From NCBI GenBank assembly GCA_903893815.1, contig CAITNS010000069.1, positions 1-56,358 of the forward strand: a stretch of DNA of 56,358 nucleotides. The letters are read 5' to 3'. The first letter of the stretch is position 1; each line of letters opens with the position of its first letter. Source of the stretch: an uncultured Bacteroidota bacterium. Its GTDB lineage: Bacteria; Bacteroidota; Bacteroidia; B-17B0; Aurantibacillaceae. Under the pieces are notes generated by a model that saw only the letters and a list, made by a program, of their open reading frames with translations, was not told where the DNA came from and ran no database searches. A program made the position numbers and the translations under genes. This document shows positions 1-56,358 of the stretch, piece after piece.

Positions 1-168
1 AATTCTTCTGTTGACGTTTATAACGTTATTGGTGAAAAAGTTTATTCTAACACTTTAGTTAAAGGCAACAATGTTGTTGATTTATCAGGTTTAGCTAACG
101 GAGCATACTTCGTGAAATTAAACTCTAACGGTTCAATTACTACTAAAAAAGTTGTTTTAACAAAATAA
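1..168 (+). CDS. C-terminal end of a T9SS cargo protein (partial)
   Basis: The window opens inside a reading frame in phase 1 that ends at TAA 166-168. The 55 visible residues look like the end of a type A T9SS sorting domain: a VDVYNVIGEKVYS strand, then VDLSGLANGAYFVKL and a lysine-rich VVLTK end. These domains direct proteins through the type IX secretion system to the cell surface or medium. The body of the protein, and so its function, lies outside the window. A hairpin terminator follows. Confidence 0.85.
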   Translation, partial: NSSVDVYNVIGEKVYSNTLVKGNNVVDLSGLANGAYFVKLNSNGSITTKKVVLTK

Positions 169-190
169 TCCTATTTTTTAAAATAGATTA

Positions 191-224
191 AAAAGCCTCG
201 CTAACTTTAGTGGGGCTTTTTTTT
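191..224 (+). terminator. Rho-independent terminator after the T9SS cargo gene
   Basis: An AAGCCTC arm and a GGGGCTT arm (one G-T pair) surround a short loop and are followed by a run of eight T. It lies 23 bases past the stop codon. Confidence 0.75.
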
Positions 225-341
225 GGCAATTCAGCTATCATTTAAACAGTGGCAATTGGATAAAAACTATTTATTTGCGTAAATATTATGCAAATTCTTG
301 TTAACTAGCATCTATATACTAAATATTTTAGCTATTTTAGA

Positions 342-349
342 TAAATTTG
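342..349 (+). promoter_or_regulatory. Candidate -7 promoter element (TAnnTTTG)
   Basis: TAAATTTG matches the Bacteroidota -7 consensus TAnnTTTG. No TTG is seen at the expected 18-21 base spacing upstream, so this is a half match. It lies 45 bases before the ATG at 395 and overlaps the in-frame TTG at 347, which argues against that TTG being the start. Confidence 0.4.
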
Positions 350-394
350 AGACTGAATCTGAATCATATTAGTCACATACTTCGTATAAATAGA

Positions 395-3300
395 ATGCCT
401 TTAAGCTTTTTATTTATCTTTTTAGCAATTTTTTATTGCTCAGATTCTTATTCGCAAGTTAAAAACGAAGATGACCTAAAAAAACAAGCTGAAACATATT
501 TTGAGGACGAAGATTACAACTTAGCTTATAAACTATTCGCTCAACTCGTTTCTCTCTATCCAAAAGATCCGGATTTCAATTACAAACTAGGCGTTTGTAT
601 GTTATACACAGAACCTGATAAAAAGAAACCTTATTCCTATTTACTACTTGCTACTAAAAATCCTGCAGATGCTCCAAAAGAAGCGAAATTTTATTTAGCG
701 AAAACTTATCACGTCAACTATAGATTTGATGAGGCCATTAAACTATATACTGAATATAAATCCATTGGAAGCACCGCTTCTATTGAGAGACTGCAAGTTA
801 ATAGAGAAATACAAGCTTGTAAAAACGGCAAACGATTACTCTCTAATTTAACAGACTTAGTGGTTATTAATAAAAAACAATTAAACGAAGCTGATTATTT
901 TAAAGGTTATGATGTAAAAGAAATTGGAGGGAAATTATTAGTAAAACCCGACGAGTACAAATCGGGTTACGATAAAAAGAAAAAAGATAAATCGGTTGTT
1001 TATTTGCCTCGTAGTGGCGAAAGGCTTTATTATTCAAGCTACGGCGAAGGTGGTAGTAATGGAAGAGATATTTTTTATGTCAATAAATTGCCAAATGGTA
1101 GTTGGAGTAAACCAACCATGCTTCCTGCTTCTATCAATACAGAATTTGATGAGGACTATCCATTTCTTCATCCAAATGGCAATACTCTTTACTTCAGTTC
1201 TAAAGGTCATAACAGCATGGGAGGTTATGATGTTTTTAAAACGACATACAATGCCGAAACACAAACTTGGACTAAGCCTGAGAATTTAGAGTTTCCTATC
1301 AACTCACCAGATGACGATATTTTATTTGTAACCGATTCTCTTGAAAAAACTGCTTTCTTTAGTACAGGAAGATATAGCCCATTTGGAAAACTGGATGTAT
1401 TAAAAATCAATACGGAACGCCGTCCGATGAATTTTGCTGTGATGAAAGGCATGGTGGTAAAAGAAGAAGCTTCGCAAAGTATTAAATCAAAAATTACAGT
1501 AAAAAATATGGCCGACGGACAGATTGCAGGTACGTTTCAAGCTGGCGAAAATGGTGATTATAATATGGAATTACCTAATGGTGGTAAATTCATATTCACT
1601 GTTGAAACCCCTGGTATTCCTACTCAATCCGATGCTGTAAATATACCAGTTGCTTATACCTTAAAACCATACAAACAAGTAATCTCTTATGATAAAAAAA
1701 TATTAAAAATCATTAACTACTTTGATGGTTCTGTTACTGATGAAAATTACAGCATGATGATAGATTTAATTGAAAAGAAAGCAAAACTAGAAGTTAATGA
1801 AAATGAACAATACAACAATAACTTAATTAAAGATGCTAATAAAAATCAAACAACAGGTGATGATAACAAAAACTTAAATGCAGTTGGCACCAATAACCCA
1901 ACTGTTAGTGGCAGTAACGAAACAGAACCAAAAACTAATACTAATAAAAATGTAACAAACGAACAATTACTATCCATTGCTAAAATGGATGCCAAAGAAG
2001 CCAGCGATGAAGCCACCAAATTAAAACAAGAAGCTCAGGATGCTTTTGGATTAGCTACTCAAAAAACAGCCGAATCGGTTGCTATAGAAAAAGAAGCAGA
2101 AACAACAATTGAAAATGCGAATGCTATAACTGATGTAGCAAAAAAGAATGAAGAATTAGCTAAAGCCAATCAATTAAAAGAAGACGCTAAAATTGCCTCT
2201 GCAGTTGCTAATACAGCTACAAACATCGCTAAAAAACTTGAAGTAGATGCTAATACACAGCAAAAAGAAGCAGATTTAACCAATCAATACATCACACAGT
2301 TAGAAACTGTAATTAAAAACAAGAACAATAAAGAAGCATTAACAAAATTAGAGAGCATTCAAAAAGAATTAGATGATTTATCTAAACAAAAAAATCAATC
2401 AAGCGAATTATTAACTTCTTTAAAAGCAGAATCTGAATTAAAGCAACAAGAATTAATTAATTCGGAAAAGAAAAATAATGGAATCGTTTCTGAAATAAAT
2501 ATACTAAAAAGTGAAACTGAAAATTTAGAAAAAGATTTAGCAAACGAAAACGATAAATCCATAAAAGAAAATATATCTGCTCAAATTCGCGAAATTAACT
2601 CGGAGATTGATTTAAAAAACAAAGACCTTGCTACTAACAACCAAAAAATCGAATCTCTCAAAAAAGAAGTTGAAGGTGTAAATCAAGAACTGCAAATTGC
2701 TGCTAAAATATTAAACGAAAAAACAGATGGCGTTGCTATAAATAACAACACAAATGGAAATGAGAATGGAAATGCGACATCGATAAGCAACAACAACACA
2801 ACTTCAAATCCAAATAATTCAAATTCAAACATTGATAATACCAACAAAAATGCAACAGCATTATCTTACGAGGGTATTACTAGCAAATACACTTCAAAAA
2901 TAAATGAAACACCAATAGATAATTCAAATAAAGAAAGTATTACTAAACAAAATGAAATTTTAAAAACATATAATAAAGATGTAAATGATTTAATTGCTCT
3001 TAACAAAAATGAATTATCTAAAACAACGAATACTGCCGATAAAAAGAACATTAATGATGAAATAAAAAAATTAGAAAAACTAAAAATTGATAATGATAAA
3101 GCAATAGCTTCAAATAATTCTGCTATCAACAAACTAGAAAGTAATGCCATTGCAAATAATAACTCGAGCACCACTACAAATTCAACAAACATTAATTCTG
3201 CCAACGAAAACAATTCTGCTAATGGAAATGCGATAGCAAACGAAAATAATACTACCAGCGTAACAAACAGCAATACGATAGCCGCCAATAATAAAAATAA

Positions 3301-6300
3301 CAATGGCAACGAAAATGCTATTGCAACAAACTCTAATAATGCGACCAGTAACAATGGTAATGATATTAACGCTACAAGTAACAATACTACATCAGTTAGT
3401 GCTAATAACATCAACAGCAATGCTAATAATTCAACAGGTAATGAAAACAATAATGCAATTGCAAATAACAACAATGCGGCAAACGAGAACGCTAATGCTA
3501 TAAATAACAATGGAACGAATTCAGCAAATGGAAATAACAATGCTATTAGTGCTAATGCGCCAACCAGTAATGAAACCATTAAACCAATTAATACGAGCGC
3601 AGGAACAGATAATTCAGCTTTTTTAAACGAATTAAATAATTTAAAAAAAGAATTAAACGCCAATTCAACTGCCGCTAACCAAATTTTTAATTACAATGAT
3701 TATAAAGAAAATACATCAGTTGTTTTGAAGCAAGCATCAACTCAAAAATTTGATGCGGCAAAGCAAAGTGAAATAGCCTTAAACAACACTATCTCAAAAA
3801 CCGAAACTGCTATTAAAAACAGTTCTAATGGCAAACCAGAAACATTACTAAACGAAGCAGAAGCCTTAAATAATAAAGCTTTTGAACAACGAAAAGAATC
3901 TGCTACAAAATCAGGTACCGAAAAAGATGTCTTAATAAAACAAGCTACTGATAACGAAAAACTATCCGTCGATAAAAAACTAGAAGCTTCTGTTCTTGCT
4001 CAAAAACAAAACAAAGCAACGTTTGAAAATAATAGTAGCAACTTAGCAGAACTTCAAAAAGTAAATGGAGCAAAAACAAGCGATGCCATTTCGCAAGCAA
4101 ATATGTTAGTGGATGAAGCTGCCTTAAACTTTAAGCAAGCTCAAAAATTACGTACAGAAGCAGATGCTTATCCATCTGGCGCTGCTAAACTTGGCGGACT
4201 AAGTAATGTAGAAGAAAAAGAAAATGAAGCGCTTGCTAAACAACAAAAAGCATTAGATATTTTATCTAAAGCAAACCCTACTTATCAAGTAAAACCTTTA
4301 GATGCTGGTTCCAACCCTGCTGATGCTATTGCTAATGTAAATAATGAAATTACAAAAACTACTCAGTTACAAGTAGATGCTTACTTAGCATTAAGTAAGG
4401 CTAATCAAAACGAATTAAAATTACAAAGTGATAAACTCGCTAAAAATCCTTCATTTAGTAAAGCAGACAATAAACAAGCACAAGATTTAAAAGCAACATC
4501 CGAAAAATTAAACACAGAAGCAAAGGCGTTTATCGGTCAGTCATTAACAGCAAAAACTCCTGCTGAAAAGGCAAACTTATTACTACAAGCAAACGAAAAA
4601 GAAATCGCTGCTATTAAAGCACTATCTGAAGCAACAGAATTAACTACAAATAATACTGCTGCCATTGCCGCAAATAATACAAATGCAGCTAACAGCAATA
4701 CGGTTAATGCTACAAATGCTAACAGAACAAATAATCCAAATGCAACAACTACAAATACAGTAGCTGCAACTAATTCAGCAAACACAAACACTGTTGCAAC
4801 TAATAACAACGCTTCTAATACAAATTCGGTAGCTACAACTAATAGCAATGCTACTAGCACAAATTCGATAGCTGATACAAATAGCAATGTGACTAGTACT
4901 AATTCTGTGGCTACCAATAACGTTTCTAATACTAATGAAAATGGAGTAAGTACTAACTCTGTTGCTTCAACAAATAATAATAGTAGTAGCAACACAAATT
5001 CAAATGGAACAAACTCCATAACTCCTAATAATGAGGTTAGTACTAACACTTCAATAAACCCCACTAATACAAAAGGAAATGCTGCTGCAGCCGAAGCATT
5101 AGCTTTAAAAAACAGTTTAAACAATCCTAATGAATCAAACCTATTAACTTTTAACCCATATATTGATTCGGAAGCAAAAACATTAAAAGACCAAGCTACA
5201 GAAAAAATAAACGCCGCTTTAGAACAAGACAAAGCTATTGCTTCCAGTTTAGATAATGCAAGTCAATTAGCATCTATTAATACTTCGGGCGAAACATTGG
5301 ATCAGTCAGCAATTACATCTATCTTATCTCAAGCTGATAAAATGAATGATGATGCTTTAGCTTTAAGAAAATCATCCGCTACAAAAACTGGTGCAGAAAA
5401 AGATAAAGATATTAATGAAGCAAAAACATTAGAAGCAACGGCCTTAAGTAAAAAAGTAGAAGCTAGTCAAAAACAACAACAATTAAATAAAGCAACTTTC
5501 GAAGCTAACAAACAAAGCCTAGAAGAATTAGCACAAATGGCAAAAGGCAAAAATATTCCTGAATTAAGTTCAGCTGATATGATTACCAATGAAGCTAATT
5601 TATTTTTAAATCAAGCAATTAAATTAAGAGAAGAAGCTAATGCCTACCCTACCGATGGTGCAAAACTTGGTGGTTATAGTAATGCCGAAGAAAAAGAATT
5701 TCAAGCTTTATTTAAACAACAAACTTTGTTAGATATTTACAAAAAACAATTCCCAACTTATATTACTAAAAAACCAAATGTTGCTACAGAAAATCCTGAA
5801 GCACTTACTAAACTAAATGAAACTAAAAACACATTAAATACAAATAATCAAGCGCATGTAGATGGTTTAACTTTACTAGCACAAGCAAATGATAAAGAAT
5901 ATAATACTCGTTTAAATGCAGTGCCAGTAACATTAAATGCTGCACAAAATAATTTAAAAACAAAAGCGCAAACAGCATTTACTAAAAAACAAGAAACATT
6001 TACAAAAGCTAATCAAACTAATGATTTAGGAGCTAAGAAAAATTTATTAATTGACGCTAATAAATATGGCATAGAGGCATTGAACAATTTAAATCAAATT
6101 ACCAATTCAAATGCTATTGCTACAAATGCTAATCCAAATGTTAATAATAACAACAGTGCTGCAAATAACAACAGCACGAATAATGGAAATACTGCTAGTA
6201 GTAACAATGTCGCTGGCAATAACAATAATGCAACTAATAATAATGCCGCAACTAACTCTAACAAACCAAACAATACAACAAACAATACAACAGGAAATAA

Positions 6301-7576
6301 CACAACTGCTAATACACCTGTTATAACATTAAAAGTAGAAGGATTAGAAGTGAAACCTAATAATGCATACACTGCAGATAAACCAATTCCAATTGACGAA
6401 AAAATTCCTGATGGTTTAGTTTTCAAGGTTCAAATTGGAGCATTTAAGGCACCTTTACCAAACAATACCTTTAAAGGATTAACACCAGTAATTGCTCAAA
6501 CTACACCAAGCGGATACATCCGTTACATGGCTGGTAATTTTGAACAATACGGAAGTGCAAACGCCGTTAAAAATGATTTAAGAAATTTAGGTTATAGCGA
6601 TGCCTTTGTAGTTGCTTATTATAATGGCAAACGTATTAACTTAAGCGAAGCAGCTGATAAAGCAAAAGCGGCAGGACAAACTGTTGAACCAACAGCCAAT
6701 ACAAGTGCTGGCATTACCGCTAATTCTAACGTGCCAAGAAATACATTTACAACCCCTACTGCTAACGTTACTAATAATGCGACAGACTCTCAACCTGCTG
6801 AAGTAACTAACGAGTTAGAGAAAATGAATGGTTTATTGTACACTGTTCAAATTGGTGTTTACTCAAAACAAGTAACACGCGGACAATTATTTAATTTAAA
6901 ACCAATTTATACAGAGAAGTTACCTAGTGGACTATACCGTTACACAGCTGGTATATATAATCAGAAAGATAGATTATTAGGAGATAAACGTAAAGTAGTT
7001 GACTTAGGTGTAAAAGATGCCTTTGTATCGGCTTATTACAATGCTAAACGTATTCCATTTGCTGAAGGGCAAAAACTGCAAACAGAAAACACAAACCTAA
7101 AAATGGAAGCAGAAAATCCTATTATTTTTGGTGGCGCTTCTAGTCCTGCAATAATTACAAATAACACAGTTACCACTCCAACAAATAATACTACTGCAAT
7201 AACAACTAGCGCAACACCTACTCCAACGGTGGCTGCTTTCTCAAATGGTGTTACGTCTGGTCCTGCTCCTACTGCCGAAAATGGTGTTAAAACAGATGAA
7301 GCTGGAATTTCGTTTAAAGTACAAATTGGAGCATATAAAAATCAAGTACCAAATGAAGTGGCTTCTAAATTCTTAAATATTAAAACCTGGCCAGTACAAA
7401 ATGTCGTAATTAATGGCTTATATATTTACACCATCGGAAACTTTACAGCAGCTTCATTTGCTAAAAAATTAAAAGATGAAGCTATTTCTGTTGGTATTAT
7501 AGACGCTTATATTACCGTATATAAAGACGGTAAAAAAATATACGGCGCTGAAGCAACTCAATATTTGAGTCGATAA
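395..7576 (+). CDS. Giant secreted TPR/PD40 protein with Asn-rich linkers and three SPOR-like repeats
   Basis: I count 2393 residues from the ATG at 395; an in-frame TTG at 347 is rejected because the ATG begins a clean signal peptide (cleavage near SYSQ) and the TTG overlaps a promoter-like box. Order: TPR-like helices (about 25-150); three PD40/WD40-like blades with YYSS, YFSSKG and FFSTGR motifs (about 210-330); a carboxypeptidase-regulatory-like fold (about 350-430); long Ala/Lys/Glu coiled coil; Asn-rich low-complexity blocks (about 780-826, 915-1074, 1416-1567, 1902-1977); two copies of a roughly 335-residue helical unit (about 1075-1412 and 1562-1901); three SPOR-like repeats starting near 2007, 2146 and 2304, each with a (K/T)VQIG core. 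The front half resembles PorE/OmpA-type envelope proteins, with SPOR-like repeats where an OmpA C-domain would sit. SPOR domains bind peptidoglycan, so a periplasmic or outer-membrane scaffold is inferred. Exact role unknown. Confidence 0.85.
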   Translation: MPLSFLFIFLAIFYCSDSYSQVKNEDDLKKQAETYFEDEDYNLAYKLFAQLVSLYPKDPDFNYKLGVCMLYTEPDKKKPYSYLLLATKNPADAPKEAKFYLAKTYHVNYRFDEAIKLYTEYKSIGSTASIERLQVNREIQACKNGKRLLSNLTDLVVINKKQLNEADYFKGYDVKEIGGKLLVKPDEYKSGYDKKKKDKSVVYLPRSGERLYYSSYGEGGSNGRDIFYVNKLPNGSWSKPTMLPASINTEFDEDYPFLHPNGNTLYFSSKGHNSMGGYDVFKTTYNAETQTWTKPENLEFPINSPDDDILFVTDSLEKTAFFSTGRYSPFGKLDVLKINTERRPMNFAVMKGMVVKEEASQSIKSKITVKNMADGQIAGTFQAGENGDYNMELPNGGKFIFTVETPGIPTQSDAVNIPVAYTLKPYKQVISYDKKILKIINYFDGSVTDENYSMMIDLIEKKAKLEVNENEQYNNNLIKDANKNQTTGDDNKNLNAVGTNNPTVSGSNETEPKTNTNKNVTNEQLLSIAKMDAKEASDEATKLKQEAQDAFGLATQKTAESVAIEKEAETTIENANAITDVAKKNEELAKANQLKEDAKIASAVANTATNIAKKLEVDANTQQKEADLTNQYITQLETVIKNKNNKEALTKLESIQKELDDLSKQKNQSSELLTSLKAESELKQQELINSEKKNNGIVSEINILKSETENLEKDLANENDKSIKENISAQIREINSEIDLKNKDLATNNQKIESLKKEVEGVNQELQIAAKILNEKTDGVAINNNTNGNENGNATSISNNNTTSNPNNSNSNIDNTNKNATALSYEGITSKYTSKINETPIDNSNKESITKQNEILKTYNKDVNDLIALNKNELSKTTNTADKKNINDEIKKLEKLKIDNDKAIASNNSAINKLESNAIANNNSSTTTNSTNINSANENNSANGNAIANENNTTSVTNSNTIAANNKNNNGNENAIATNSNNATSNNGNDINATSNNTTSVSANNINSNANNSTGNENNNAIANNNNAANENANAINNNGTNSANGNNNAISANAPTSNETIKPINTSAGTDNSAFLNELNNLKKELNANSTAANQIFNYNDYKENTSVVLKQASTQKFDAAKQSEIALNNTISKTETAIKNSSNGKPETLLNEAEALNNKAFEQRKESATKSGTEKDVLIKQATDNEKLSVDKKLEASVLAQKQNKATFENNSSNLAELQKVNGAKTSDAISQANMLVDEAALNFKQAQKLRTEADAYPSGAAKLGGLSNVEEKENEALAKQQKALDILSKANPTYQVKPLDAGSNPADAIANVNNEITKTTQLQVDAYLALSKANQNELKLQSDKLAKNPSFSKADNKQAQDLKATSEKLNTEAKAFIGQSLTAKTPAEKANLLLQANEKEIAAIKALSEATELTTNNTAAIAANNTNAANSNTVNATNANRTNNPNATTTNTVAATNSANTNTVATNNNASNTNSVATTNSNATSTNSIADTNSNVTSTNSVATNNVSNTNENGVSTNSVASTNNNSSSNTNSNGTNSITPNNEVSTNTSINPTNTKGNAAAAEALALKNSLNNPNESNLLTFNPYIDSEAKTLKDQATEKINAALEQDKAIASSLDNASQLASINTSGETLDQSAITSILSQADKMNDDALALRKSSATKTGAEKDKDINEAKTLEATALSKKVEASQKQQQLNKATFEANKQSLEELAQMAKGKNIPELSSADMITNEANLFLNQAIKLREEANAYPTDGAKLGGYSNAEEKEFQALFKQQTLLDIYKKQFPTYITKKPNVATENPEALTKLNETKNTLNTNNQAHVDGLTLLAQANDKEYNTRLNAVPVTLNAAQNNLKTKAQTAFTKKQETFTKANQTNDLGAKKNLLIDANKYGIEALNNLNQITNSNAIATNANPNVNNNNSAANNNSTNNGNTASSNNVAGNNNNATNNNAATNSNKPNNTTNNTTGNNTTANTPVITLKVEGLEVKPNNAYTADKPIPIDEKIPDGLVFKVQIGAFKAPLPNNTFKGLTPVIAQTTPSGYIRYMAGNFEQYGSANAVKNDLRNLGYSDAFVVAYYNGKRINLSEAADKAKAAGQTVEPTANTSAGITANSNVPRNTFTTPTANVTNNATDSQPAEVTNELEKMNGLLYTVQIGVYSKQVTRGQLFNLKPIYTEKLPSGLYRYTAGIYNQKDRLLGDKRKVVDLGVKDAFVSAYYNAKRIPFAEGQKLQTENTNLKMEAENPIIFGGASSPAIITNNTVTTPTNNTTAITTSATPTPTVAAFSNGVTSGPAPTAENGVKTDEAGISFKVQIGAYKNQVPNEVASKFLNIKTWPVQNVVINGLYIYTIGNFTAASFAKKLKDEAISVGIIDAYITVYKDGKKIYGAEATQYLSR
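3617..4630 (+). repeat. Internal coding repeat, copy 1 of the helical unit
   Basis: This part of the giant protein gene encodes a helical unit containing ESATKSGTEKD, NKATFENN and KLRTEADAYPSGAAKLGG. The same order of motifs returns in copy 2 at about 5080-6095. The copies are diverged in both DNA and protein, so the duplication is old. Boundaries are approximate. Confidence 0.7.
5080..6095 (+). repeat. Internal coding repeat, copy 2 of the helical unit
   Basis: Second copy of the unit at 3617-4630, with SSATKTGAEKD, NKATFEAN and KLREEANAYPTDGAKLGG at matching spacing. It sits between the second and third asparagine-rich blocks. Boundaries are approximate. Confidence 0.7.
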
Positions 7577-7818
7577 TTTTAAGTTCCATATATTTTTCAG
7601 TTTAAATTAATGGACTAACCAAAACTATAATCAATTTTACTTTTCTTTTTGCTTGAACAAAAAGAAACAAAAATTCAAGGCAATTCGCCAACCACCATTT
7701 GTCACGCATTAGCTCCCCAGAAAGGTGGTTCGCTCCGAATTGCCAAAGCCAGCCGCACCCCTACCAAGGTATGATAAATGTGTGATATTAGCTGATACAC
7801 TATTTCATGAAATAATCA

Positions 7819-7853
7819 GCGAAAATCTGTCTAATCTGTGTCATCCGTGTTCT
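7819..7853. repeat. Family A intergenic repeat, half copy (A1)
   Basis: It carries the words AATCTGT, AATCTGTGT and ATCCGTGTTC that end the longer copies of this family. Only one arm is recognisable here. Full copies are at 11788-11902, 46113-46220 and 46233-46358. Confidence 0.55.
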
Positions 7854-7905
7854 ATTACCATTAAAAAATGCAATAAATTAACAACCTCTGCATAGCATTA
7901 TTTAT

Positions 7906-7913
7906 TAATTTTG
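7906..7913 (+). promoter_or_regulatory. -7 promoter element of clpS
   Basis: TAATTTTG matches TAnnTTTG and ends only four bases before the ATG at 7918. If used, transcription would begin at or next to the start codon, giving a leaderless or nearly leaderless mRNA. No clear -33 TTG is seen. Confidence 0.45.
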
Positions 7914-7917
7914 TAGT

Positions 7918-8205
7918 ATGATGACGAATAATTATACAGACACAGAAGAGTTACTAGAACTCGATGTCATTACAAAAGAAAAACAAGAAAATAACATCAT
8001 TTTATTTAATGATGATGTAAATACCTTTGAATGGGTAATTGAGTGCTTAACAAAATATTGTGGACATGATACCATACAAGCAGAGCAATGCGCTACACTG
8101 GTTCATTTCACTGGTAAGTGCGTTGTAAAACAAGGCCCCATAAACAAATTAAAACCCATTTGCGAAACTCTTTTAGAAAAAGGCTTAAGTGCAGAAATAA
8201 ACTAA
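7918..8205 (+). CDS. clpS: ATP-dependent Clp protease adaptor ClpS
   Basis: 95 residues, the usual length for this family. ClpS delivers proteins with destabilising N-terminal residues to the ClpAP/ClpCP protease in the cytoplasm (N-end rule pathway). The conserved LFNDDVNTFEWV segment after a flexible N-terminus is the ClpS signature; the Asp-Asp-x-Asn-Thr motif lines the N-degron pocket. Two adjacent ATGs (7918 and 7921) are possible starts. Seven bases separate it from the M48 protease gene, so the two probably share a transcript and both concern protein quality control. Confidence 0.95.
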   Translation: MMTNNYTDTEELLELDVITKEKQENNIILFNDDVNTFEWVIECLTKYCGHDTIQAEQCATLVHFTGKCVVKQGPINKLKPICETLLEKGLSAEIN

Positions 8206-8212
8206 AAAATTT

Positions 8213-9022
8213 ATGAAAAAAATAATCATTACAGCTTCTATTATTGGAGCTATTTTTATTGCTTGTCAAAAAAATGCTATTACCGGTCGTCGTTCATTAA
8301 ACTTGGTAACCGAAAGCGAAATGATGACCATGAGCTATTCGGAATACGATAAATTTTTAGCAACCAATAAACCATTACCTGATACAGACAAACGTTTAGT
8401 AATGGTAAGAAGTATCGGTATAAAAATTCAAAAAGCAGTTGAAAAATATTATGCTGATAAAGGATTAAGTTCTCAATTAGATGGTTTTCAGTGGGCATTT
8501 AATGTGGTAGAAGACCCAGCAGTAAATGCTTGGTGTATGCCTGGTGGAAAAGTAGTAGTATATACAGGTATTTTACCTGTAACACAAGATGAAGCTAGCT
8601 TAGCTGTGGTTATGGGGCACGAAATTGCACACGCTATTGCACGCCACGGAAGTGAGCGAATGAGTAATGGAATGTTAGTGCAATTAGGAGGCGCAGCATT
8701 AGGCGCTGCTACGCAAACTAAGCCAGCTTTAACACAAGCTTTATTTCAACAATCCTTTGGTATTGGCTCACAATTAGGCATGCTTAAATTCAGCCGTAAC
8801 CACGAAACAGAAGCTGATAAAATGGGATTAATATTTGCCGCCATGGGTGGTTATGATCCTAATGCAGCAGTAAGTTTTTGGGAACGTATGGCGGCAGCTA
8901 GTGGTGGCGCAAAACCAATAGAGTTGTTAAGTACCCATCCGAGCGATGCTACACGTATAGCCGATTTAAAAGCCTTTATGCCTGAGGCATTAAAATATTA
9001 TACTGCACCAGCAGGTAAATAA
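8213..9022 (+). CDS. M48 family metallopeptidase, lipoprotein
   Basis: 269 residues. The N-terminus is a lipoprotein signal with lipobox FIAC (Cys18), so the mature enzyme should be anchored to a membrane facing the periplasm. The zinc motif HEIAH is at 136-140, and a downstream ETEAD motif (Glu198) supplies the likely third zinc ligand, as in M48 peptidases of the BepA/LoiP/YcaL type. Such enzymes degrade or repair misfolded envelope proteins; the exact substrate cannot be read here. It follows clpS closely and ends in a strong terminator. Confidence 0.92.
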   Translation: MKKIIITASIIGAIFIACQKNAITGRRSLNLVTESEMMTMSYSEYDKFLATNKPLPDTDKRLVMVRSIGIKIQKAVEKYYADKGLSSQLDGFQWAFNVVEDPAVNAWCMPGGKVVVYTGILPVTQDEASLAVVMGHEIAHAIARHGSERMSNGMLVQLGGAALGAATQTKPALTQALFQQSFGIGSQLGMLKFSRNHETEADKMGLIFAAMGGYDPNAAVSFWERMAAASGGAKPIELLSTHPSDATRIADLKAFMPEALKYYTAPAGK

Positions 9023-9041
9023 TTTACAGGAGTAATTCATT

Positions 9042-9077
9042 AAAAACTCATCTGCTTTTGGTAGATGAGTTTTTTTA
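9042..9077 (+). terminator. Rho-independent terminator after the M48 gene
   Basis: AAAACTCATCT and AGATGAGTTTT form a perfect stem around a short loop and are followed by a T run. It closes the clpS-M48 transcription unit. Confidence 0.85.
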
Positions 9078-9129
9078 GGTCAAAAATTTATATATTTATG
9101 AAAACTAAACGTCTTAAGTAATTATAATT

Positions 9130-9149
9130 ATTTACAAATGATTGTAAAT
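9130..9149. promoter_or_regulatory. Palindrome upstream of the GH5 gene, possible operator
   Basis: ATTTACAA-ATGA-TTGTAAAT is a perfect inverted repeat with 8-base arms, 53 bases before the GH5 start. Its size and symmetry suit a dimeric regulator; it has no T run and so is not a terminator. Confidence 0.35.
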
Positions 9150-9202
9150 GAATTGATGACTCTTAGCGATTAGTTAGCTGCAACCTTAATTGACAACAGA
9201 CA

Positions 9203-10687
9203 ATGAAACAAAATATGAGTAAAAAAACAATTAGTGACCTGACAAGAAATCTACTTTTATTGTTAGTACTTCTTATTTCAGTAAATAAAATCCATGCACA
9301 GGCCATTTGGAACAATACCTCTTTTGTGCATCGCAATGGCCAACAAATACATAATGGTCAAAATACACCAATTAATCTTGATGGCGTGAATATAGGTTCA
9401 TGGTTGATGTGGGAAGGATTAATGTGGGGCGGTGGACTGATTTCTGAAAAAGATATTATCAACAAGATGACTTCAATAGTTGGTCCAACTGCATTTAATA
9501 ATTTCAGAGACTCCGTTTATAAAAACTACATCACTCGAGCAGATATCAAAAAGATTTCGCAAGAATGCTACAATGTTGTTCGTATTCCATTTAATCATAA
9601 CTTATTAGAAGATGATGCAAATCCATATGTTTACAAGCAACAAGGCTGGGCTATTCTTGATAGTGTTTTAGACTGGTGCGAAGATTATAATGTATATGCT
9701 GTGCTGGATATGCATGCTGCGCCTGGAGGTCAAGCAACGCATTTTATAGCGGATCCTGATTCTATTGATTTATGGAACTCACCAGTGAATAAAAACAGAA
9801 CGATTCAACTTTGGAAGGCAATTGCAAATAGATATAAAAATCGAGGTATAATTGCTTCTTACGATTTATTAAACGAACCAAATATTTGGTGGTGGCCCGA
9901 TTTAGTTAATCTATATAGCAGTATAATAACAGAAATCCGAACAGTTGACAGCAATCACATGATCATGCTTGAAGGGAATAATTACGCTCAAGACTTCTCA
10001 ATGTATACCTCACTGCCTGATCCAAATATGTGTTTCCAATTTCATTATTACACCTTCTTTTTCAGTGCTCCTAATATCCCAGCTTGGACAGCACTTTCTA
10101 ATTCCTTAAATGTTCCAATTTGGTGCGGCGAATGGGGTGAAGACACTTTAGGAGGGATGCAGAATAAATTGACAACCATTTTAAGAAATCCTGCTAATAA
10201 AATAAGTGGTCAAGCATTCTGGACTTGGAAAACTGTGACAGTAGGCTTTCAGAATCCACACAGCCTTAATGTAAACAATCATCCTGACTGGAACAATTCA
10301 ATGTTGTGGGCAACATATAATACACCAACAGTAACTGCGGTGCAAATGCAAAACGGTATTAATAATTTTATCGTTAATATGAAATTGCAAAACTGTGTTG
10401 TTGACACTGGTGTTTTTAATATGCTAAATTTGTGTTCAGCTACTGGAATTCAAAACATCGAAACGCTAAAAAGTCTAAATGTATACCCGAACCCATTTAC
10501 GACGTCTATCAACATAGAGGGTAAACTGGAAAACGAATATTATGAACTATTAAATTTAACAGGACAAATTATTTGGAAAGGCAAACAAATCAATACGCAA
10601 AATTTTTCCTCACTGTCAGATGGTTTATATTTTTTGAAAATATATAATGGTAATGCGTCACAGACGACAAAACTCATTAAGAATTAA
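9203..10687 (+). CDS. Secreted glycoside hydrolase family 5 enzyme with T9SS sorting domain
   Basis: 494 residues. A signal peptide (hydrophobic 16-28, cleavage near HAQ at 31-33) is followed by a GH5-type (beta/alpha)8 domain. The acid/base Glu225 lies in DLLNEPN and the nucleophile Glu310 in PIWCGEWGED, the two hallmark GH5 glutamates. The last 75 or so residues form a type A T9SS sorting domain beginning VYPNPF. The enzyme should therefore be exported to the surface and cleave a beta-linked polysaccharide such as a beta-glucan or cellulose; the substrate cannot be assigned from motifs. It stands alone, with a palindrome upstream. Confidence 0.9.
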   Translation: MKQNMSKKTISDLTRNLLLLLVLLISVNKIHAQAIWNNTSFVHRNGQQIHNGQNTPINLDGVNIGSWLMWEGLMWGGGLISEKDIINKMTSIVGPTAFNNFRDSVYKNYITRADIKKISQECYNVVRIPFNHNLLEDDANPYVYKQQGWAILDSVLDWCEDYNVYAVLDMHAAPGGQATHFIADPDSIDLWNSPVNKNRTIQLWKAIANRYKNRGIIASYDLLNEPNIWWWPDLVNLYSSIITEIRTVDSNHMIMLEGNNYAQDFSMYTSLPDPNMCFQFHYYTFFFSAPNIPAWTALSNSLNVPIWCGEWGEDTLGGMQNKLTTILRNPANKISGQAFWTWKTVTVGFQNPHSLNVNNHPDWNNSMLWATYNTPTVTAVQMQNGINNFIVNMKLQNCVVDTGVFNMLNLCSATGIQNIETLKSLNVYPNPFTTSINIEGKLENEYYELLNLTGQIIWKGKQINTQNFSSLSDGLYFLKIYNGNASQTTKLIKN

Positions 10688-10829
10688 ATACTATAACTGA
10701 AAAAAAAGCAGGAGCTAACAGTGCCTCCTATGCGAGCGGCAGTATAAGCATTTGCAAAAGCAGTTAGCTTTGTCAGTAATATTTCGGTAAGAAAATGTTT
10801 CAAACCGCACTAGGCAAAGCTCCAAAACA
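10688..10829. other. Convergent gap with two imperfect inverted repeats
   Basis: Between GH5 (plus) and the DUF58 gene (minus). GCTAAC (10714-10719) pairs with GTTAGC (10763-10768), and AATGTTT (10794-10800) with AAACATT (10825-10831). No T run follows either, so their role as terminators is uncertain. Confidence 0.35.
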
Positions 10830-11756
10830 TTACCTCAACATCGCTGCACGTTTTACCAAATAAGTTTGTAAAACTGTATCAAAGCCTTGGTTAATGTCAG
10901 CTTCTACGAAATCAATTTTGTATTGTCCGCATTTGAGCTTAATAGATTCGGTGTACTCCGTAATTTTTTGAGTGTACATCTCTTTAATCTGATTTGGATT
11001 TAATTTGATTTCTTCTTTAGTTTCAATATCAATAAAATGGTAAGGGCGATTTTCAAATTCAAAATCCATCTCCTGCTTTTTATCCGTTACATGAAATAAA
11101 ACCACATCATGTTTTTTGTATTTTAAATGTTGAAGTGCAGCAAAAATAGATTCCAAGTGGGATTGATCTTCAAATAAATCACTAAAAATAACTACCAACG
11201 AACGTTTATGAATAATTTCCGCAATTTGGTCTAATGCCTTAGCCGATTGAGTTGTAGAAGCTTCTTCATAAACCGTTTTATTAAGCAACTCCTCCAACTC
11301 ATGATAAATCATTTTTTGTTGAGTAGGATTTGCTTTGGCGTTAAAGTGTTTATATACTTCTGTATCAAACAAAGTCAACCCAAAAGCATCTCGTTGATTT
11401 TTCAATAACTGCAATAAAGCAGCAGCTGCATAAACCGAAAAAGATAATTTATTTAAGGTTCCATCTTTTTTTTGATCTAAAGGAAACAACATAGAATTTG
11501 ACGTATCAATAATAATTTGACAACGTAAATTTGTTTCTTCTTCGTAACGCTTGATGAATAACTTATCTGTTTTCCCAAATAATTTCCAATCAATGTGTTT
11601 AGTACTTTCTCCTGGATTATAAATACGATGTTCAGCAAACTCTACAGAAAAACCATGAAAAGGACTTTTATGTAAGCCTGTAATAAAACCTTCTACCACT
11701 TGTTTGGCAAGTAGTTCTAATTTCGAAAAGGGTTCTATACGCTGTCTGTCGATCAT
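10830..11756 (-). CDS. DUF58 domain-containing protein (VWA-like)
   Basis: 308 residues with no signal peptide or membrane segment. The N-terminal GFSVEFAEHRIYNPGEST followed by IDWKLFGKTDKLFIK is the DUF58 core. A VWA-like fold follows, with DTSNS near residue 89 acting as a MIDAS-type DxSxS motif and a later VVIFSDLFED strand. In Bacteroidota DUF58 proteins often accompany MoxR AAA ATPases and batABCD genes, but none is next to this copy. It is likely a cytoplasmic adaptor with metal-dependent binding. Function unproven. Confidence 0.88.
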   Translation of the reverse strand: MIDRQRIEPFSKLELLAKQVVEGFITGLHKSPFHGFSVEFAEHRIYNPGESTKHIDWKLFGKTDKLFIKRYEEETNLRCQIIIDTSNSMLFPLDQKKDGTLNKLSFSVYAAAALLQLLKNQRDAFGLTLFDTEVYKHFNAKANPTQQKMIYHELEELLNKTVYEEASTTQSAKALDQIAEIIHKRSLVVIFSDLFEDQSHLESIFAALQHLKYKKHDVVLFHVTDKKQEMDFEFENRPYHFIDIETKEEIKLNPNQIKEMYTQKITEYTESIKLKCGQYKIDFVEADINQGFDTVLQTYLVKRAAMLR

Positions 11757-11787
11757 GATTATAAAAATACGATTTAATTAGAGTTTA

Positions 11788-11902
11788 TTCAAATAGGAAC
11801 GCGGATTTAACGGATTAAACTGATGAACGCGGCTTCTATTATAACAACACAATAAATCTGTTCTTATCCGTTTAAATAGCGCTATACGTGTTCCTATTCA
11901 AA
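11788..11902. repeat. Family A palindromic intergenic repeat (A2)
   Basis: AATAGGAACGCGGATT on the left faces CGTGTTCCTATT on the right, with GGATTAA / TTATCC words inside, making a long imperfect hairpin. It lies between the DUF58 gene and the HU terminator. Inner sequence differs from the other copies. Confidence 0.65.
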
Positions 11903-11913
11903 ATACACAAAAC

Positions 11914-11942
11914 AAAAAACCCCCAAGCAAAGCTTGAGGGTT
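11914..11942 (-). terminator. Rho-independent terminator of the HU gene
   Basis: Read on the minus strand, AACCCTCAAGC, a TTT loop and GCTTGGGGGTT are followed by a T run. It begins 22 bases after the HU stop codon. Confidence 0.88.
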
Positions 11943-11964
11943 AGTTGATTAATTAGTTTCCTAA

Positions 11965-12261
11965 TTATTTTGCTTTTTTTGCACTTGCTCCATTAACGCT
12001 AGTAGCTAACTCAGTTCCAGCTTTAAATTTTACTACTTTTTTAGCAGCAATTTTAATTTCTTTTCCTGTTTGAGGGTTACGTCCTAAACGTGCAGCACGC
12101 TTAGCTACTGAGAAAGATCCAAATCCTACTAAAGATAAACGATCTCCTTTTTTTAACGCTTTGCTAATAGCTTCGATAGCTGAATCTAATGCACGACCTG
12201 AGTCAGCTTTAGTTAATTTTGATCCGTTTGCAATTGCTTCGATTAATTCTGCTTTGTTCAT
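11965..12261 (-). CDS. hup: HU family DNA-binding protein
   Basis: 98 residues, close to the usual 90. The family signature GFGSFSVAKRAARLGRNP is present, starting near residue 46, with the DNA-binding arm following. A short Ala/Lys-rich tail ends the protein. HU dimers bend and compact DNA in the nucleoid. The gene is monocistronic, with its own consensus promoter and a strong terminator, fitting an abundant protein. The start is preceded by an A-rich leader without Shine-Dalgarno sequence, as is normal in this phylum. Confidence 0.95.
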   Translation of the reverse strand: MNKAELIEAIANGSKLTKADSGRALDSAIEAISKALKKGDRLSLVGFGSFSVAKRAARLGRNPQTGKEIKIAAKKVVKFKAGTELATSVNGASAKKAK

Positions 12262-12306
12262 TTTGTTTTGTTTTTAAGGGTTAAACTTTCTAAATTAATT
12301 ACATTA

Positions 12307-12336
12307 CAAATGTATACGCTAATCCTCATTTGTCAA
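12307..12336 (-). promoter_or_regulatory. Consensus Bacteroidota promoter of the HU gene
   Basis: On the minus strand TTG (12336-12334) is followed after exactly 19 bases by TACATTTG (12314-12307), matching TTG-N19-TAnnTTTG. Predicted transcription start is near 12303, giving a leader of about 40 bases. It is the best promoter match seen in the window. Confidence 0.8.
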
Positions 12337-12638
12337 GTGTTTTATAAAAAAAAGTACTTGTTTTGTTAATAAAATCGCACTTTGTTAATAAATATGCCCT
12401 GTATCTCTATTATAATGGGACTTTCGGCGACAGGAAATCTCTAAAATGTCAATTAATAACCCTTTTCAACCTTATATAAGTGTCATATACTATTAATAAA
12501 GACTTTCCTTATATATAGATGTATACATATATAAGGTATATAAAAAAATTACTCTTCAACTCCTCTCAGGGTGAACATATTTAATGACAGACTAAAACTA
12601 TCATACCCTACAGCCCAGTAATAACAGGCAAATACAGA
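12337..12638. other. AT-rich gap between fmt and the HU promoter
   Basis: No gene is seen. It contains a self-complementary CTTATATAAG at 12471-12480 and a perfect inverted repeat at 12507-12536 (CCTTATATAT, ten-base spacer, ATATATAAGG). A clear terminator for fmt is not apparent. Confidence 0.5.
12507..12536. repeat. Perfect 10-bp AT-rich inverted repeat
   Basis: CCTTATATAT and ATATATAAGG flank a ten-base spacer. It could be a weak transcription stop for fmt or a binding site; no T run follows. A related word occurs in the hairpin at 45594-45643. Confidence 0.5.
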
Positions 12639-13586
12639 CTATGAAAATTTAAAATCAGAATCGATTTTAAAACCACGCAAAAATTCTTCTACTAACATTC
12701 GTTTCTTTCCAGCCATTTGCAGTTCCTTTACATAGATGTATCCATTACTGCACGCCACTTTCAAAAATGTTTTACTATCGGTTATTACTGTACCTGATGT
12801 TAAAGTGTGATTACTCTCTTCCATCTCTGATATGAAAATTTTTATACTAAGCGTTTGATGGTTCTTATCTACAAACTCTGTAAACGCAGCGGGATAAGGC
12901 GAAAGTCCGCGTATTAAATTATATATTTTTTCAGCTGAATTGTTCCAATTAATTTTACAAGTCTCTTTAAATAATTTTGGCGCGTGAATACTTTGTGTAT
13001 CGTCTTGTGGTTTTAATTCGTAGCTACCACTTTCAATTGCTTTTACAGTCTTTAAAATTAAATCAGCACCAACATGCATTAATGTATCGTGTAACTCACC
13101 AGCTGTAGTTGTTTTACTTATAGGAGCTTTTGCTTGAAACAACATATTACCTGTATCTATCTCGTGCTTTAATTTAAAGCTAGTAACACCACTTTCCGTT
13201 TCACCATTAATTACAGCCCAATTAATGGGCGCAGCTCCCCTGTATTTAGGCAATAAAGATCCATGTAAATTATAGGTTCCTAAAGGTGCCATATTCCAAA
13301 CCACTTCAGGTAACATTCTAAAAGCAACAACAATTTGTAAATCAGCATTTAATTTTTTTAATTCATTAATAAACGCCTCGTCTTTTAATTTTTCGGGTTG
13401 TAATATATGTAAGCCTTTTTCTAACGCATATTTTTTTACCGCTGATTGTTGTAACTGCTGCCCACGCCCTGCTGGTTTATCAGGCACAGTAACCACACCA
13501 ACAATCTCATAATTGTTTTGAACTAATATATCTAAACTTGCAACAGCAAATTCAGGTGTTCCCATAAATATAATTCGCATCGGCAT
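12639..13586 (-). CDS. fmt: Methionyl-tRNA formyltransferase
   Basis: 315 residues, the normal family length. It formylates the initiator Met-tRNA using 10-formyltetrahydrofolate in the cytoplasm. The N-terminal IIFMGTPEFAVASL strand and the GSLLPKYRGAAPINWA catalytic segment are diagnostic, and a C-terminal OB-like tRNA-binding domain follows. Start ATG 13586 or the ATG two codons in (13580) are both possible; the second places the conserved MRIIFMGTPEF at the N-terminus. It is divergent from the transporter gene, 48 bases away. Confidence 0.96.
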   Translation of the reverse strand: MPMRIIFMGTPEFAVASLDILVQNNYEIVGVVTVPDKPAGRGQQLQQSAVKKYALEKGLHILQPEKLKDEAFINELKKLNADLQIVVAFRMLPEVVWNMAPLGTYNLHGSLLPKYRGAAPINWAVINGETESGVTSFKLKHEIDTGNMLFQAKAPISKTTTAGELHDTLMHVGADLILKTVKAIESGSYELKPQDDTQSIHAPKLFKETCKINWNNSAEKIYNLIRGLSPYPAAFTEFVDKNHQTLSIKIFISEMEESNHTLTSGTVITDSKTFLKVACSNGYIYVKELQMAGKKRMLVEEFLRGFKIDSDFKFS

Positions 13587-13634
13587 TAATAATTTTTTGG
13601 TAAAGTTAAAATACTAAATTTGTTATATTATAAA

Positions 13635-15107
13635 ATGGACAAAAATATATCAAAATATCTTTTAATTCTTTTAGGCCCATTTGCAGCGTGTTTAATTTGG
13701 CTATTCACGGATTTAGATCCTGCGAATCCCAAAGTAAGTTTAATGGCAGGTATGGCAGTTTGGATGAGCTTATGGTGGTTTACAGAAGCTGTTCATTTAG
13801 CAGTTACTGCTTTAATTCCTTTTTTATTAATGCCTTTATTAGGAATAGCTGATACTAAGTCGGTAGCTCAGCAATATACCGACAGTATTATATTTTTATT
13901 TATAGGAGGATTTATGTTGGCATTTGCCATCGAAAAATGGCATCTACATAAACGTATTGCCATTAAAATATTGTCCATCGTTGGCACTAAACCTCACCAT
14001 ATATTATTAGGTGTGATGCTGTCCTCTTATTTAATTAGTAATTGGATTTCGAATACTGCAACCACCATGATGTTATTTGGCGCTGTAATGGCTTTAATTA
14101 GTGAAACGGATGAGTTTATTAACGGAGAAAAGAGTAAAGGAAGATTTGCAGCTGCTATCTTATTAGGCTTAGCATTTTCGGCAACTATTGGTGGTATGGC
14201 CACACCTGTTGGCACTCCTCCAAACATGTATTTCTTCAAAGCCTACAAAGAAGCTTTTCCTGATTTAAATGATTTAAACTTTTTAAAATGGGCTTCAATT
14301 GGATTTCCTTTATCCGCCTTGTTTTTAACAGCCACTTTTTTCGTATTGCGATTTTATTATTTACGAAAAAAAGTAACTATTACGAACTTAGGAAAAAATC
14401 ATTTTAAAAATCATTATACCACGCTTGGTAAATTTTCTTATGAAGAAAAATGGATAGCAAGTATTTTTGTAAGCTGCATGCTATTATGGTTTACACGCTC
14501 AGATATTGCATTTGAATCATTTACGTATAAAGGTTGGAATCATTTGTTTTCAAATCCAAAATTAGTAGACGATGCATCCGTAGCAATTTTAGCGGCACTA
14601 CTCTTATTCTTAATACCAAGCAAAAAAAATAAAGGAGAAGCTTTACTAGAATGGGAGGACGCTAAAAAAATTCGTTACGATATCATTTTAATGTTTGGTA
14701 GTGGTTTTGCCTTGGCTTATGGCTTTGATGTATCAGGCTTAAGTGATTGGTTGGCTCAGTGTTTAACTGCTTTAAAAGGTGTTCCAATCTTTTTTATCAT
14801 ATTAGGAATATGTGTGATAGTCACTATTATTAGTGAATTTGCTTCTAATATTGCCAGTATTCAATTAGCTATTCCAGTAATGATTGCCTTACAAAAAGAT
14901 TTAGACTTACCACCTTTGTTATTAATGATTCCAGCGACCTTTGCCGCTTCTTTAGGTTTTATGTTACCTGTAGCTACAGCAGCAAACACCATTGTATTTG
15001 GAACAAAACGCATTGATATAAAAGATATGTTTAAAGTCGGTTTAGTTTTAGATGTGATCGGGATTTTATTAATCACCGTATTTTGTTACCTCTATTTAGG
15101 ATCATAG
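13635..15107 (+). CDS. SLC13/DASS family anion:sodium symporter
   Basis: 490 residues from ATG 13635; the in-frame TTG at 13620 adds only five residues and lies in a TAAATTTG promoter-like box, so the ATG is preferred. About a dozen hydrophobic segments are visible. The hairpin motifs SNWISNTATT (first half) and SEFASNIASIQLAIP with LPVATAANTIVFGT (second half) are the SNT-type sodium and carboxylate sites of the divalent anion:Na+ symporters. Likely substrates are succinate, malate, fumarate or another di/tricarboxylate, and sulfate cannot be excluded. Its stop codon overlaps the convergent waaA end by six bases. Confidence 0.9.
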   Translation: MDKNISKYLLILLGPFAACLIWLFTDLDPANPKVSLMAGMAVWMSLWWFTEAVHLAVTALIPFLLMPLLGIADTKSVAQQYTDSIIFLFIGGFMLAFAIEKWHLHKRIAIKILSIVGTKPHHILLGVMLSSYLISNWISNTATTMMLFGAVMALISETDEFINGEKSKGRFAAAILLGLAFSATIGGMATPVGTPPNMYFFKAYKEAFPDLNDLNFLKWASIGFPLSALFLTATFFVLRFYYLRKKVTITNLGKNHFKNHYTTLGKFSYEEKWIASIFVSCMLLWFTRSDIAFESFTYKGWNHLFSNPKLVDDASVAILAALLLFLIPSKKNKGEALLEWEDAKKIRYDIILMFGSGFALAYGFDVSGLSDWLAQCLTALKGVPIFFIILGICVIVTIISEFASNIASIQLAIPVMIALQKDLDLPPLLLMIPATFAASLGFMLPVATAANTIVFGTKRIDIKDMFKVGLVLDVIGILLITVFCYLYLGS

Positions 15108-16352
15108 ATGAAACTTTAAGTCTTCAACAATTTTATGTGTAGCCCCAGAGTTTTTAAGCACATAGTTTTTAGCTAATCGAGAAGATTCAGACAACACTTT
15201 TTTATCTTCTATTAGTGTGCTTAATTGTTTTGTTAATTCATTAGCATCATTCACAACAAAGCCCGCATTTAAATCAATTACTTCAAATGCTTCATTAAAC
15301 TTCTTATAGTTTGGTCCAAATAAAACTGGCAAGCCATAAACGGTTGGCTCTAAAATATTATGTATACCATTCGTAAAACCCCCACCAATAAAAGCAACCT
15401 TGCCGTACTGATAAATAGAAGATAAAAAACCAATGGCATTCACTACTAAAATTGAATCTGTATATGCTGGAGGATTATCAGAAAATAAATGAAAAGGTAA
15501 TTGATTTTTGTACAAAAGATTTTTTAAGCGATCAATATTCTTTTTATCGATTTCGTGAGGAGCAATAATTAATTTTAAATAAGGATGTTTTTCTTTTAAT
15601 TGAATATAAGACTCAATTAAATAATCTTCGTCTTTTTGCCAAGAACTTCCTGCTATAATCACAAAAGAATCTTCAGCAAAATCTTCGATTTCCTTTATTT
15701 GTTTTGGAGATGAACAAATTTGCAAAACCCTATCAAATCGTGTATCTCCAGCCAAAACACCAGTGCCTACTTTCAATACTCTTAATAATTTTATTGAATG
15801 AACATCTTGTGTGTAAACTATTTTGTAGGTTTTTAAAGCTCTTCTGAAATTGCCACCATACCATTTAAAAAAGGATTGGTGTTTTTTAATAACCGTCGAA
15901 ATTAAAAAAGCGGGAATTTCTTTTCTCTCTAATTCAAATAAATAATTTAACCAAAACTCATACTTCACAAAAATAGCGAGTTTAGGTTTTAAGATTGCTA
16001 AAAACGCTTTTGAATTAGAAGTTGTATCATGAGGCAAATACGTTACTAAATCAGCAAAAGGATAATTTTTTTGAATCTCATAACCAGACGGCGAAAAAAA
16101 TGTTAAGACTATTTTTTGCTGAGGATTTTCTTTTTTGATTTTTTCAATGACTGGCCTGCCTTGCTCAAACTCTCCTAAAGAAGCACAATGAAACCAAATG
16201 GCATTTTCTAATTTTAAAACCTCAACTTTGTTTCTCAAATTCACTTGCCAGTTTCTTCGACCTTCTAGCCACGACTTAGCTTTGGGATTAAATGGCGAAG
16301 CCAATTGTAATCCCAACTTAAATAAGTGTATGCCGAGGTTGTATAAGAACAT
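15102..16352 (-). CDS. waaA: 3-deoxy-D-manno-octulosonic acid transferase
   Basis: 416 residues. WaaA (KdtA) adds Kdo from CMP-Kdo to the lipid A precursor at the inner membrane. Visible marks are the N-terminal hydrophobic anchor, WFHCASLGEFEQGRPVI with the catalytic Glu of GT30 enzymes, and the C-terminal KVAFIGGGF and NILEPTVYGLPVLFGPN nucleotide-sugar site. I start it at ATG 16352: an upstream in-frame ATG (16379) adds MLKQVQHDN, but those codons are the family B repeat read as protein. The repeat ends four bases before the start, so a hairpin should sit in the leader. It lies 79 bases downstream of parC on the same strand. Confidence 0.94.
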   Translation of the reverse strand: MFLYNLGIHLFKLGLQLASPFNPKAKSWLEGRRNWQVNLRNKVEVLKLENAIWFHCASLGEFEQGRPVIEKIKKENPQQKIVLTFFSPSGYEIQKNYPFADLVTYLPHDTTSNSKAFLAILKPKLAIFVKYEFWLNYLFELERKEIPAFLISTVIKKHQSFFKWYGGNFRRALKTYKIVYTQDVHSIKLLRVLKVGTGVLAGDTRFDRVLQICSSPKQIKEIEDFAEDSFVIIAGSSWQKDEDYLIESYIQLKEKHPYLKLIIAPHEIDKKNIDRLKNLLYKNQLPFHLFSDNPPAYTDSILVVNAIGFLSSIYQYGKVAFIGGGFTNGIHNILEPTVYGLPVLFGPNYKKFNEAFEVIDLNAGFVVNDANELTKQLSTLIEDKKVLSESSRLAKNYVLKNSGATHKIVEDLKFHL

Positions 16353-16355
16353 ATT

Positions 16356-16411
16356 GTCATGCTGAACTTGTTTCAGCATCTCACGATACCCTGAAACAAG
16401 TTCAGGGTGAC
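16356..16411. repeat. Family B double-hairpin repeat (B1)
   Basis: Two adjacent hairpins in inverted orientation: ATGCTGAA / TTTCAGCAT (plus sense) and CCCTGAA / TTCAGGG. GTCA marks the left foot and TGAC the right. B2 at 38076-38130 has the same two units in the opposite order. The stems differ by paired changes (TG/CA against CC/GG) around a shared CTGAACTTG core. Confidence 0.8.
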
Positions 16412-16431
16412 GTAGGATGCATCAGCTTTAT

Positions 16432-19056
16432 TTAAAATTCAAAATTAATTTGCCCATCTTTTCCTTTAAAATTATTAGGATCTAATTTCTCCATTGCTCT
16501 TCTATGCAGTTCCATTGGCGACATACCATTTTCACCAATATTTTCATCTTCTTCCTCATAATCATCTAAAATAATTTCTTCAGATATACGTAAATTAATT
16601 TCTTTTACTTTGTAAGATGTTAATTTTTTTCCTTTGGCTTTCATATTCACCATTGGAGCAAATTCCACTAAATTAACTGCTTCGTCAGGAATCACTTTAT
16701 CTTTTTCCTTATTGAATTTAATATCAACAATTGGTAGGATTTGCGAAGTGACTAACTCAATACGAGAATTTTCATTCTCAGTAATAATTAATGTTTTAGT
16801 AGTTGTATTTTCTGGAATAAAACGCTTCGTAATATAAGATTTACTTTCGCCATCATAATAAATACAAGACAGTACTAACTCAGGATAATATTTTTCGATA
16901 AGTACAATATCGTCATCAAAATGATTTAAAACTTCGTACGTATATAATTTATAAAACCCATTACTAGTTACTGTTAAAATCTTATCCTCTCCAGCAAACT
17001 TTCCTAAATACGTTCCTTTACTTTCTTTATTTAAACGATGTACGGCATCGTTAAACCAATAATCTTCAGCGGCTAAAGTAGAAGCACCCTTTGTTTTTAA
17101 TAAAACTTTTTTAATAGCATATTTTGTAACAATATTTCCAGTTGAAGTTCTACCTTTTACAGGTATATCAGCAAAATCTACATCTAATTCCATTTTACGT
17201 AAACCACTAACCGGTTTTAAGATAACCTGTACTTTTTCGGCTTCGCCATTAGGATTAATTGTAAACCAATGAACAAATGAATTTGGAGTTCCTTTGGTTA
17301 AATCATATTCTTTTTCACGCGTAATACCAGTAACATTAAACCTTTTAATAAATGTAATTCCCTTTGGCCCATCGCTATAAATCAAGTTATAGGTAGTTCG
17401 CTCATCATTCTTTTTAAAGATAGCAATGTAGATGATGTCTTTTCCAATAAAAACTTTATCCGACACCTTAAAAACTTTCATCTTTCCATCTTTTGTAAAT
17501 GCAATAATATCGTCTAAATCAGAGCAATCGCAAACAAATTCATCTTTCTTTAAACTCTTTCCAGCAAAACCTTCAGCACGATTTACATAAAGTTTTTCGT
17601 TAGCCATTATTACTTCGGTGGCTACAATAGTTTCAAGCTCTTTCGTTTCAGTTTTACGTTCTTTACCTGCGCCGTATTTCTTCTTTAGATTTTTAAAATA
17701 CTCAACCGCATAATCAGTTAAGTTTAATAAATGATTTTTTACAATAGCAATTTTATTATCCAAGTCCTTCATATGTTCTTCAGCTTTGATGCTATCAAAA
17801 CGGGTAATACGAATCATTGGAATTTGAGTCAAACGATTTAAATCTTCATCTGTTATTTCTCTTATTAATTTCTTTTTATGAGGCTTAAAGCACTCGTATA
17901 AATATTCAAATAAGGTTTCTTTATTTGTATATTGTTTAAATTCAATATACATTTCTTCCTTAATAAATATTTTTTCTAAAGATGAAAAATGCCACTTCTC
18001 TTCTAACTCACTTTGTTCAATCTCTAACTCTCGTTTTAATAATGCCAGAGTTTGATGCGTAGAGATTTTTAATATTTCACTAACACCAACAAAGCGAGGT
18101 TTTTTATCTTCAATGATACAAGCATTTGGAGAAATACTTAGTTCGCAATTTGTAAATGCATACAAGGCATCAATCGTTTTATCGGGAGAAATACCTGGTT
18201 GCAAGTGAATTAAAATCTCCACATTTTCAGAAGTATTATCTTCTACTTTTTTCACTTTAATTTTACCTTTATCGTTAGCTGCTAAAATCGAATCGATTAA
18301 AGAACCTGTTGTTGTTCCAAAAGGAATTTCAGTAATTATTAATGTTTTAGGATTTAACTCTTTAACTCGTGCTCTAATTTTTACTTTACCGCCACGCAAT
18401 CCATCTTTGTAATCGCTAAAATCTGCTATACCTCCCGTAATAAAATCTGGGAATATAACTGCTTTTCGTCCACGTAAAATTTGAATAGATGCATCAATTA
18501 ATTCACAAAAATTATGAGGAAGTACTTTAGTAGCCAAACCAACGGCTATACCTTCTACACCATGCGCTAATACTAAAGGAAATTTAACGGGCAAAGTAAG
18601 CGGCTCTTTATTCCGACCATCATAACTTAATCCCCAATTGGTAGTTTTTGGATTGAAAATAACTTCTTGTCCAAATTTTGATAATCGTGCTTCAATATAA
18701 CGTGGGGCAGCTGCGCTATCTCCTGTTAAAATATTACCCCAGTTACCTTGCATATCAATCAATAAATCTTTCTGACCTATTGCCACTAATGCATCGCCAA
18801 TACTAGCATCTCCATGCGGGTGATACTTCATCGTATTACCAATTAAGTTAGCCACTTTGTTATAGCGACCATCTTCTAATTCCCACATGCTATGTAAAAT
18901 ACGGCGTTGTACTGGCTTTAAACCATCTTCCATGGCTGGTACCGCACGCTCTAAAATTACATAAGAGGCATAATCAATAAACCAAGTTTTAAACATGCCC
19001 GAAACATGTTTAACGGTTCCCAATTCGTTATGATTATCATTATTATTTTCTTCCAT
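16432..19056 (-). CDS. parC: DNA topoisomerase IV subunit A
   Basis: 874 residues. ParC is the DNA breaking-rejoining subunit of topoisomerase IV, which decatenates daughter chromosomes. The N-terminal YASYVILERAVPAMEDGLKP leads into the winged-helix domain; catalytic Arg119-Tyr120 are in DSAAAPRYIEARLS. A tower and coiled coil follow, then a six-blade-type C-terminal domain. The Ser position that anchors quinolones in E. coli ParC/GyrA (Ser80/Ser83) is Ala84 here (HPHGDASIGDAL). The acidic C-terminal tail is typical of Bacteroidota. An AAGGAAG stretch precedes the ATG. The partner parE lies upstream, separated by three envelope genes. Confidence 0.93.
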   Translation of the reverse strand: MEENNNDNHNELGTVKHVSGMFKTWFIDYASYVILERAVPAMEDGLKPVQRRILHSMWELEDGRYNKVANLIGNTMKYHPHGDASIGDALVAIGQKDLLIDMQGNWGNILTGDSAAAPRYIEARLSKFGQEVIFNPKTTNWGLSYDGRNKEPLTLPVKFPLVLAHGVEGIAVGLATKVLPHNFCELIDASIQILRGRKAVIFPDFITGGIADFSDYKDGLRGGKVKIRARVKELNPKTLIITEIPFGTTTGSLIDSILAANDKGKIKVKKVEDNTSENVEILIHLQPGISPDKTIDALYAFTNCELSISPNACIIEDKKPRFVGVSEILKISTHQTLALLKRELEIEQSELEEKWHFSSLEKIFIKEEMYIEFKQYTNKETLFEYLYECFKPHKKKLIREITDEDLNRLTQIPMIRITRFDSIKAEEHMKDLDNKIAIVKNHLLNLTDYAVEYFKNLKKKYGAGKERKTETKELETIVATEVIMANEKLYVNRAEGFAGKSLKKDEFVCDCSDLDDIIAFTKDGKMKVFKVSDKVFIGKDIIYIAIFKKNDERTTYNLIYSDGPKGITFIKRFNVTGITREKEYDLTKGTPNSFVHWFTINPNGEAEKVQVILKPVSGLRKMELDVDFADIPVKGRTSTGNIVTKYAIKKVLLKTKGASTLAAEDYWFNDAVHRLNKESKGTYLGKFAGEDKILTVTSNGFYKLYTYEVLNHFDDDIVLIEKYYPELVLSCIYYDGESKSYITKRFIPENTTTKTLIITENENSRIELVTSQILPIVDIKFNKEKDKVIPDEAVNLVEFAPMVNMKAKGKKLTSYKVKEINLRISEEIILDDYEEEDENIGENGMSPMELHRRAMEKLDPNNFKGKDGQINFEF

Positions 19057-19164
19057 TTTTATCTTCCTTACTAAATTGTTCTTTAATATATTATTCTAAA
19101 ATACTAATTGATTTTAAGTTTAATTTCTTTAATTGAAAAACTAAAGAAAATTCCTAAAACAAAC

Positions 19165-20556
19165 TTAATATACAATGAGTTTGCGTTTTAAAAAAAACAA
19201 ACTCTCATTTAATTTTGTTTTTAATTTATCACTTTGAAAAGCATTTAAAGATGCTGTTTCTTGGGAGTTGCCATAACCATAAATATCCGAAACCTCAGCA
19301 CTATAAATTAATTCTTTAGTAGTTGCATTTCTTAAACTTAATTTTATTTTTAATTGCGCTAACTGTATATTATAGTTAGTAAATAAAATATCCGAACTTA
19401 TATCTTTGAATGTAATGGCTTCAGCATCAATAATAAAATCTGCAAGTTCTTTTGCTTCCACTATTTTAATTTCTTCGCCTACAAATTTACTGGCAACTAT
19501 TGGCTCAATAATCTTTTGATCATTTTCTTCCTGACCTTTCTTTTCGATACAATTTACAAACACTGAAATAGGTGATACTCTGGCAAAAGCTTTTAATTGC
19601 GCAGTTTCAATAAATTGCTTGAGCAACACAATAGACGATTTACTGATGCTGTCTCCGCTCATTAATTTTTCAATATCAGGATTTAAAGTAAAATAAATCT
19701 CCTGATTTAAAGGTTTTACATACTTAATACTAATTTCAATTTCACCATTAGTATTGCTAGATGCTGATTCGTTTACTCTAATATTTTCATTATCAGACTT
19801 TACAATAAAAGGGAAATCAACTAAATTAATTTTATTTTTTATTACCAACTTATAGGATATCGGCTTATAATTTGGCTGATATGGTTTTATTACTTGATTT
19901 AACTTGGTATCTGCCAGTGTTATGCTATGCAATTGCTTTTGAATAGTATTAGATAATTCGAAAATATTTTTTACATTATTGGAAGTTTCAAAAGCTAGTT
20001 CCTCATTTAAATAAGGACTTAAAATTCCAAAAGCTTGAATTCGTTTTTTTAAGCAACCAGTAAAATTTCCCTCTTTTTCATCAGTGAAAGAAACATTAAT
20101 TAAATTCACCGCTTTTGCTACAATAAGTTGCTTTTTCTTAGCTTTTTGATTTTCATATTCTTGCTTATCTAACTCGTAATAAAGCCAATATTGTTTGTCG
20201 TTTTCATAAGTATCTACTAATTTATAGCCTTCAATATTATCAGTATTGGTCAATTTAATTAAAGAATTAAAATTTTCGCTAAACTGATTGTTGTTTTGCG
20301 CAGTATACAAAATTGAATTGGAAGAAATATCAACTTTTATTTCAGAAGACAAATCAAACAATGCATTTTTTTTCGCTTCATTTTGATAACCGTTCCCAGT
20401 AGTTTTATCTGCTACACCAATTCCAATAAACTTAAAACTATTTACTGGTCTTTTGTTAACCCAATTTGGAGCTAATACTGGTTCAACAGTTTGCGATACA
20501 ATCGCATTAAGTGAAAAAATCAGGTAAAAAAATAAATATATAATTCTTTTTATCAT
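19165..20556 (-). CDS. LPP20-like secreted envelope protein
   Basis: 463 residues. A signal peptide (hydrophobic 6-20, cleavage near IVSQ) is followed by an LPP20-type domain: PNWVNKRPVNSFKFIGIG, then NEAKKNALFDLSSEIKVDIS, the pattern in which a Trp-Val loop precedes an Ala-rich helix. The later half is not recognised. It overlaps the upstream gene by four bases, so translation is probably coupled. Function unknown; LPP20/FlgT/LpoB-like proteins are periplasmic or lipid-anchored accessory factors. Three consecutive genes here share this theme, which suggests they act together. Confidence 0.7.
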   Translation of the reverse strand: MIKRIIYLFFYLIFSLNAIVSQTVEPVLAPNWVNKRPVNSFKFIGIGVADKTTGNGYQNEAKKNALFDLSSEIKVDISSNSILYTAQNNNQFSENFNSLIKLTNTDNIEGYKLVDTYENDKQYWLYYELDKQEYENQKAKKKQLIVAKAVNLINVSFTDEKEGNFTGCLKKRIQAFGILSPYLNEELAFETSNNVKNIFELSNTIQKQLHSITLADTKLNQVIKPYQPNYKPISYKLVIKNKINLVDFPFIVKSDNENIRVNESASSNTNGEIEISIKYVKPLNQEIYFTLNPDIEKLMSGDSISKSSIVLLKQFIETAQLKAFARVSPISVFVNCIEKKGQEENDQKIIEPIVASKFVGEEIKIVEAKELADFIIDAEAITFKDISSDILFTNYNIQLAQLKIKLSLRNATTKELIYSAEVSDIYGYGNSQETASLNAFQSDKLKTKLNESLFFLKRKLIVY

Positions 20557-21932
20557 TTAGGTATAACAGAAAGTAATGTATTAGAGAATAAATTGATTGC
20601 TTTTTTACTAGTTTCCTCTTTTAAAGAAGAAAAAGATTTTAACTCCTTACGATTGCTAAAACCATTTCGCCAATTTATTGGATTAAATTGATTTACAGGA
20701 TTTGTTAATGCTGGATTGTATGGAAAAATAATATTAAGGTTATACGTTGGAACAAAAGCTCCTGCTGGAACTCTTGTAGATTTTACAAATTCGTTAAAAT
20801 CAATATTATCAGCAGAAATACAATTTTCGTTTCTAGAACTTACAATTTGATTTGACAAAGCATCTATTAATTTATACTTATAATCATAAGAATAACTGCG
20901 CCTTGCTTTTACTTGGTTGTATGTTATTGGTTTAAATTCAGTAATAAAAATGGTGTCTTTTTTAAAAATAGATTTTTCGTAACAAATAGAAGCGGCTTTG
21001 GTTTGAGGCGTTTCTTTTTCATTTTTATTTGTAACATCATACACATAAAAAAAATCTGCGCCTGTAGCTTTTCTAATTGCTTGAATTAAATCAATATTTC
21101 CGGCATTAGTAATATCAGCAGCACCAGGCATATATAAAAAAGGAGAATTATTAATTAACTTTATTTTTTTTTGATGTAAATAAGAAAATTCAATAAAACT
21201 ATTATATAAATTTTCTTCAATATCTTTTTCGATTGATTTTTGAGGTTGAAAAATAATAAAACTCTTTTTTAATAAATCATTTGTCAAGTCAAGTAATTCT
21301 TTTGCGTCCTTATAGGATGCGGTAATTACATTTATTGCATTTAAATTTAAATTGGCATTGGCATAATTTTTTGCTTCTAAATCTTTAATGGCCAATAAAT
21401 ACAATGGCTCACACGTTGCAGTTAATTCTAAATCTTTGGTTTTTTTATAATTTGAATCGTATTTATTTATCTTTGATATACTCCGAAGTGCTAATTCAAA
21501 TTTATTTTGATTAACATAGTTCGCTGCTTCATTATAATTCTTATTGAGGTAATAATCTAAAGATTTGTTATAGTCATCTTGATAGGCCGAAGGATAACTC
21601 AATTCTACACTTAAAATTGATGATTTTGAAGTAAATTCCTTTAATTTATCAAATGTTTCTATAGACTTCTCGTATTGCTGAGTATTGTATTCTCTAAAGA
21701 AACTTGAAGATAGATTATTAATGTGTTTTTGACCAACTTCTTTTAATTTTAACCTTGCCTCTACATTATTTTTTTTTCTTTCCAGCGAAACATAATAATA
21801 TTCAGCAGCTTCACCTACTAATCCTTGCTTTTCAAGTTTTTCAGCTGCTTTAAAATATTTCTTAGAGCCAGAACAGGAAGCGATTAATACTATAAAAATA
21901 ACCGCAACTATTTTTTTGAGGTGACAAGTCAT
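20553..21932 (-). CDS. Lipoprotein with TPR-like helices, unknown function
   Basis: 459 residues from ATG 21932. The signal ends in lipobox IASC, so it should be lipid-anchored. A helical TPR-like region follows (AAEKLEKQGLVGEAAEYYY), with repeated helix pairs up to about residue 240. A mixed alpha/beta part follows with an ATGADFFYVYDV strand resembling CsgG/LpoB-type folds (weak). An upstream in-frame ATG at 21956 is rejected because it lies inside a terminator hairpin. The stop codon overlaps the next start by four bases. I do not recognise a specific family. Confidence 0.65.
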   Translation of the reverse strand: MTCHLKKIVAVIFIVLIASCSGSKKYFKAAEKLEKQGLVGEAAEYYYVSLERKKNNVEARLKLKEVGQKHINNLSSSFFREYNTQQYEKSIETFDKLKEFTSKSSILSVELSYPSAYQDDYNKSLDYYLNKNYNEAANYVNQNKFELALRSISKINKYDSNYKKTKDLELTATCEPLYLLAIKDLEAKNYANANLNLNAINVITASYKDAKELLDLTNDLLKKSFIIFQPQKSIEKDIEENLYNSFIEFSYLHQKKIKLINNSPFLYMPGAADITNAGNIDLIQAIRKATGADFFYVYDVTNKNEKETPQTKAASICYEKSIFKKDTIFITEFKPITYNQVKARRSYSYDYKYKLIDALSNQIVSSRNENCISADNIDFNEFVKSTRVPAGAFVPTYNLNIIFPYNPALTNPVNQFNPINWRNGFSNRKELKSFSSLKEETSKKAINLFSNTLLSVIPK

Positions 21933-21936
21933 TTGA

Positions 21937-21972
21937 TTAAAAAAATTAAAGAGCATCTTTTCAGATGCTCTT
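21937..21972 (-). terminator. Terminator or attenuator within the LPP20 gene group
   Basis: On the minus strand AAGAGCATCT-GAAA-AGATGCTCTT is a perfect 10-bp stem with a GAAA tetraloop, followed by TTAATTTTTTT. It lies between the first lipoprotein gene (21994-22575) and the next (start 21932), so the first can be transcribed alone and the following pair by readthrough or from another promoter. Confidence 0.82.
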
Positions 21973-21993
21973 GATTTTGAGGATATTTTATTA

Positions 21994-22575
21994 TTAGCGA
22001 CCTTCTTCGCTCATTTTTTTCATTTCAGCATCAAAAATTTGTTGGAATTTTTGCTTATCGTAATCTAACTTTAATTTTGAATCACTTGAAATTTTCGCAT
22101 CTATTTTATCAAAAACACCTTTCTTATTTGCTTCTAGAGCTATCCAAACGATATACGCTTTGTCTGATGGATCTTGAAAAGTTTTTTGACCAAGTTCTTT
22201 CACGTTACTCATTTCTAAATTAACTACCTCGCGTGCTAATTCTTCAAATTTATTTTCAAATTCTTGAGTGTTACCTACAGTTCTTTGATTTGTATATTGA
22301 TCAGTTACTCTTTTTACAGTAGCGTTGATGTTTGCCGCCATTTCAGCTCTAGCATTTTGGTATGCTATTTTTTTTGCTGTTGCTAAATCAGGAGATTTTC
22401 CAGATTGCTTCGAACGAAAATTCTCTTCATCACTTCTATACTCTTTTGAATCAAAAGGAGTAGTAATTTCGATTAATCCTTCTTGCTTGGCAACTGATAC
22501 TGCTTTTTTTGATTTACAACCTGCTGCTAATACTAATGCGATTGCAGGTATTGCTAAAATTTTAATTGTTTTCAT
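21994..22575 (-). CDS. LPP20 family lipoprotein
   Basis: 193 residues with a lipoprotein signal ending in LAAGC. The LPP20-type core is DLATAKKIAYQNARAEMAAN, then EFENKFEELAREV and a KAYIVWIALE strand. The predicted protein is small, basic-acidic mixed and anchored to a membrane by lipid. It is the first of three related envelope genes between parE and parC, and a hairpin terminator follows directly, so it may be the most expressed. Specific function unknown. Confidence 0.78.
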   Translation of the reverse strand: MKTIKILAIPAIALVLAAGCKSKKAVSVAKQEGLIEITTPFDSKEYRSDEENFRSKQSGKSPDLATAKKIAYQNARAEMAANINATVKRVTDQYTNQRTVGNTQEFENKFEELAREVVNLEMSNVKELGQKTFQDPSDKAYIVWIALEANKKGVFDKIDAKISSDSKLKLDYDKQKFQQIFDAEMKKMSEEGR

Positions 22576-22658
22576 TTGATTTTTGGTTTTTAGTTATTTT
22601 TTTGTGCGTTAGGTCATTTCAAATACCATTCCGAAGTTTTAAATATAGCGATTTTAAC

Positions 22659-24521
22659 TTATTTTAATAAATCTTCTTCTGCGTCCACTTCAATTCGCAA
22701 ATTATCAATAATAAATTCTTGTCTATCTTGCGTATTTTTTCCCATGTAATAACTTAGTAATTGTTGTATAGATGCTTGTTGATCTAACAACACAGGTTCT
22801 AAGCGAATATCTTTTCCAATAAAGTGTTTAAATTCATCTGGAGAAATTTCACCAAGTCCCTTAAATCGTGTAATTTCTGGTTTAGGTCCTAATTTTGCGA
22901 TAGCAGCTTTGCGTTCCTCATCATTATAACAATAGGCTGTTTCTTTTTTATTACGCACCCTAAATAAAGGTGTTTGCAAAATATACACATGTCCATTTTT
23001 TACTAAATCAGGAAAAAATTGCAAAAAGAAAGTCAGTAAAAGCAAGCGAATGTGCATGCCATCCACATCAGCATCAGTTGCCACAACCACATTATTATAT
23101 CTTAAGTCTTCTAAATTATCTTCAATATTTAAAGCAGCTTGCAATAGGTTAAACTCTTCGTTTTCGTACACTATTTTTTTACCTAATCCAAAAGAATTTA
23201 ATGGCTTTCCTTTTAAACTAAATACAGCTTGTGTATTTACATCACGTGTTTTAGTAATAGAACCACTTGCCGAATCTCCCTCGCAAATAAATAAAGTTGT
23301 TTCGTGCGCACGAGAGTTTTTTGCATCATCTAAATGTACTCTGCAATCACGTAATTTTTTATTATGTAAGTTAGATTTTTTAGCACGCTCGCGCGCTAAT
23401 TTTTGAATACCAGATAACTCTTTTCGTTCACGCTCATTAGCTACAATCTTAGCTTCAATTGCTTTAGCGGTTTCTGGATTTTTGTGAAGGTAATTATCTA
23501 ATTGTTGTTTAATAAAATCTCCCACAAACGAACGCATACTTTGTCCGCCGGGGGCAACTTCTTGTGAACCTAATTTTGTTTTTGTTTGAGATTCAAATAC
23601 TGGTTCTTGCACACGAACAGAAACAGCTGCAACAATAGATTTACGGACATCAGCCGGATCAAAATCTTTTTTATAAAACTCACGAATAGTTTTTACAACA
23701 GCTTCTCTAAATGCGGCTTGATGTGTACCACCTTGCGTTGTGTATTGACCATTAACATAACTATAATATTCTTCCGAATAATGTTCGTTACTATGTGTCA
23801 TGGCTAATTCAATATCATCTCCTTTTAAATGAATAATTGGATAAATAATTTCGCCAGTAATATTTTTCTCCAATAAATCTTTTAAACCATTTTCTGATTT
23901 ATAAACTTGTCCGTTAAAATATAAAGTTAAACCTGTATTTAAGAAGGCATAATTCCATAACATTTTATCAATGTATTCATGAATGTAATGGTATTTTTTA
24001 AAGATGGTGTCATCTGGTCTAAACTCAACATAAGTACCATTAGATTCATTGGTTTTTTCAAGTTTAGATTCTTTTACCAAATTACCACATGAAAAATCAG
24101 CTGTCTTGGATTGCCCATCTCTGAAGGCTGTTACTCTAAAATTAATAGATAATGCGTTAACTGCTTTTGTACCAACTCCATTTAAACCAATCGATTTTTT
24201 GAAGGCATCACTATCATATTTACCACCTGTATTTATTTTAGAAACAACCTCAACAACTTTACCTAAAGGAATTCCACGTCCATAATCTCTAATAGAAACA
24301 ACTCCATCTTTTACGGCAACCTCAATTTTTTTACCGGCACCCATCATAAACTCATCAATAGAGTTATCCATCACCTCTTTGATTAGCACATAAATACCAT
24401 CATCAAAAGCAGTTCCATCTCCTAATTTACCGATATACATCCCAGGACGCATACGTATATGCTCTTTCCAATCAAGGGATTTAATGCTGTCTTCGTTATA
24501 ACTTGCTATTTCTTTTGCCAT
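22659..24521 (-). CDS. parE: DNA topoisomerase IV subunit B
   Basis: 620 residues. ParE is the ATPase subunit of topoisomerase IV. GHKL ATPase motifs are visible: [11 protein letters not shown] with the catalytic Glu, [10 protein letters not shown] and [15 protein letters not shown] transducer domain follows, then the Toprim metal site [11 protein letters not shown] and [10 protein letters not shown]. The C-terminal [18 protein letters not shown] is characteristic of Bacteroidota topoisomerase IV and distinguishes it from GyrB. ParC is 3.6 kb downstream on the same strand, after three envelope lipoprotein-like genes. Confidence 0.94.
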
Positions 24522-24604
24522 ACTAATTTGTTTTTTGAATTTTGTTTTTTGTTGTTGGATTTGCTTTCAAACAACTAATAACTGACAACTAAATTCTTTA
24601 ATAA

Positions 24605-25381
24605 TTAATCTCCATCCAATAAATTTCCTAAGCCACCTAAAATACTTCCTTCTTCTTTTCTTGCACCTCTTCCATACGATAAAATTCTACCAGCTAAGCG
24701 GCTAATTGGTAATGTTTGAATCCATACTTTTCCTGGTCCGCGAAGCACTGCGTAAAAAACACCTTCGCCACCAAACAACGTATTTTTTATACCACCTATA
24801 AATTGAATATCGTAATTGACATCTGCCGTAAATGCCACAATACAACCTGTATCAATTTTTAAAACTTCGCCTGGTTGCAACACTTTTTCAATCACATGTC
24901 CTCCACTATGCACAAAAGCCATTCCATCACCTTCTAACTTTTGCATGATGAATCCTTCACCACCAAATAAACCAGTTCCTAATTTCTTTTGGAATTCAAT
25001 GCCTACTTGCACACCTTTTGCTGCACATAAAAAACTATCTTTCTGACAAATAATTTTATTACCTAAACGTGCTAAATTCATAGGAATAATTTTACCGGCA
25101 TAAGGCGCAGCAAAAGTTACCTGACGTTTTTGATTAGAATTATTTGTGTAAACGGTCATAAATAAATTTTCGCCAGTTAGCAAACGTTTACCAGCAGTAA
25201 ATAATTTATTCATAAACCCGGTGTTAGTTCCGTCACCAAACAAAGTTTGCATCTGAATCCCATCGGTCATCATCATAAAACTTCCTGGCTCTGCGATTAC
25301 AGCTTCTTGTGGATCTAATTCAATCTCCACACATTGCATTTCTTCACCGAATAATTTATAGTCTATTTCGTGGTTGTTCAT
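24605..25381 (-). CDS. AIM24 / TIGR00266 family protein
   Basis: 258 residues without a signal peptide. Glycine-rich beta repeats with AEPGSFMMMTDG, GGEGFIMQKLEGDG and FGGEGVFYAVLRGPG are the mark of the TIGR00266/AIM24 family, a beta-barrel fold of unclear biochemical role found in many bacteria and, in yeast, in mitochondria. The mostly Gly/Ser C-terminal tail ends ILGGLGNLLDGD. It lies 83 bases upstream of parE on the same strand; a link to topoisomerase is not implied. Function unknown. Confidence 0.85.
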   Translation of the reverse strand: MNNHEIDYKLFGEEMQCVEIELDPQEAVIAEPGSFMMMTDGIQMQTLFGDGTNTGFMNKLFTAGKRLLTGENLFMTVYTNNSNQKRQVTFAAPYAGKIIPMNLARLGNKIICQKDSFLCAAKGVQVGIEFQKKLGTGLFGGEGFIMQKLEGDGMAFVHSGGHVIEKVLQPGEVLKIDTGCIVAFTADVNYDIQFIGGIKNTLFGGEGVFYAVLRGPGKVWIQTLPISRLAGRILSYGRGARKEEGSILGGLGNLLDGD

Positions 25382-25396
25382 TGTATTTTATTTTTT

Positions 25397-25462
25397 TGCC
25401 CGCAGATTACGCAGATTTACGCAGAAATAAAATCAGCGTTGATTTGCGAGATTTACGGGAGA
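25397..25462. repeat. Family A palindromic intergenic repeat variant (A3)
   Basis: CCCGCAGATTACGCAGATT on the left faces TTGCGAGATTTACGGGA on the right, forming an imperfect hairpin. The core words (CGCAGATT) match the arms of the repeat around 31145-31260. Confidence 0.65.
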
Positions 25463-25469
25463 TTATTTT

Positions 25470-26570
25470 TTAAACGTTAAATCTAAAGTGCATTACATCT
25501 CCATCACATACTACATATTCTTTTCCTTCCACTCGTAATTTACCAACTTCTTTACAAGCATTTTCTGAACCATAAGTTACATAATCGTTATAACCTATTA
25601 CCTCAGCGCGGATAAACCCTTTTTCAAAATCAGTATGAATAACACCTGCTGCTTGAGGAGCTGTCATCCCTTTTTCAATGGTCCAAGCACGAACTTCTTT
25701 CACTCCTGCAGTAAAATAAGTTTGTAACTTCAATAAGCTATACGCTTGTTTAATTAATTTATTAACGCCTGGCTCATCTAATCCCATTTCGCCAAGAAAC
25801 ATTTGTTTTTCTTCGTAAGTCTCTAATGAAGAAATTTCACTTTCCATAGCGGCCGTAATTACTAATAATTCAGCACCTTCACCTTTTATAGCTTCTTTAA
25901 CCGCATCCACATATTTATTTCCTGTTTTTGCAGATGCTTCATCTACATTACACACATACATTACCGGTTTAACTGTCAATAAATGTAAGTCTTGAATAAA
26001 AGGTAATTCGCTATCTTCTAAAGCACAAGAACGAGCCGATTTACCACTTTCTAAGGTTTCTTTTAATTTTGAACAAGCTGAATATGTTTTCACAGCCTCT
26101 TTATCATTCCCTAATTTACCAGCTTTTTCAAACTTCTTCAATTTAGCTTCAACTGCTTCTAAATCTTTTAATTGTAATTCGGTATCAATAATTTCTTTAT
26201 CACGCACTGGATTTACATTACCATCTACGTGAATAATATTATCATCATCAAAACAACGCAATACATGCAAAATAGCATTACACTCACGAATGTTTGCTAA
26301 GAACTTGTTTCCTAAACCTTCGCCTTTACTTGCACCCTTTACTAAACCAGCAATATCAACAATCTCAACCGTAGTTGGCTGTAGTGCTTGAGGTTTTACT
26401 AATTCCGCTAATTTATTTAAACGTTCATCTGGAACGGTAATAACTCCCACATTTGGTTCAATTGTACAAAACGGGAAATTTGCCGCTTGCGCTTTTGCAT
26501 TACTTAAACAATTAAACAAGGTCGATTTTCCAACATTTGGCAACCCAACAATTCCACATTTTAAAGCCAT
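25470..26570 (-). CDS. ychF: Redox-regulated ATPase YchF
   Basis: 366 residues, the usual family length. YchF is a universally conserved Obg-family P-loop ATPase that binds ribosomes. G1 is GLPNVGKST (9-17), then the [11 protein letters not shown] switch segment, [14 protein letters not shown] (G3) and a coiled-coil insertion; the C-terminal TGS domain ends in [10 protein letters not shown]. The G4 position reads NVDE rather than NKxD, which is why this family prefers ATP. A TATATTTG box on the minus strand (26661-26654) may be part of its promoter. Confidence 0.95.
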
Positions 26571-26653
26571 ATTTTTCTATTTGATGTTTCCAATTTCGTG
26601 TTTCTGGTTAATAACCTGAAACGTCAAACTAGGAATAATTAATAATTAATTTG

Positions 26654-26661
26654 CAAATATA
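26654..26661 (-). promoter_or_regulatory. Candidate -7 element for ychF
   Basis: TATATTTG on the minus strand matches TAnnTTTG, about 84 bases before the ychF ATG. No TTG is found at the usual distance, so support is partial. Confidence 0.35.
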
Positions 26662-26817
26662 TCAAAATGGATTACTAAGCTTTGCTATAATTAATAGCAT
26701 TCTTGGGCAGTTTTTAACAATCAGGCTCTTTTTATTGTGCATAAAACCTGAATCCTTTTATTTTTTAACATACTGTTATTATTATCAACATTAGCGTTAT
26801 AAGCCTTAAGCAAATGT

Positions 26818-26825
26818 TATTTTTG
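26818..26825 (+). promoter_or_regulatory. -7 promoter element of the transketolase gene group
   Basis: TATTTTTG matches TAnnTTTG and ends 17 bases before the ATG at 26843. A -33 TTG is not obvious. Transcription would start near 26829. Confidence 0.45.
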
Positions 26826-26842
26826 GAGCAAAATCAACACTT

Positions 26843-27691
26843 ATGGCAGATATTCAACAGCTACAAAAACTATCAACCCAAGTTCGTCGCGACATCGTTC
26901 GCATGGTTCATGCAGTAAGTTCAGGCCACCCGGGCGGTTCTTTAGGTTGCACAGATTTTTTAGTGGCTTTATATAACGGCGTTATGACTCATAACCCTAA
27001 AAACTTTACGATGGACGGTAAAAATGAAGATTTATTCTTTTTAAGTAACGGCCATATTTCTCCTGTATATTACAGTGTATTAGCACGTTGCGGTTATTTT
27101 CCGGTTGAAGAATTAAAAACATTCCGTCGTTTAAACACGCGTTTACAAGGCCATCCAACTACTCATGATCACTTACCAGGCGTGCGTATTGCAAGTGGTT
27201 CATTAGGACAAGGCATGAGCGTAGCTATTGGCGCTGCATTAGCAAAAAAATTAAATAAAGATAATTCAATCATCTATAGTTTGCATGGAGATGGCGAATT
27301 ACAAGAAGGACAAATCTGGGAAGCGGCATTATACGCTTCAGCTAATAAAGTAGATAACTATATTGCAACCATTGATTATAATGGTCGTCAAATTGATGGT
27401 GACGTTGAGAATGTTTTATCACTAGGAAACCTAAAAGCAAAATTTGAAGCTTTTGGTTGGCAAGTGATTGAAACCGAAAAAGGAAATGATATGGCTTCTG
27501 TGATTGAAGGTTTAGCAAAAGCAAAAACATTTATCGGCAAAGGAAAACCAATCATGAACATTATGAAAACTGAAATGGGTGCTGGTGTTGACTTTATGAT
27601 GGGCACTCACAAATGGCATGGTTCTGCTCCTAATGATGAACAATTATCAAAAGCTTTAGGTCAGTTGGAGGAAACTTTAGGAGACTATTAA
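26843..27691 (+). CDS. Transketolase, N-terminal subunit (split type)
   Basis: 282 residues covering the thiamine pyrophosphate (TPP) binding half of transketolase. Visible: HAVSSGHPGGSLGCTDFL, GSLGQGMSVAIGAA and the TPP motif starting GDGELQEGQIWE. Transketolase moves two-carbon units between pentose-phosphate sugars. The matching C-terminal half is at 30186-31139, with two unrelated genes between them in the same direction. The split form is common in Bacteroidota and archaea; separation of the halves by other genes is less usual. It likely begins an operon. Confidence 0.93.
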   Translation: MADIQQLQKLSTQVRRDIVRMVHAVSSGHPGGSLGCTDFLVALYNGVMTHNPKNFTMDGKNEDLFFLSNGHISPVYYSVLARCGYFPVEELKTFRRLNTRLQGHPTTHDHLPGVRIASGSLGQGMSVAIGAALAKKLNKDNSIIYSLHGDGELQEGQIWEAALYASANKVDNYIATIDYNGRQIDGDVENVLSLGNLKAKFEAFGWQVIETEKGNDMASVIEGLAKAKTFIGKGKPIMNIMKTEMGAGVDFMMGTHKWHGSAPNDEQLSKALGQLEETLGDY

Positions 27692-27717
27692 TGAATCTCC
27701 TAGTGATAATTTAATTA

Positions 27718-28770
27718 ATGACAACAAACAGAATTTCCGAAATAGACGCCTTAAGAGGAATTGCCTGTTTGATGGTTGTTTATAATCATTTTGGGAACTA
27801 CCCTGAAATTGGAAGTATAGCCTCATGCATTGGCTGCATCGGAGTTGATTTGTTTTTTATCATTAGTGGTTTTGTAATTTCTTTAACGATTCAAAATAAT
27901 TCAAACTGGAAATATTTTTTAGTCAATCGTTTTTCGAGATTATTCCCTGTCTATTGGACCTGTGCTGTACTTTCAGTACTAACCTATTTTATTTCGTATA
28001 ATTACATCAACGAACCAGCTCCAACCGATTATTTATTTAAAACTTTTTTGGTAAATCTTAGTATGGTTCAATTTTACACTGGTTTCCCAAACATCGATGG
28101 TTCTTATTGGACACTCATTATCGAATTATTATTTTACGCTTTTATTTTACTGTTTCTTATTGCAAACAAAAAACATCTCATTGAAACTATTGGCGCTATC
28201 TGCTTATTGTTTCCATTATGTTTAATTTTATTATATGATCAAATTATTAGTGATGAAACCATTCATCATTTAGTTAACAGACTTCCTTTATTAGCTTACT
28301 TCCCTTTATTTTTTTCAGGCATTTTATTATATAAAATCAAATTTGAAACTAAAAATACTTTGAGATGGATTTTACTGTTTTGTTGCTTTTCACTTCAGCT
28401 ATTTTTATTCGACAAGTTTTATTCTAACAGTCCGCAACTTACATTTTTGCAATACAGTATCACTTTATCTGTTATGTATATAGCCTTCATTTTATACATA
28501 TATAACAAATTATCGTTTATAGTTTGTAAACCAACTGTTTGGCTTGGAAGCATTTCTTATTGCCTATATTTAATCCATCAATCTATTGGCTCACAAGTAA
28601 TTTTACCTTTTTTACACAATTACCTATTAATTAATTTTTGGATAGCATTTATCTTAACAATAGGTGCGATTTTTTTAATTTCTCATTTGATTTTAACCTA
28701 TATAGAAAAGCCAAGTATTGCATTTATTAGAAGTAAATTTTCTTTTAAATCAAAACCATTAGCAAACTAA
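27718..28770 (+). CDS. Acyltransferase family 3 membrane protein (OafA/YrhL-like)
   Basis: 350 residues with about ten hydrophobic segments. The N-terminal RISEIDALRGIACLMVVYNH and, near residue 40, GVDLFFIISGFVIS are the acyltransferase_3 signature, with the conserved Arg and His thought to take part in acyl transfer. These inner-membrane proteins O-acylate sugars of surface polysaccharides, lipopolysaccharide or peptidoglycan. It begins 26 bases after the transketolase N-half and ends one base before the VWA gene. No target pathway can be named from the neighbours. Confidence 0.9.
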   Translation: MTTNRISEIDALRGIACLMVVYNHFGNYPEIGSIASCIGCIGVDLFFIISGFVISLTIQNNSNWKYFLVNRFSRLFPVYWTCAVLSVLTYFISYNYINEPAPTDYLFKTFLVNLSMVQFYTGFPNIDGSYWTLIIELLFYAFILLFLIANKKHLIETIGAICLLFPLCLILLYDQIISDETIHHLVNRLPLLAYFPLFFSGILLYKIKFETKNTLRWILLFCCFSLQLFLFDKFYSNSPQLTFLQYSITLSVMYIAFILYIYNKLSFIVCKPTVWLGSISYCLYLIHQSIGSQVILPFLHNYLLINFWIAFILTIGAIFLISHLILTYIEKPSIAFIRSKFSFKSKPLAN

Positions 28771-28771
28771 T

Positions 28772-30166
28772 ATGATAAAATTAACATCATATCAATTATC
28801 GAAACTAAAAAAGAGTTTACTCTTTTTAGGAATAGTTTGCCTGTCGTTTAAATTTTATGCGCAACCAACCAATCGTATTCTATTTATTTTTGATGATTCT
28901 TACAGCATGTATGCACCCTGGAATAGCAATATTAAAATAGAAGTTGCTAAAAAAATTATGGGTGAGTTTTTGGATAGCTTAAAGTCTATCCCAAATTTAG
29001 AGTTAGCGCTGCGTTGCTACGGACATCAAACCTTTATTAAACCAACAAGAGATTGCAAGGATACTAAATTAGAAGTTCCATTTAATGTTGCATCAAAATC
29101 AGCACCGTTAATTAAACAACGCATTCAAAAATTAGAACCATTAGGAACAACGCCAATTGCTTATTCATTAGGAGAAAGTGCGGCAGATTTTACACCATGT
29201 AACAATTGTAGAAATATTATTATTTTAATTACAGATGGCATTGAAGAATGTGACGGAGTGCCGTGCGAAGTTTCCGCCGCTTTACAAAAAAAAGGAATAT
29301 TCTTACGTCCCTTTGTTATTGGCGTTGGTTTAGATGTGAAATTTGTTGATGTTTTTGGTTGCATGGGTAAGTTTTATGATGTAAGCAACGAAGCAAATTT
29401 TAAAGATGTTTTAAATTTAGTATTAACAGAAGCAATTTCGCAAACCACCGTTCAAGTGGATTTATTAGACATCTTAAAAAAACCAACGGAAACAGATGTG
29501 AACATGACGTTTTATGACTCAAACACAAAACAAATAAAATATAATTATCTTCACACGTTGAATCATAGAGGAAATCCAGACACGTTAGTATTGAGTCCTA
29601 ATATCACTTATGATTTAATGATACACACTATTCCTCCAATCGAAAAAAAGAATATTAAAATTCAACAGGGCAAACATAATGTAATTCCTGTTGATGCGCC
29701 ACAAGGGTATTTAAAATTAGAATTAGAAGGTGCTTTAAGCAAATATTTTCCAACGACTGTGATTAGAAAAAAAGGCGAAATGAACACCTTAAATATTCAA
29801 GATTTTGGTAAAACAGAAAAATACATTGTAGGTAAATATGATTTAGAAATTTTAACCTTGCCTCGCATTAAATTAAACGATGTAGAAATACAACAAAGCA
29901 CTACCAATACTATTAAAGTAGCAACTTCGGGTAATGCATATATTACAAAAGGAGGAACAGGTTATGGAAGTATTTTTGTGGACGATGGAAAAAAAGTAAC
30001 ATGGGTTTGTAATTTAAATACAAGTTTACAAAACGAAATTATTTATCTTCAACCCGGAAATTATAAATTAGAATTTAGATACGAGAACGCTAAACAAACA
30101 ACTAATACAATAGAAAGAAAATTTACAATAAGCTCAGCCGTTACAACCAACATAAAAATTAATTAA
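28772..30166 (+). CDS. Secreted von Willebrand factor A domain protein
   Basis: 464 residues. Signal peptide with cleavage near FYAQ (28-31), then a VWA domain whose metal-binding MIDAS is complete: DDSYS (41-45), TPIAYSLGES and LITDGIEECDG. Cys pairs in the VWA part could form disulfides. The second half is beta-rich with PEGA-like stretches (YLKLELEG) and no clear family. A periplasmic or surface binding protein is inferred. It lies in tight series between the acyltransferase and the transketolase C-half (gaps of 1 and 19 bases), so all four genes are probably co-transcribed. Confidence 0.88.
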   Translation: MIKLTSYQLSKLKKSLLFLGIVCLSFKFYAQPTNRILFIFDDSYSMYAPWNSNIKIEVAKKIMGEFLDSLKSIPNLELALRCYGHQTFIKPTRDCKDTKLEVPFNVASKSAPLIKQRIQKLEPLGTTPIAYSLGESAADFTPCNNCRNIIILITDGIEECDGVPCEVSAALQKKGIFLRPFVIGVGLDVKFVDVFGCMGKFYDVSNEANFKDVLNLVLTEAISQTTVQVDLLDILKKPTETDVNMTFYDSNTKQIKYNYLHTLNHRGNPDTLVLSPNITYDLMIHTIPPIEKKNIKIQQGKHNVIPVDAPQGYLKLELEGALSKYFPTTVIRKKGEMNTLNIQDFGKTEKYIVGKYDLEILTLPRIKLNDVEIQQSTTNTIKVATSGNAYITKGGTGYGSIFVDDGKKVTWVCNLNTSLQNEIIYLQPGNYKLEFRYENAKQTTNTIERKFTISSAVTTNIKIN

Positions 30167-30185
30167 ATTTACATTCTACTATACT

Positions 30186-31139
30186 ATGAAAAAATATACA
30201 TACACAGAAAAAAAAGACACACGTTCTGGATTTGGAGCAGGTTTACAACAATTAGGACAAACAAATCCAAACGTAGTAGCCTTATGTGCCGATTTAATTG
30301 GCTCATTAAAAATGGATGCTTTTAAAGCAGAAAATCCTGAGCGATTTTTTCAAGTGGGAATTGCTGAAGCTAACATGATTGGTATTGCAGCTGGCTTAAC
30401 CATTGGTGGTAAAATTCCTTTTACTGGAACTTTTGCAAACTTTAGTACTGGTCGCGTGTACGATCAAATTCGTCAAAGTGTAGCTTATTCAGGTAAAAAT
30501 GTAAAAATATGTGCGTCGCATGCTGGATTAACTTTAGGTGAAGACGGCGCTACTCATCAAATTTTAGAAGATATTGGTTTAATGAAAATGTTACCACACA
30601 TGTGTGTCATTAACCCTTGTGATTATAATCAAACCAAAGCAGCTACCATTGCTATTGCAGATTATGAAGGACCTGTGTATTTACGTTTTGGGCGCCCAAC
30701 AGTTCCTAACTTTACACCTGCCGATCAAAAATTTGAAATCGGTAAAGCTGTCATGTTAAACGAAGGAACGGATGTTACAATTATAGCAACAGGACACATG
30801 ACATGGAAAGCAATTGAAGCTGGAGAAAAATTAGCAGAAATGGGGATCTCTGCAGAAGTCATCAATATTCACACGATTAAGCCTTTAGACAACGAAGCGA
30901 TTTTAAAATCAATTGCTAAAACTAAATGTGTGGTAACTGCCGAAGAACATCAAATGAACGGAGGTTTAGGTGATAGCGTAGCTCAATTATTGTCTCGCCA
31001 TACACCTACTCCGCAAGAGTTTGTTGCTGTTGATGATAGTTTTGGAGAAAGCGGAACACCTGATGAATTAATGACAAAGTATAAATTAGATACGATTGAT
31101 ATTATTAATGCAGTCAATAAAGTAATTAAGAGAAAATAA
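30186..31139 (+). CDS. Transketolase, C-terminal subunit (split type)
   Basis: 317 residues holding the pyrimidine-binding and C-terminal domains of transketolase. FFQVGIAEANMIGIAAGL carries the Glu that activates TPP; the later GRPTVPNF and VVTAEEHQMNGGLGDSVA segments match the family. It must pair with the N-terminal subunit at 26843-27691 to be active. A strong bidirectional terminator embedded in a family A repeat follows. Confidence 0.93.
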   Translation: MKKYTYTEKKDTRSGFGAGLQQLGQTNPNVVALCADLIGSLKMDAFKAENPERFFQVGIAEANMIGIAAGLTIGGKIPFTGTFANFSTGRVYDQIRQSVAYSGKNVKICASHAGLTLGEDGATHQILEDIGLMKMLPHMCVINPCDYNQTKAATIAIADYEGPVYLRFGRPTVPNFTPADQKFEIGKAVMLNEGTDVTIIATGHMTWKAIEAGEKLAEMGISAEVINIHTIKPLDNEAILKSIAKTKCVVTAEEHQMNGGLGDSVAQLLSRHTPTPQEFVAVDDSFGESGTPDELMTKYKLDTIDIINAVNKVIKRK

Positions 31140-31144
31140 CTTAA

Positions 31145-31260
31145 TCTCCCGCAGATTGCGCTGATTAATGCAGATAATACAAAAGGCTACTATCAGTAGC
31201 CTTTTGTATTATCATCACTATCACAATAAAATTTGCGAATATCTGCGAAATCTGCGGGAC
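31145..31260. repeat. Family A repeat arms around a terminator (A4)
   Basis: TCCCGCAGATTGCGCTGATT on the left faces GCGAAATCTGCGGGA on the right. A perfect 18-bp hairpin sits in the middle. Arms match the family A variant at 25397-25462. Confidence 0.7.
31174..31212. terminator. Bidirectional terminator between transketolase C-half and rlmH
   Basis: ATAATACAAAAGGCTACT and its exact complement flank a three-base loop (18-bp perfect stem). The arm ends are A/T-rich on both strands (CTTTTGTATTAT), so it can stop transcription from both convergent genes. Confidence 0.85.
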
Positions 31261-31262
31261 AC

Positions 31263-31736
31263 TTACTCATGATGGTACTTCTCATTCTTCAAAATAGAAA
31301 AGCCTCTATATAATTGTTCGCAAAAAAACAGGCGTATCATTTGATGTGAAAATGTCATATTAGATAAAGACAACACATAAGAACTTTTATCCAAGATAGA
31401 TTTATCAATTCCAAATGGACCTCCAATTAAAAAAACCACTCGTTTACAACCCGAAACCATTCGTTTATTTAAAAAATCAGCAAACTGAACAGAGGTAAAT
31501 TGTTTCCCATGTTCATCCATACAAACCAAAAAATCAGATGGCTCCAGTAGTTTTTGAATCTCTAGAGCTTCTGCCCTTTTCTGCTCCTCAAAGGGCTTTT
31601 GTCTAACTATTTTTGGCATTGATATAGTCTCCATGTTAAAGGAGACATAATTTTTAAGTCTTTCTGTATACACTTTCAATCCTTCCACGAGGTAAGAATC
31701 AGTTGTCTTTTCTATCTGAATCAGTAAAATTTTCAT
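31263..31736 (-). CDS. rlmH: 23S rRNA (pseudouridine(1915)-N(3))-methyltransferase
   Basis: 157 residues, the usual length. RlmH is a SPOUT methyltransferase that methylates pseudouridine 1915 in helix 69 of 23S rRNA on the assembled 70S ribosome. The SAM-binding knot is visible as VVFLIGGPFGID with LSLSNMTFSHQMIRLFFCEQLYRG, and the C-terminus ends in the conserved YHHE. Divergent from the DUF4783-nadC pair, a grouping I recall in other Bacteroidota. Confidence 0.96.
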   Translation of the reverse strand: MKILLIQIEKTTDSYLVEGLKVYTERLKNYVSFNMETISMPKIVRQKPFEEQKRAEALEIQKLLEPSDFLVCMDEHGKQFTSVQFADFLNKRMVSGCKRVVFLIGGPFGIDKSILDKSSYVLSLSNMTFSHQMIRLFFCEQLYRGFSILKNEKYHHE

Positions 31737-31795
31737 TATCTAAGTTATTTTAGGCACAATAATTGCTACTTTAATGGCGTAAATCTACAATATTA

Positions 31796-32170
31796 ATGAA
31801 AGCCCTAATTATATTATTTATTAGTTTATTCAGTTTTTCTTTTACATCAAGAGATATTACAGACGATGTTGCTAATGCTTTAAAACAAGGTAACGCCTCT
31901 GAATTAGTGAAGCACTTTGCTGAAAAAGTATCTATTAAAGTATTAAATCAAGAAGATTTATTAAGTAAGCCGCAAGCTCAAGCCTTAATCGAAGATTTTT
32001 TCAGTAAACATAAAGTAAAATCCTACCAAACTTCTCATACCAGTATTGTTAATGGCGACCAGCAATTTATTACGGGTGCTTTAGATACTAATACAGGTAA
32101 ATTTAGAATTTCCATATTAGTGAGAGGAAGTGTAATTTCGCAGTTCAGAATAGAGAACGATAATGGCTAA
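31796..32170 (+). CDS. DUF4783 domain-containing protein
   Basis: 124 residues with a signal peptide (hydrophobic 3-16). The rest has the NTF2-like alpha+beta pattern of DUF4783 (ITDDVANALKQGNASELVKH ... FFSKHKV ... GKFRISILVRG). Exported, probably periplasmic; function unknown. It overlaps nadC by eight bases, so the two are translationally coupled, as is common in this phylum. Confidence 0.85.
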   Translation: MKALIILFISLFSFSFTSRDITDDVANALKQGNASELVKHFAEKVSIKVLNQEDLLSKPQAQALIEDFFSKHKVKSYQTSHTSIVNGDQQFITGALDTNTGKFRISILVRGSVISQFRIENDNG

Positions 32171-33032
32171 TTACATTTTACAACACAAAAAACATTTCAA
32201 TTTTAAATCTTTTGTTCAAAATGCTTTACAAGAAGATGTAGGCGATGGTGACCATTCTGCTCTAGCCACAATCCCAGCTAATAAAAAAGGCAAATGCCAT
32301 TTATTAGTGAAAGAAAATGGTATTTTGGCTGGAGTAGACGCTGCTAAAGAAATTTTCAAAATCATTGATCCGAAATTTAAAGTAACCGTTTTTATTAAAG
32401 ATGGCTCTCAGGTAAAAGTTGGTGACATTGCATTTATTGTAGAAGGTAGCTCTCAAAAATTATTAACTGCCGAACGCCTTGTTTTAAATGTGATGCAACG
32501 CATGAGTGGAATTGCCACAAAAACCAATTATTTACAAACCCTTTGTAAAGGCACTAAAACAAAAGTTATTGATACTCGTAAAACAACTCCTGGCTTTCGT
32601 TTTTTCGAAAAATGGGCCGTTGTTATTGGTGGTGGCTCCAACCATCGCTTTGGTTTATATGATATGATTATGTTAAAAGATAATCATATCGATTTTTCGG
32701 GAGGTATTATCGAAGCTTTAGATGCTACACATGCTTATCTCAAGAAAACAAAAAAGAAATTACCAATTGAAGTAGAAACACGTACTTTAAATGATGTAAA
32801 GTTGATTTTAAATAAAGGAGGTTTTCAGCGTATTATGCTAGATAATTATAGCATTGCAGATACTAAAAAAGCGGTTGCATTAATTGGTAATAAATTTGAA
32901 ATTGAAAGTTCGGGAGGTATTACCGAAAAAACCATTGCAAGCTATGCTAAATGTGGTGTAGATTTTATCTCTGTTGGCGCTTTAACTCACCATGTAAAAA
33001 GCATAGATTTGAGTTTGAAAGCCATTAAGTAA
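32163..33032 (+). CDS. nadC: Nicotinate-nucleotide diphosphorylase (carboxylating)
   Basis: 289 residues, normal length. NadC makes nicotinate mononucleotide from quinolinate and PRPP, the step that joins de novo NAD synthesis to the salvage route. Marks: EDVGDGDHSA near the N-terminus, RMSGIATKT, the PRPP-site VIDTRKTTPGFR, and IEVETRTLNDV. The stop codon lies one base from the end of the convergent microprotein gene at 33034. Confidence 0.95.
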   Translation: MANYILQHKKHFNFKSFVQNALQEDVGDGDHSALATIPANKKGKCHLLVKENGILAGVDAAKEIFKIIDPKFKVTVFIKDGSQVKVGDIAFIVEGSSQKLLTAERLVLNVMQRMSGIATKTNYLQTLCKGTKTKVIDTRKTTPGFRFFEKWAVVIGGGSNHRFGLYDMIMLKDNHIDFSGGIIEALDATHAYLKKTKKKLPIEVETRTLNDVKLILNKGGFQRIMLDNYSIADTKKAVALIGNKFEIESSGGITEKTIASYAKCGVDFISVGALTHHVKSIDLSLKAIK

Positions 33033-33033
33033 T

Positions 33034-33150
33034 TTACTTACAACCACAGTCGCCATCGCCACATTTTTTTTTGTTATAGGATTTATAAGCTCTATATCCT
33101 ATATAAAATATAGCTCCAACAACTAATACTATAACAAGTACTTCTTGCAT
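33034..33150 (-). CDS. FeoB-associated-type Cys-rich membrane microprotein (38 aa)
   Basis: A 38-residue reading frame: an N-terminal transmembrane helix (EVLVIVLVVGAIFYIGY, 3-19), a basic turn (YKSYNKKK) and a C-terminal CGDGDCGCK with three Cys. This layout matches the small Cys-rich membrane proteins annotated as FeoB-associated in many bacteria. Its ATG overlaps the stop of the GH16 gene (TAATG), so translation is probably coupled. No feoB is in the window. The Cys cluster suggests metal binding; this is inference. It is easily missed because of its length. Confidence 0.75.
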   Translation of the reverse strand: MQEVLVIVLVVGAIFYIGYRAYKSYNKKKCGDGDCGCK

Positions 33151-34424
33151 TATTTCTGTTCTCCTATTTTTTCAGGATTAATAACTGGCACATTGTGAGT
33201 GAGTGTTTGATTTAAAACGGTGATCTTTACATCGTATGGGCCGGTTGGCAAAGTGCTTAAATCCATCACATAGTATTCTGCATTTTCTATTGCAAATCCA
33301 GCTACTTTTGTATTAAAACGATCCATCACATCCACTTGTATTTTGCCAAATTTTTTACCTGCAATAGATAAACTGTACTTATTATAAAAAACTGGCAACA
33401 AAGTTATGGTACCTTCTTCTTCTTTTAAAACTTTATCATAAATAAAATTCACCTTTCTTTTTGGCGAGGTTTGATATAAATTATTATTAGTAATAGTACT
33501 TGGTGTATACTGAAATAACTTATAGTTATCCTTGATATTATAAATCGTATCGTCCTGACTCCAAACTCTAACATAATCTAACAATACCGCATTTGGGAAT
33601 TTTGTTTTTGCATCGGGGCCTGGATTAAAAGCTTCATTATCTTTTGCTACTGCACTATTTATAATTAAATTTTGAGCAGTTTTAAATTCTCCTTCAAAAT
33701 AACCAATAGGTTGCCCATTTAAAAAAAACTTCACATAATTGGGTTGCCACTCTCCCGAAATAATATTCCAACCATCCGCTAAACTTTCATTGGTTTTAAT
33801 CCAAGCTCCCCAATTCTTTTTTAAGTTTAAAAAACCACCTTTAAAATCTTCGCAGCCTTTAGGGCAATGCACATCTAAATGAATTTGATTATCTCTTTCT
33901 CCCTTGCCTTCATAAAAATCTATTTCTTCATTTGGATTTCCGCCATACAACCAAAATGCTGGCCACACACCCTTTTCAGCATTTGCTTTAAAACGCATTT
34001 CAAAATAACCATACTTAAATTGACGCAAAGAACAAAACGCTCCTCCCGAATAATTATAAGTATATTCTCCTTTGTTGTTAGGAAATTTATTTTTCTTTTT
34101 CAAAAATTCAACGTCTAAATTTTCACCAATAATAGGCTCTGCCTGCGCAGGTTTTTTAGTGCTGATTGATACAACTCCGCTAGCAAACTCCACATTGTCT
34201 TGCTTATATAATAAATCTAAATTGTAAACATAATTCCCCCAAGGAAACCCATATTTCCATAAATCAGTATTTAATACATCCTCATTAAATTCATCACTTA
34301 CTTGTAAAAACCATTTTTTTGAAGTTGTATTTTTTACTTGCCACATCACTTGCGAGCAAATTACTTTGCTGAAAAATATTGCTAGTATTACAAAAAGGAT
34401 ATTCTTTATTTTATTTGAGTTCAT
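33150..34424 (-). CDS. Secreted glycoside hydrolase family 16 protein
   Basis: 424 residues. Signal peptide (hydrophobic 9-23, cleavage near ICSQ) followed by a GH16 jelly-roll. The catalytic motif EIDFYE (Glu167, Asp169, Glu172) is intact, preceded by GVWPAFWLYGG and followed by HLDVHC and the WQPNYVKFFLNG strand. GH16 enzymes cleave beta-1,3/1,4 glucans and galactans. About 150 extra C-terminal residues form beta-rich segments of unknown type, and no T9SS domain is seen, so periplasmic or other export is likely. It overlaps the upstream transferase gene by 14 bases. Confidence 0.9.
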   Translation of the reverse strand: MNSNKIKNILFVILAIFFSKVICSQVMWQVKNTTSKKWFLQVSDEFNEDVLNTDLWKYGFPWGNYVYNLDLLYKQDNVEFASGVVSISTKKPAQAEPIIGENLDVEFLKKKNKFPNNKGEYTYNYSGGAFCSLRQFKYGYFEMRFKANAEKGVWPAFWLYGGNPNEEIDFYEGKGERDNQIHLDVHCPKGCEDFKGGFLNLKKNWGAWIKTNESLADGWNIISGEWQPNYVKFFLNGQPIGYFEGEFKTAQNLIINSAVAKDNEAFNPGPDAKTKFPNAVLLDYVRVWSQDDTIYNIKDNYKLFQYTPSTITNNNLYQTSPKRKVNFIYDKVLKEEEGTITLLPVFYNKYSLSIAGKKFGKIQVDVMDRFNTKVAGFAIENAEYYVMDLSTLPTGPYDVKITVLNQTLTHNVPVINPEKIGEQK

Positions 34425-35844
34425 AGATTGTATAATAAGCGTTACTATAACATATAGGATAATCTAATATAATTTCGTCACCAAAAGACTTTTTCAAAAT
34501 TACAATAAATTTCAATCCTTTTCTTTTAAGTTTATTTAAATAAACAGGGTTCTTAATACTGTCGTTAAATGTAACCCATCCTTTTCGATGAGCATAATAA
34601 ATAGGTGTAGGCTTATTACCACTGTTTATTAAAATCAAATCTTTTTTATGACCACACTTATTTAAATCTTTTTCCAAGAAAAATATTCGATAATCATCAT
34701 CTTTTATAAAAAAATCATCGTTATAATTAATTGTACCTTCTAATGAAATAGCTATTAAGAATACATATTTCAACCGATCATATTTAGTGTTTTGAAACTT
34801 AATTTTCAATATCCCATAAGCGCTTACTAATGCCATCACTGGTGCGAAAGGAATAATGTAATAATTATGATGATGAAATGCGAAACCAGCTTTAAACATC
34901 ACAATTAAAAAACCAAAAAAAGCTACTATAAAAACATAAAAAACTTGGTCTGATTTTAATTTATAAGCTTTGTATAATCCTATAACAAAAAATATAAATC
35001 CAATATATTTTAATGCGCTATCAAAGAACTTTGCAATGGTATCAAATAAGTTGTTTTTAAATTCAACATAGCCATTATAAATGGTACTTCCCATGTAAAA
35101 GTGCTGAAACGAAAACACAGAGTTCAATCGCGGTACCCAATAAAAATACCAAATACCAACCATCGATATAATAATTGCTGAAACGGCACAAAAGATTATT
35201 TTTTTATCGAATGCATATTTTTTATTCAATAAAAAGAAAGAAAAGATAATTAGAATATACCCAGAAGGCAGTTTTGATAAAACACCTAAGGCACAAAAAA
35301 TAAAATAAAATAACAAGTTTTTAAAGCGCCCATTTTCAAAATAATTTGAGCCATAATACATACACATAATCATGAAAGAAAAACTAAAGGTATCTGGCAT
35401 AATTTTTCTAGAAAAAGGAAACCAAATAGAACACAATAAAATAATGGCTGAAAAAAAAGCTAACTCACCATTAAAATGTTTCCTAATGAGTTTGTAAAAA
35501 AAATAAATTCCAAAACTTGATACAATTAAATTTATTAATCGTCCATACCAATGCTCATAACCAAAAAGCAACGACATTAAATAAATTAAATAATTAAATA
35601 CAGGAAATTCCATCCCCGTAACACCTGCTTTATCGCCATCAATATCTAATCGAGGGTAAAAAATATTGTTATTTACCTCCTCAAAATTTCGAGCAACCAT
35701 CGTTACCGTTGTTTGTCGCCAATTATGCGAAACTTCTAAAGGAGGATTGGTAATATGGAAAAGCCTCAAAATAAAAAATGCAATTATCCAAAATTTAATA
35801 TTGAGGAACGTACTTTTGTTTATTATTTGACTTAAATAGTTCAT
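34411..35844 (-). CDS. Glycosyltransferase family 39/ArnT-like membrane protein
   Basis: 477 residues with about ten transmembrane segments. The first large periplasmic loop has HNWRQTTVTMVARNFEE and GMEFPVFNYLIYL, the pattern of the PMT/ArnT-like transferases, with acidic residues thought to be catalytic. Such enzymes use polyprenyl-phosphate sugars at the periplasmic side of the inner membrane to glycosylate lipid A, glycans or proteins. Acceptor unknown. It begins the minus-strand group with the GH16 gene and the Cys-rich microprotein. Confidence 0.83.
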   Translation of the reverse strand: MNYLSQIINKSTFLNIKFWIIAFFILRLFHITNPPLEVSHNWRQTTVTMVARNFEEVNNNIFYPRLDIDGDKAGVTGMEFPVFNYLIYLMSLLFGYEHWYGRLINLIVSSFGIYFFYKLIRKHFNGELAFFSAIILLCSIWFPFSRKIMPDTFSFSFMIMCMYYGSNYFENGRFKNLLFYFIFCALGVLSKLPSGYILIIFSFFLLNKKYAFDKKIIFCAVSAIIISMVGIWYFYWVPRLNSVFSFQHFYMGSTIYNGYVEFKNNLFDTIAKFFDSALKYIGFIFFVIGLYKAYKLKSDQVFYVFIVAFFGFLIVMFKAGFAFHHHNYYIIPFAPVMALVSAYGILKIKFQNTKYDRLKYVFLIAISLEGTINYNDDFFIKDDDYRIFFLEKDLNKCGHKKDLILINSGNKPTPIYYAHRKGWVTFNDSIKNPVYLNKLKRKGLKFIVILKKSFGDEIILDYPICYSNAYYTIYELK

Positions 35845-35899
35845 TAATTATGGTCAAAAGTAACCTAAAATTGGTATTTTCGCTACAAATTTACAAGTT

Positions 35900-37900
35900 A
35901 TGATTACTGCAGAATCTCCAATTAAGTTCGATAGACGTAAACAAAAAGACGATACGTTATTACAACTTTATAAAAATATTTTAACCCCTCGTTTAATAGA
36001 AGAAAAAATGTTGATTCTTCTTCGTCAAGGGCGTATTGCTAAATGGTTTAGTGGTATTGGCCAAGAGGCAATTTCCGTTGGGGTAGCAACCGCATTAAAC
36101 AAAGATGAATTTATTTTACCAATGCACCGTAACTTAGGTGTGTTTACAACTCGTGGTATTCCGATGAATCGTTTGTTTTGTCAGTTTCAAGGTAAGCCAA
36201 GTGGCTTTACTCAAGGCCGCGACAGAAGTTTTCACTTTGGAACACAAGAATATAATATTGTAGGGATGATTTCTCACTTAGGTCCGCAAATGGGTGTGGC
36301 TGATGGAATTGCCTTAGGTAACAAACTGAGAGAAGAGAAAAAAGTAACGGTTGTATTTAGTGGCGACGGTGGCGCAAGTGAAGGAGATTTTCACGAAAGT
36401 ATTAATACAGCCGCTGTTTGGGATTTACCAGTAATTTTTGTTGTTGAAAACAATGGTTATGGTTTATCAACTCCAAGCAATGAGCAATTTCGTTGTAAAT
36501 CTTTTGCTGATAAAGCTATTGGTTATGGCATAGAAGGTGTAACCGTTGATGGAAATAACGTATTGAAAGTTTACGAAACCGTTAAGAATTTAGCAGAATC
36601 GATGAGAGAAAATCCTCGTCCTATTTTATTGGAATGTGTGACTTTCCGTATGCGTGGGCATGAAGAAGCATCAGGCACTAAATATGTTCCAAAAGAATTA
36701 TTTGATGTGTGGGGAAGAAAAGATCCTGTAAATACCTTTGAGAAATTTTTAATTGATGAAGGTGTTTTAACGGATGACATTATCGAAAAATTACGTTCCG
36801 AAATTAAAAAAGATATTGATGATGGTTTAGAATTAGCTTATGCAGAAACTTTGCCTCCCCCAAATACAGAAAAAGAAATTACAGAATTATTTATGCCTTG
36901 TCAGATTGAAGATACGTCTACTCAATCAGGCCCTAAAACTAATAAGCGTTTAATTGATGCAATTAGTGATGGTATGCGTTTAGCGATGCGCAAGCATGAT
37001 AACTTAGTGTTAATGGGACAAGATATTGCTGATTACGGTGGTGTATTTAAAATTACGGATGGTTTTGTAGAAGAATTTGGTAAAGGAAGAGTGCGTAATA
37101 CACCTTTATGCGAATCTGCTATTTTAGGAACTGGTTTTGGTTTATCGATTAATAAACACAAAGCGATGGTTGAAATGCAATTTGCTGATTTCGTATCAGA
37201 AGGAATGACTCAAATCATTAACAACTTAGCTAAATCGCATTATCGTTGGGGACAAAATGCTGATGTAGTGGTTCGTATGCCAACAGGCGCTGGTGTAGCA
37301 GCTGGACCATTTCATAGCCAAAGTAACGAAGCTTGGTTCTTTAAAACACCAGGTTTAAAAATTGCTTATCCTGCTTTCCCAAGTGATGCTAAAGGTTTAT
37401 TATTAGCCTCATTTGAAGATCCAAATCCAGTAATGTTTTTTGAACACAAGGGATTATACAGAAGTATAGATGAAGATGTTTTAGATGACTATTTTACCAT
37501 TCCTTTCGGAAAAGCGCGTTTAGTAAAAGAAGGTACTGCTATTACAATTGTTACATATGGCTTAGGAGTTCATTGGGCTATCGAATTATTAGAAGCAAAT
37601 CCAGAAATTTCAGCAGATTTAATAGATTTAAGAACCTTGGCACCATTAGATACTGAAGCTATTTATACTTCTGTAAAGAAAACAGGTAAAGCTTTTATTT
37701 TGCATGAAGATACGTTGACAGGTGGAATTGGCGGAGAAATTAGCGCCTTAATAACTGAAAATTGTTTTTCTTATATAGATGCGCCTGTAATGCGTGAAGG
37801 TAGTTTAGATACGCCCGTGCCAATGAATGCAGATTTAGAAATTAATTTTTTACCGAAAGAACGTTTTAAAGAAAAGTTGTTGAAGTTGTTGAATTATTAA
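35900..37900 (+). CDS. 2-oxoacid dehydrogenase E1, fused alpha and beta subunits
   Basis: 666 residues joining an E1-alpha half (about 1-330) and an E1-beta half (about 350-666). The TPP motif begins GDGGASEGDFHES and ends VENNGYG. The beta half has GQDIADYGGVFKIT, CESAILGTGFG and EDTLTGGIGGEI. The fused form occurs in Bacteroidota and is usually annotated as branched-chain (2-oxoisovalerate) or generic alpha-ketoacid dehydrogenase E1; it feeds acyl groups to a lipoyl E2 not present here. A TATTTTCG box (35875-35882) could be its -7 element. Substrate choice cannot be read from motifs. Confidence 0.9.
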   Translation: MITAESPIKFDRRKQKDDTLLQLYKNILTPRLIEEKMLILLRQGRIAKWFSGIGQEAISVGVATALNKDEFILPMHRNLGVFTTRGIPMNRLFCQFQGKPSGFTQGRDRSFHFGTQEYNIVGMISHLGPQMGVADGIALGNKLREEKKVTVVFSGDGGASEGDFHESINTAAVWDLPVIFVVENNGYGLSTPSNEQFRCKSFADKAIGYGIEGVTVDGNNVLKVYETVKNLAESMRENPRPILLECVTFRMRGHEEASGTKYVPKELFDVWGRKDPVNTFEKFLIDEGVLTDDIIEKLRSEIKKDIDDGLELAYAETLPPPNTEKEITELFMPCQIEDTSTQSGPKTNKRLIDAISDGMRLAMRKHDNLVLMGQDIADYGGVFKITDGFVEEFGKGRVRNTPLCESAILGTGFGLSINKHKAMVEMQFADFVSEGMTQIINNLAKSHYRWGQNADVVVRMPTGAGVAAGPFHSQSNEAWFFKTPGLKIAYPAFPSDAKGLLLASFEDPNPVMFFEHKGLYRSIDEDVLDDYFTIPFGKARLVKEGTAITIVTYGLGVHWAIELLEANPEISADLIDLRTLAPLDTEAIYTSVKKTGKAFILHEDTLTGGIGGEISALITENCFSYIDAPVMREGSLDTPVPMNADLEINFLPKERFKEKLLKLLNY

Positions 37901-37901
37901 T

Positions 37902-38003
37902 TTGCGCGTGACCCCGCAAAAAGGAAGCGGGGTCGGGCTTTTCGCTGCAATCTTTTGTTCGTACCTCCCAAAAGGATTTGCACTTCAATCCCTCACGCAA
38001 ATC
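37902..38003 (+). repeat. Family C structured repeat (C1)
   Basis: Outer stem GCGTGA / TCACGC closes two inner hairpins: GACCCCGC / GCGGGGTC (perfect 8 bp) and AATCTTTTG / CAAAAGGATT. Between them is the conserved GGGCTTTTCGCTGCAATC, and CTTCAATCC precedes the closing arm. The predicted shape is a three-way junction. It directly follows the E1 stop codon and may also stop transcription. Confidence 0.75.
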
Positions 38004-38075
38004 ATATTAAATTTTGGAGATTAATTTTATACACATCTTATACCATTTTTAAGGAATAGATAGTTCAAGCACTTA

Positions 38076-38130
38076 GTCACCCTGAACTTGATTCAGGGTC
38101 TCTGAGATGCTGAATCAAGTTCAGCATGAC
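38076..38130. repeat. Family B double-hairpin repeat (B2)
   Basis: ACCCTGAA / TTCAGGGT followed by ATGCTGAA / TTCAGCAT in inverted orientation, bounded by GTCA and TGAC. It is essentially B1 (16356-16411) reverse-complemented. Confidence 0.8.
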
Positions 38131-38171
38131 CACCATAATTGGACCATTTTATAAATGTATTTGGTATTAAA

Positions 38172-38266
38172 CTGCGTTAAGGATTGAAATGAAAATCCTT
38201 TTTGCCCGCTCTTTGCAAAAAGATTGCAATGAAAAGCCTGACCTGCTTTTTAGCAGGAAACGCCCA
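38172..38266 (-). repeat. Family C structured repeat, inverted (C2)
   Basis: Read on the minus strand: GGGCGTTTCC opens and CCTTAACGC closes (outer stem GCGTT / AACGC), with inner hairpins CCTGC / GCAGG and AATCTTTTTG / CAAAAAGGATT. CAGGCTTTTCATTGCAATC matches the conserved linker of C1. The outer stem differs from C1 by a paired change. Confidence 0.75.
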
Positions 38267-38394
38267 AATAATTATAAAAAAAGTAATTTAATGAGATGAA
38301 GTGCCTTTGTGATCCTATGAAAATACAGAAAGTACTTTCGTTTAAAAATAGTACAAAAAACACTTAATCTAATCCAAAAAAATAGCCTACCTTT

Positions 38395-38420
38395 ACATAC
38401 AGTTCATAAAAACTGTATGT
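38395..38420. promoter_or_regulatory. Palindrome spanning the pyrG start codon
   Basis: ACATACAGTT-CATAAA-AACTGTATGT is a perfect 10-bp inverted repeat whose right arm contains the pyrG ATG (38417-38419). A TACCTTTA box overlaps its left edge by one base. As DNA it could be an operator; as RNA, if transcription starts upstream of 38395, it would hide the start codon. Confidence 0.5.
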
Positions 38421-40018
38421 CAATCAACACTAAATATATCTTTGTTACCGGTGGCGTAACATCTTCTCTCGGAAAAGGAATTATCGCAGCATCTCTAGCC
38501 AAATTATTACAGGCTCGTGGATTTACTGTTACCATTCAAAAATTAGATCCTTACATTAATATCGATCCAGGAACATTAAACCCATACGAACATGGAGAAT
38601 GTTATGTAACGGATGATGGCGCTGAAACTGATTTAGATTTGGGGCATTACGAGCGTTTTTTAAATGTAGCAACTTCTCAAGCAAACAATGTTACTACTGG
38701 TCGAATTTATCAATCAGTAATAGACAAAGAACGTAAAGGTGAATTTTTAGGAAAAACGGTACAAGTTATTCCTCACATCACCGACGAAATTAAAAACAGA
38801 ATTAAAATTTTAGGAAAAACTGGTCAGTTTCAATTTGTGATTACCGAAATTGGTGGAACTGTTGGCGATATTGAATCGCTTCCATACATTGAAGCGGTTC
38901 GTCAGTTAAAATGGGAATTAGGTGATGATTGTACGGTGATTCACTTAACCTTATTACCTTATTTAGCAACGTCTGGTGAATTAAAAACAAAACCAACTCA
39001 ACACTCGGTTAAATTGTTATTAGAGTATGGCGTTCAACCAGATATTTTAGTTTGCCGTTCAGAACATGCTATTAGTAATGATATTAGAAGAAAAATTGCT
39101 TTATTCTGCAACGTTTCACCTGATGCGGTTATTGAAGCGTTAGATGCATCTACTATTTATGAAGTTCCATTATTAATGGAAAAAGAAAAGTTGGATGAAA
39201 TTGTTTTAAAGAAATTAAACATAAATACTGCTACTGAAATTCAGTTAGAAAAATGGAAACAATTTTTAAACAAATTTCACAATCCTACAAAAACAACAAC
39301 AATTGGATTAGTAGGAAAATATGTAGAATTAAAAGATTCTTACAAATCAATTGCTGAAGCCTTTATTCACGCAGGTGCTGTAAATGATTGCAAGGTTAAT
39401 GTTGAATGGATTCATAGCGAAAGCTTAACAGACGAAAATGTTTCAGAAAAACTAAAAGACCTAAAAGGAATTTTAGTAGCTCCAGGTTTTGGTAATAGAG
39501 GTATTGAAGGGAAAATTTCGGCTATTAAATTTGCTCGCGAAAATAATATTCCTTTTTTAGGCATATGTTTAGGAATGCAATGTGCTGTAATTGAATTTGC
39601 AAGAAACGTATTGGGATTAAAAGATGCTCATAGTCGTGAAATGAATCCTGCTACCAGCGCGCCTGTAATTGATTTATTAGAAGCACAAAAAAATATATCG
39701 CACATGGGCGGCACCATGCGATTAGGATCATATCCATGCAGATTGGTTGAGGGAACTTTAGCTCATAAAATATACGGCAAAACTGATATTAATGAGCGTC
39801 ATCGCCATCGTTATGAATTTAATAATGAGTACACAAAGCTTTATAAAAATGCAGGCATGGTTTTATCAGGACTAAATCCTACCGCTGAATTAGCTGAGAT
39901 TGTAGAGATTCCGACGCATCCATTTTATATTGGTGTACAATTTCATCCAGAATATAAAAGTACTGTAGAAAATCCTCATCCTTTATTTGTGAGTTTTATT
40001 AAAGCTGCATTAGAATAG
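38417..40018 (+). CDS. pyrG: CTP synthase
   Basis: 533 residues, normal length. PyrG aminates UTP to CTP with glutamine as nitrogen donor. The N-terminal synthase domain begins with [17 protein letters not shown] (P-loop) and includes [20 protein letters not shown]. The C-terminal glutamine amidotransferase has [18 protein letters not shown] with the nucleophilic Cys, and the [13 protein letters not shown] His-x-Glu. A palindrome covers its start codon and a strong terminator follows. Confidence 0.97.
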
Positions 40019-40041
40019 TTGTTGCTCAATAAATAAATCTT

Positions 40042-40071
40042 AAATGCTCACTTTTTGTGAGCATTTTTTTT
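40042..40071 (+). terminator. Rho-independent terminator of pyrG
   Basis: AAATGCTCAC, a short T loop and GTGAGCATTT form a stem followed by a T run, 24 bases past the pyrG stop. Confidence 0.88.
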
Positions 40072-40151
40072 ACCTCAATAAATCAAGGCTTACCGTTTTT
40101 AACTAATTTAAACATTCTACTCAAACCCTAAATCGTATATTTAAAATTTAC

Positions 40152-42992
40152 ATGTTTTCAAAAATTTTCTATATCATATTCTTTTTTTTGACGTTTACGT
40201 TTTTAAAAGCTCAAACATTTTCGATTAGCGGTAAATTAATAGATGAAGATAAACAACCTGCCATTGGTTCTTCTGTTTTTCTTTTAAAAACGGATTCTTC
40301 TTTTATAAAAGGAACAGCAACAGATGTAGAAGGACAATTTAATTTAGAAAACATTAATTCTGATAATTACATTCTTAAAATTCTTTCGCTTGGATATAAA
40401 CCCCTTTTTAAATCCATTCAAATCAAGAATCAAAATTTAATTCTTCCAACCATTACTTTAAAACAAAACTTAACTAACTTAAAAGAAGTAACCGTTGAAG
40501 CCCAACAAGCCTTAGCAACACAAAATGGTGATACAACAAGTTTTAAAGCCAATGCCTATAAAGTAAATAAAGATGCAACTGCTGAAGATTTGGTGAGTAA
40601 AATGCCGGGAGTAACTGTAGTAGATGGAAAGGTGCAAGCCCAAGGCGAAGAAGTAAAACAAGTGCTAGTAGATGGTAAACGTTTTTTTGGAGATGATGCT
40701 AGTGCGGTTTTGAAAAATTTACCTGCCGAAGTCATTGATAAAGTACAAGTGTTTGATAAAAAAAGTGATCAATCACAATTTACAGGATTTGATGACGGCA
40801 ACGCCAGTAAAACCATTAACATTGTTACCAAAGCTCAATTCAAAAATGGTATATTTGGAAAAGTTTATGGCGGTTATGGTTACGAAGATAAATTTAAAGG
40901 TGGTGGTACCGTAAACATTTTTAAAGGTGATAGACGCATCACCGTTTTAGCACAATCAAACAACATTAACGAACAGAATTTTTCTTCAGAAGATTTAGTG
41001 GGAGTTTCGAGTAGTAGCTCTGGCGGTGGTGGCGGACGAAGAGGTGGCGGACAAGGCGGAATGGGCGGAGGAAACAACCCCAGTGAAAATTTTCAATCAA
41101 ATACACAAAATGGAATTAATACCACCTCTTTATTTGGATTAAATTATGCCGATAAATGGGGAAAGAAAACGGAAGTAACGGCTAGTTATTTTTTTAACTG
41201 GACACAAAACGATTCAAAGTCTTCCCTACTCCAACAATATATTTTAGGTTCAAACAATGGTTTAGTTTATAATGAAAACAATAATACTAACAGTGACAAT
41301 TTTAATAATAGAATAAATTTTAAAATAGAAACAAAAATAGATTCTATGAATTCTATTGTTCTTCAACCTAAATTATCATTTCAATCAAATAAAGGCGCTA
41401 AGGAATTATTAGGATTAAATACTAAAGAAGTTGTAACACTAAGTAATACCGAAAACAGTAGCTCAAACAATTTAAGCGGTTATAACATTTCTGTTCCTAT
41501 TTTATACCGACATGCTTTTGCAAAAAGAGGAAGAACATTTAGCATTAACGCCACACCAACCATTACCAAAAACTCAGGCGAAAATTTATTATATACCTTA
41601 AATACTTATTACAGAGATACCTTGTTTTACGGAGATACGATTGATCAAAAATCAAAAATATTAAAAACAGGAAACAGCATTAATGGTAATGTATCTTATA
41701 CCGAACCATTAAATAAAAACAATTTCTTATTAGTTAATTACACAGTTGTTTACACAGATAATTATTCTTCGAAAAGAACTTTTGATAAAAATTATATCGA
41801 TTATAAATACGCTGATTTAGATAGCACTCTGACGAACGTTTTTAAAAACCAATACCAATCTCAATCAGGAAGTTTAGGCTATCGCTATCAAAAAGAAAAA
41901 TTTAACTTCTCACTAAATGCAGCTTATCAAAGGGCACAATTATCTAAAGAACAAGAAATACCTACCAGCTATAAACTCAGTAAAACATTTGAGTCTATTT
42001 TACCATCCGCGCAATTACAATATAAATTTTCTCAGAAAAAGAATTTACGTTTTAATTACCGCACTAGTAATAACGCGCCGAGTATCGATCAATTACAAGA
42101 TGTAATTAATAATAGTAACTCTTTACAATTAAGTACTGGTAATCCCGATTTGAAACAAGATTTTCAACAAAATATTTTTTTACGATACTCCGGAGTGAAT
42201 ACTGAAAAAGCTACTTCTACTTTTATTTTATTGGGCGGTAATTATTCTAACAACTACATTGGTAATAGCACTTTAATTGCCAATCAAGACACAACAGTTT
42301 ATAACGACATTTTTTTACAAAGAGGTTCGCAAATTATTCGTCCTGTTAATTTAGATGGTTATTATTCGTTACGCTCGTTTATCAACTATACCTTCCCCAT
42401 TAAAAAAATCAAGACCAATTTAAGTGTAAACCTATCTGGAAATTACAACAATGTACCTGGTATGATTAATACAAATATCAATTATGCCAAAACAGCCACT
42501 GGTGGTTTAGGCTTGGTATTTAGTAGTAATATTAGTGAGAAGTTTGATTTTACTTTATCATCCAACTCTAGTTATAGTAATATTCAAAATACCTTACAAA
42601 CATCTTCTAACACCAATTACTTTTCACAAGTATCAAAATTAAAAATTACCGCTAACCCATGGAAAGGCTTAATATTACAAAGCGAATATAGTAATACTTA
42701 TTACTCAGGATTAACAAGCGCCTTCAATCAATCCATCTCCTTATGGAATGCCGCTATTGGTTACAAATTCTTAAAAAACAAACAAGCTGAATTACGTTTA
42801 ACAGTTTATGATATCTTAAATCAAAACAATAGCGTTTCGCGTACTAACACCGATAGCTATATTCAAGATTCACAAACCAATGTTTTGAATCGTTATTATA
42901 TGTTGACCTTTACTTATAATTTCAAGAAATATTTTGCGAAGAAAGAAGGTTCTACTCCTGAGCAAATGGAAGGCAGAAGAAAAAAAGATTAA
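40152..42992 (+). CDS. Outer membrane beta-barrel protein, TonB-dependent receptor-like
   Basis: 946 residues. Signal peptide (cleavage near LKAQ), then a carboxypeptidase-regulatory-like domain (about 22-110, SISGKLIDEDKQPAIGSSV), a plug-like domain (about 135-225, DLVSKMPGVTVVDGKVQ and VLVDGKRFFGDD), and a long barrel rich in alternating aromatic strands ending ...YMLTFTYNFKKYF. This is the layout of the Bacteroidota outer membrane barrel family related to SusC/TonB receptors. A glycine run (GGGGGRRGGGQGGMGGG) near residue 295 is probably an external loop. No SusD partner lies beside it, so the ligand is unknown. Confidence 0.88.
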   Translation: MFSKIFYIIFFFLTFTFLKAQTFSISGKLIDEDKQPAIGSSVFLLKTDSSFIKGTATDVEGQFNLENINSDNYILKILSLGYKPLFKSIQIKNQNLILPTITLKQNLTNLKEVTVEAQQALATQNGDTTSFKANAYKVNKDATAEDLVSKMPGVTVVDGKVQAQGEEVKQVLVDGKRFFGDDASAVLKNLPAEVIDKVQVFDKKSDQSQFTGFDDGNASKTINIVTKAQFKNGIFGKVYGGYGYEDKFKGGGTVNIFKGDRRITVLAQSNNINEQNFSSEDLVGVSSSSSGGGGGRRGGGQGGMGGGNNPSENFQSNTQNGINTTSLFGLNYADKWGKKTEVTASYFFNWTQNDSKSSLLQQYILGSNNGLVYNENNNTNSDNFNNRINFKIETKIDSMNSIVLQPKLSFQSNKGAKELLGLNTKEVVTLSNTENSSSNNLSGYNISVPILYRHAFAKRGRTFSINATPTITKNSGENLLYTLNTYYRDTLFYGDTIDQKSKILKTGNSINGNVSYTEPLNKNNFLLVNYTVVYTDNYSSKRTFDKNYIDYKYADLDSTLTNVFKNQYQSQSGSLGYRYQKEKFNFSLNAAYQRAQLSKEQEIPTSYKLSKTFESILPSAQLQYKFSQKKNLRFNYRTSNNAPSIDQLQDVINNSNSLQLSTGNPDLKQDFQQNIFLRYSGVNTEKATSTFILLGGNYSNNYIGNSTLIANQDTTVYNDIFLQRGSQIIRPVNLDGYYSLRSFINYTFPIKKIKTNLSVNLSGNYNNVPGMINTNINYAKTATGGLGLVFSSNISEKFDFTLSSNSSYSNIQNTLQTSSNTNYFSQVSKLKITANPWKGLILQSEYSNTYYSGLTSAFNQSISLWNAAIGYKFLKNKQAELRLTVYDILNQNNSVSRTNTDSYIQDSQTNVLNRYYMLTFTYNFKKYFAKKEGSTPEQMEGRRKKD

Positions 42993-43237
42993 TAAATTTA
43001 TGAGTTAGTAATTTTGGGCGTGCCCCTTCTATCGTCGGGTCAGGCTTTCGGCACTCGCTTTTTTATTTGCCCTACGGGACAAATAAAAAGAGCTCAAACA
43101 ATGCCTCTATCCTTCACGCAGTGCACATAATAACACCCGAAGTGAAAACTTAATCACTCATTCAAAAGCTACTTTCAATAAATAGCCCTAATTAGCGAAA
43201 ATAATTAGTATACTTTCGTGACATCAAAACTATAACT
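42993..43237. other. Intergenic region with a family C repeat
   Basis: Holds repeat C3 (43015-43122) and, at 43211-43218, TACTTTCG, a near match to the -7 element for the following T9SS cargo gene. No gene is seen. Confidence 0.6.
43015..43122 (+). repeat. Family C structured repeat (C3)
   Basis: Outer stem GCGTG / CACGC; the linker reads GTCAGGCTTTCGGCACTCGC; inner hairpin CTTTTTTATTTG / CAAATAAAAAG extended by CCC / GGG. The second stem has a different sequence from C1 and C2 but keeps its pairing. The first inner hairpin is short here (GCCC / GGGT). Confidence 0.65.
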
Positions 43238-45583
43238 ATGAAAAAATCCTTGCTATCCTTTTTATTTTTTGCAATATCTACAATTGCATTTTCGCAAATA
43301 ATAATTACTTCAACAGTCACTAACGTGAGTTGTTTTGGCGGCAGTAATGGAAGTGCAACTGTTTCTGCAACTGGCGGAACTGGTGCTTATACTTACACCT
43401 GGATACCTACTGCTATAAATTCACCTATCATTACTGGTATAGCAGCTGGGCAATATACAATAATTGTTATGGATGCAACTATGGCTACAAATTCTTTAGT
43501 AATAACCATTAGTCAGCCACCTCAACTTAATATCATTGCCAATTCAAATAATTCCTGCTTTGGATCTTGCACAGGCACTGCTTTTCTATCTGCATTTGGA
43601 GGTACTGCGCCATATAGTTATGCATGGTCTAGCGGTTCAAATTTGCCTCAAGTTACAAACCTATGTGCCGGTATTTATACTGTTCAAGTAGTTGATATGA
43701 ATGGCTGTATAGCAAGTAATACAGCAGCTGTAATTCAATCACCTCAATTAACCATTTCAGTATCACAAACAAATACTACTTGTTACGCAAGTTGCAATGG
43801 ATCTGCAAACTTAAACCTAACAGGCGGTACTTCGCCATTTTACTATCAATGGCTACCTATTGGAGCAACTACAGCTAGTGTCTCAAATCTTTGTGCAGGA
43901 AATCAATCAGTAACAGTACAAGATGCTTCAGGATGCTCTGTATCGTATACTTTTAATATTTTAACAACAGGAACAATTTCTAATCTTTCGGCAAGTATTA
44001 CACCAATTAATGAAACCTGTTTTCAATCATACGACGGGCAAGTTAATGTAACGCTATCAGGTTCAAATTCTGGACCTTTTTCATATCAATGGAATAATGG
44101 AGCTACAACTCAAAATATAGCAAATGTAGCAGCTGGTAATTATTTGGTAGAAATTACTGATGGTAGTTCGGGTTGTTTGTCCCTTCAAACAACAGTAAAT
44201 TATACAGGTATTAATTGTGGCTCCATTTCAGGAAATGTATTTATTGATAACAATAGCGATTGCATAAAAAATGTAGGAGATAATAATTCTAGTAACATAC
44301 AAATCATTGCTAATCCTGGAAACAGAATAGGTTATACAAATTGGGTAGGAGACTATATATTTAATAATTTACCATTTGCAACTTATACTATTACTTCGTC
44401 AACAACAGCAAATATGCTTGCAACTTGTGTTACTACTTTGAATACAACTTTAAATTCAGGAATTCCAAATTCAATCAATAACAATTTCGCGAAAGAATAT
44501 ATTCCAATTACTCAACCCGATCTATATGTGTCGGCTTATAGTATTGGTATCGTTCCAGGTTTTGTGTGTCGTATGAATTATTTATTACATAACTACAATA
44601 CTTTTAATGCTAATGGAATATTAAAAGTAACTCTTCCTTCGGCATTTATTCCAAACATCACAAATGCTTTTCCTGCAGCATATACCGTATCAGGCGATAC
44701 TGTTATTTGGAATTTCACCAATATAAATTACAGTGGAGCCAACGTAAATTTTTATATTGATTTTACAACACCATTAAGCACTCCATTAGGAAGCACTTTT
44801 ATGACTTGCATGTGGGCACAACCAACTGTAACAGATGCAAATTATACAAATAACAATTTTTGTTATCAGCGTCCCGTAACAGGTTCTTTCGACCCTAACG
44901 ATAAAACCGTAAGCCCAGTTGGTGTTGGAGCTAACGGGGATATTGCTGCTACCGAAACAGATTTAACCTATCTAATTCGTTTTCAAAATACAGGTAATGG
45001 TCCTGCGGTAAATATTTTTATAAAAGATACTTTGTCTGCAAACGTTGATATCAATACATTTGAAATGCTTGGTGCAAGTCACAATTACATGATTGACGTG
45101 TTACCAGGAAATGTACTACGTTGGAAATTCAATAACATTATGTTACCTGATAGTAATAGTAACGAACCTGCTAGTCATGGTTATATTCAGTACCGCATTA
45201 AGCGCACTAACAACAATACTCCAGGAACTCAAATAAAAAACACAGCATACATTTATTTTGATTTCAATGAACCAGTTGTAACCAATACAGCTATCAATAC
45301 CATTGAAACCATTACTGGAATTAAATCTTCTTCATCAACTAACGACGAGTGGAATGTCTATCCAAATCCAAGTACAGGAGCTTTATACATTGTTAACTCT
45401 TCATCTGTAAAAGAAGAAAGTCAAATTCAAGTGATTAATTCTATTGGGCAAACGGTGTTAGAAGAAACTATTACTAGCAATTATAAGAACGTTGATTTAT
45501 CTAAATTAAACAATGGCGTTTATTTTGTGAAGATACTTTCAGACAAACACAATGTGATTAAGAGAGTTGTTTTGAGCAAGTAA
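43238..45583 (+). CDS. SprB-repeat protein with T9SS sorting domain
   Basis: 781 residues. After a signal peptide (cleavage near AFSQ) come four SprB-type beta repeats (about 25-325), each starting with a Cys and Gly/Ser turn (CFGGSNGSATV, CFGSCTGTAFL, CYASCNGSANL, CFQSYDGQVNV). A CRD-like part (SISGNVFIDNNSDC) and a conserved-repeat domain with SFDPNDKTVSPVG and TYLIRFQNTGNGPA follow; this is the region labelled DUF7619 in similar proteins. The final 75 residues are a type A sorting domain beginning VYPNPSTG. It should be a cell-surface adhesin-like protein exported by T9SS; SprB repeats are known from gliding adhesins. Confidence 0.9.
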   Translation: MKKSLLSFLFFAISTIAFSQIIITSTVTNVSCFGGSNGSATVSATGGTGAYTYTWIPTAINSPIITGIAAGQYTIIVMDATMATNSLVITISQPPQLNIIANSNNSCFGSCTGTAFLSAFGGTAPYSYAWSSGSNLPQVTNLCAGIYTVQVVDMNGCIASNTAAVIQSPQLTISVSQTNTTCYASCNGSANLNLTGGTSPFYYQWLPIGATTASVSNLCAGNQSVTVQDASGCSVSYTFNILTTGTISNLSASITPINETCFQSYDGQVNVTLSGSNSGPFSYQWNNGATTQNIANVAAGNYLVEITDGSSGCLSLQTTVNYTGINCGSISGNVFIDNNSDCIKNVGDNNSSNIQIIANPGNRIGYTNWVGDYIFNNLPFATYTITSSTTANMLATCVTTLNTTLNSGIPNSINNNFAKEYIPITQPDLYVSAYSIGIVPGFVCRMNYLLHNYNTFNANGILKVTLPSAFIPNITNAFPAAYTVSGDTVIWNFTNINYSGANVNFYIDFTTPLSTPLGSTFMTCMWAQPTVTDANYTNNNFCYQRPVTGSFDPNDKTVSPVGVGANGDIAATETDLTYLIRFQNTGNGPAVNIFIKDTLSANVDINTFEMLGASHNYMIDVLPGNVLRWKFNNIMLPDSNSNEPASHGYIQYRIKRTNNNTPGTQIKNTAYIYFDFNEPVVTNTAINTIETITGIKSSSSTNDEWNVYPNPSTGALYIVNSSSVKEESQIQVINSIGQTVLEETITSNYKNVDLSKLNNGVYFVKILSDKHNVIKRVVLSK

Positions 45584-45593
45584 TTAATAAATT

Positions 45594-45643
45594 ACCATAT
45601 AAGTCATATAAGAATTTATTAAACCTTATATGACTTATATGGT
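45594..45643. terminator. Perfect 19-bp inverted repeat between convergent genes
   Basis: The left arm (45594-45612, starting ACCATATAAG) and right arm (45625-45643) are exact complements around a 12-base A/T loop. It sits 10 bases after the T9SS cargo stop and directly at the end of the convergent GreA-like gene. There is no long T run, so termination is inferred from position and symmetry. Confidence 0.65.
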
Positions 45644-46090
45644 TCAATAAATTGCCATAATAGTATATTCCATCCCATTAAAACTCAAAGAATCCTTTTG
45701 TTGTTTATCAGCAAAAACAACTGCTAATGGCGATTTATTAGAAATCACAAAAACCATTTTATCATCAACCGTAATTTTCCCAATAGAAACCGCTATTAAA
45801 AAATAACCTCTATTAGTTTCCACTAAACTACCTTGCTCAATGCATTGAAAATTCATATTGAAATTTATTTTATCAAACTCTAGTAATTTTAATTCTGCTT
45901 CTTTCAATTGAGTGCCTAATTTTTCAATTTCCAATTGCATCATCGCTTTAGAAGTTTCATGCTTATCGCCTGCCGAACTTTTACTCTCGGAATTAGATGA
46001 TTCTTTTACTTCGTTGATGATCGTATTCAAAGAATTTATTTTATCTTTTAAATAATCACGGCAAGCTTGTATGAGTTGTTGTTTTTGCAC
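45644..46090 (-). CDS. GreA/GreB-like C-terminal domain protein (often mislabelled 3-oxoacyl-ACP synthase)
   Basis: 148 residues from GTG 46090. An N-terminal coiled coil (QKQQLIQACRDYLKDKINSL) carries SSAGDKHETSKAMMQLE, the segment shared by a Bacteroidota family related to transcript cleavage factors GreA/GreB, followed by a beta-rich FKBP-like end. The in-frame ATG at 46153 would add about 21 residues encoded by the family A repeat and is less likely; the GTG start aligns with the short N-termini I recall in relatives. Cytoplasmic; probably binds RNA polymerase. Not a ketosynthase, since no catalytic Cys-His-His is present. Confidence 0.7.
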   Translation of the reverse strand: MQKQQLIQACRDYLKDKINSLNTIINEVKESSNSESKSSAGDKHETSKAMMQLEIEKLGTQLKEAELKLLEFDKINFNMNFQCIEQGSLVETNRGYFLIAVSIGKITVDDKMVFVISNKSPLAVVFADKQQKDSLSFNGMEYTIMAIY

Positions 46091-46112
46091 AGTTAAAGAT
46101 GAGGATTTTTTT

Positions 46113-46220
46113 GGAATTGGAACATAGATAAAACGGATGAAGCAGATTAACACAGATAAATTTTGATAAAAAAAATCCGTGTATATCTTTTCTATCCGCC
46201 AAATCCGTGTTCCAATTATT
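46113..46220. repeat. Family A palindromic repeat (A5)
   Basis: GGAATTGGAACATAGAT on the left faces AAATCCGTGTTCCAATTATT on the right; the inner AACGGATGAAGCAGATTAA pairs loosely with the ATCTTTTCTATCC part. Full-length copy, in tandem with A6. Confidence 0.7.
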
Positions 46221-46232
46221 ACAAATACCCTT

Positions 46233-46358
46233 TAATGGAAACACGGATGAAACGGATTGGACGGATTAACGCAGATGAAAAATCAGAATGTCTATTAAAC
46301 GAATCCATCTAAAAAATCCGTGAAAATCTGTTTTATCTGTTCAATCCGTGTTCCTAAT
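46233..46358. repeat. Family A palindromic repeat (A6)
   Basis: TGGAAACACGGATGAAACGG and GGATTAACGCAGATGAA on the left face AAATCTGTTTTATCTG and CAATCCGTGTTCC on the right. It is a second full copy 12 bases from A5. Confidence 0.72.
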
Positions 46359-46428
46359 TACACAAATTATATTAACAACTTCAGTATTTCTGTTAAAAAT
46401 TAAATGAACTGCTAGCACAAGGATATTG

Positions 46429-46436
46429 TATCTTTA
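46429..46436 (+). promoter_or_regulatory. Candidate -7 element of mutS
   Basis: TATCTTTA differs from TAnnTTTG at the last base and ends seven bases before the mutS ATG, predicting a very short leader. Confidence 0.35.
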
Positions 46437-46443
46437 ACCCTCT

Positions 46444-49089
46444 ATGGCTAAGACAACGGAAGTAAAAGAAACACCATTAATGAAGCAATACAACGACATC
46501 AAGGGGAAATACCCTGATGCCATTTTATTATTTCGTGTGGGTGATTTTTACGAAACCTTTGGCGAAGATGCCATTAAAGCCGCTCAAATTTTAGGAATCA
46601 CCTTAACCAAACGCGCTAACGGTTCTGCATCACATATTGAGTTAGCAGGCTTTCCACACCATAGTGTAGACACGTATTTACCAAAATTGGTACGCGCTGG
46701 TTATCGTGTGGCTATTTGCGATCAACTAGAAGACCCAAAACTTACAAAAACTATTGTAAAACGTGGTGTTACCGAGTTAGTAACTCCCGGCGTGACATTT
46801 AATGATAAAGTTTTAGAACATAGAACCAATAATTTTTTAGCGAGTATTCATCTCGATAAAGACAAAGGGGGTGTTAGTTTTTTAGATGTGTCAACGGGCG
46901 AATTTTTAGTCGCTGAAGGATCTTTAACTTATATCGAAAAACTAATTCAAGGTTTTAAGCCTAACGAAATTTTATTTGAAAAAAATAAACGTCAGACTTT
47001 ATTGAATTTAATTGGCGACCGTTTTTACATTTTTGGATTAGATGATTGGGCTTTTACTCAAGACTTTGGTTACGAAGCTTTAACCAAACAATTTGGAACG
47101 AGTTCCTTAAAAGGTTTTGGTATTGAGCATTTGAATTTAGCCATTATGAGCTGTGGTGCTATTTTGCATTACTTAGGCGAAACGAAACACGATAAATTAC
47201 AACATATTACGGCAGTTAGTCGTGTGGAAGAAGACCAGTATGTTTGGCTAGATAGATTTACGGTTCGTAATTTAGAATTGTTTGGTAGCAGCCACGATAA
47301 TGGTAAATGCTTAATTGATATTATTGATACCACGGTAACACCGATGGGTTCGCGTTTATTGAAACGTTGGTTAGCGTTACCATTAAAACAATTGGATTTA
47401 ATTAACGAGCGATTAGAGGTCGTTAATTATTTCGGAACTCATACATCATTACAAAATGATTTAATTTCGCAGTTTAAAGAGATTGGTGATTTAGAACGTT
47501 TGATATCTAAAGTAGCCGCTGGTAAAATTAATCCACGTGAGTTAGTTCAACTAAAACGTGCTTTAAATTTAATTGAATCGATTAAAAGTGTAACAAGTGC
47601 TTGCGAAAATCATTCGCTTCAAAAAATAGCCGAGCAATTAAATCCATGTTTATTAATGCGCGACCGTTTACAAAATGAATTAAACGAAGAAGCTCCTGTA
47701 TTATTAAATAAAGGTAACGTCATCAGTAAAGGTGTAAATGCAGAGCTAGACGAATTACGTGCTATTGCTTTTAGCGGAAAAGATTATTTATTACAAATAC
47801 AACAACGCGAAGTAGAGCGTACTGGTATTTCATCACTAAAAGTTTCTTACAACAATGTATTTGGTTATTATTTAGAAGTAACCAATGTGCATAAAGACAA
47901 AGTTCCAACCGATTGGATTCGTAAGCAAACCTTAACAACAGCTGAGCGTTATATTACACCTGAGTTAAAAGTTTACGAAGAAAAAATATTAGGTGCCGAA
48001 GATAAAATTGCTGTATTAGAACAAACCTTATACGAAGCTTTAGTAAGAGATTTAATTGATTACATTATTCCAATTCAATTAAATGCATCTTTAATTTCTC
48101 GTTTAGATTGTTTATTGTCATTTGCAAAATTAGCTAGAGACAATCAATACGTGCGCCCTACCCTTACTACTGAATTTGCTATTAATATTGTTGATGGACG
48201 CCACCCGGTTATTGAAAAACAATTACCGATTGGAACCGATTACGTCAGTAACTCTGTTTTCTTAGATAATGACACTCAACAAGTAATGATGATTACTGGG
48301 CCTAACATGAGTGGTAAATCTGCTTTATTACGTCAGGTTGCCTTGATTACCTTAATGGCACAAATTGGCTGCTATGTGCCAGCTAAAAGCGCTGAAATTG
48401 GAATCGTTGATAAAATATTTACGCGTGTGGGTGCTAGTGACAATATCTCTTCAGGCGAATCAACCTTTATGGTGGAGATGAATGAAACTGCCAGTATTTT
48501 AAATAACTTAAGTGAACGTAGTTTAATTTTATTAGATGAAATTGGGCGAGGAACTTCTACTTACGATGGTATTTCTATTGCATGGGCTATTGCCGAATAC
48601 ATTCATTCGCAACCAAAAAACAGAGCTAAAACCTTATTTGCGACTCACTACCACGAGTTAAACGAAATGACCACTTATTTTCCTCGCATTAAAAACTTTA
48701 ATGTGTCGGTAAAAGAGTTAAATAATAAAATTATCTTCTTGCGTAAACTACAAGAAGGCGGCAGCGAGCATAGTTTTGGTATTCATGTAGCACGTATGGC
48801 TGGTATGCCAAAACAAGTAGTGGATAGAGCCAACGATATTTTAAAGAAATTAGAAAAAGACCATGAATTAGAGCTATCGGAAGTAGAAATGACAAGTTCT
48901 AACGATGTCATTGATACCATGACAGCTAAAACCAAGAGCAAGAGCGACTATCAGTTGAGTTTTTTTCAGTTAAACGACCCAGTTTTAGAATCTGTGAAAG
49001 ATGAGCTCATAAAAGTGGATATAAACACCCTAACACCTGTGGAGGCCCTCATGAAACTCAATGATATCAAGCGAATGCTAGGGGCGTAA
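46444..49089 (+). CDS. mutS: DNA mismatch repair protein MutS
   Basis: 881 residues, normal length for MutS1. It recognises mismatches and starts repair with MutL. The mismatch-reading Phe35-x-Glu37 is in GDFYETFG; the connector, lever and clamp domains follow; the C-terminal ATPase has Walker A GPNMSGKS (619-626), the [11 protein letters not shown] signature, Walker [17 protein letters not shown] and the FATHYHEL switch His. A C-terminal helical tail of dimer/tetramer type ends the protein. Two tRNA genes with their own promoter follow. Confidence 0.97.
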
Positions 49090-49107
49090 TTTTTTTGAAA
49101 AAAAATT

Positions 49108-49136
49108 TTGTCAAAGCAAAAAAACATATATCTTTG
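49108..49136 (+). promoter_or_regulatory. Consensus promoter of the tRNA-Gly/tRNA-Leu unit
   Basis: TTG (49108-49110), 18 bases, then TATCTTTG (49129-49136), matching TTG-N18-TAnnTTTG. It starts 19 bases after the mutS stop and lies 46 bases before the first tRNA. Confidence 0.75.
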
Positions 49137-49182
49137 CACTCCCGATTAATAAAATTGGTTGTTCTTTTAAATGAAATTACAA

Positions 49183-49255
49183 GCGAAAGTAGCTCAGTTG
49201 GTAGAGCGTAACCTTGCCAAGGTTAAGGTCGCGGGTTCGAGACCCGTCTTTCGCT
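49183..49255 (+). tRNA. tRNA-Gly (anticodon GCC)
   Basis: 73 bases with a complete cloverleaf. Acceptor GCGAAAG pairs with CTTTCGC; the D arm is GCTC-AGTTGGTA-GAGC; the anticodon arm CCTTGCCAAGG has anticodon GCC at 49216-49218; the T arm is GCGGG-TTCGAGA-CCCGT. T is the discriminator and CCA is not encoded. Confidence 0.96.
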
Positions 49256-49303
49256 CGAAAACTAGCTTTAAAGCTCGTTTTTAAACAAAATACCAAAGTA
49301 AAT

Positions 49304-49387
49304 GCCCCGGTGGTGGAATTGGTAGACACGCAGGACTTAAAATCCTGTGTCTTCGCGGACGTACGGGTTCAAGTCCCGTCTGGGGTA
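49304..49387 (+). tRNA. tRNA-Leu (anticodon TAA)
   Basis: 84 bases with the long variable arm of a class II tRNA. Acceptor GCCCCGG pairs with CTGGGGT (G-T at the ends); the anticodon loop CTTAAAA lies between CAGGA and TCCTG, anticodon TAA at 49338-49340; the variable arm is TGTCTTCGCGGACGT; the T arm is ACGGG-TTCAAGT-CCCGT. The discriminator is A, and CCA is not encoded. It is 48 bases after tRNA-Gly and shares its terminator. Confidence 0.95.
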
Positions 49388-49400
49388 CAAATGAAAGAAA

Positions 49401-49429
49401 AAGGTTCAAGCATTGCTTGGACCTTTTTT
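49401..49429 (+). terminator. Terminator of the tRNA unit
   Basis: AAGGTTCAAGC, ATT, GCTTGGACCTT (one G-T pair) and a T run, 14 bases after tRNA-Leu. Confidence 0.85.
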
Positions 49430-49560
49430 GTTTGGATGAAGTACACAAGCTTTGCTTGATGCAAGGACTGAAAAACAAAAAAAGAACTCCTGAGTTTTCT
49501 TTTTCTTTCTCAAAATGACATAACAGGGACTCGCCGAAAGGCAATTCCGTTTGAGACACA

Positions 49561-49590
49561 AAGCTTCTCATGAAAATGAGAGGCTTTTTT
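49561..49590 (+). terminator. Hairpin terminator before the pseudouridine synthase gene
   Basis: AAGCTTCTCAT-GAAA-ATGAGAGGCTT followed by six T. It lies 21 bases before the ATG at 49611 and rules out a start further upstream at 49551. The 49430-49560 stretch before it shows no gene. Confidence 0.75.
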
Positions 49591-49610
49591 GTTTATATTT
49601 AGTTCCATTA

Positions 49611-50249
49611 ATGTTTAAACTCCAAATCATATACGAAGACGCTATTTTACTCGTTTGCAACAAGCCTGCTGGTTTGATGGTTGAACCTGATCGAAACAAT
49701 CACCCTAATTTATTGCAGCAAGTCAAAAATTATTTAAAAGAAAAAACGGGCGATAAAAATCCTTATGCGCAACACTTGCATCGTTTAGATAGGGTAACGA
49801 GTGGCATTGTTTTATTTTCCAAACAAAAAGAACATTTAAGAAATTTGAGCGAGCAATTTGCACAAAGACAAGTTTCAAAATATTATGTGGCGTTAACAGA
49901 GAAAGCACCTGAAAAAAAAGCAGGAATTTTAGAACATTGGCATCGCAAAGAAAAAAAGAAAGCAGTACTGGTGCTTGAAGGAACTGAGTTTGCTGAAAAA
50001 GCAAAATTAGAATATAATGTTCAACCACATGGAAATAATGTTTTGTGGAACATAAAATTGCATACAGGAAAATATCATCAAATAAGAGTGCAATTAGCTA
50101 GCATTGGCTGCCCTATATTGGGAGACGAACTTTACGGCTCAACAGAACCTTACCAAACAAATGCTATTGCTTTGCACGCCGCCAAATTAATTATTAAGCA
50201 TCCTTTAAGCGGAAAAAAAATGGTTTTTGATGCGACACTAAATTTCTAG
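49611..50249 (+). CDS. RluA-family pseudouridine synthase
   Basis: 212 residues from ATG 49611. It isomerises uridines in rRNA or tRNA to pseudouridine. The catalytic Asp60 lies in HRLDRVTSGIVL, preceded by VCNKPAGLMVEPD; the later LHTGKYHQIRVQLASIGCPILGD-type segment (residues about 145-165) is the second family block. It is short and lacks an S4 domain, like the single-domain RluA/TruC-type enzymes. Target site cannot be told from sequence. Confidence 0.93.
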   Translation: MFKLQIIYEDAILLVCNKPAGLMVEPDRNNHPNLLQQVKNYLKEKTGDKNPYAQHLHRLDRVTSGIVLFSKQKEHLRNLSEQFAQRQVSKYYVALTEKAPEKKAGILEHWHRKEKKKAVLVLEGTEFAEKAKLEYNVQPHGNNVLWNIKLHTGKYHQIRVQLASIGCPILGDELYGSTEPYQTNAIALHAAKLIIKHPLSGKKMVFDATLNF

Positions 50250-50252
50250 CTT

Positions 50253-50276
50253 GTGGCTTCGACTCCGCTCAGCCAC
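50253..50276 (+). repeat. Family D hairpin repeat (D1)
   Basis: GTGGCT / AGCCAC arms around the conserved 12-base loop TCGACTCCGCTC. It forms an inverted pair with D2, 44 bases away, between the pseudouridine synthase and GIY-YIG genes. Confidence 0.82.
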
Positions 50277-50320
50277 CATTAATAAACTTAACCTGACACT
50301 TAGTGGAGCCAAAGTTTACG

Positions 50321-50344
50321 GTAGTTGAGCGGAGCCGAAACTAC
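50321..50344 (-). repeat. Family D hairpin repeat, inverted (D2)
   Basis: GTAGTT / AACTAC arms around GAGCGGAGCCGA, the complement of the D1 loop with one change. The stem differs from D1 at two pairs, both compensated. Its last bases overlap the GIY-YIG stop codon. A 7-bp inverted repeat (TAAACTT / AAGTTTA) joins D1 and D2 into a larger palindrome. Confidence 0.82.
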
Positions 50345-50652
50345 ATTTTAACACAGTTACTAAAATGACTTTCATTTACGCATTCAGATAATTTATTTAA
50401 CTCTTCAGGCATTCCTCTCATTAAAGCTTCTTTCTTTTTTCTACACCAACCTTGTACTTGCTTCTCACGATAAAAAGCAAAATCAACTCTTTGAAACTCT
50501 TCATAATAAATCAATTTCACTGGTAATCTTTTTTTAGTATGATTTGCTCCTTCACCATTTTGATGCTGAGTTAATCTCAACTCTAAATTATTTGTACTTC
50601 CTACGTAATAAGTTCCATCATTACATTCCAATATATACATATATCCTTTCAT
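50341..50652 (-). CDS. GIY-YIG nuclease family protein
   Basis: 103 residues forming a single GIY-YIG domain, as in the YhbQ/UPF0213 type. MYILECNDGTYYVGSTN holds the Tyr-Ile-Leu / Tyr-Val-Gly version of the GIY-YIG strands; Arg26 in NNLELRLTQH and Glu63 in AFYREKQVQGW are the usual catalytic Arg and metal-binding Glu. Function is unproven; the fold cuts one DNA strand in homing nucleases and UvrC. The gene is bracketed by two inverted pairs of family D hairpins, and its stop overlaps D2. Confidence 0.9.
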   Translation of the reverse strand: MKGYMYILECNDGTYYVGSTNNLELRLTQHQNGEGANHTKKRLPVKLIYYEEFQRVDFAFYREKQVQGWCRKKKEALMRGMPEELNKLSECVNESHFSNCVKM

Positions 50653-50675
50653 TCAATTTTTTATTTGTAACGCTT

Positions 50676-50701
50676 GGTGACTTCGACTCCGCTCAGCCAC
50701 C
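50676..50701 (+). repeat. Family D hairpin repeat (D3)
   Basis: GGTGACT / AGCCACC arms (one A-C mismatch) around TCGACTCCGCTC, extended outward by GTAACG / CGTTAC. It lies 24 bases upstream of the GIY-YIG start, in plus orientation. Confidence 0.82.
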
Positions 50702-50778
50702 GTTACTTGGTAACACAATATTTATATAGGCAATGAACGGAGTTAAAGTGCTCCTCAATTAAATAAACCCTATGATAG

Positions 50779-51432
50779 TTAGATACAATCGAATGTTAGC
50801 TGAGCGGAGTCGAAGCTAATCTCCTTCAAAACCTGATACTTCCCCACTACTCCATTTTGTAATTTTCTTTCTAAAATAGTAACCTGATTACAGGTAAATT
50901 TTTCTTCGAAAGAATAGTTTTTTATCATCGAAAAACTCTTTTTAAAATGTGCGCGAGGCAGCGCCTTTCCAATAGTTAAATGCGGAACAAAGGAACGTAC
51001 TCGTAATCCTAACAAAACGTGTAATTCCTTATATAACTTAACAATTTGTTCGGAGTTTTCTAATTTAGCATATATCGTATTAGAAGAAGAACCATGTTCG
51101 AAATGGTCAAAACCACTTACATTGATTTGAAATGGATGATTATTAGAAAATAGTTGTTGTACAGCCTTAATAAAACGCTCATTAACTGGACGCATCGTGT
51201 GAAACGACATTAATGAAATGATTTCCGAAGAGTTTAAGTTATAATCGCTTAAACCAATCTCGCGGTGCAATTTATGTTTAAGTAATTTCACTTTGTTTTT
51301 AATCGCGTCGGGCGGCGAAATAATAAAGAAATACTGGTGTACTGTATCTAATACAGGACTTTCTTTTTTAGCTTCAGAAAACAAGGATAACTGAGCTTGT
51401 TGAGCAGTTGAGTTGTGATTTCTAGTATTCAT
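50779..51432 (-). CDS. 2H phosphoesterase (2'-5' RNA ligase-like) protein
   Basis: 217 residues. After a Gln/Ser-rich start, the YFFIISPP strand begins a LigT/2H-type fold. The second catalytic motif is intact (PHLTIGKA, His151-x-Thr153). The first reads SFHTMRP (His78-Thr79-Met80), so the Thr/Ser expected two residues after His is not in place. Members act on 2'-5' or cyclic phosphodiester bonds in RNA. The last 13 residues (ISFDSAQLTFDCI) are largely the family D repeat D4 read as protein, so the natural end has been replaced or extended. Confidence 0.82.
   Translation of the reverse strand: MNTRNHNSTAQQAQLSLFSEAKKESPVLDTVHQYFFIISPPDAIKNKVKLLKHKLHREIGLSDYNLNSSEIISLMSFHTMRPVNERFIKAVQQLFSNNHPFQINVSGFDHFEHGSSSNTIYAKLENSEQIVKLYKELHVLLGLRVRSFVPHLTIGKALPRAHFKKSFSMIKNYSFEEKFTCNQVTILERKLQNGVVGKYQVLKEISFDSAQLTFDCI
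50796..50819 (-). repeat. Family D hairpin repeat inside a coding sequence (D4)
   Basis: TTAGCT / AGCTAA arms around GAGCGGAGTCGA, the exact complement of the D1 and D3 loop. It lies within the last codons of the 2H phosphoesterase gene and pairs in inverted orientation with D3. Confidence 0.82.
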
Positions 51433-51576
51433 GACATTTACTATTTAGTTAACAAAAATCTTTTAATAAAATTACTACATATTACAACATCCTATTGCTA
51501 TAATTTGTAGCAATTTAGTTTTAAGCTATTAAAAAACTAAAAAGTTGGGATTAAAGTCACAAACAACTAGAATTTA

Positions 51577-52323
51577 CTAAATCATATTCAACAACTCCAA
51601 TAATTGTTCTTTTTTTCTGTTGGATACAGGAACAATGGAATCATCTTTCATCACAATATGGCCTTCTGTTTTTTCGAAACAAAATAAATAATTCATATTA
51701 ATTAAATGAGAATTATGTACTCTTAAAAATCCAACATCTGTTAATAAATCATCAAACTCTTTCATCGTACGAGATACCATGATGCGTTTACCATCTAATA
51801 AATAGACTTTGGTGTATCCTCCGTCCGATTCAAAACGAATGACATCGTTTAAATCAACCGAATAAATACGCTCCATCGTTTTCAAAACAATTTTACGTTT
51901 TGTTTTTGCTGGTTCGGTAATGTTGCTTAGCAATGTTTTTAATTTCAAATTTAATTCGTCGCTGTTAAAGGACTCTTCTACTTTTTTAATAGCCGAAATT
52001 AAATTAGATGGCGATAAGGGTTTTAATAAATAATCGAGGGCGCTATACTTAAAGGCTTCGATAGCGTACTCTTGATGAGCAGTTACAAAAATTACTTTAA
52101 AATTAACTTTCTCAAATTTCTTTAATAAATCAAAGCCTGTTCCATCGGGCATTTGAATATCTAAAAATATTAAATCTGGCTGATGCTCAATAATAGCCTG
52201 ATAACCAGACTCTACAGAACCTGCCACAGAAGCCACCTGAATATTTTCGGCATAAGAACTTAATAAATTACAAATTAATTCCTGATTATTTGTTTCGTCA
52301 TCTATAACAACTGCTTTAATCAT
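51577..52323 (-). CDS. LytTR-family response regulator
   Basis: 248 residues. Receiver domain (1-120) with acidic pocket Asp8-Asp9, phosphoacceptor Asp55 (LIFLDIQMPDG), Thr81 and Lys101 (LLKPLSP). The C-terminal LytTR DNA-binding domain (about 140-245) has IVLKTMERIYSVDLNDVIRF and RVHNSHLINMNYL. It is the output partner of the sensor kinase encoded seven bases upstream. LytTR regulators bind paired repeats at target promoters; targets are unknown. Confidence 0.94.
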   Translation of the reverse strand: MIKAVVIDDETNNQELICNLLSSYAENIQVASVAGSVESGYQAIIEHQPDLIFLDIQMPDGTGFDLLKKFEKVNFKVIFVTAHQEYAIEAFKYSALDYLLKPLSPSNLISAIKKVEESFNSDELNLKLKTLLSNITEPAKTKRKIVLKTMERIYSVDLNDVIRFESDGGYTKVYLLDGKRIMVSRTMKEFDDLLTDVGFLRVHNSHLINMNYLFCFEKTEGHIVMKDDSIVPVSNRKKEQLLELLNMI

Positions 52324-52330
52324 ATTTTTT

Positions 52331-54301
52331 TTATTTTACTTTAAATGGGACAATAAATTTTACTTTCACACCAGAATTTTCAGCCGATACCGTTTTTTTA
52401 TCTAATATTTCAATTTCTACATTTCCTTTAGTTTGTTCATTTAAACTAGTCATGCGTTCTTTGGTAATAATGGTTGCTAAAGATTCGTATGATGATTTTA
52501 ATTTATTTTTGAGTTTCATGGCTTCTGCCATTCCTACTCCATCATCTTCTATTTCATAAATTAAAAAATTGTTTTCATAAAATAATCTTACATCCACTCT
52601 TCCTTTATCTTTTTTAAAAAAAATACCATGCTCAATCGCATTTTCAATAAAAGGTTGAGCCAGCATAGGCGGAATACTAATGCTCTCTCTATCAATTTTT
52701 TTATCAATAGTAATCGTGTAATCAAACTTACTTTCAAAACGTAGTTTTTGTAATTCTAAATAAGTGTTCAACAATTTCACTTCTGCTTCTACTGAAATAT
52801 AATCTTTACGAGAGTAATCCAGTATCATACGAATTAACTCAGAAAACTGAGCTAAATAATCGCCCGCTTTTAAACTATCTTGTTTAAAAATATAATTTTG
52901 AATAGCATTTAGGGAATTAAAAATAAAGTGAGGATTCATTTGAGAAACCAACAATTTTTGTTTTAATAAATTATTTTTTTGAGCATTGATAATGCTTTTT
53001 TGTTTGAAGTTTCTATATAAAAAAAATGCACTTACTGCTAATAAAATTAATATAGAAGCAAATACGATTAACCAGATATTTTTCATCAAATTACTTTTTT
53101 CATTAGCAGCATTTAAGGCGTCTAACTTTTTTTCATTTTCTGATTTTGTGATTAATTCTTTTTTCTCAAACTCATACTTTAATTTTTGTTCCAATAAAGC
53201 ATTTTTTGATTCTTGATTATCTAAGATGTTTTTTGCTTCAATATAAATTTCGTGATACTTAGATGATTTTACTTCCTGATTTGTTTCCTTGTAAATTAAA
53301 TACAATTGATTAGCCGCCATCGTAATTTCGGCAGGATGATTAATCTCTTGCCCTATTTTTAAAGCGTCTTCTCCATGAGAAATAGCTAAAGTGTATTTTT
53401 TTTGAGAACCGAAAATTCTACTTAAAATAATGTGACTATGATTCATCTCCACTTTATTTTGCATACCTTCTGCAATACTTAATCCTTGTAAAGCGTAAGT
53501 TAAAGCCTTATCGTATTTATTTTGATATATATAAATTTGAGCGATATTTAAATATGCTACCGAATTAACACCAATTTCTGAATTCTCAACGGCATCAATA
53601 CTCTTTTGTAAATACTCCAAAGCTTTTGGGTAATCTTTATAGGCATTATAATCTACGCCTATTTTAAAATTAATAGTGCTTATAGCTACCTCATAATTAT
53701 TTTTAATATAAAGTTCTCTACTTTTTAGATGATGTTCAATAGCTTTTTTATATTCTTGTTGTAAATAACAAATATCACCAATGCTTAGATGCACATCAGC
53801 CACCCCAATTTCATCACCGGTTTCTTCAAATATTTTTAAACACTCATATAATTGATTTAATGCCTTCGTGTTATTTCCCTTTCTAATATCAATTTGTGCA
53901 ATAGCTTGAAGCGAAATAGCCATTTCATTTTTATTACCCGACTGCTTACTAACCTCAATCGCCTTATTAAAATATTCAACAGCTTTATCATCATTAGTTT
54001 GTTCCGAATAAATAATTCCTTGATTATGAAGTGCGGTAGCGTAATATTTACTATAAACTACTAAAAGTCGTCCTGTTGGTTTTAAAGCGAGGTTTTTTAA
54101 AGCTAATTGCTTCATTTGATCATTATATTTTTGCCATTCACCATCGGCAGCAATTTCAATGAGTTGATCTAAAACATCACAACGGACAGTGTCGTTTTTG
54201 GAAGTATTTAAGGAAGATTTTAAAAACTCAATCGTATTTCCTTGAGAAAACCCATTAAAATTAAATACTATGAAAAGGATAATTAACGTAAAATAATGCA
54301 T
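52331..54301 (-). CDS. TPR-containing sensor histidine kinase (LytS-type, His_kinase family)
   Basis: 656 residues. Signal-like N-terminus (cleavage near GFSQ), then about eight TPR units in the periplasm (about 60-360), a coiled coil, one transmembrane helix (409-429) and the kinase. The phosphoacceptor His458 is in SQMNPHFIFNSLNAIQ, the mark of His_kinase (PF06580) enzymes, and the ATPase part has PPMLAQPFIENAIEHG and EDDGVGM. It should sense through the TPR part and phosphorylate the adjacent LytTR regulator. Signal unknown. Confidence 0.93.
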   Translation of the reverse strand: MHYFTLIILFIVFNFNGFSQGNTIEFLKSSLNTSKNDTVRCDVLDQLIEIAADGEWQKYNDQMKQLALKNLALKPTGRLLVVYSKYYATALHNQGIIYSEQTNDDKAVEYFNKAIEVSKQSGNKNEMAISLQAIAQIDIRKGNNTKALNQLYECLKIFEETGDEIGVADVHLSIGDICYLQQEYKKAIEHHLKSRELYIKNNYEVAISTINFKIGVDYNAYKDYPKALEYLQKSIDAVENSEIGVNSVAYLNIAQIYIYQNKYDKALTYALQGLSIAEGMQNKVEMNHSHIILSRIFGSQKKYTLAISHGEDALKIGQEINHPAEITMAANQLYLIYKETNQEVKSSKYHEIYIEAKNILDNQESKNALLEQKLKYEFEKKELITKSENEKKLDALNAANEKSNLMKNIWLIVFASILILLAVSAFFLYRNFKQKSIINAQKNNLLKQKLLVSQMNPHFIFNSLNAIQNYIFKQDSLKAGDYLAQFSELIRMILDYSRKDYISVEAEVKLLNTYLELQKLRFESKFDYTITIDKKIDRESISIPPMLAQPFIENAIEHGIFFKKDKGRVDVRLFYENNFLIYEIEDDGVGMAEAMKLKNKLKSSYESLATIITKERMTSLNEQTKGNVEIEILDKKTVSAENSGVKVKFIVPFKVK

Positions 54302-54348
54302 GATTTACAATTCGTATAGGCAAGGTATGGATTATATGCAGAGAAAAC

Positions 54349-54378
54349 AAAAAGCCCCACAGTATTGAGGGGCTTTTT
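54349..54378 (-). terminator. Terminator of the msrB-msrA gene
   Basis: AAAAAGCCCC and GGGGCTTTTT flank a ten-base loop; on the minus strand a T-rich tail follows. It separates the Msr gene from the sensor kinase gene. Confidence 0.85.
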
Positions 54379-54410
54379 AATAACTGCTGCTATTTAACCG
54401 ATAAGTGCTA

Positions 54411-55424
54411 TTAAAATCGGGATACTCGTCGGTGGCAATAAGGTGTGCCACCCTCTTTTTCGTAATATTGTTGATGATAACCTTCTGCGGGCCAAAAAGT
54501 AGAAGTCTTTCTTAATTTTGTGGCTACTTTATATCCTTTAATTTGTAATTGACCAATTAATTTTTCGCAAGTCGCTTTTTGAGCATCATCGAAATAAAAT
54601 ATTTCTGATAAATACTGCGGACCAACATCATTTCCTTGTCCGTTTGCTTGGGTTGGATCATGAATTTCAAAAAACAATTTCGCTAGGTCTTCGTAGCTCG
54701 TCTGAGATGGATCAAATGTTACTTCCAAAGCTTCTACATGTCCTGTTGTGTGAGCACACACTTCTTTATACGTAGGCTTTTGAATATGCCCTCCAATATA
54801 ACCTACTTTAGTACTTAAAACACCTTTAGCATGTTGAAAATAATACTCTACTCCCCAAAAACAACCGCCTGCGAAAATAGCTTTAGTAGCCACGCTTTCT
54901 TTCTTAGAAGCGCTTCCTTCTTCAAATAACATGGACGTAGAATTTACACAATGACGCGTATTTTTATCCGTTAAGCCTTCTCCATAAAACACATGACCTA
55001 AGTGTCCGCCACAATTAGCGCAAGTAATTTCTGTTCTTTGTCCGTCGGCATCCACCGTTTTTTTAACCGCTCCTTTTATTTCATCGTCAAAACTAGGCCA
55101 TCCACAACCCGAATGAAATTTTGAATCAGATTCGTAAAGTGGTGCATTACATTGCTTACATATATAGGTTCCTTTATCAAATTTATCCGTGTATTCACCT
55201 GTAAATGGTCTTTCAGTTCCTTTACGTAAAATAACATATTGTTCTTGTTCGTTTAATGGATTTAATTTCATAGGTGTATCTTTTTTAATAGTTGATGTTT
55301 TAGTTGCAACTTCGGTATGATTAGCGTTTTGACATTGGGTGCTATAACAACCAATTGTAAATAACGCAACAACCAACATAAAACTTTTCGGCTTAAAACC
55401 CTCGGTTAGTTTTTTAATTTTCAT
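54411..55424 (-). CDS. msrAB: Bifunctional methionine sulfoxide reductase MsrB-MsrA, lipoprotein
   Basis: 337 residues, MsrB first and MsrA second. The N-terminus is a lipoprotein-like signal with lipobox TIGC (Cys26), so the enzyme probably repairs oxidised envelope proteins. MsrB (about 57-170) binds zinc with Cys89/92 and Cys135/138 and has catalytic Cys159 in RHCVNS. MsrA (about 180-337) has catalytic Cys188 in GGCFWGVE and ends with YCHRRVSRF. The two domains reduce the R and S forms of methionine sulfoxide. Single gene with its own terminator, divergent from the NlpC/P60 gene. Confidence 0.94.
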   Translation of the reverse strand: MKIKKLTEGFKPKSFMLVVALFTIGCYSTQCQNANHTEVATKTSTIKKDTPMKLNPLNEQEQYVILRKGTERPFTGEYTDKFDKGTYICKQCNAPLYESDSKFHSGCGWPSFDDEIKGAVKKTVDADGQRTEITCANCGGHLGHVFYGEGLTDKNTRHCVNSTSMLFEEGSASKKESVATKAIFAGGCFWGVEYYFQHAKGVLSTKVGYIGGHIQKPTYKEVCAHTTGHVEALEVTFDPSQTSYEDLAKLFFEIHDPTQANGQGNDVGPQYLSEIFYFDDAQKATCEKLIGQLQIKGYKVATKLRKTSTFWPAEGYHQQYYEKEGGTPYCHRRVSRF

Positions 55425-55559
55425 CTGTGAATATTACTGATTATAAAATTAACATATAAAAAGTCAAAATGTTGCAAGCCAAATAATAATATTAAAAATA
55501 TATAGCGTTTTATGATTTTTTGGATTAAATAACAATAAGCTATTTAATAGATATTCACA

Positions 55560-55598
55560 ACTTTTGAAGTAATTAACGCGACTTTTGAAGTATCTTTA
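55560..55598 (+). promoter_or_regulatory. Direct repeats and -7 element before the NlpC/P60 gene
   Basis: ACTTTTGAAGTA occurs twice (55560 and 55581), 21 bases apart, that is two helical turns; the second copy runs into TATCTTTA (55591-55598), a near match to TAnnTTTG. The ATG follows six bases later, so the leader would be only a few bases. Confidence 0.4.
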
Positions 55599-55604
55599 AA
55601 TGTA

Positions 55605-56102
55605 ATGAAATTCTTTATAATCATACTTTTTACCCTCAGCACTTTTTTTGCAAAAAGTAAGGATTTTCCTATTCATCCAAAAGATAGCATTCAGCTAGAT
55701 AGCCTTTTATTATTTTGTAAAAAACAAGTGGGTACCAACTATAAATATGCTAGCTGCACGCCAAATAGTGGCTTTGATTGTTCTGGCTTTGTGTATTACG
55801 TTTTTAATCATTTTAAGGTTAACGTACCTCGTTCATCATCAGAATTTAATAAAGTAGGCATAACCATTCACCCCGATTCATGTATTGCTGGCGACGTAAT
55901 TGTATTTACGGGCACTAATGCAAAAAATAGAAATCCAGGTCACGTTGGCATTGTGATTTCAAATCTGGGAGAAGAATTACAATTTATTCATAGCTCATCC
56001 AACAAAAAACATTCAGGAGTGAAAATATCCTCATATAAAGAATCTCCCTATTATGAAAACCGCTTTTTAAAGATTGTAAGAGTTACAAAAATATATAAGT
56101 AA
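55605..56102 (+). CDS. NlpC/P60 family cysteine peptidase
   Basis: 165 residues. A signal peptide (hydrophobic 3-15) precedes one NlpC/P60 domain. The catalytic Cys59 is in FDCSGFVYYVF, His113 in NPGHVGIVIS and the third polar residue is His129 in QFIHSSS. Such enzymes cut D-Glu-diamino acid bonds in peptidoglycan stem peptides. It is a minimal form with no SH3 domain, and is probably periplasmic. Two direct repeats lie in front of it. Confidence 0.93.
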   Translation: MKFFIIILFTLSTFFAKSKDFPIHPKDSIQLDSLLLFCKKQVGTNYKYASCTPNSGFDCSGFVYYVFNHFKVNVPRSSSEFNKVGITIHPDSCIAGDVIVFTGTNAKNRNPGHVGIVISNLGEELQFIHSSSNKKHSGVKISSYKESPYYENRFLKIVRVTKIYK

Positions 56103-56149
56103 CTTAATTCCTTAGTTGTTAAAATTATAAATAATAACGCTCTCTTAAA

Positions 56150-56321
56150 TTTAGCCCACATTTTTTTCGGCGGGATTTAATTCCGGACTAAATAGTGGTA
56201 AGAAAACAAGAATAATGTTTTTGGTATAATGGCCAAAAATAGTTGGTAATAACGTCTGTAACCTAATACAGCAAAGGGTTTGATTAAAGGATATTGAAAG
56301 TCGTTTCAATATCTTTTTTTT
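56150..56321 (+). ncRNA. Candidate structured small RNA or leader with terminator
   Basis: The 223 bases after the NlpC/P60 gene hold no gene but four hairpins in series: CGGGA / TTCCG (56171-56185), TTTTTGG / CCAAAAA (56218-56239), CTGTA / TACAG (56256-56271), and GATATTGAAA / TTTCAATATC (56290-56313) with eight T after it. A TAAATTTA box at 56146-56153 may be its promoter. The 5' end is inferred. I do not recognise a known RNA family. It could be a stand-alone RNA, or an attenuating leader for the frame that starts at 56326. Confidence 0.4.
56290..56321 (+). terminator. Rho-independent terminator at the right edge
   Basis: Perfect 10-bp stem GATATTGAAA / TTTCAATATC with loop GTCG and eight T. 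It is 188 bases past the NlpC/P60 stop, too far to be a simple end for that gene. Confidence 0.85.
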
Positions 56322-56325
56322 GTAC

Positions 56326-56358
56326 ATGGAAAAGTCAAAAAAAAGAGCTGCTGGGGCT
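56326..56358 (+). CDS. Start of a possible gene (first 11 codons)
   Basis: ATG 56326 opens a frame reading MEKSKKRAAGA to the window edge. It lies four bases after a terminator T run, with no ribosome binding site visible. Too short to assign. Confidence 0.3.
   Translation, partial: MEKSKKRAAGA

Follow-up and report, generated by a model that had tools for sequence, protein, structure and literature searches.

The small GIY-YIG nuclease and the hairpin repeats analysed here are, in our reading, the two halves of one selfish, REPtron-like system; we put the probability of this at roughly 0.7. Recognition between the tail of the protein and the loop of the hairpin is strongly supported by sequence comparison. 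The finding is real and broader than an earlier sequence-only reading of this DNA had seen.

The window, i.e. the whole stretch of 56,358 nucleotides that was analysed, stems from the genome of an uncultured Bacteroidota bacterium. Within it, the four hairpins of 24-26 bp that the sequence-only reading had described around the GIY-YIG gene were all recovered in place (Table 1). The stems had been said to differ and yet to pair. This held for D1, D2 and D4, but the D3 stem GGTGACT/AGCCACC carries an A.C mismatch that had been overlooked. Read along the nuclease gene, the order is + - gene + -, with two hairpins per side. D1, D3 and D4 share the loop TCGACTCCGCTC, from which the D2 loop, TCGGCTCCGCTC, differs by one change. 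With up to two mismatches, five loop matches were found in the window (0.37 expected), a number that was reached in 0 of 100 shuffles. The fifth match lies at 12556 and has two mismatches; a window scan with at most one mismatch returned D1-D4 alone. The product of the nuclease gene matched PF01541 in a Pfam profile search (E 2.8e-18).

Table 1. Coordinates of the nuclease gene, the hairpins and the neighbouring genes in the window.
Feature	Position	Strand	Description
Hairpin D1	50253..50276	+	GTGGCT-TCGACTCCGCTC-AGCCAC; loop 50259-50270; C at +7 after the loop
Hairpin D2	50321..50344	-	GTAGTT-TCGGCTCCGCTC-AACTAC; overlaps the nuclease stop codon
Hairpin D3	50676..50701	+	GGTGACT-TCGACTCCGCTC-AGCCACC; single A.C stem mismatch
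Hairpin D4	50796..50819	-	TTAGCT-TCGACTCCGCTC-AGCTAA; within the 3' end of the LigT-like ORF
GIY-YIG nuclease	50341..50652	-	103 aa; subfamily 1; tail LSECVNESHFSN (CxN type); ORF and Pfam
Pseudouridine synthase-like neighbour	49551..50249	+	locus flank; named by eye from sequence
LigT / 2'-5' RNA ligase-like neighbour	50779..51432	-	named by eye; C-terminus partly D4-coded (FDSAQ)

The spacers 50277-50320 and 50702-50795 contain, by eye, decayed-looking hairpins (TTAGTGGAGCCAAAG and TGAACGGAGTTAAAG), as though left by earlier insertions. In genome G003, where the element is absent, the homologue of the LigT-like ORF has a different sequence at the place where D4 codes FDSAQ in the window (50779-50819). 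Repeat-coded FDSAQ-like tails also end several GIY-YIG relatives. As a tidy empty counterpart to the site of the window gene, G003 was considered and rejected; it has neither the pseudouridine synthase nor the nuclease there, so that no junction is visible.

The window protein is an Slx1-type GIY-YIG domain without extra domains. Residues Y16, G18, R26 and E63, which we take to be the catalytic residues of the GIY-YIG motif, are invariant in 28 hand-picked, aligned proteins with a CxN tail. An AlphaFold model (pLDDT 89) has a helix at positions 82-90 and a low-confidence end at 93-99. The nearest solved folds are UPF0213 proteins (PDB 1zg2 and 1ywl) and Slx1, and the profile match to 1zg2 (E 1.5e-19) ends at position 81. 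The protein thus shares a nuclease domain of ~80 residues with the non-eukaryotic GIY-YIG proteins of the UPF0213/Slx1 lineage; unlike in that lineage, a loop-associated tail lies past the end of the 1zg2 match. Slx1 is described, in the portions of the literature accessible to us, as a structure-specific nuclease, and a hairpin substrate fits this lineage. A match to TIGR01453 in NCBIfam was weak and below the cut-off.

The repeats are dispersed over the window's genome. Counting of the exact 12-base loop gave 43 copies, mostly intergenic (23 forward and 20 reverse; 0 for the reversed control). A wider form, TTCGRCTNCGCTCA, has 63 copies in this genome, one of the 43 among 60 genomes in which it occurs. 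A second GIY-YIG gene of the window's genome, on contig C47, is likewise flanked by repeat copies; six of the 63 copies are no more than 600 bp from one of the two genes. Among the copies that were read, 38 of 50 are located outside ORFs of at least 100 aa and 12 inside; for positions drawn at random in these loci, the share inside is 88%. Inverted pairs were observed in the window and, among others, in L091, L101, L105, L106, L109, L114 and L120; other copies are single. Stem pairing is beyond chance: redealing the 3' arms among the 50 copies destroyed it. Of the 50 copies, 41 have a Watson-Crick pair 3 (redealt: mean 15.8, maximum 26) and 48 a Watson-Crick pair 4 (redealt: mean 18.5, maximum 29). 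Pairing spans about 4-6 bp around an 11-12 base loop; counted outward from the 12-base loop, it is no better than in the shuffles by pair 7.

To compare genes of this kind, loci were collected with patterns of the window protein, one pattern coming from its tail, and the best 80 of 203 were used (L007-L086). Three loop types were distinguished: T1 (TCGRCTNCGCTC), T2 (TCGRCNNGCTC) and T3 (TCGRGNNCCTC). T2 and T3 were derived from loci without T1, and the loop types as well as the tail classes were defined after inspection of these 80 loci. Repeat density proved much higher beside GIY-YIG genes of this kind than farther away, an enrichment that the sequence-only reading had implied. T1 loops numbered 224 in 89 kb within about 600 bp of the 80 genes versus 52 in 324 kb farther off, and at the same loci the near and far counts were 63 versus 16 for T2 and 87 versus 12 for T3; in this density script L069 was labelled CxN because of a repeat-coded ECLN, its true tail being AYRD and its loops T3. 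Beside the 80 genes, pair 3 was Watson-Crick in 150 of 178 T1 hairpins (59.5 when redealt), 43 of 52 T2 hairpins (18.2) and 63 of 74 T3 hairpins (24.6). Named isolates among the T1 loci include Chryseobacterium taeanense, Flavobacterium humi, Aquimarina spongiae and a Cyclobacterium. L029, L037, L038, L044, L048, L056 and L077 belong to MAGs with a non-Bacteroidota label, for which misbinning is possible; T1 or T3 hairpins adjoin the gene in all of these loci but L029.

Tandem hairpin arrays with fixed spacing were seen just downstream of the GIY-YIG gene at L014:3314-3809 (69 bp) and L019:3335-3427 (20 bp). At L015:3001-4050, the GIY-YIG frame continues in frame into a frame that by eye is thiamine phosphate synthase-like, and in L067 and L085 it likewise continues into another protein-like frame.

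All classes share a very similar nuclease part; it is the C-terminal tail that varies, and with it the loop. This was quantified in 108 de-duplicated loci, including both genes of the window's genome, from which the duplicates L122, L124, L130 and L168 had been dropped. A CxN tail was combined with a T1 loop in 62 of 63 loci; in the sole exception, L029, the contig ends one base past the match, and there is no hairpin upstream either. AYRD tails were combined with T3 (20/20) and NYxQ tails with T2 (8/8). In total, the typed tails of the three hairpin-bearing classes match the loop in 90 of 91 loci. Eight loci with other tails had T2 (six), T1 (one, L022) or none (one, L060); the L022 tail does contain CxN, beyond the search span used. 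LSKK tails were found without any T1-T3 repeat within about 600 bp (9/9 loci). These loci (L004, L131, L138, L139, L141, L142, L144, L280 and L282) are perhaps settled relatives, or they may have an undetected repeat type.

When tails were read by eye in the loci of relatives, CxN went with T1 in 16/16 and AYRD with T3 in 6/6 loci, and LSKK/LSRSK tails were without repeats in 9/9; L122, L124 and L130 are the class-defining loci L007, L015 and L064, and without them the CxN-T1 and AYRD-T3 counts are 14 and 5. A second subfamily, with the core FVYILKC...TGVTN, repeats the CxN-T1 match (12/12). In subfamily 1 (83 rows with a typed loop), none of the core columns 1-78 tracks loop type at z>6; the columns that do so are 86 and 90-99. 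T1 proteins of this subfamily have N93 and C91 in 51/51 cases, and T3 proteins have R93 in 19/20 and D94 in 20/20.

Tail state was also mapped on a tree of the core. It needs 30 changes, and 30 label shuffles gave 29-35; CxN as a single clade was rejected (AU p 0.009). This tree comprises ~78 columns and is weakly resolved, and part of the tail scatter is poor resolution. Well-supported branches yielded two independent pairs for CxN/T1 and one for AYRD/T3, which agree and are too few to test. The tree set omits L051 (truncated), L123 (identical to the window gene), L132 (lacking its start; AYRD tail and T3 hairpins), L143 (incomplete and without a hairpin), L145 (T2 hairpins with an atypical tail), L146-L151 and L283-L297. 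The latter two groups are mostly remote or broken GIY-YIG genes; T3 is present in none of them, and T1 is found at just two, L284, whose tail is CxN, and the broken L290.

The window locus itself offers a comparison between relatives. In G019, pseudouridine synthase-like and LigT-like neighbours flank the same gene type and hairpins as in the window. In G011, a GIY-YIG gene also lies between these neighbours; over 240 bases, the DNA of its core is 84% identical, but its tail is AYRDL and the hairpins around it are T3. As judged from these alignments, tail and hairpins changed together at one locus. The earlier proposal that the nuclease recognises or spreads the hairpins finds comparative support in its first part from the tail-loop covariation; the spreading we infer.

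The conserved 3' foot of the hairpins follows the core subfamily and not the loop. Beside subfamily 1 genes, C at +7 was found in 97% of T1 (n = 197), 98% of T2 (n = 52) and 96% of T3 hairpins (n = 92). Beside subfamily 2, TGACA was exact in 31/40 hairpins, and T at +5 and A at +7 were present in 40/40. Both foot classes are dispersed in the window's genome (27 TGA type, 19 C+7 type and 4 other among the 50 copies read), in line with its one gene per subfamily. Tail going with loop and core going with foot suggests, by correlation, a two-part code. The foot also bears on the idea that the repeats act as RNA, in the form of terminator or mRNA-stability hairpins placed near the gene for expression reasons. 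Such a role would suit their position (38/50 copies outside ORFs of at least 100 aa versus 88% of random positions inside), but the consensus of the 3' flank, C at +7 or TGACA, has no T run, and an expression signal would not be expected to follow the protein tail in its type. We regard this explanation as next to negligible.

The GIY-YIG relatives found on plasmids and phages are all below 60% identity. On a plasmid of the isolate Sphingomonas parapaucimobilis (L301:1374-2662), five T1 hairpins, four of which have the foot TGAACG, lie near a GIY-YIG gene whose tail is not CxN. In the other four plasmid loci fetched (five of 35 records), no hairpin bracketing like that of L301 was found. On the evidence of this plasmid, the layout reaches Alphaproteobacteria; because L301 pairs T1 hairpins with a non-CxN tail, the tail code differs there and hence is not universal.

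Repeat numbers were compared in 60 genomes, the window's own and 59 relatives, using CxN and AYRD gene lists compiled by hand; G004 and G015, which have broken remnants, were counted as without gene, and matches under about 65 bits went mostly unread. The median of T1 was 26 in the 12 genomes with a CxN gene versus 2 in the other 48 (Mann-Whitney p 4e-4; ancestry ignored). That of T3 was 13.5 in the six genomes with an AYRD gene (one gene broken) versus 1 (p 9e-5; ancestry ignored). The crossed comparisons of gene and repeat showed no association (p 0.40 and 0.33). Repeat number is thus associated with the matching gene type alone, shared ancestry in these 60 genomes being ignored. Abundant repeats in genomes lacking the gene, which the sequence-only reading had named as evidence against its hypothesis, were seen in part: 11 of the 48 without a detected CxN gene hold at least 10 T1 copies. 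At least 10 T3 copies are present in 3 of 54 genomes without an AYRD gene. Ten of the 11 T1-rich, CxN-less genomes were searched for a cognate gene, and bracketing by a T1 pair was seen at 0 of 30 GIY-YIG loci fetched (of 42 matches listed); two of these 30 loci carry a single T1. G053 has 136 T1 copies and one GIY-YIG match, in a 347-aa frame which by its length we take to be UvrC-like; no small GIY-YIG gene was found in this genome. In G053, whose genome is 2.0 Mb, many T1 copies form regular - + pairs about 45 bp apart (even numbers of L190-L218, and L263-L265). Gene loss after spread, or some helper, would explain repeats in gene-less genomes.

Genes of the second subfamily allowed the boundaries of the unit to be placed. 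They were found at three sites, in the window's genome (G000; same site in G019 and G011), in G014 and in G005. Homology at these sites starts a few bases from TGTCACCCTGAGCGGAGTCGAAGGG and ends at CTTCGACTCCGCTCAGCCTGACA or its like, the right loop of the G005 unit having one change. Since homology ends at the hairpins, the shared unit consists of a single gene enclosed by two hairpins that face outward. The genes flanking the G000 site are 12 and 34 bases apart in G010 and G009, and G007 has one hairpin there. As a clean empty site, G010 and G009 were rejected, because about 70 bp of flank is missing along with the unit.

Comparison of G000 with G019, the relative closest to it (76% complete), likewise showed differences in single repeats: some are present in one of these close species and absent from the other. 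Seven sites with a copy in G000 only could be placed (16 sought, of 25), and 17 with a copy in G019 only (18 sought). At all seven placed G000-only sites the hairpin is absent in G019. Of the placed G019-only sites, 7/17 keep a diverged or retained copy in G000 (L191, L205, L223, L224, L229, L234 and L237); at the other 10 a recognisable copy is absent in G000, several having poorly aligned flanks. Most apparent empty sites have untidy edges. The tidiest junction, L094 versus L258, is a ~21-base difference beside TTTGTCA/TTTGACA; an exact target rule was rejected, as a single tidy junction is too few for a target-site claim. The G000-G019 differences may be gains or losses, which two genomes cannot separate. 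Together, the three sites with shared ends and the presence/absence differences give comparative support to a putative movement of the unit.

These observations also weigh on the possibility that the nuclease recognises the hairpins without spreading them. It would then be a domesticated, structure-specific enzyme trimming or resolving hairpins during replication, with flanking copies that control its expression or mark its target. The closest solved folds, UPF0213 and the structure-specific Slx1, agree with such a role, as do the hairpins directly up- and downstream of the gene and the persistence of repeats in genomes without a detected cognate gene. We consider it rather unlikely, since second-subfamily units with ends at hairpins occur at three genomic sites and some repeats differ in presence between close species; furthermore, tail-loop covariation and CxN tails without a single origin on the core tree are unlike a housekeeping role.

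To our knowledge, REP/RAYT is the sole similar system. The selfish system proposed here resembles REP/REPIN-RAYT in its short, dispersed, intergenic hairpins, often in inverted pairs and with variable paired stems, in a conserved one-sided foot, and in a small nuclease gene flanked by cognate copies, as far as the accessible accounts of REPs go. Thus the REPtron feature of a nuclease gene flanked by dispersed hairpin repeat copies is present, as are the inverted, intergenic pairs of REPINs. An HUH Y1 transposase gene beside the repeats is absent, the gene being a PF01541 member: the enzyme is GIY-YIG, whereas RAYT is HUH Y1. In further contrast to REPs, the loop is the most conserved part here and follows the protein tail, and the foot is not GTAG. 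A check for a tetranucleotide foot of the GTAG/CGTC type gave C at +7 or TGACA, or TGTC on the other reading. CGTC-tagged REPs are reported in Bacteroidetes among other phyla, with a TGTC tag in many copies, in the accessible part of that study (PMC3733652). The class 2 hairpins here similarly read TGTCA at the tag end, but the stems of CGTC-tagged REPs are 8-9 bp and their loops 4-5 bases, compared to 4-6 bp and 11-12 bases here (PMC3733652, same part). No link between GIY-YIG genes and repeats was seen in the accessible portions of a 2006 GIY-YIG survey (PMC1564403) and a 2025 REP survey (PMC12306157). A description of a GIY-YIG/hairpin pairing was not found in the accessible portions of the open-access literature, subscription papers and preprints being outside this scope.

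Matches to Y1 transposase (PF01797) were obtained in 41 of the 60 genomes, the window's own included, and many repeats lie without a GIY-YIG gene. Another enzyme, an HUH transposase or host factors, might accordingly move the hairpins, the GIY-YIG gene being cargo or a parasite that settled there. RAYT was rejected as the mover: T1-T3 hairpins number 0 in 34.7 kb around the best 12 RAYT-like loci among the PF01797 matches listed, and G019 (46 copies) and G016 (30 copies) bear repeats without a Y1 match. Moreover, cargo would need no loop-matched tail, as seen in 90/91 loci, which leaves this explanation decidedly unlikely. That the 12 RAYT-like loci inspected hold none of these hairpins also agrees with the sequence-only reading, which had set the GIY-YIG arrangement apart from RAYTs.

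Small GIY-YIG enzymes include homing endonucleases, in which a GIY-YIG nuclease is likewise tied to mobile DNA. Accordingly, the gene could encode a free-standing homing-type endonuclease with adjoining cut sites by chance, the repeats having spread by ordinary recombination. The weak, sub-cut-off match to TIGR01453 points in this direction. A check for a homing-type allele found the second-subfamily unit absent at the same place in G010 and G009. Homing endonucleases serve one allele, a single uninterrupted site, whereas matching sequence is present here on both sides of the gene and at dozens of other dispersed hairpin sites; an intron or intein around the gene was not noticed in a casual look. 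Intron-type homing was rejected, NCBIfam yielding a sub-threshold match alone. We judge the homing explanation highly improbable.

We therefore return to the GIY-YIG protein and its hairpins as one selfish system, the layout of which works like a REPtron although the enzyme is unrelated. Cutting, excision and spread are most likely its purpose. The enzyme would bind the hairpin as folded single-stranded DNA, e.g. on the lagging strand; the tail would contact the loop and the enzyme would nick at the foot. Host repair could then copy or join elsewhere the released pair of hairpins, alone or together with the gene they enclose. GIY-YIG enzymes are not known to attach covalently to DNA as HUH enzymes do, so that joining is expected to proceed differently than with RAYTs. 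We lean towards a new mobile hairpin system with a modular code, independent of HUH/RAYT and occurring in Bacteroidota and beyond, in which a GIY-YIG tail of ~15 residues may read the loop, the core may read the foot, and a tail swap may retarget the enzyme. The HUH enzyme that defines the only similar system is absent here, its place being taken by an unrelated enzyme that has a recognition pattern of its own.

Many of the Bacteroidota genomes searched contain small GIY-YIG genes and TTCGACTCCGCTCAG-like repeats; a link between the two would explain where the repeats come from and what the enzymes act on. Should the tail indeed read the loop, this would be a compact, natural and retargetable hairpin recognition by a nuclease, testable with short oligonucleotides. 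If true, a second, unrelated enzyme class would run a REP-like repeat population, which would bear on how repeats without RAYT arise.
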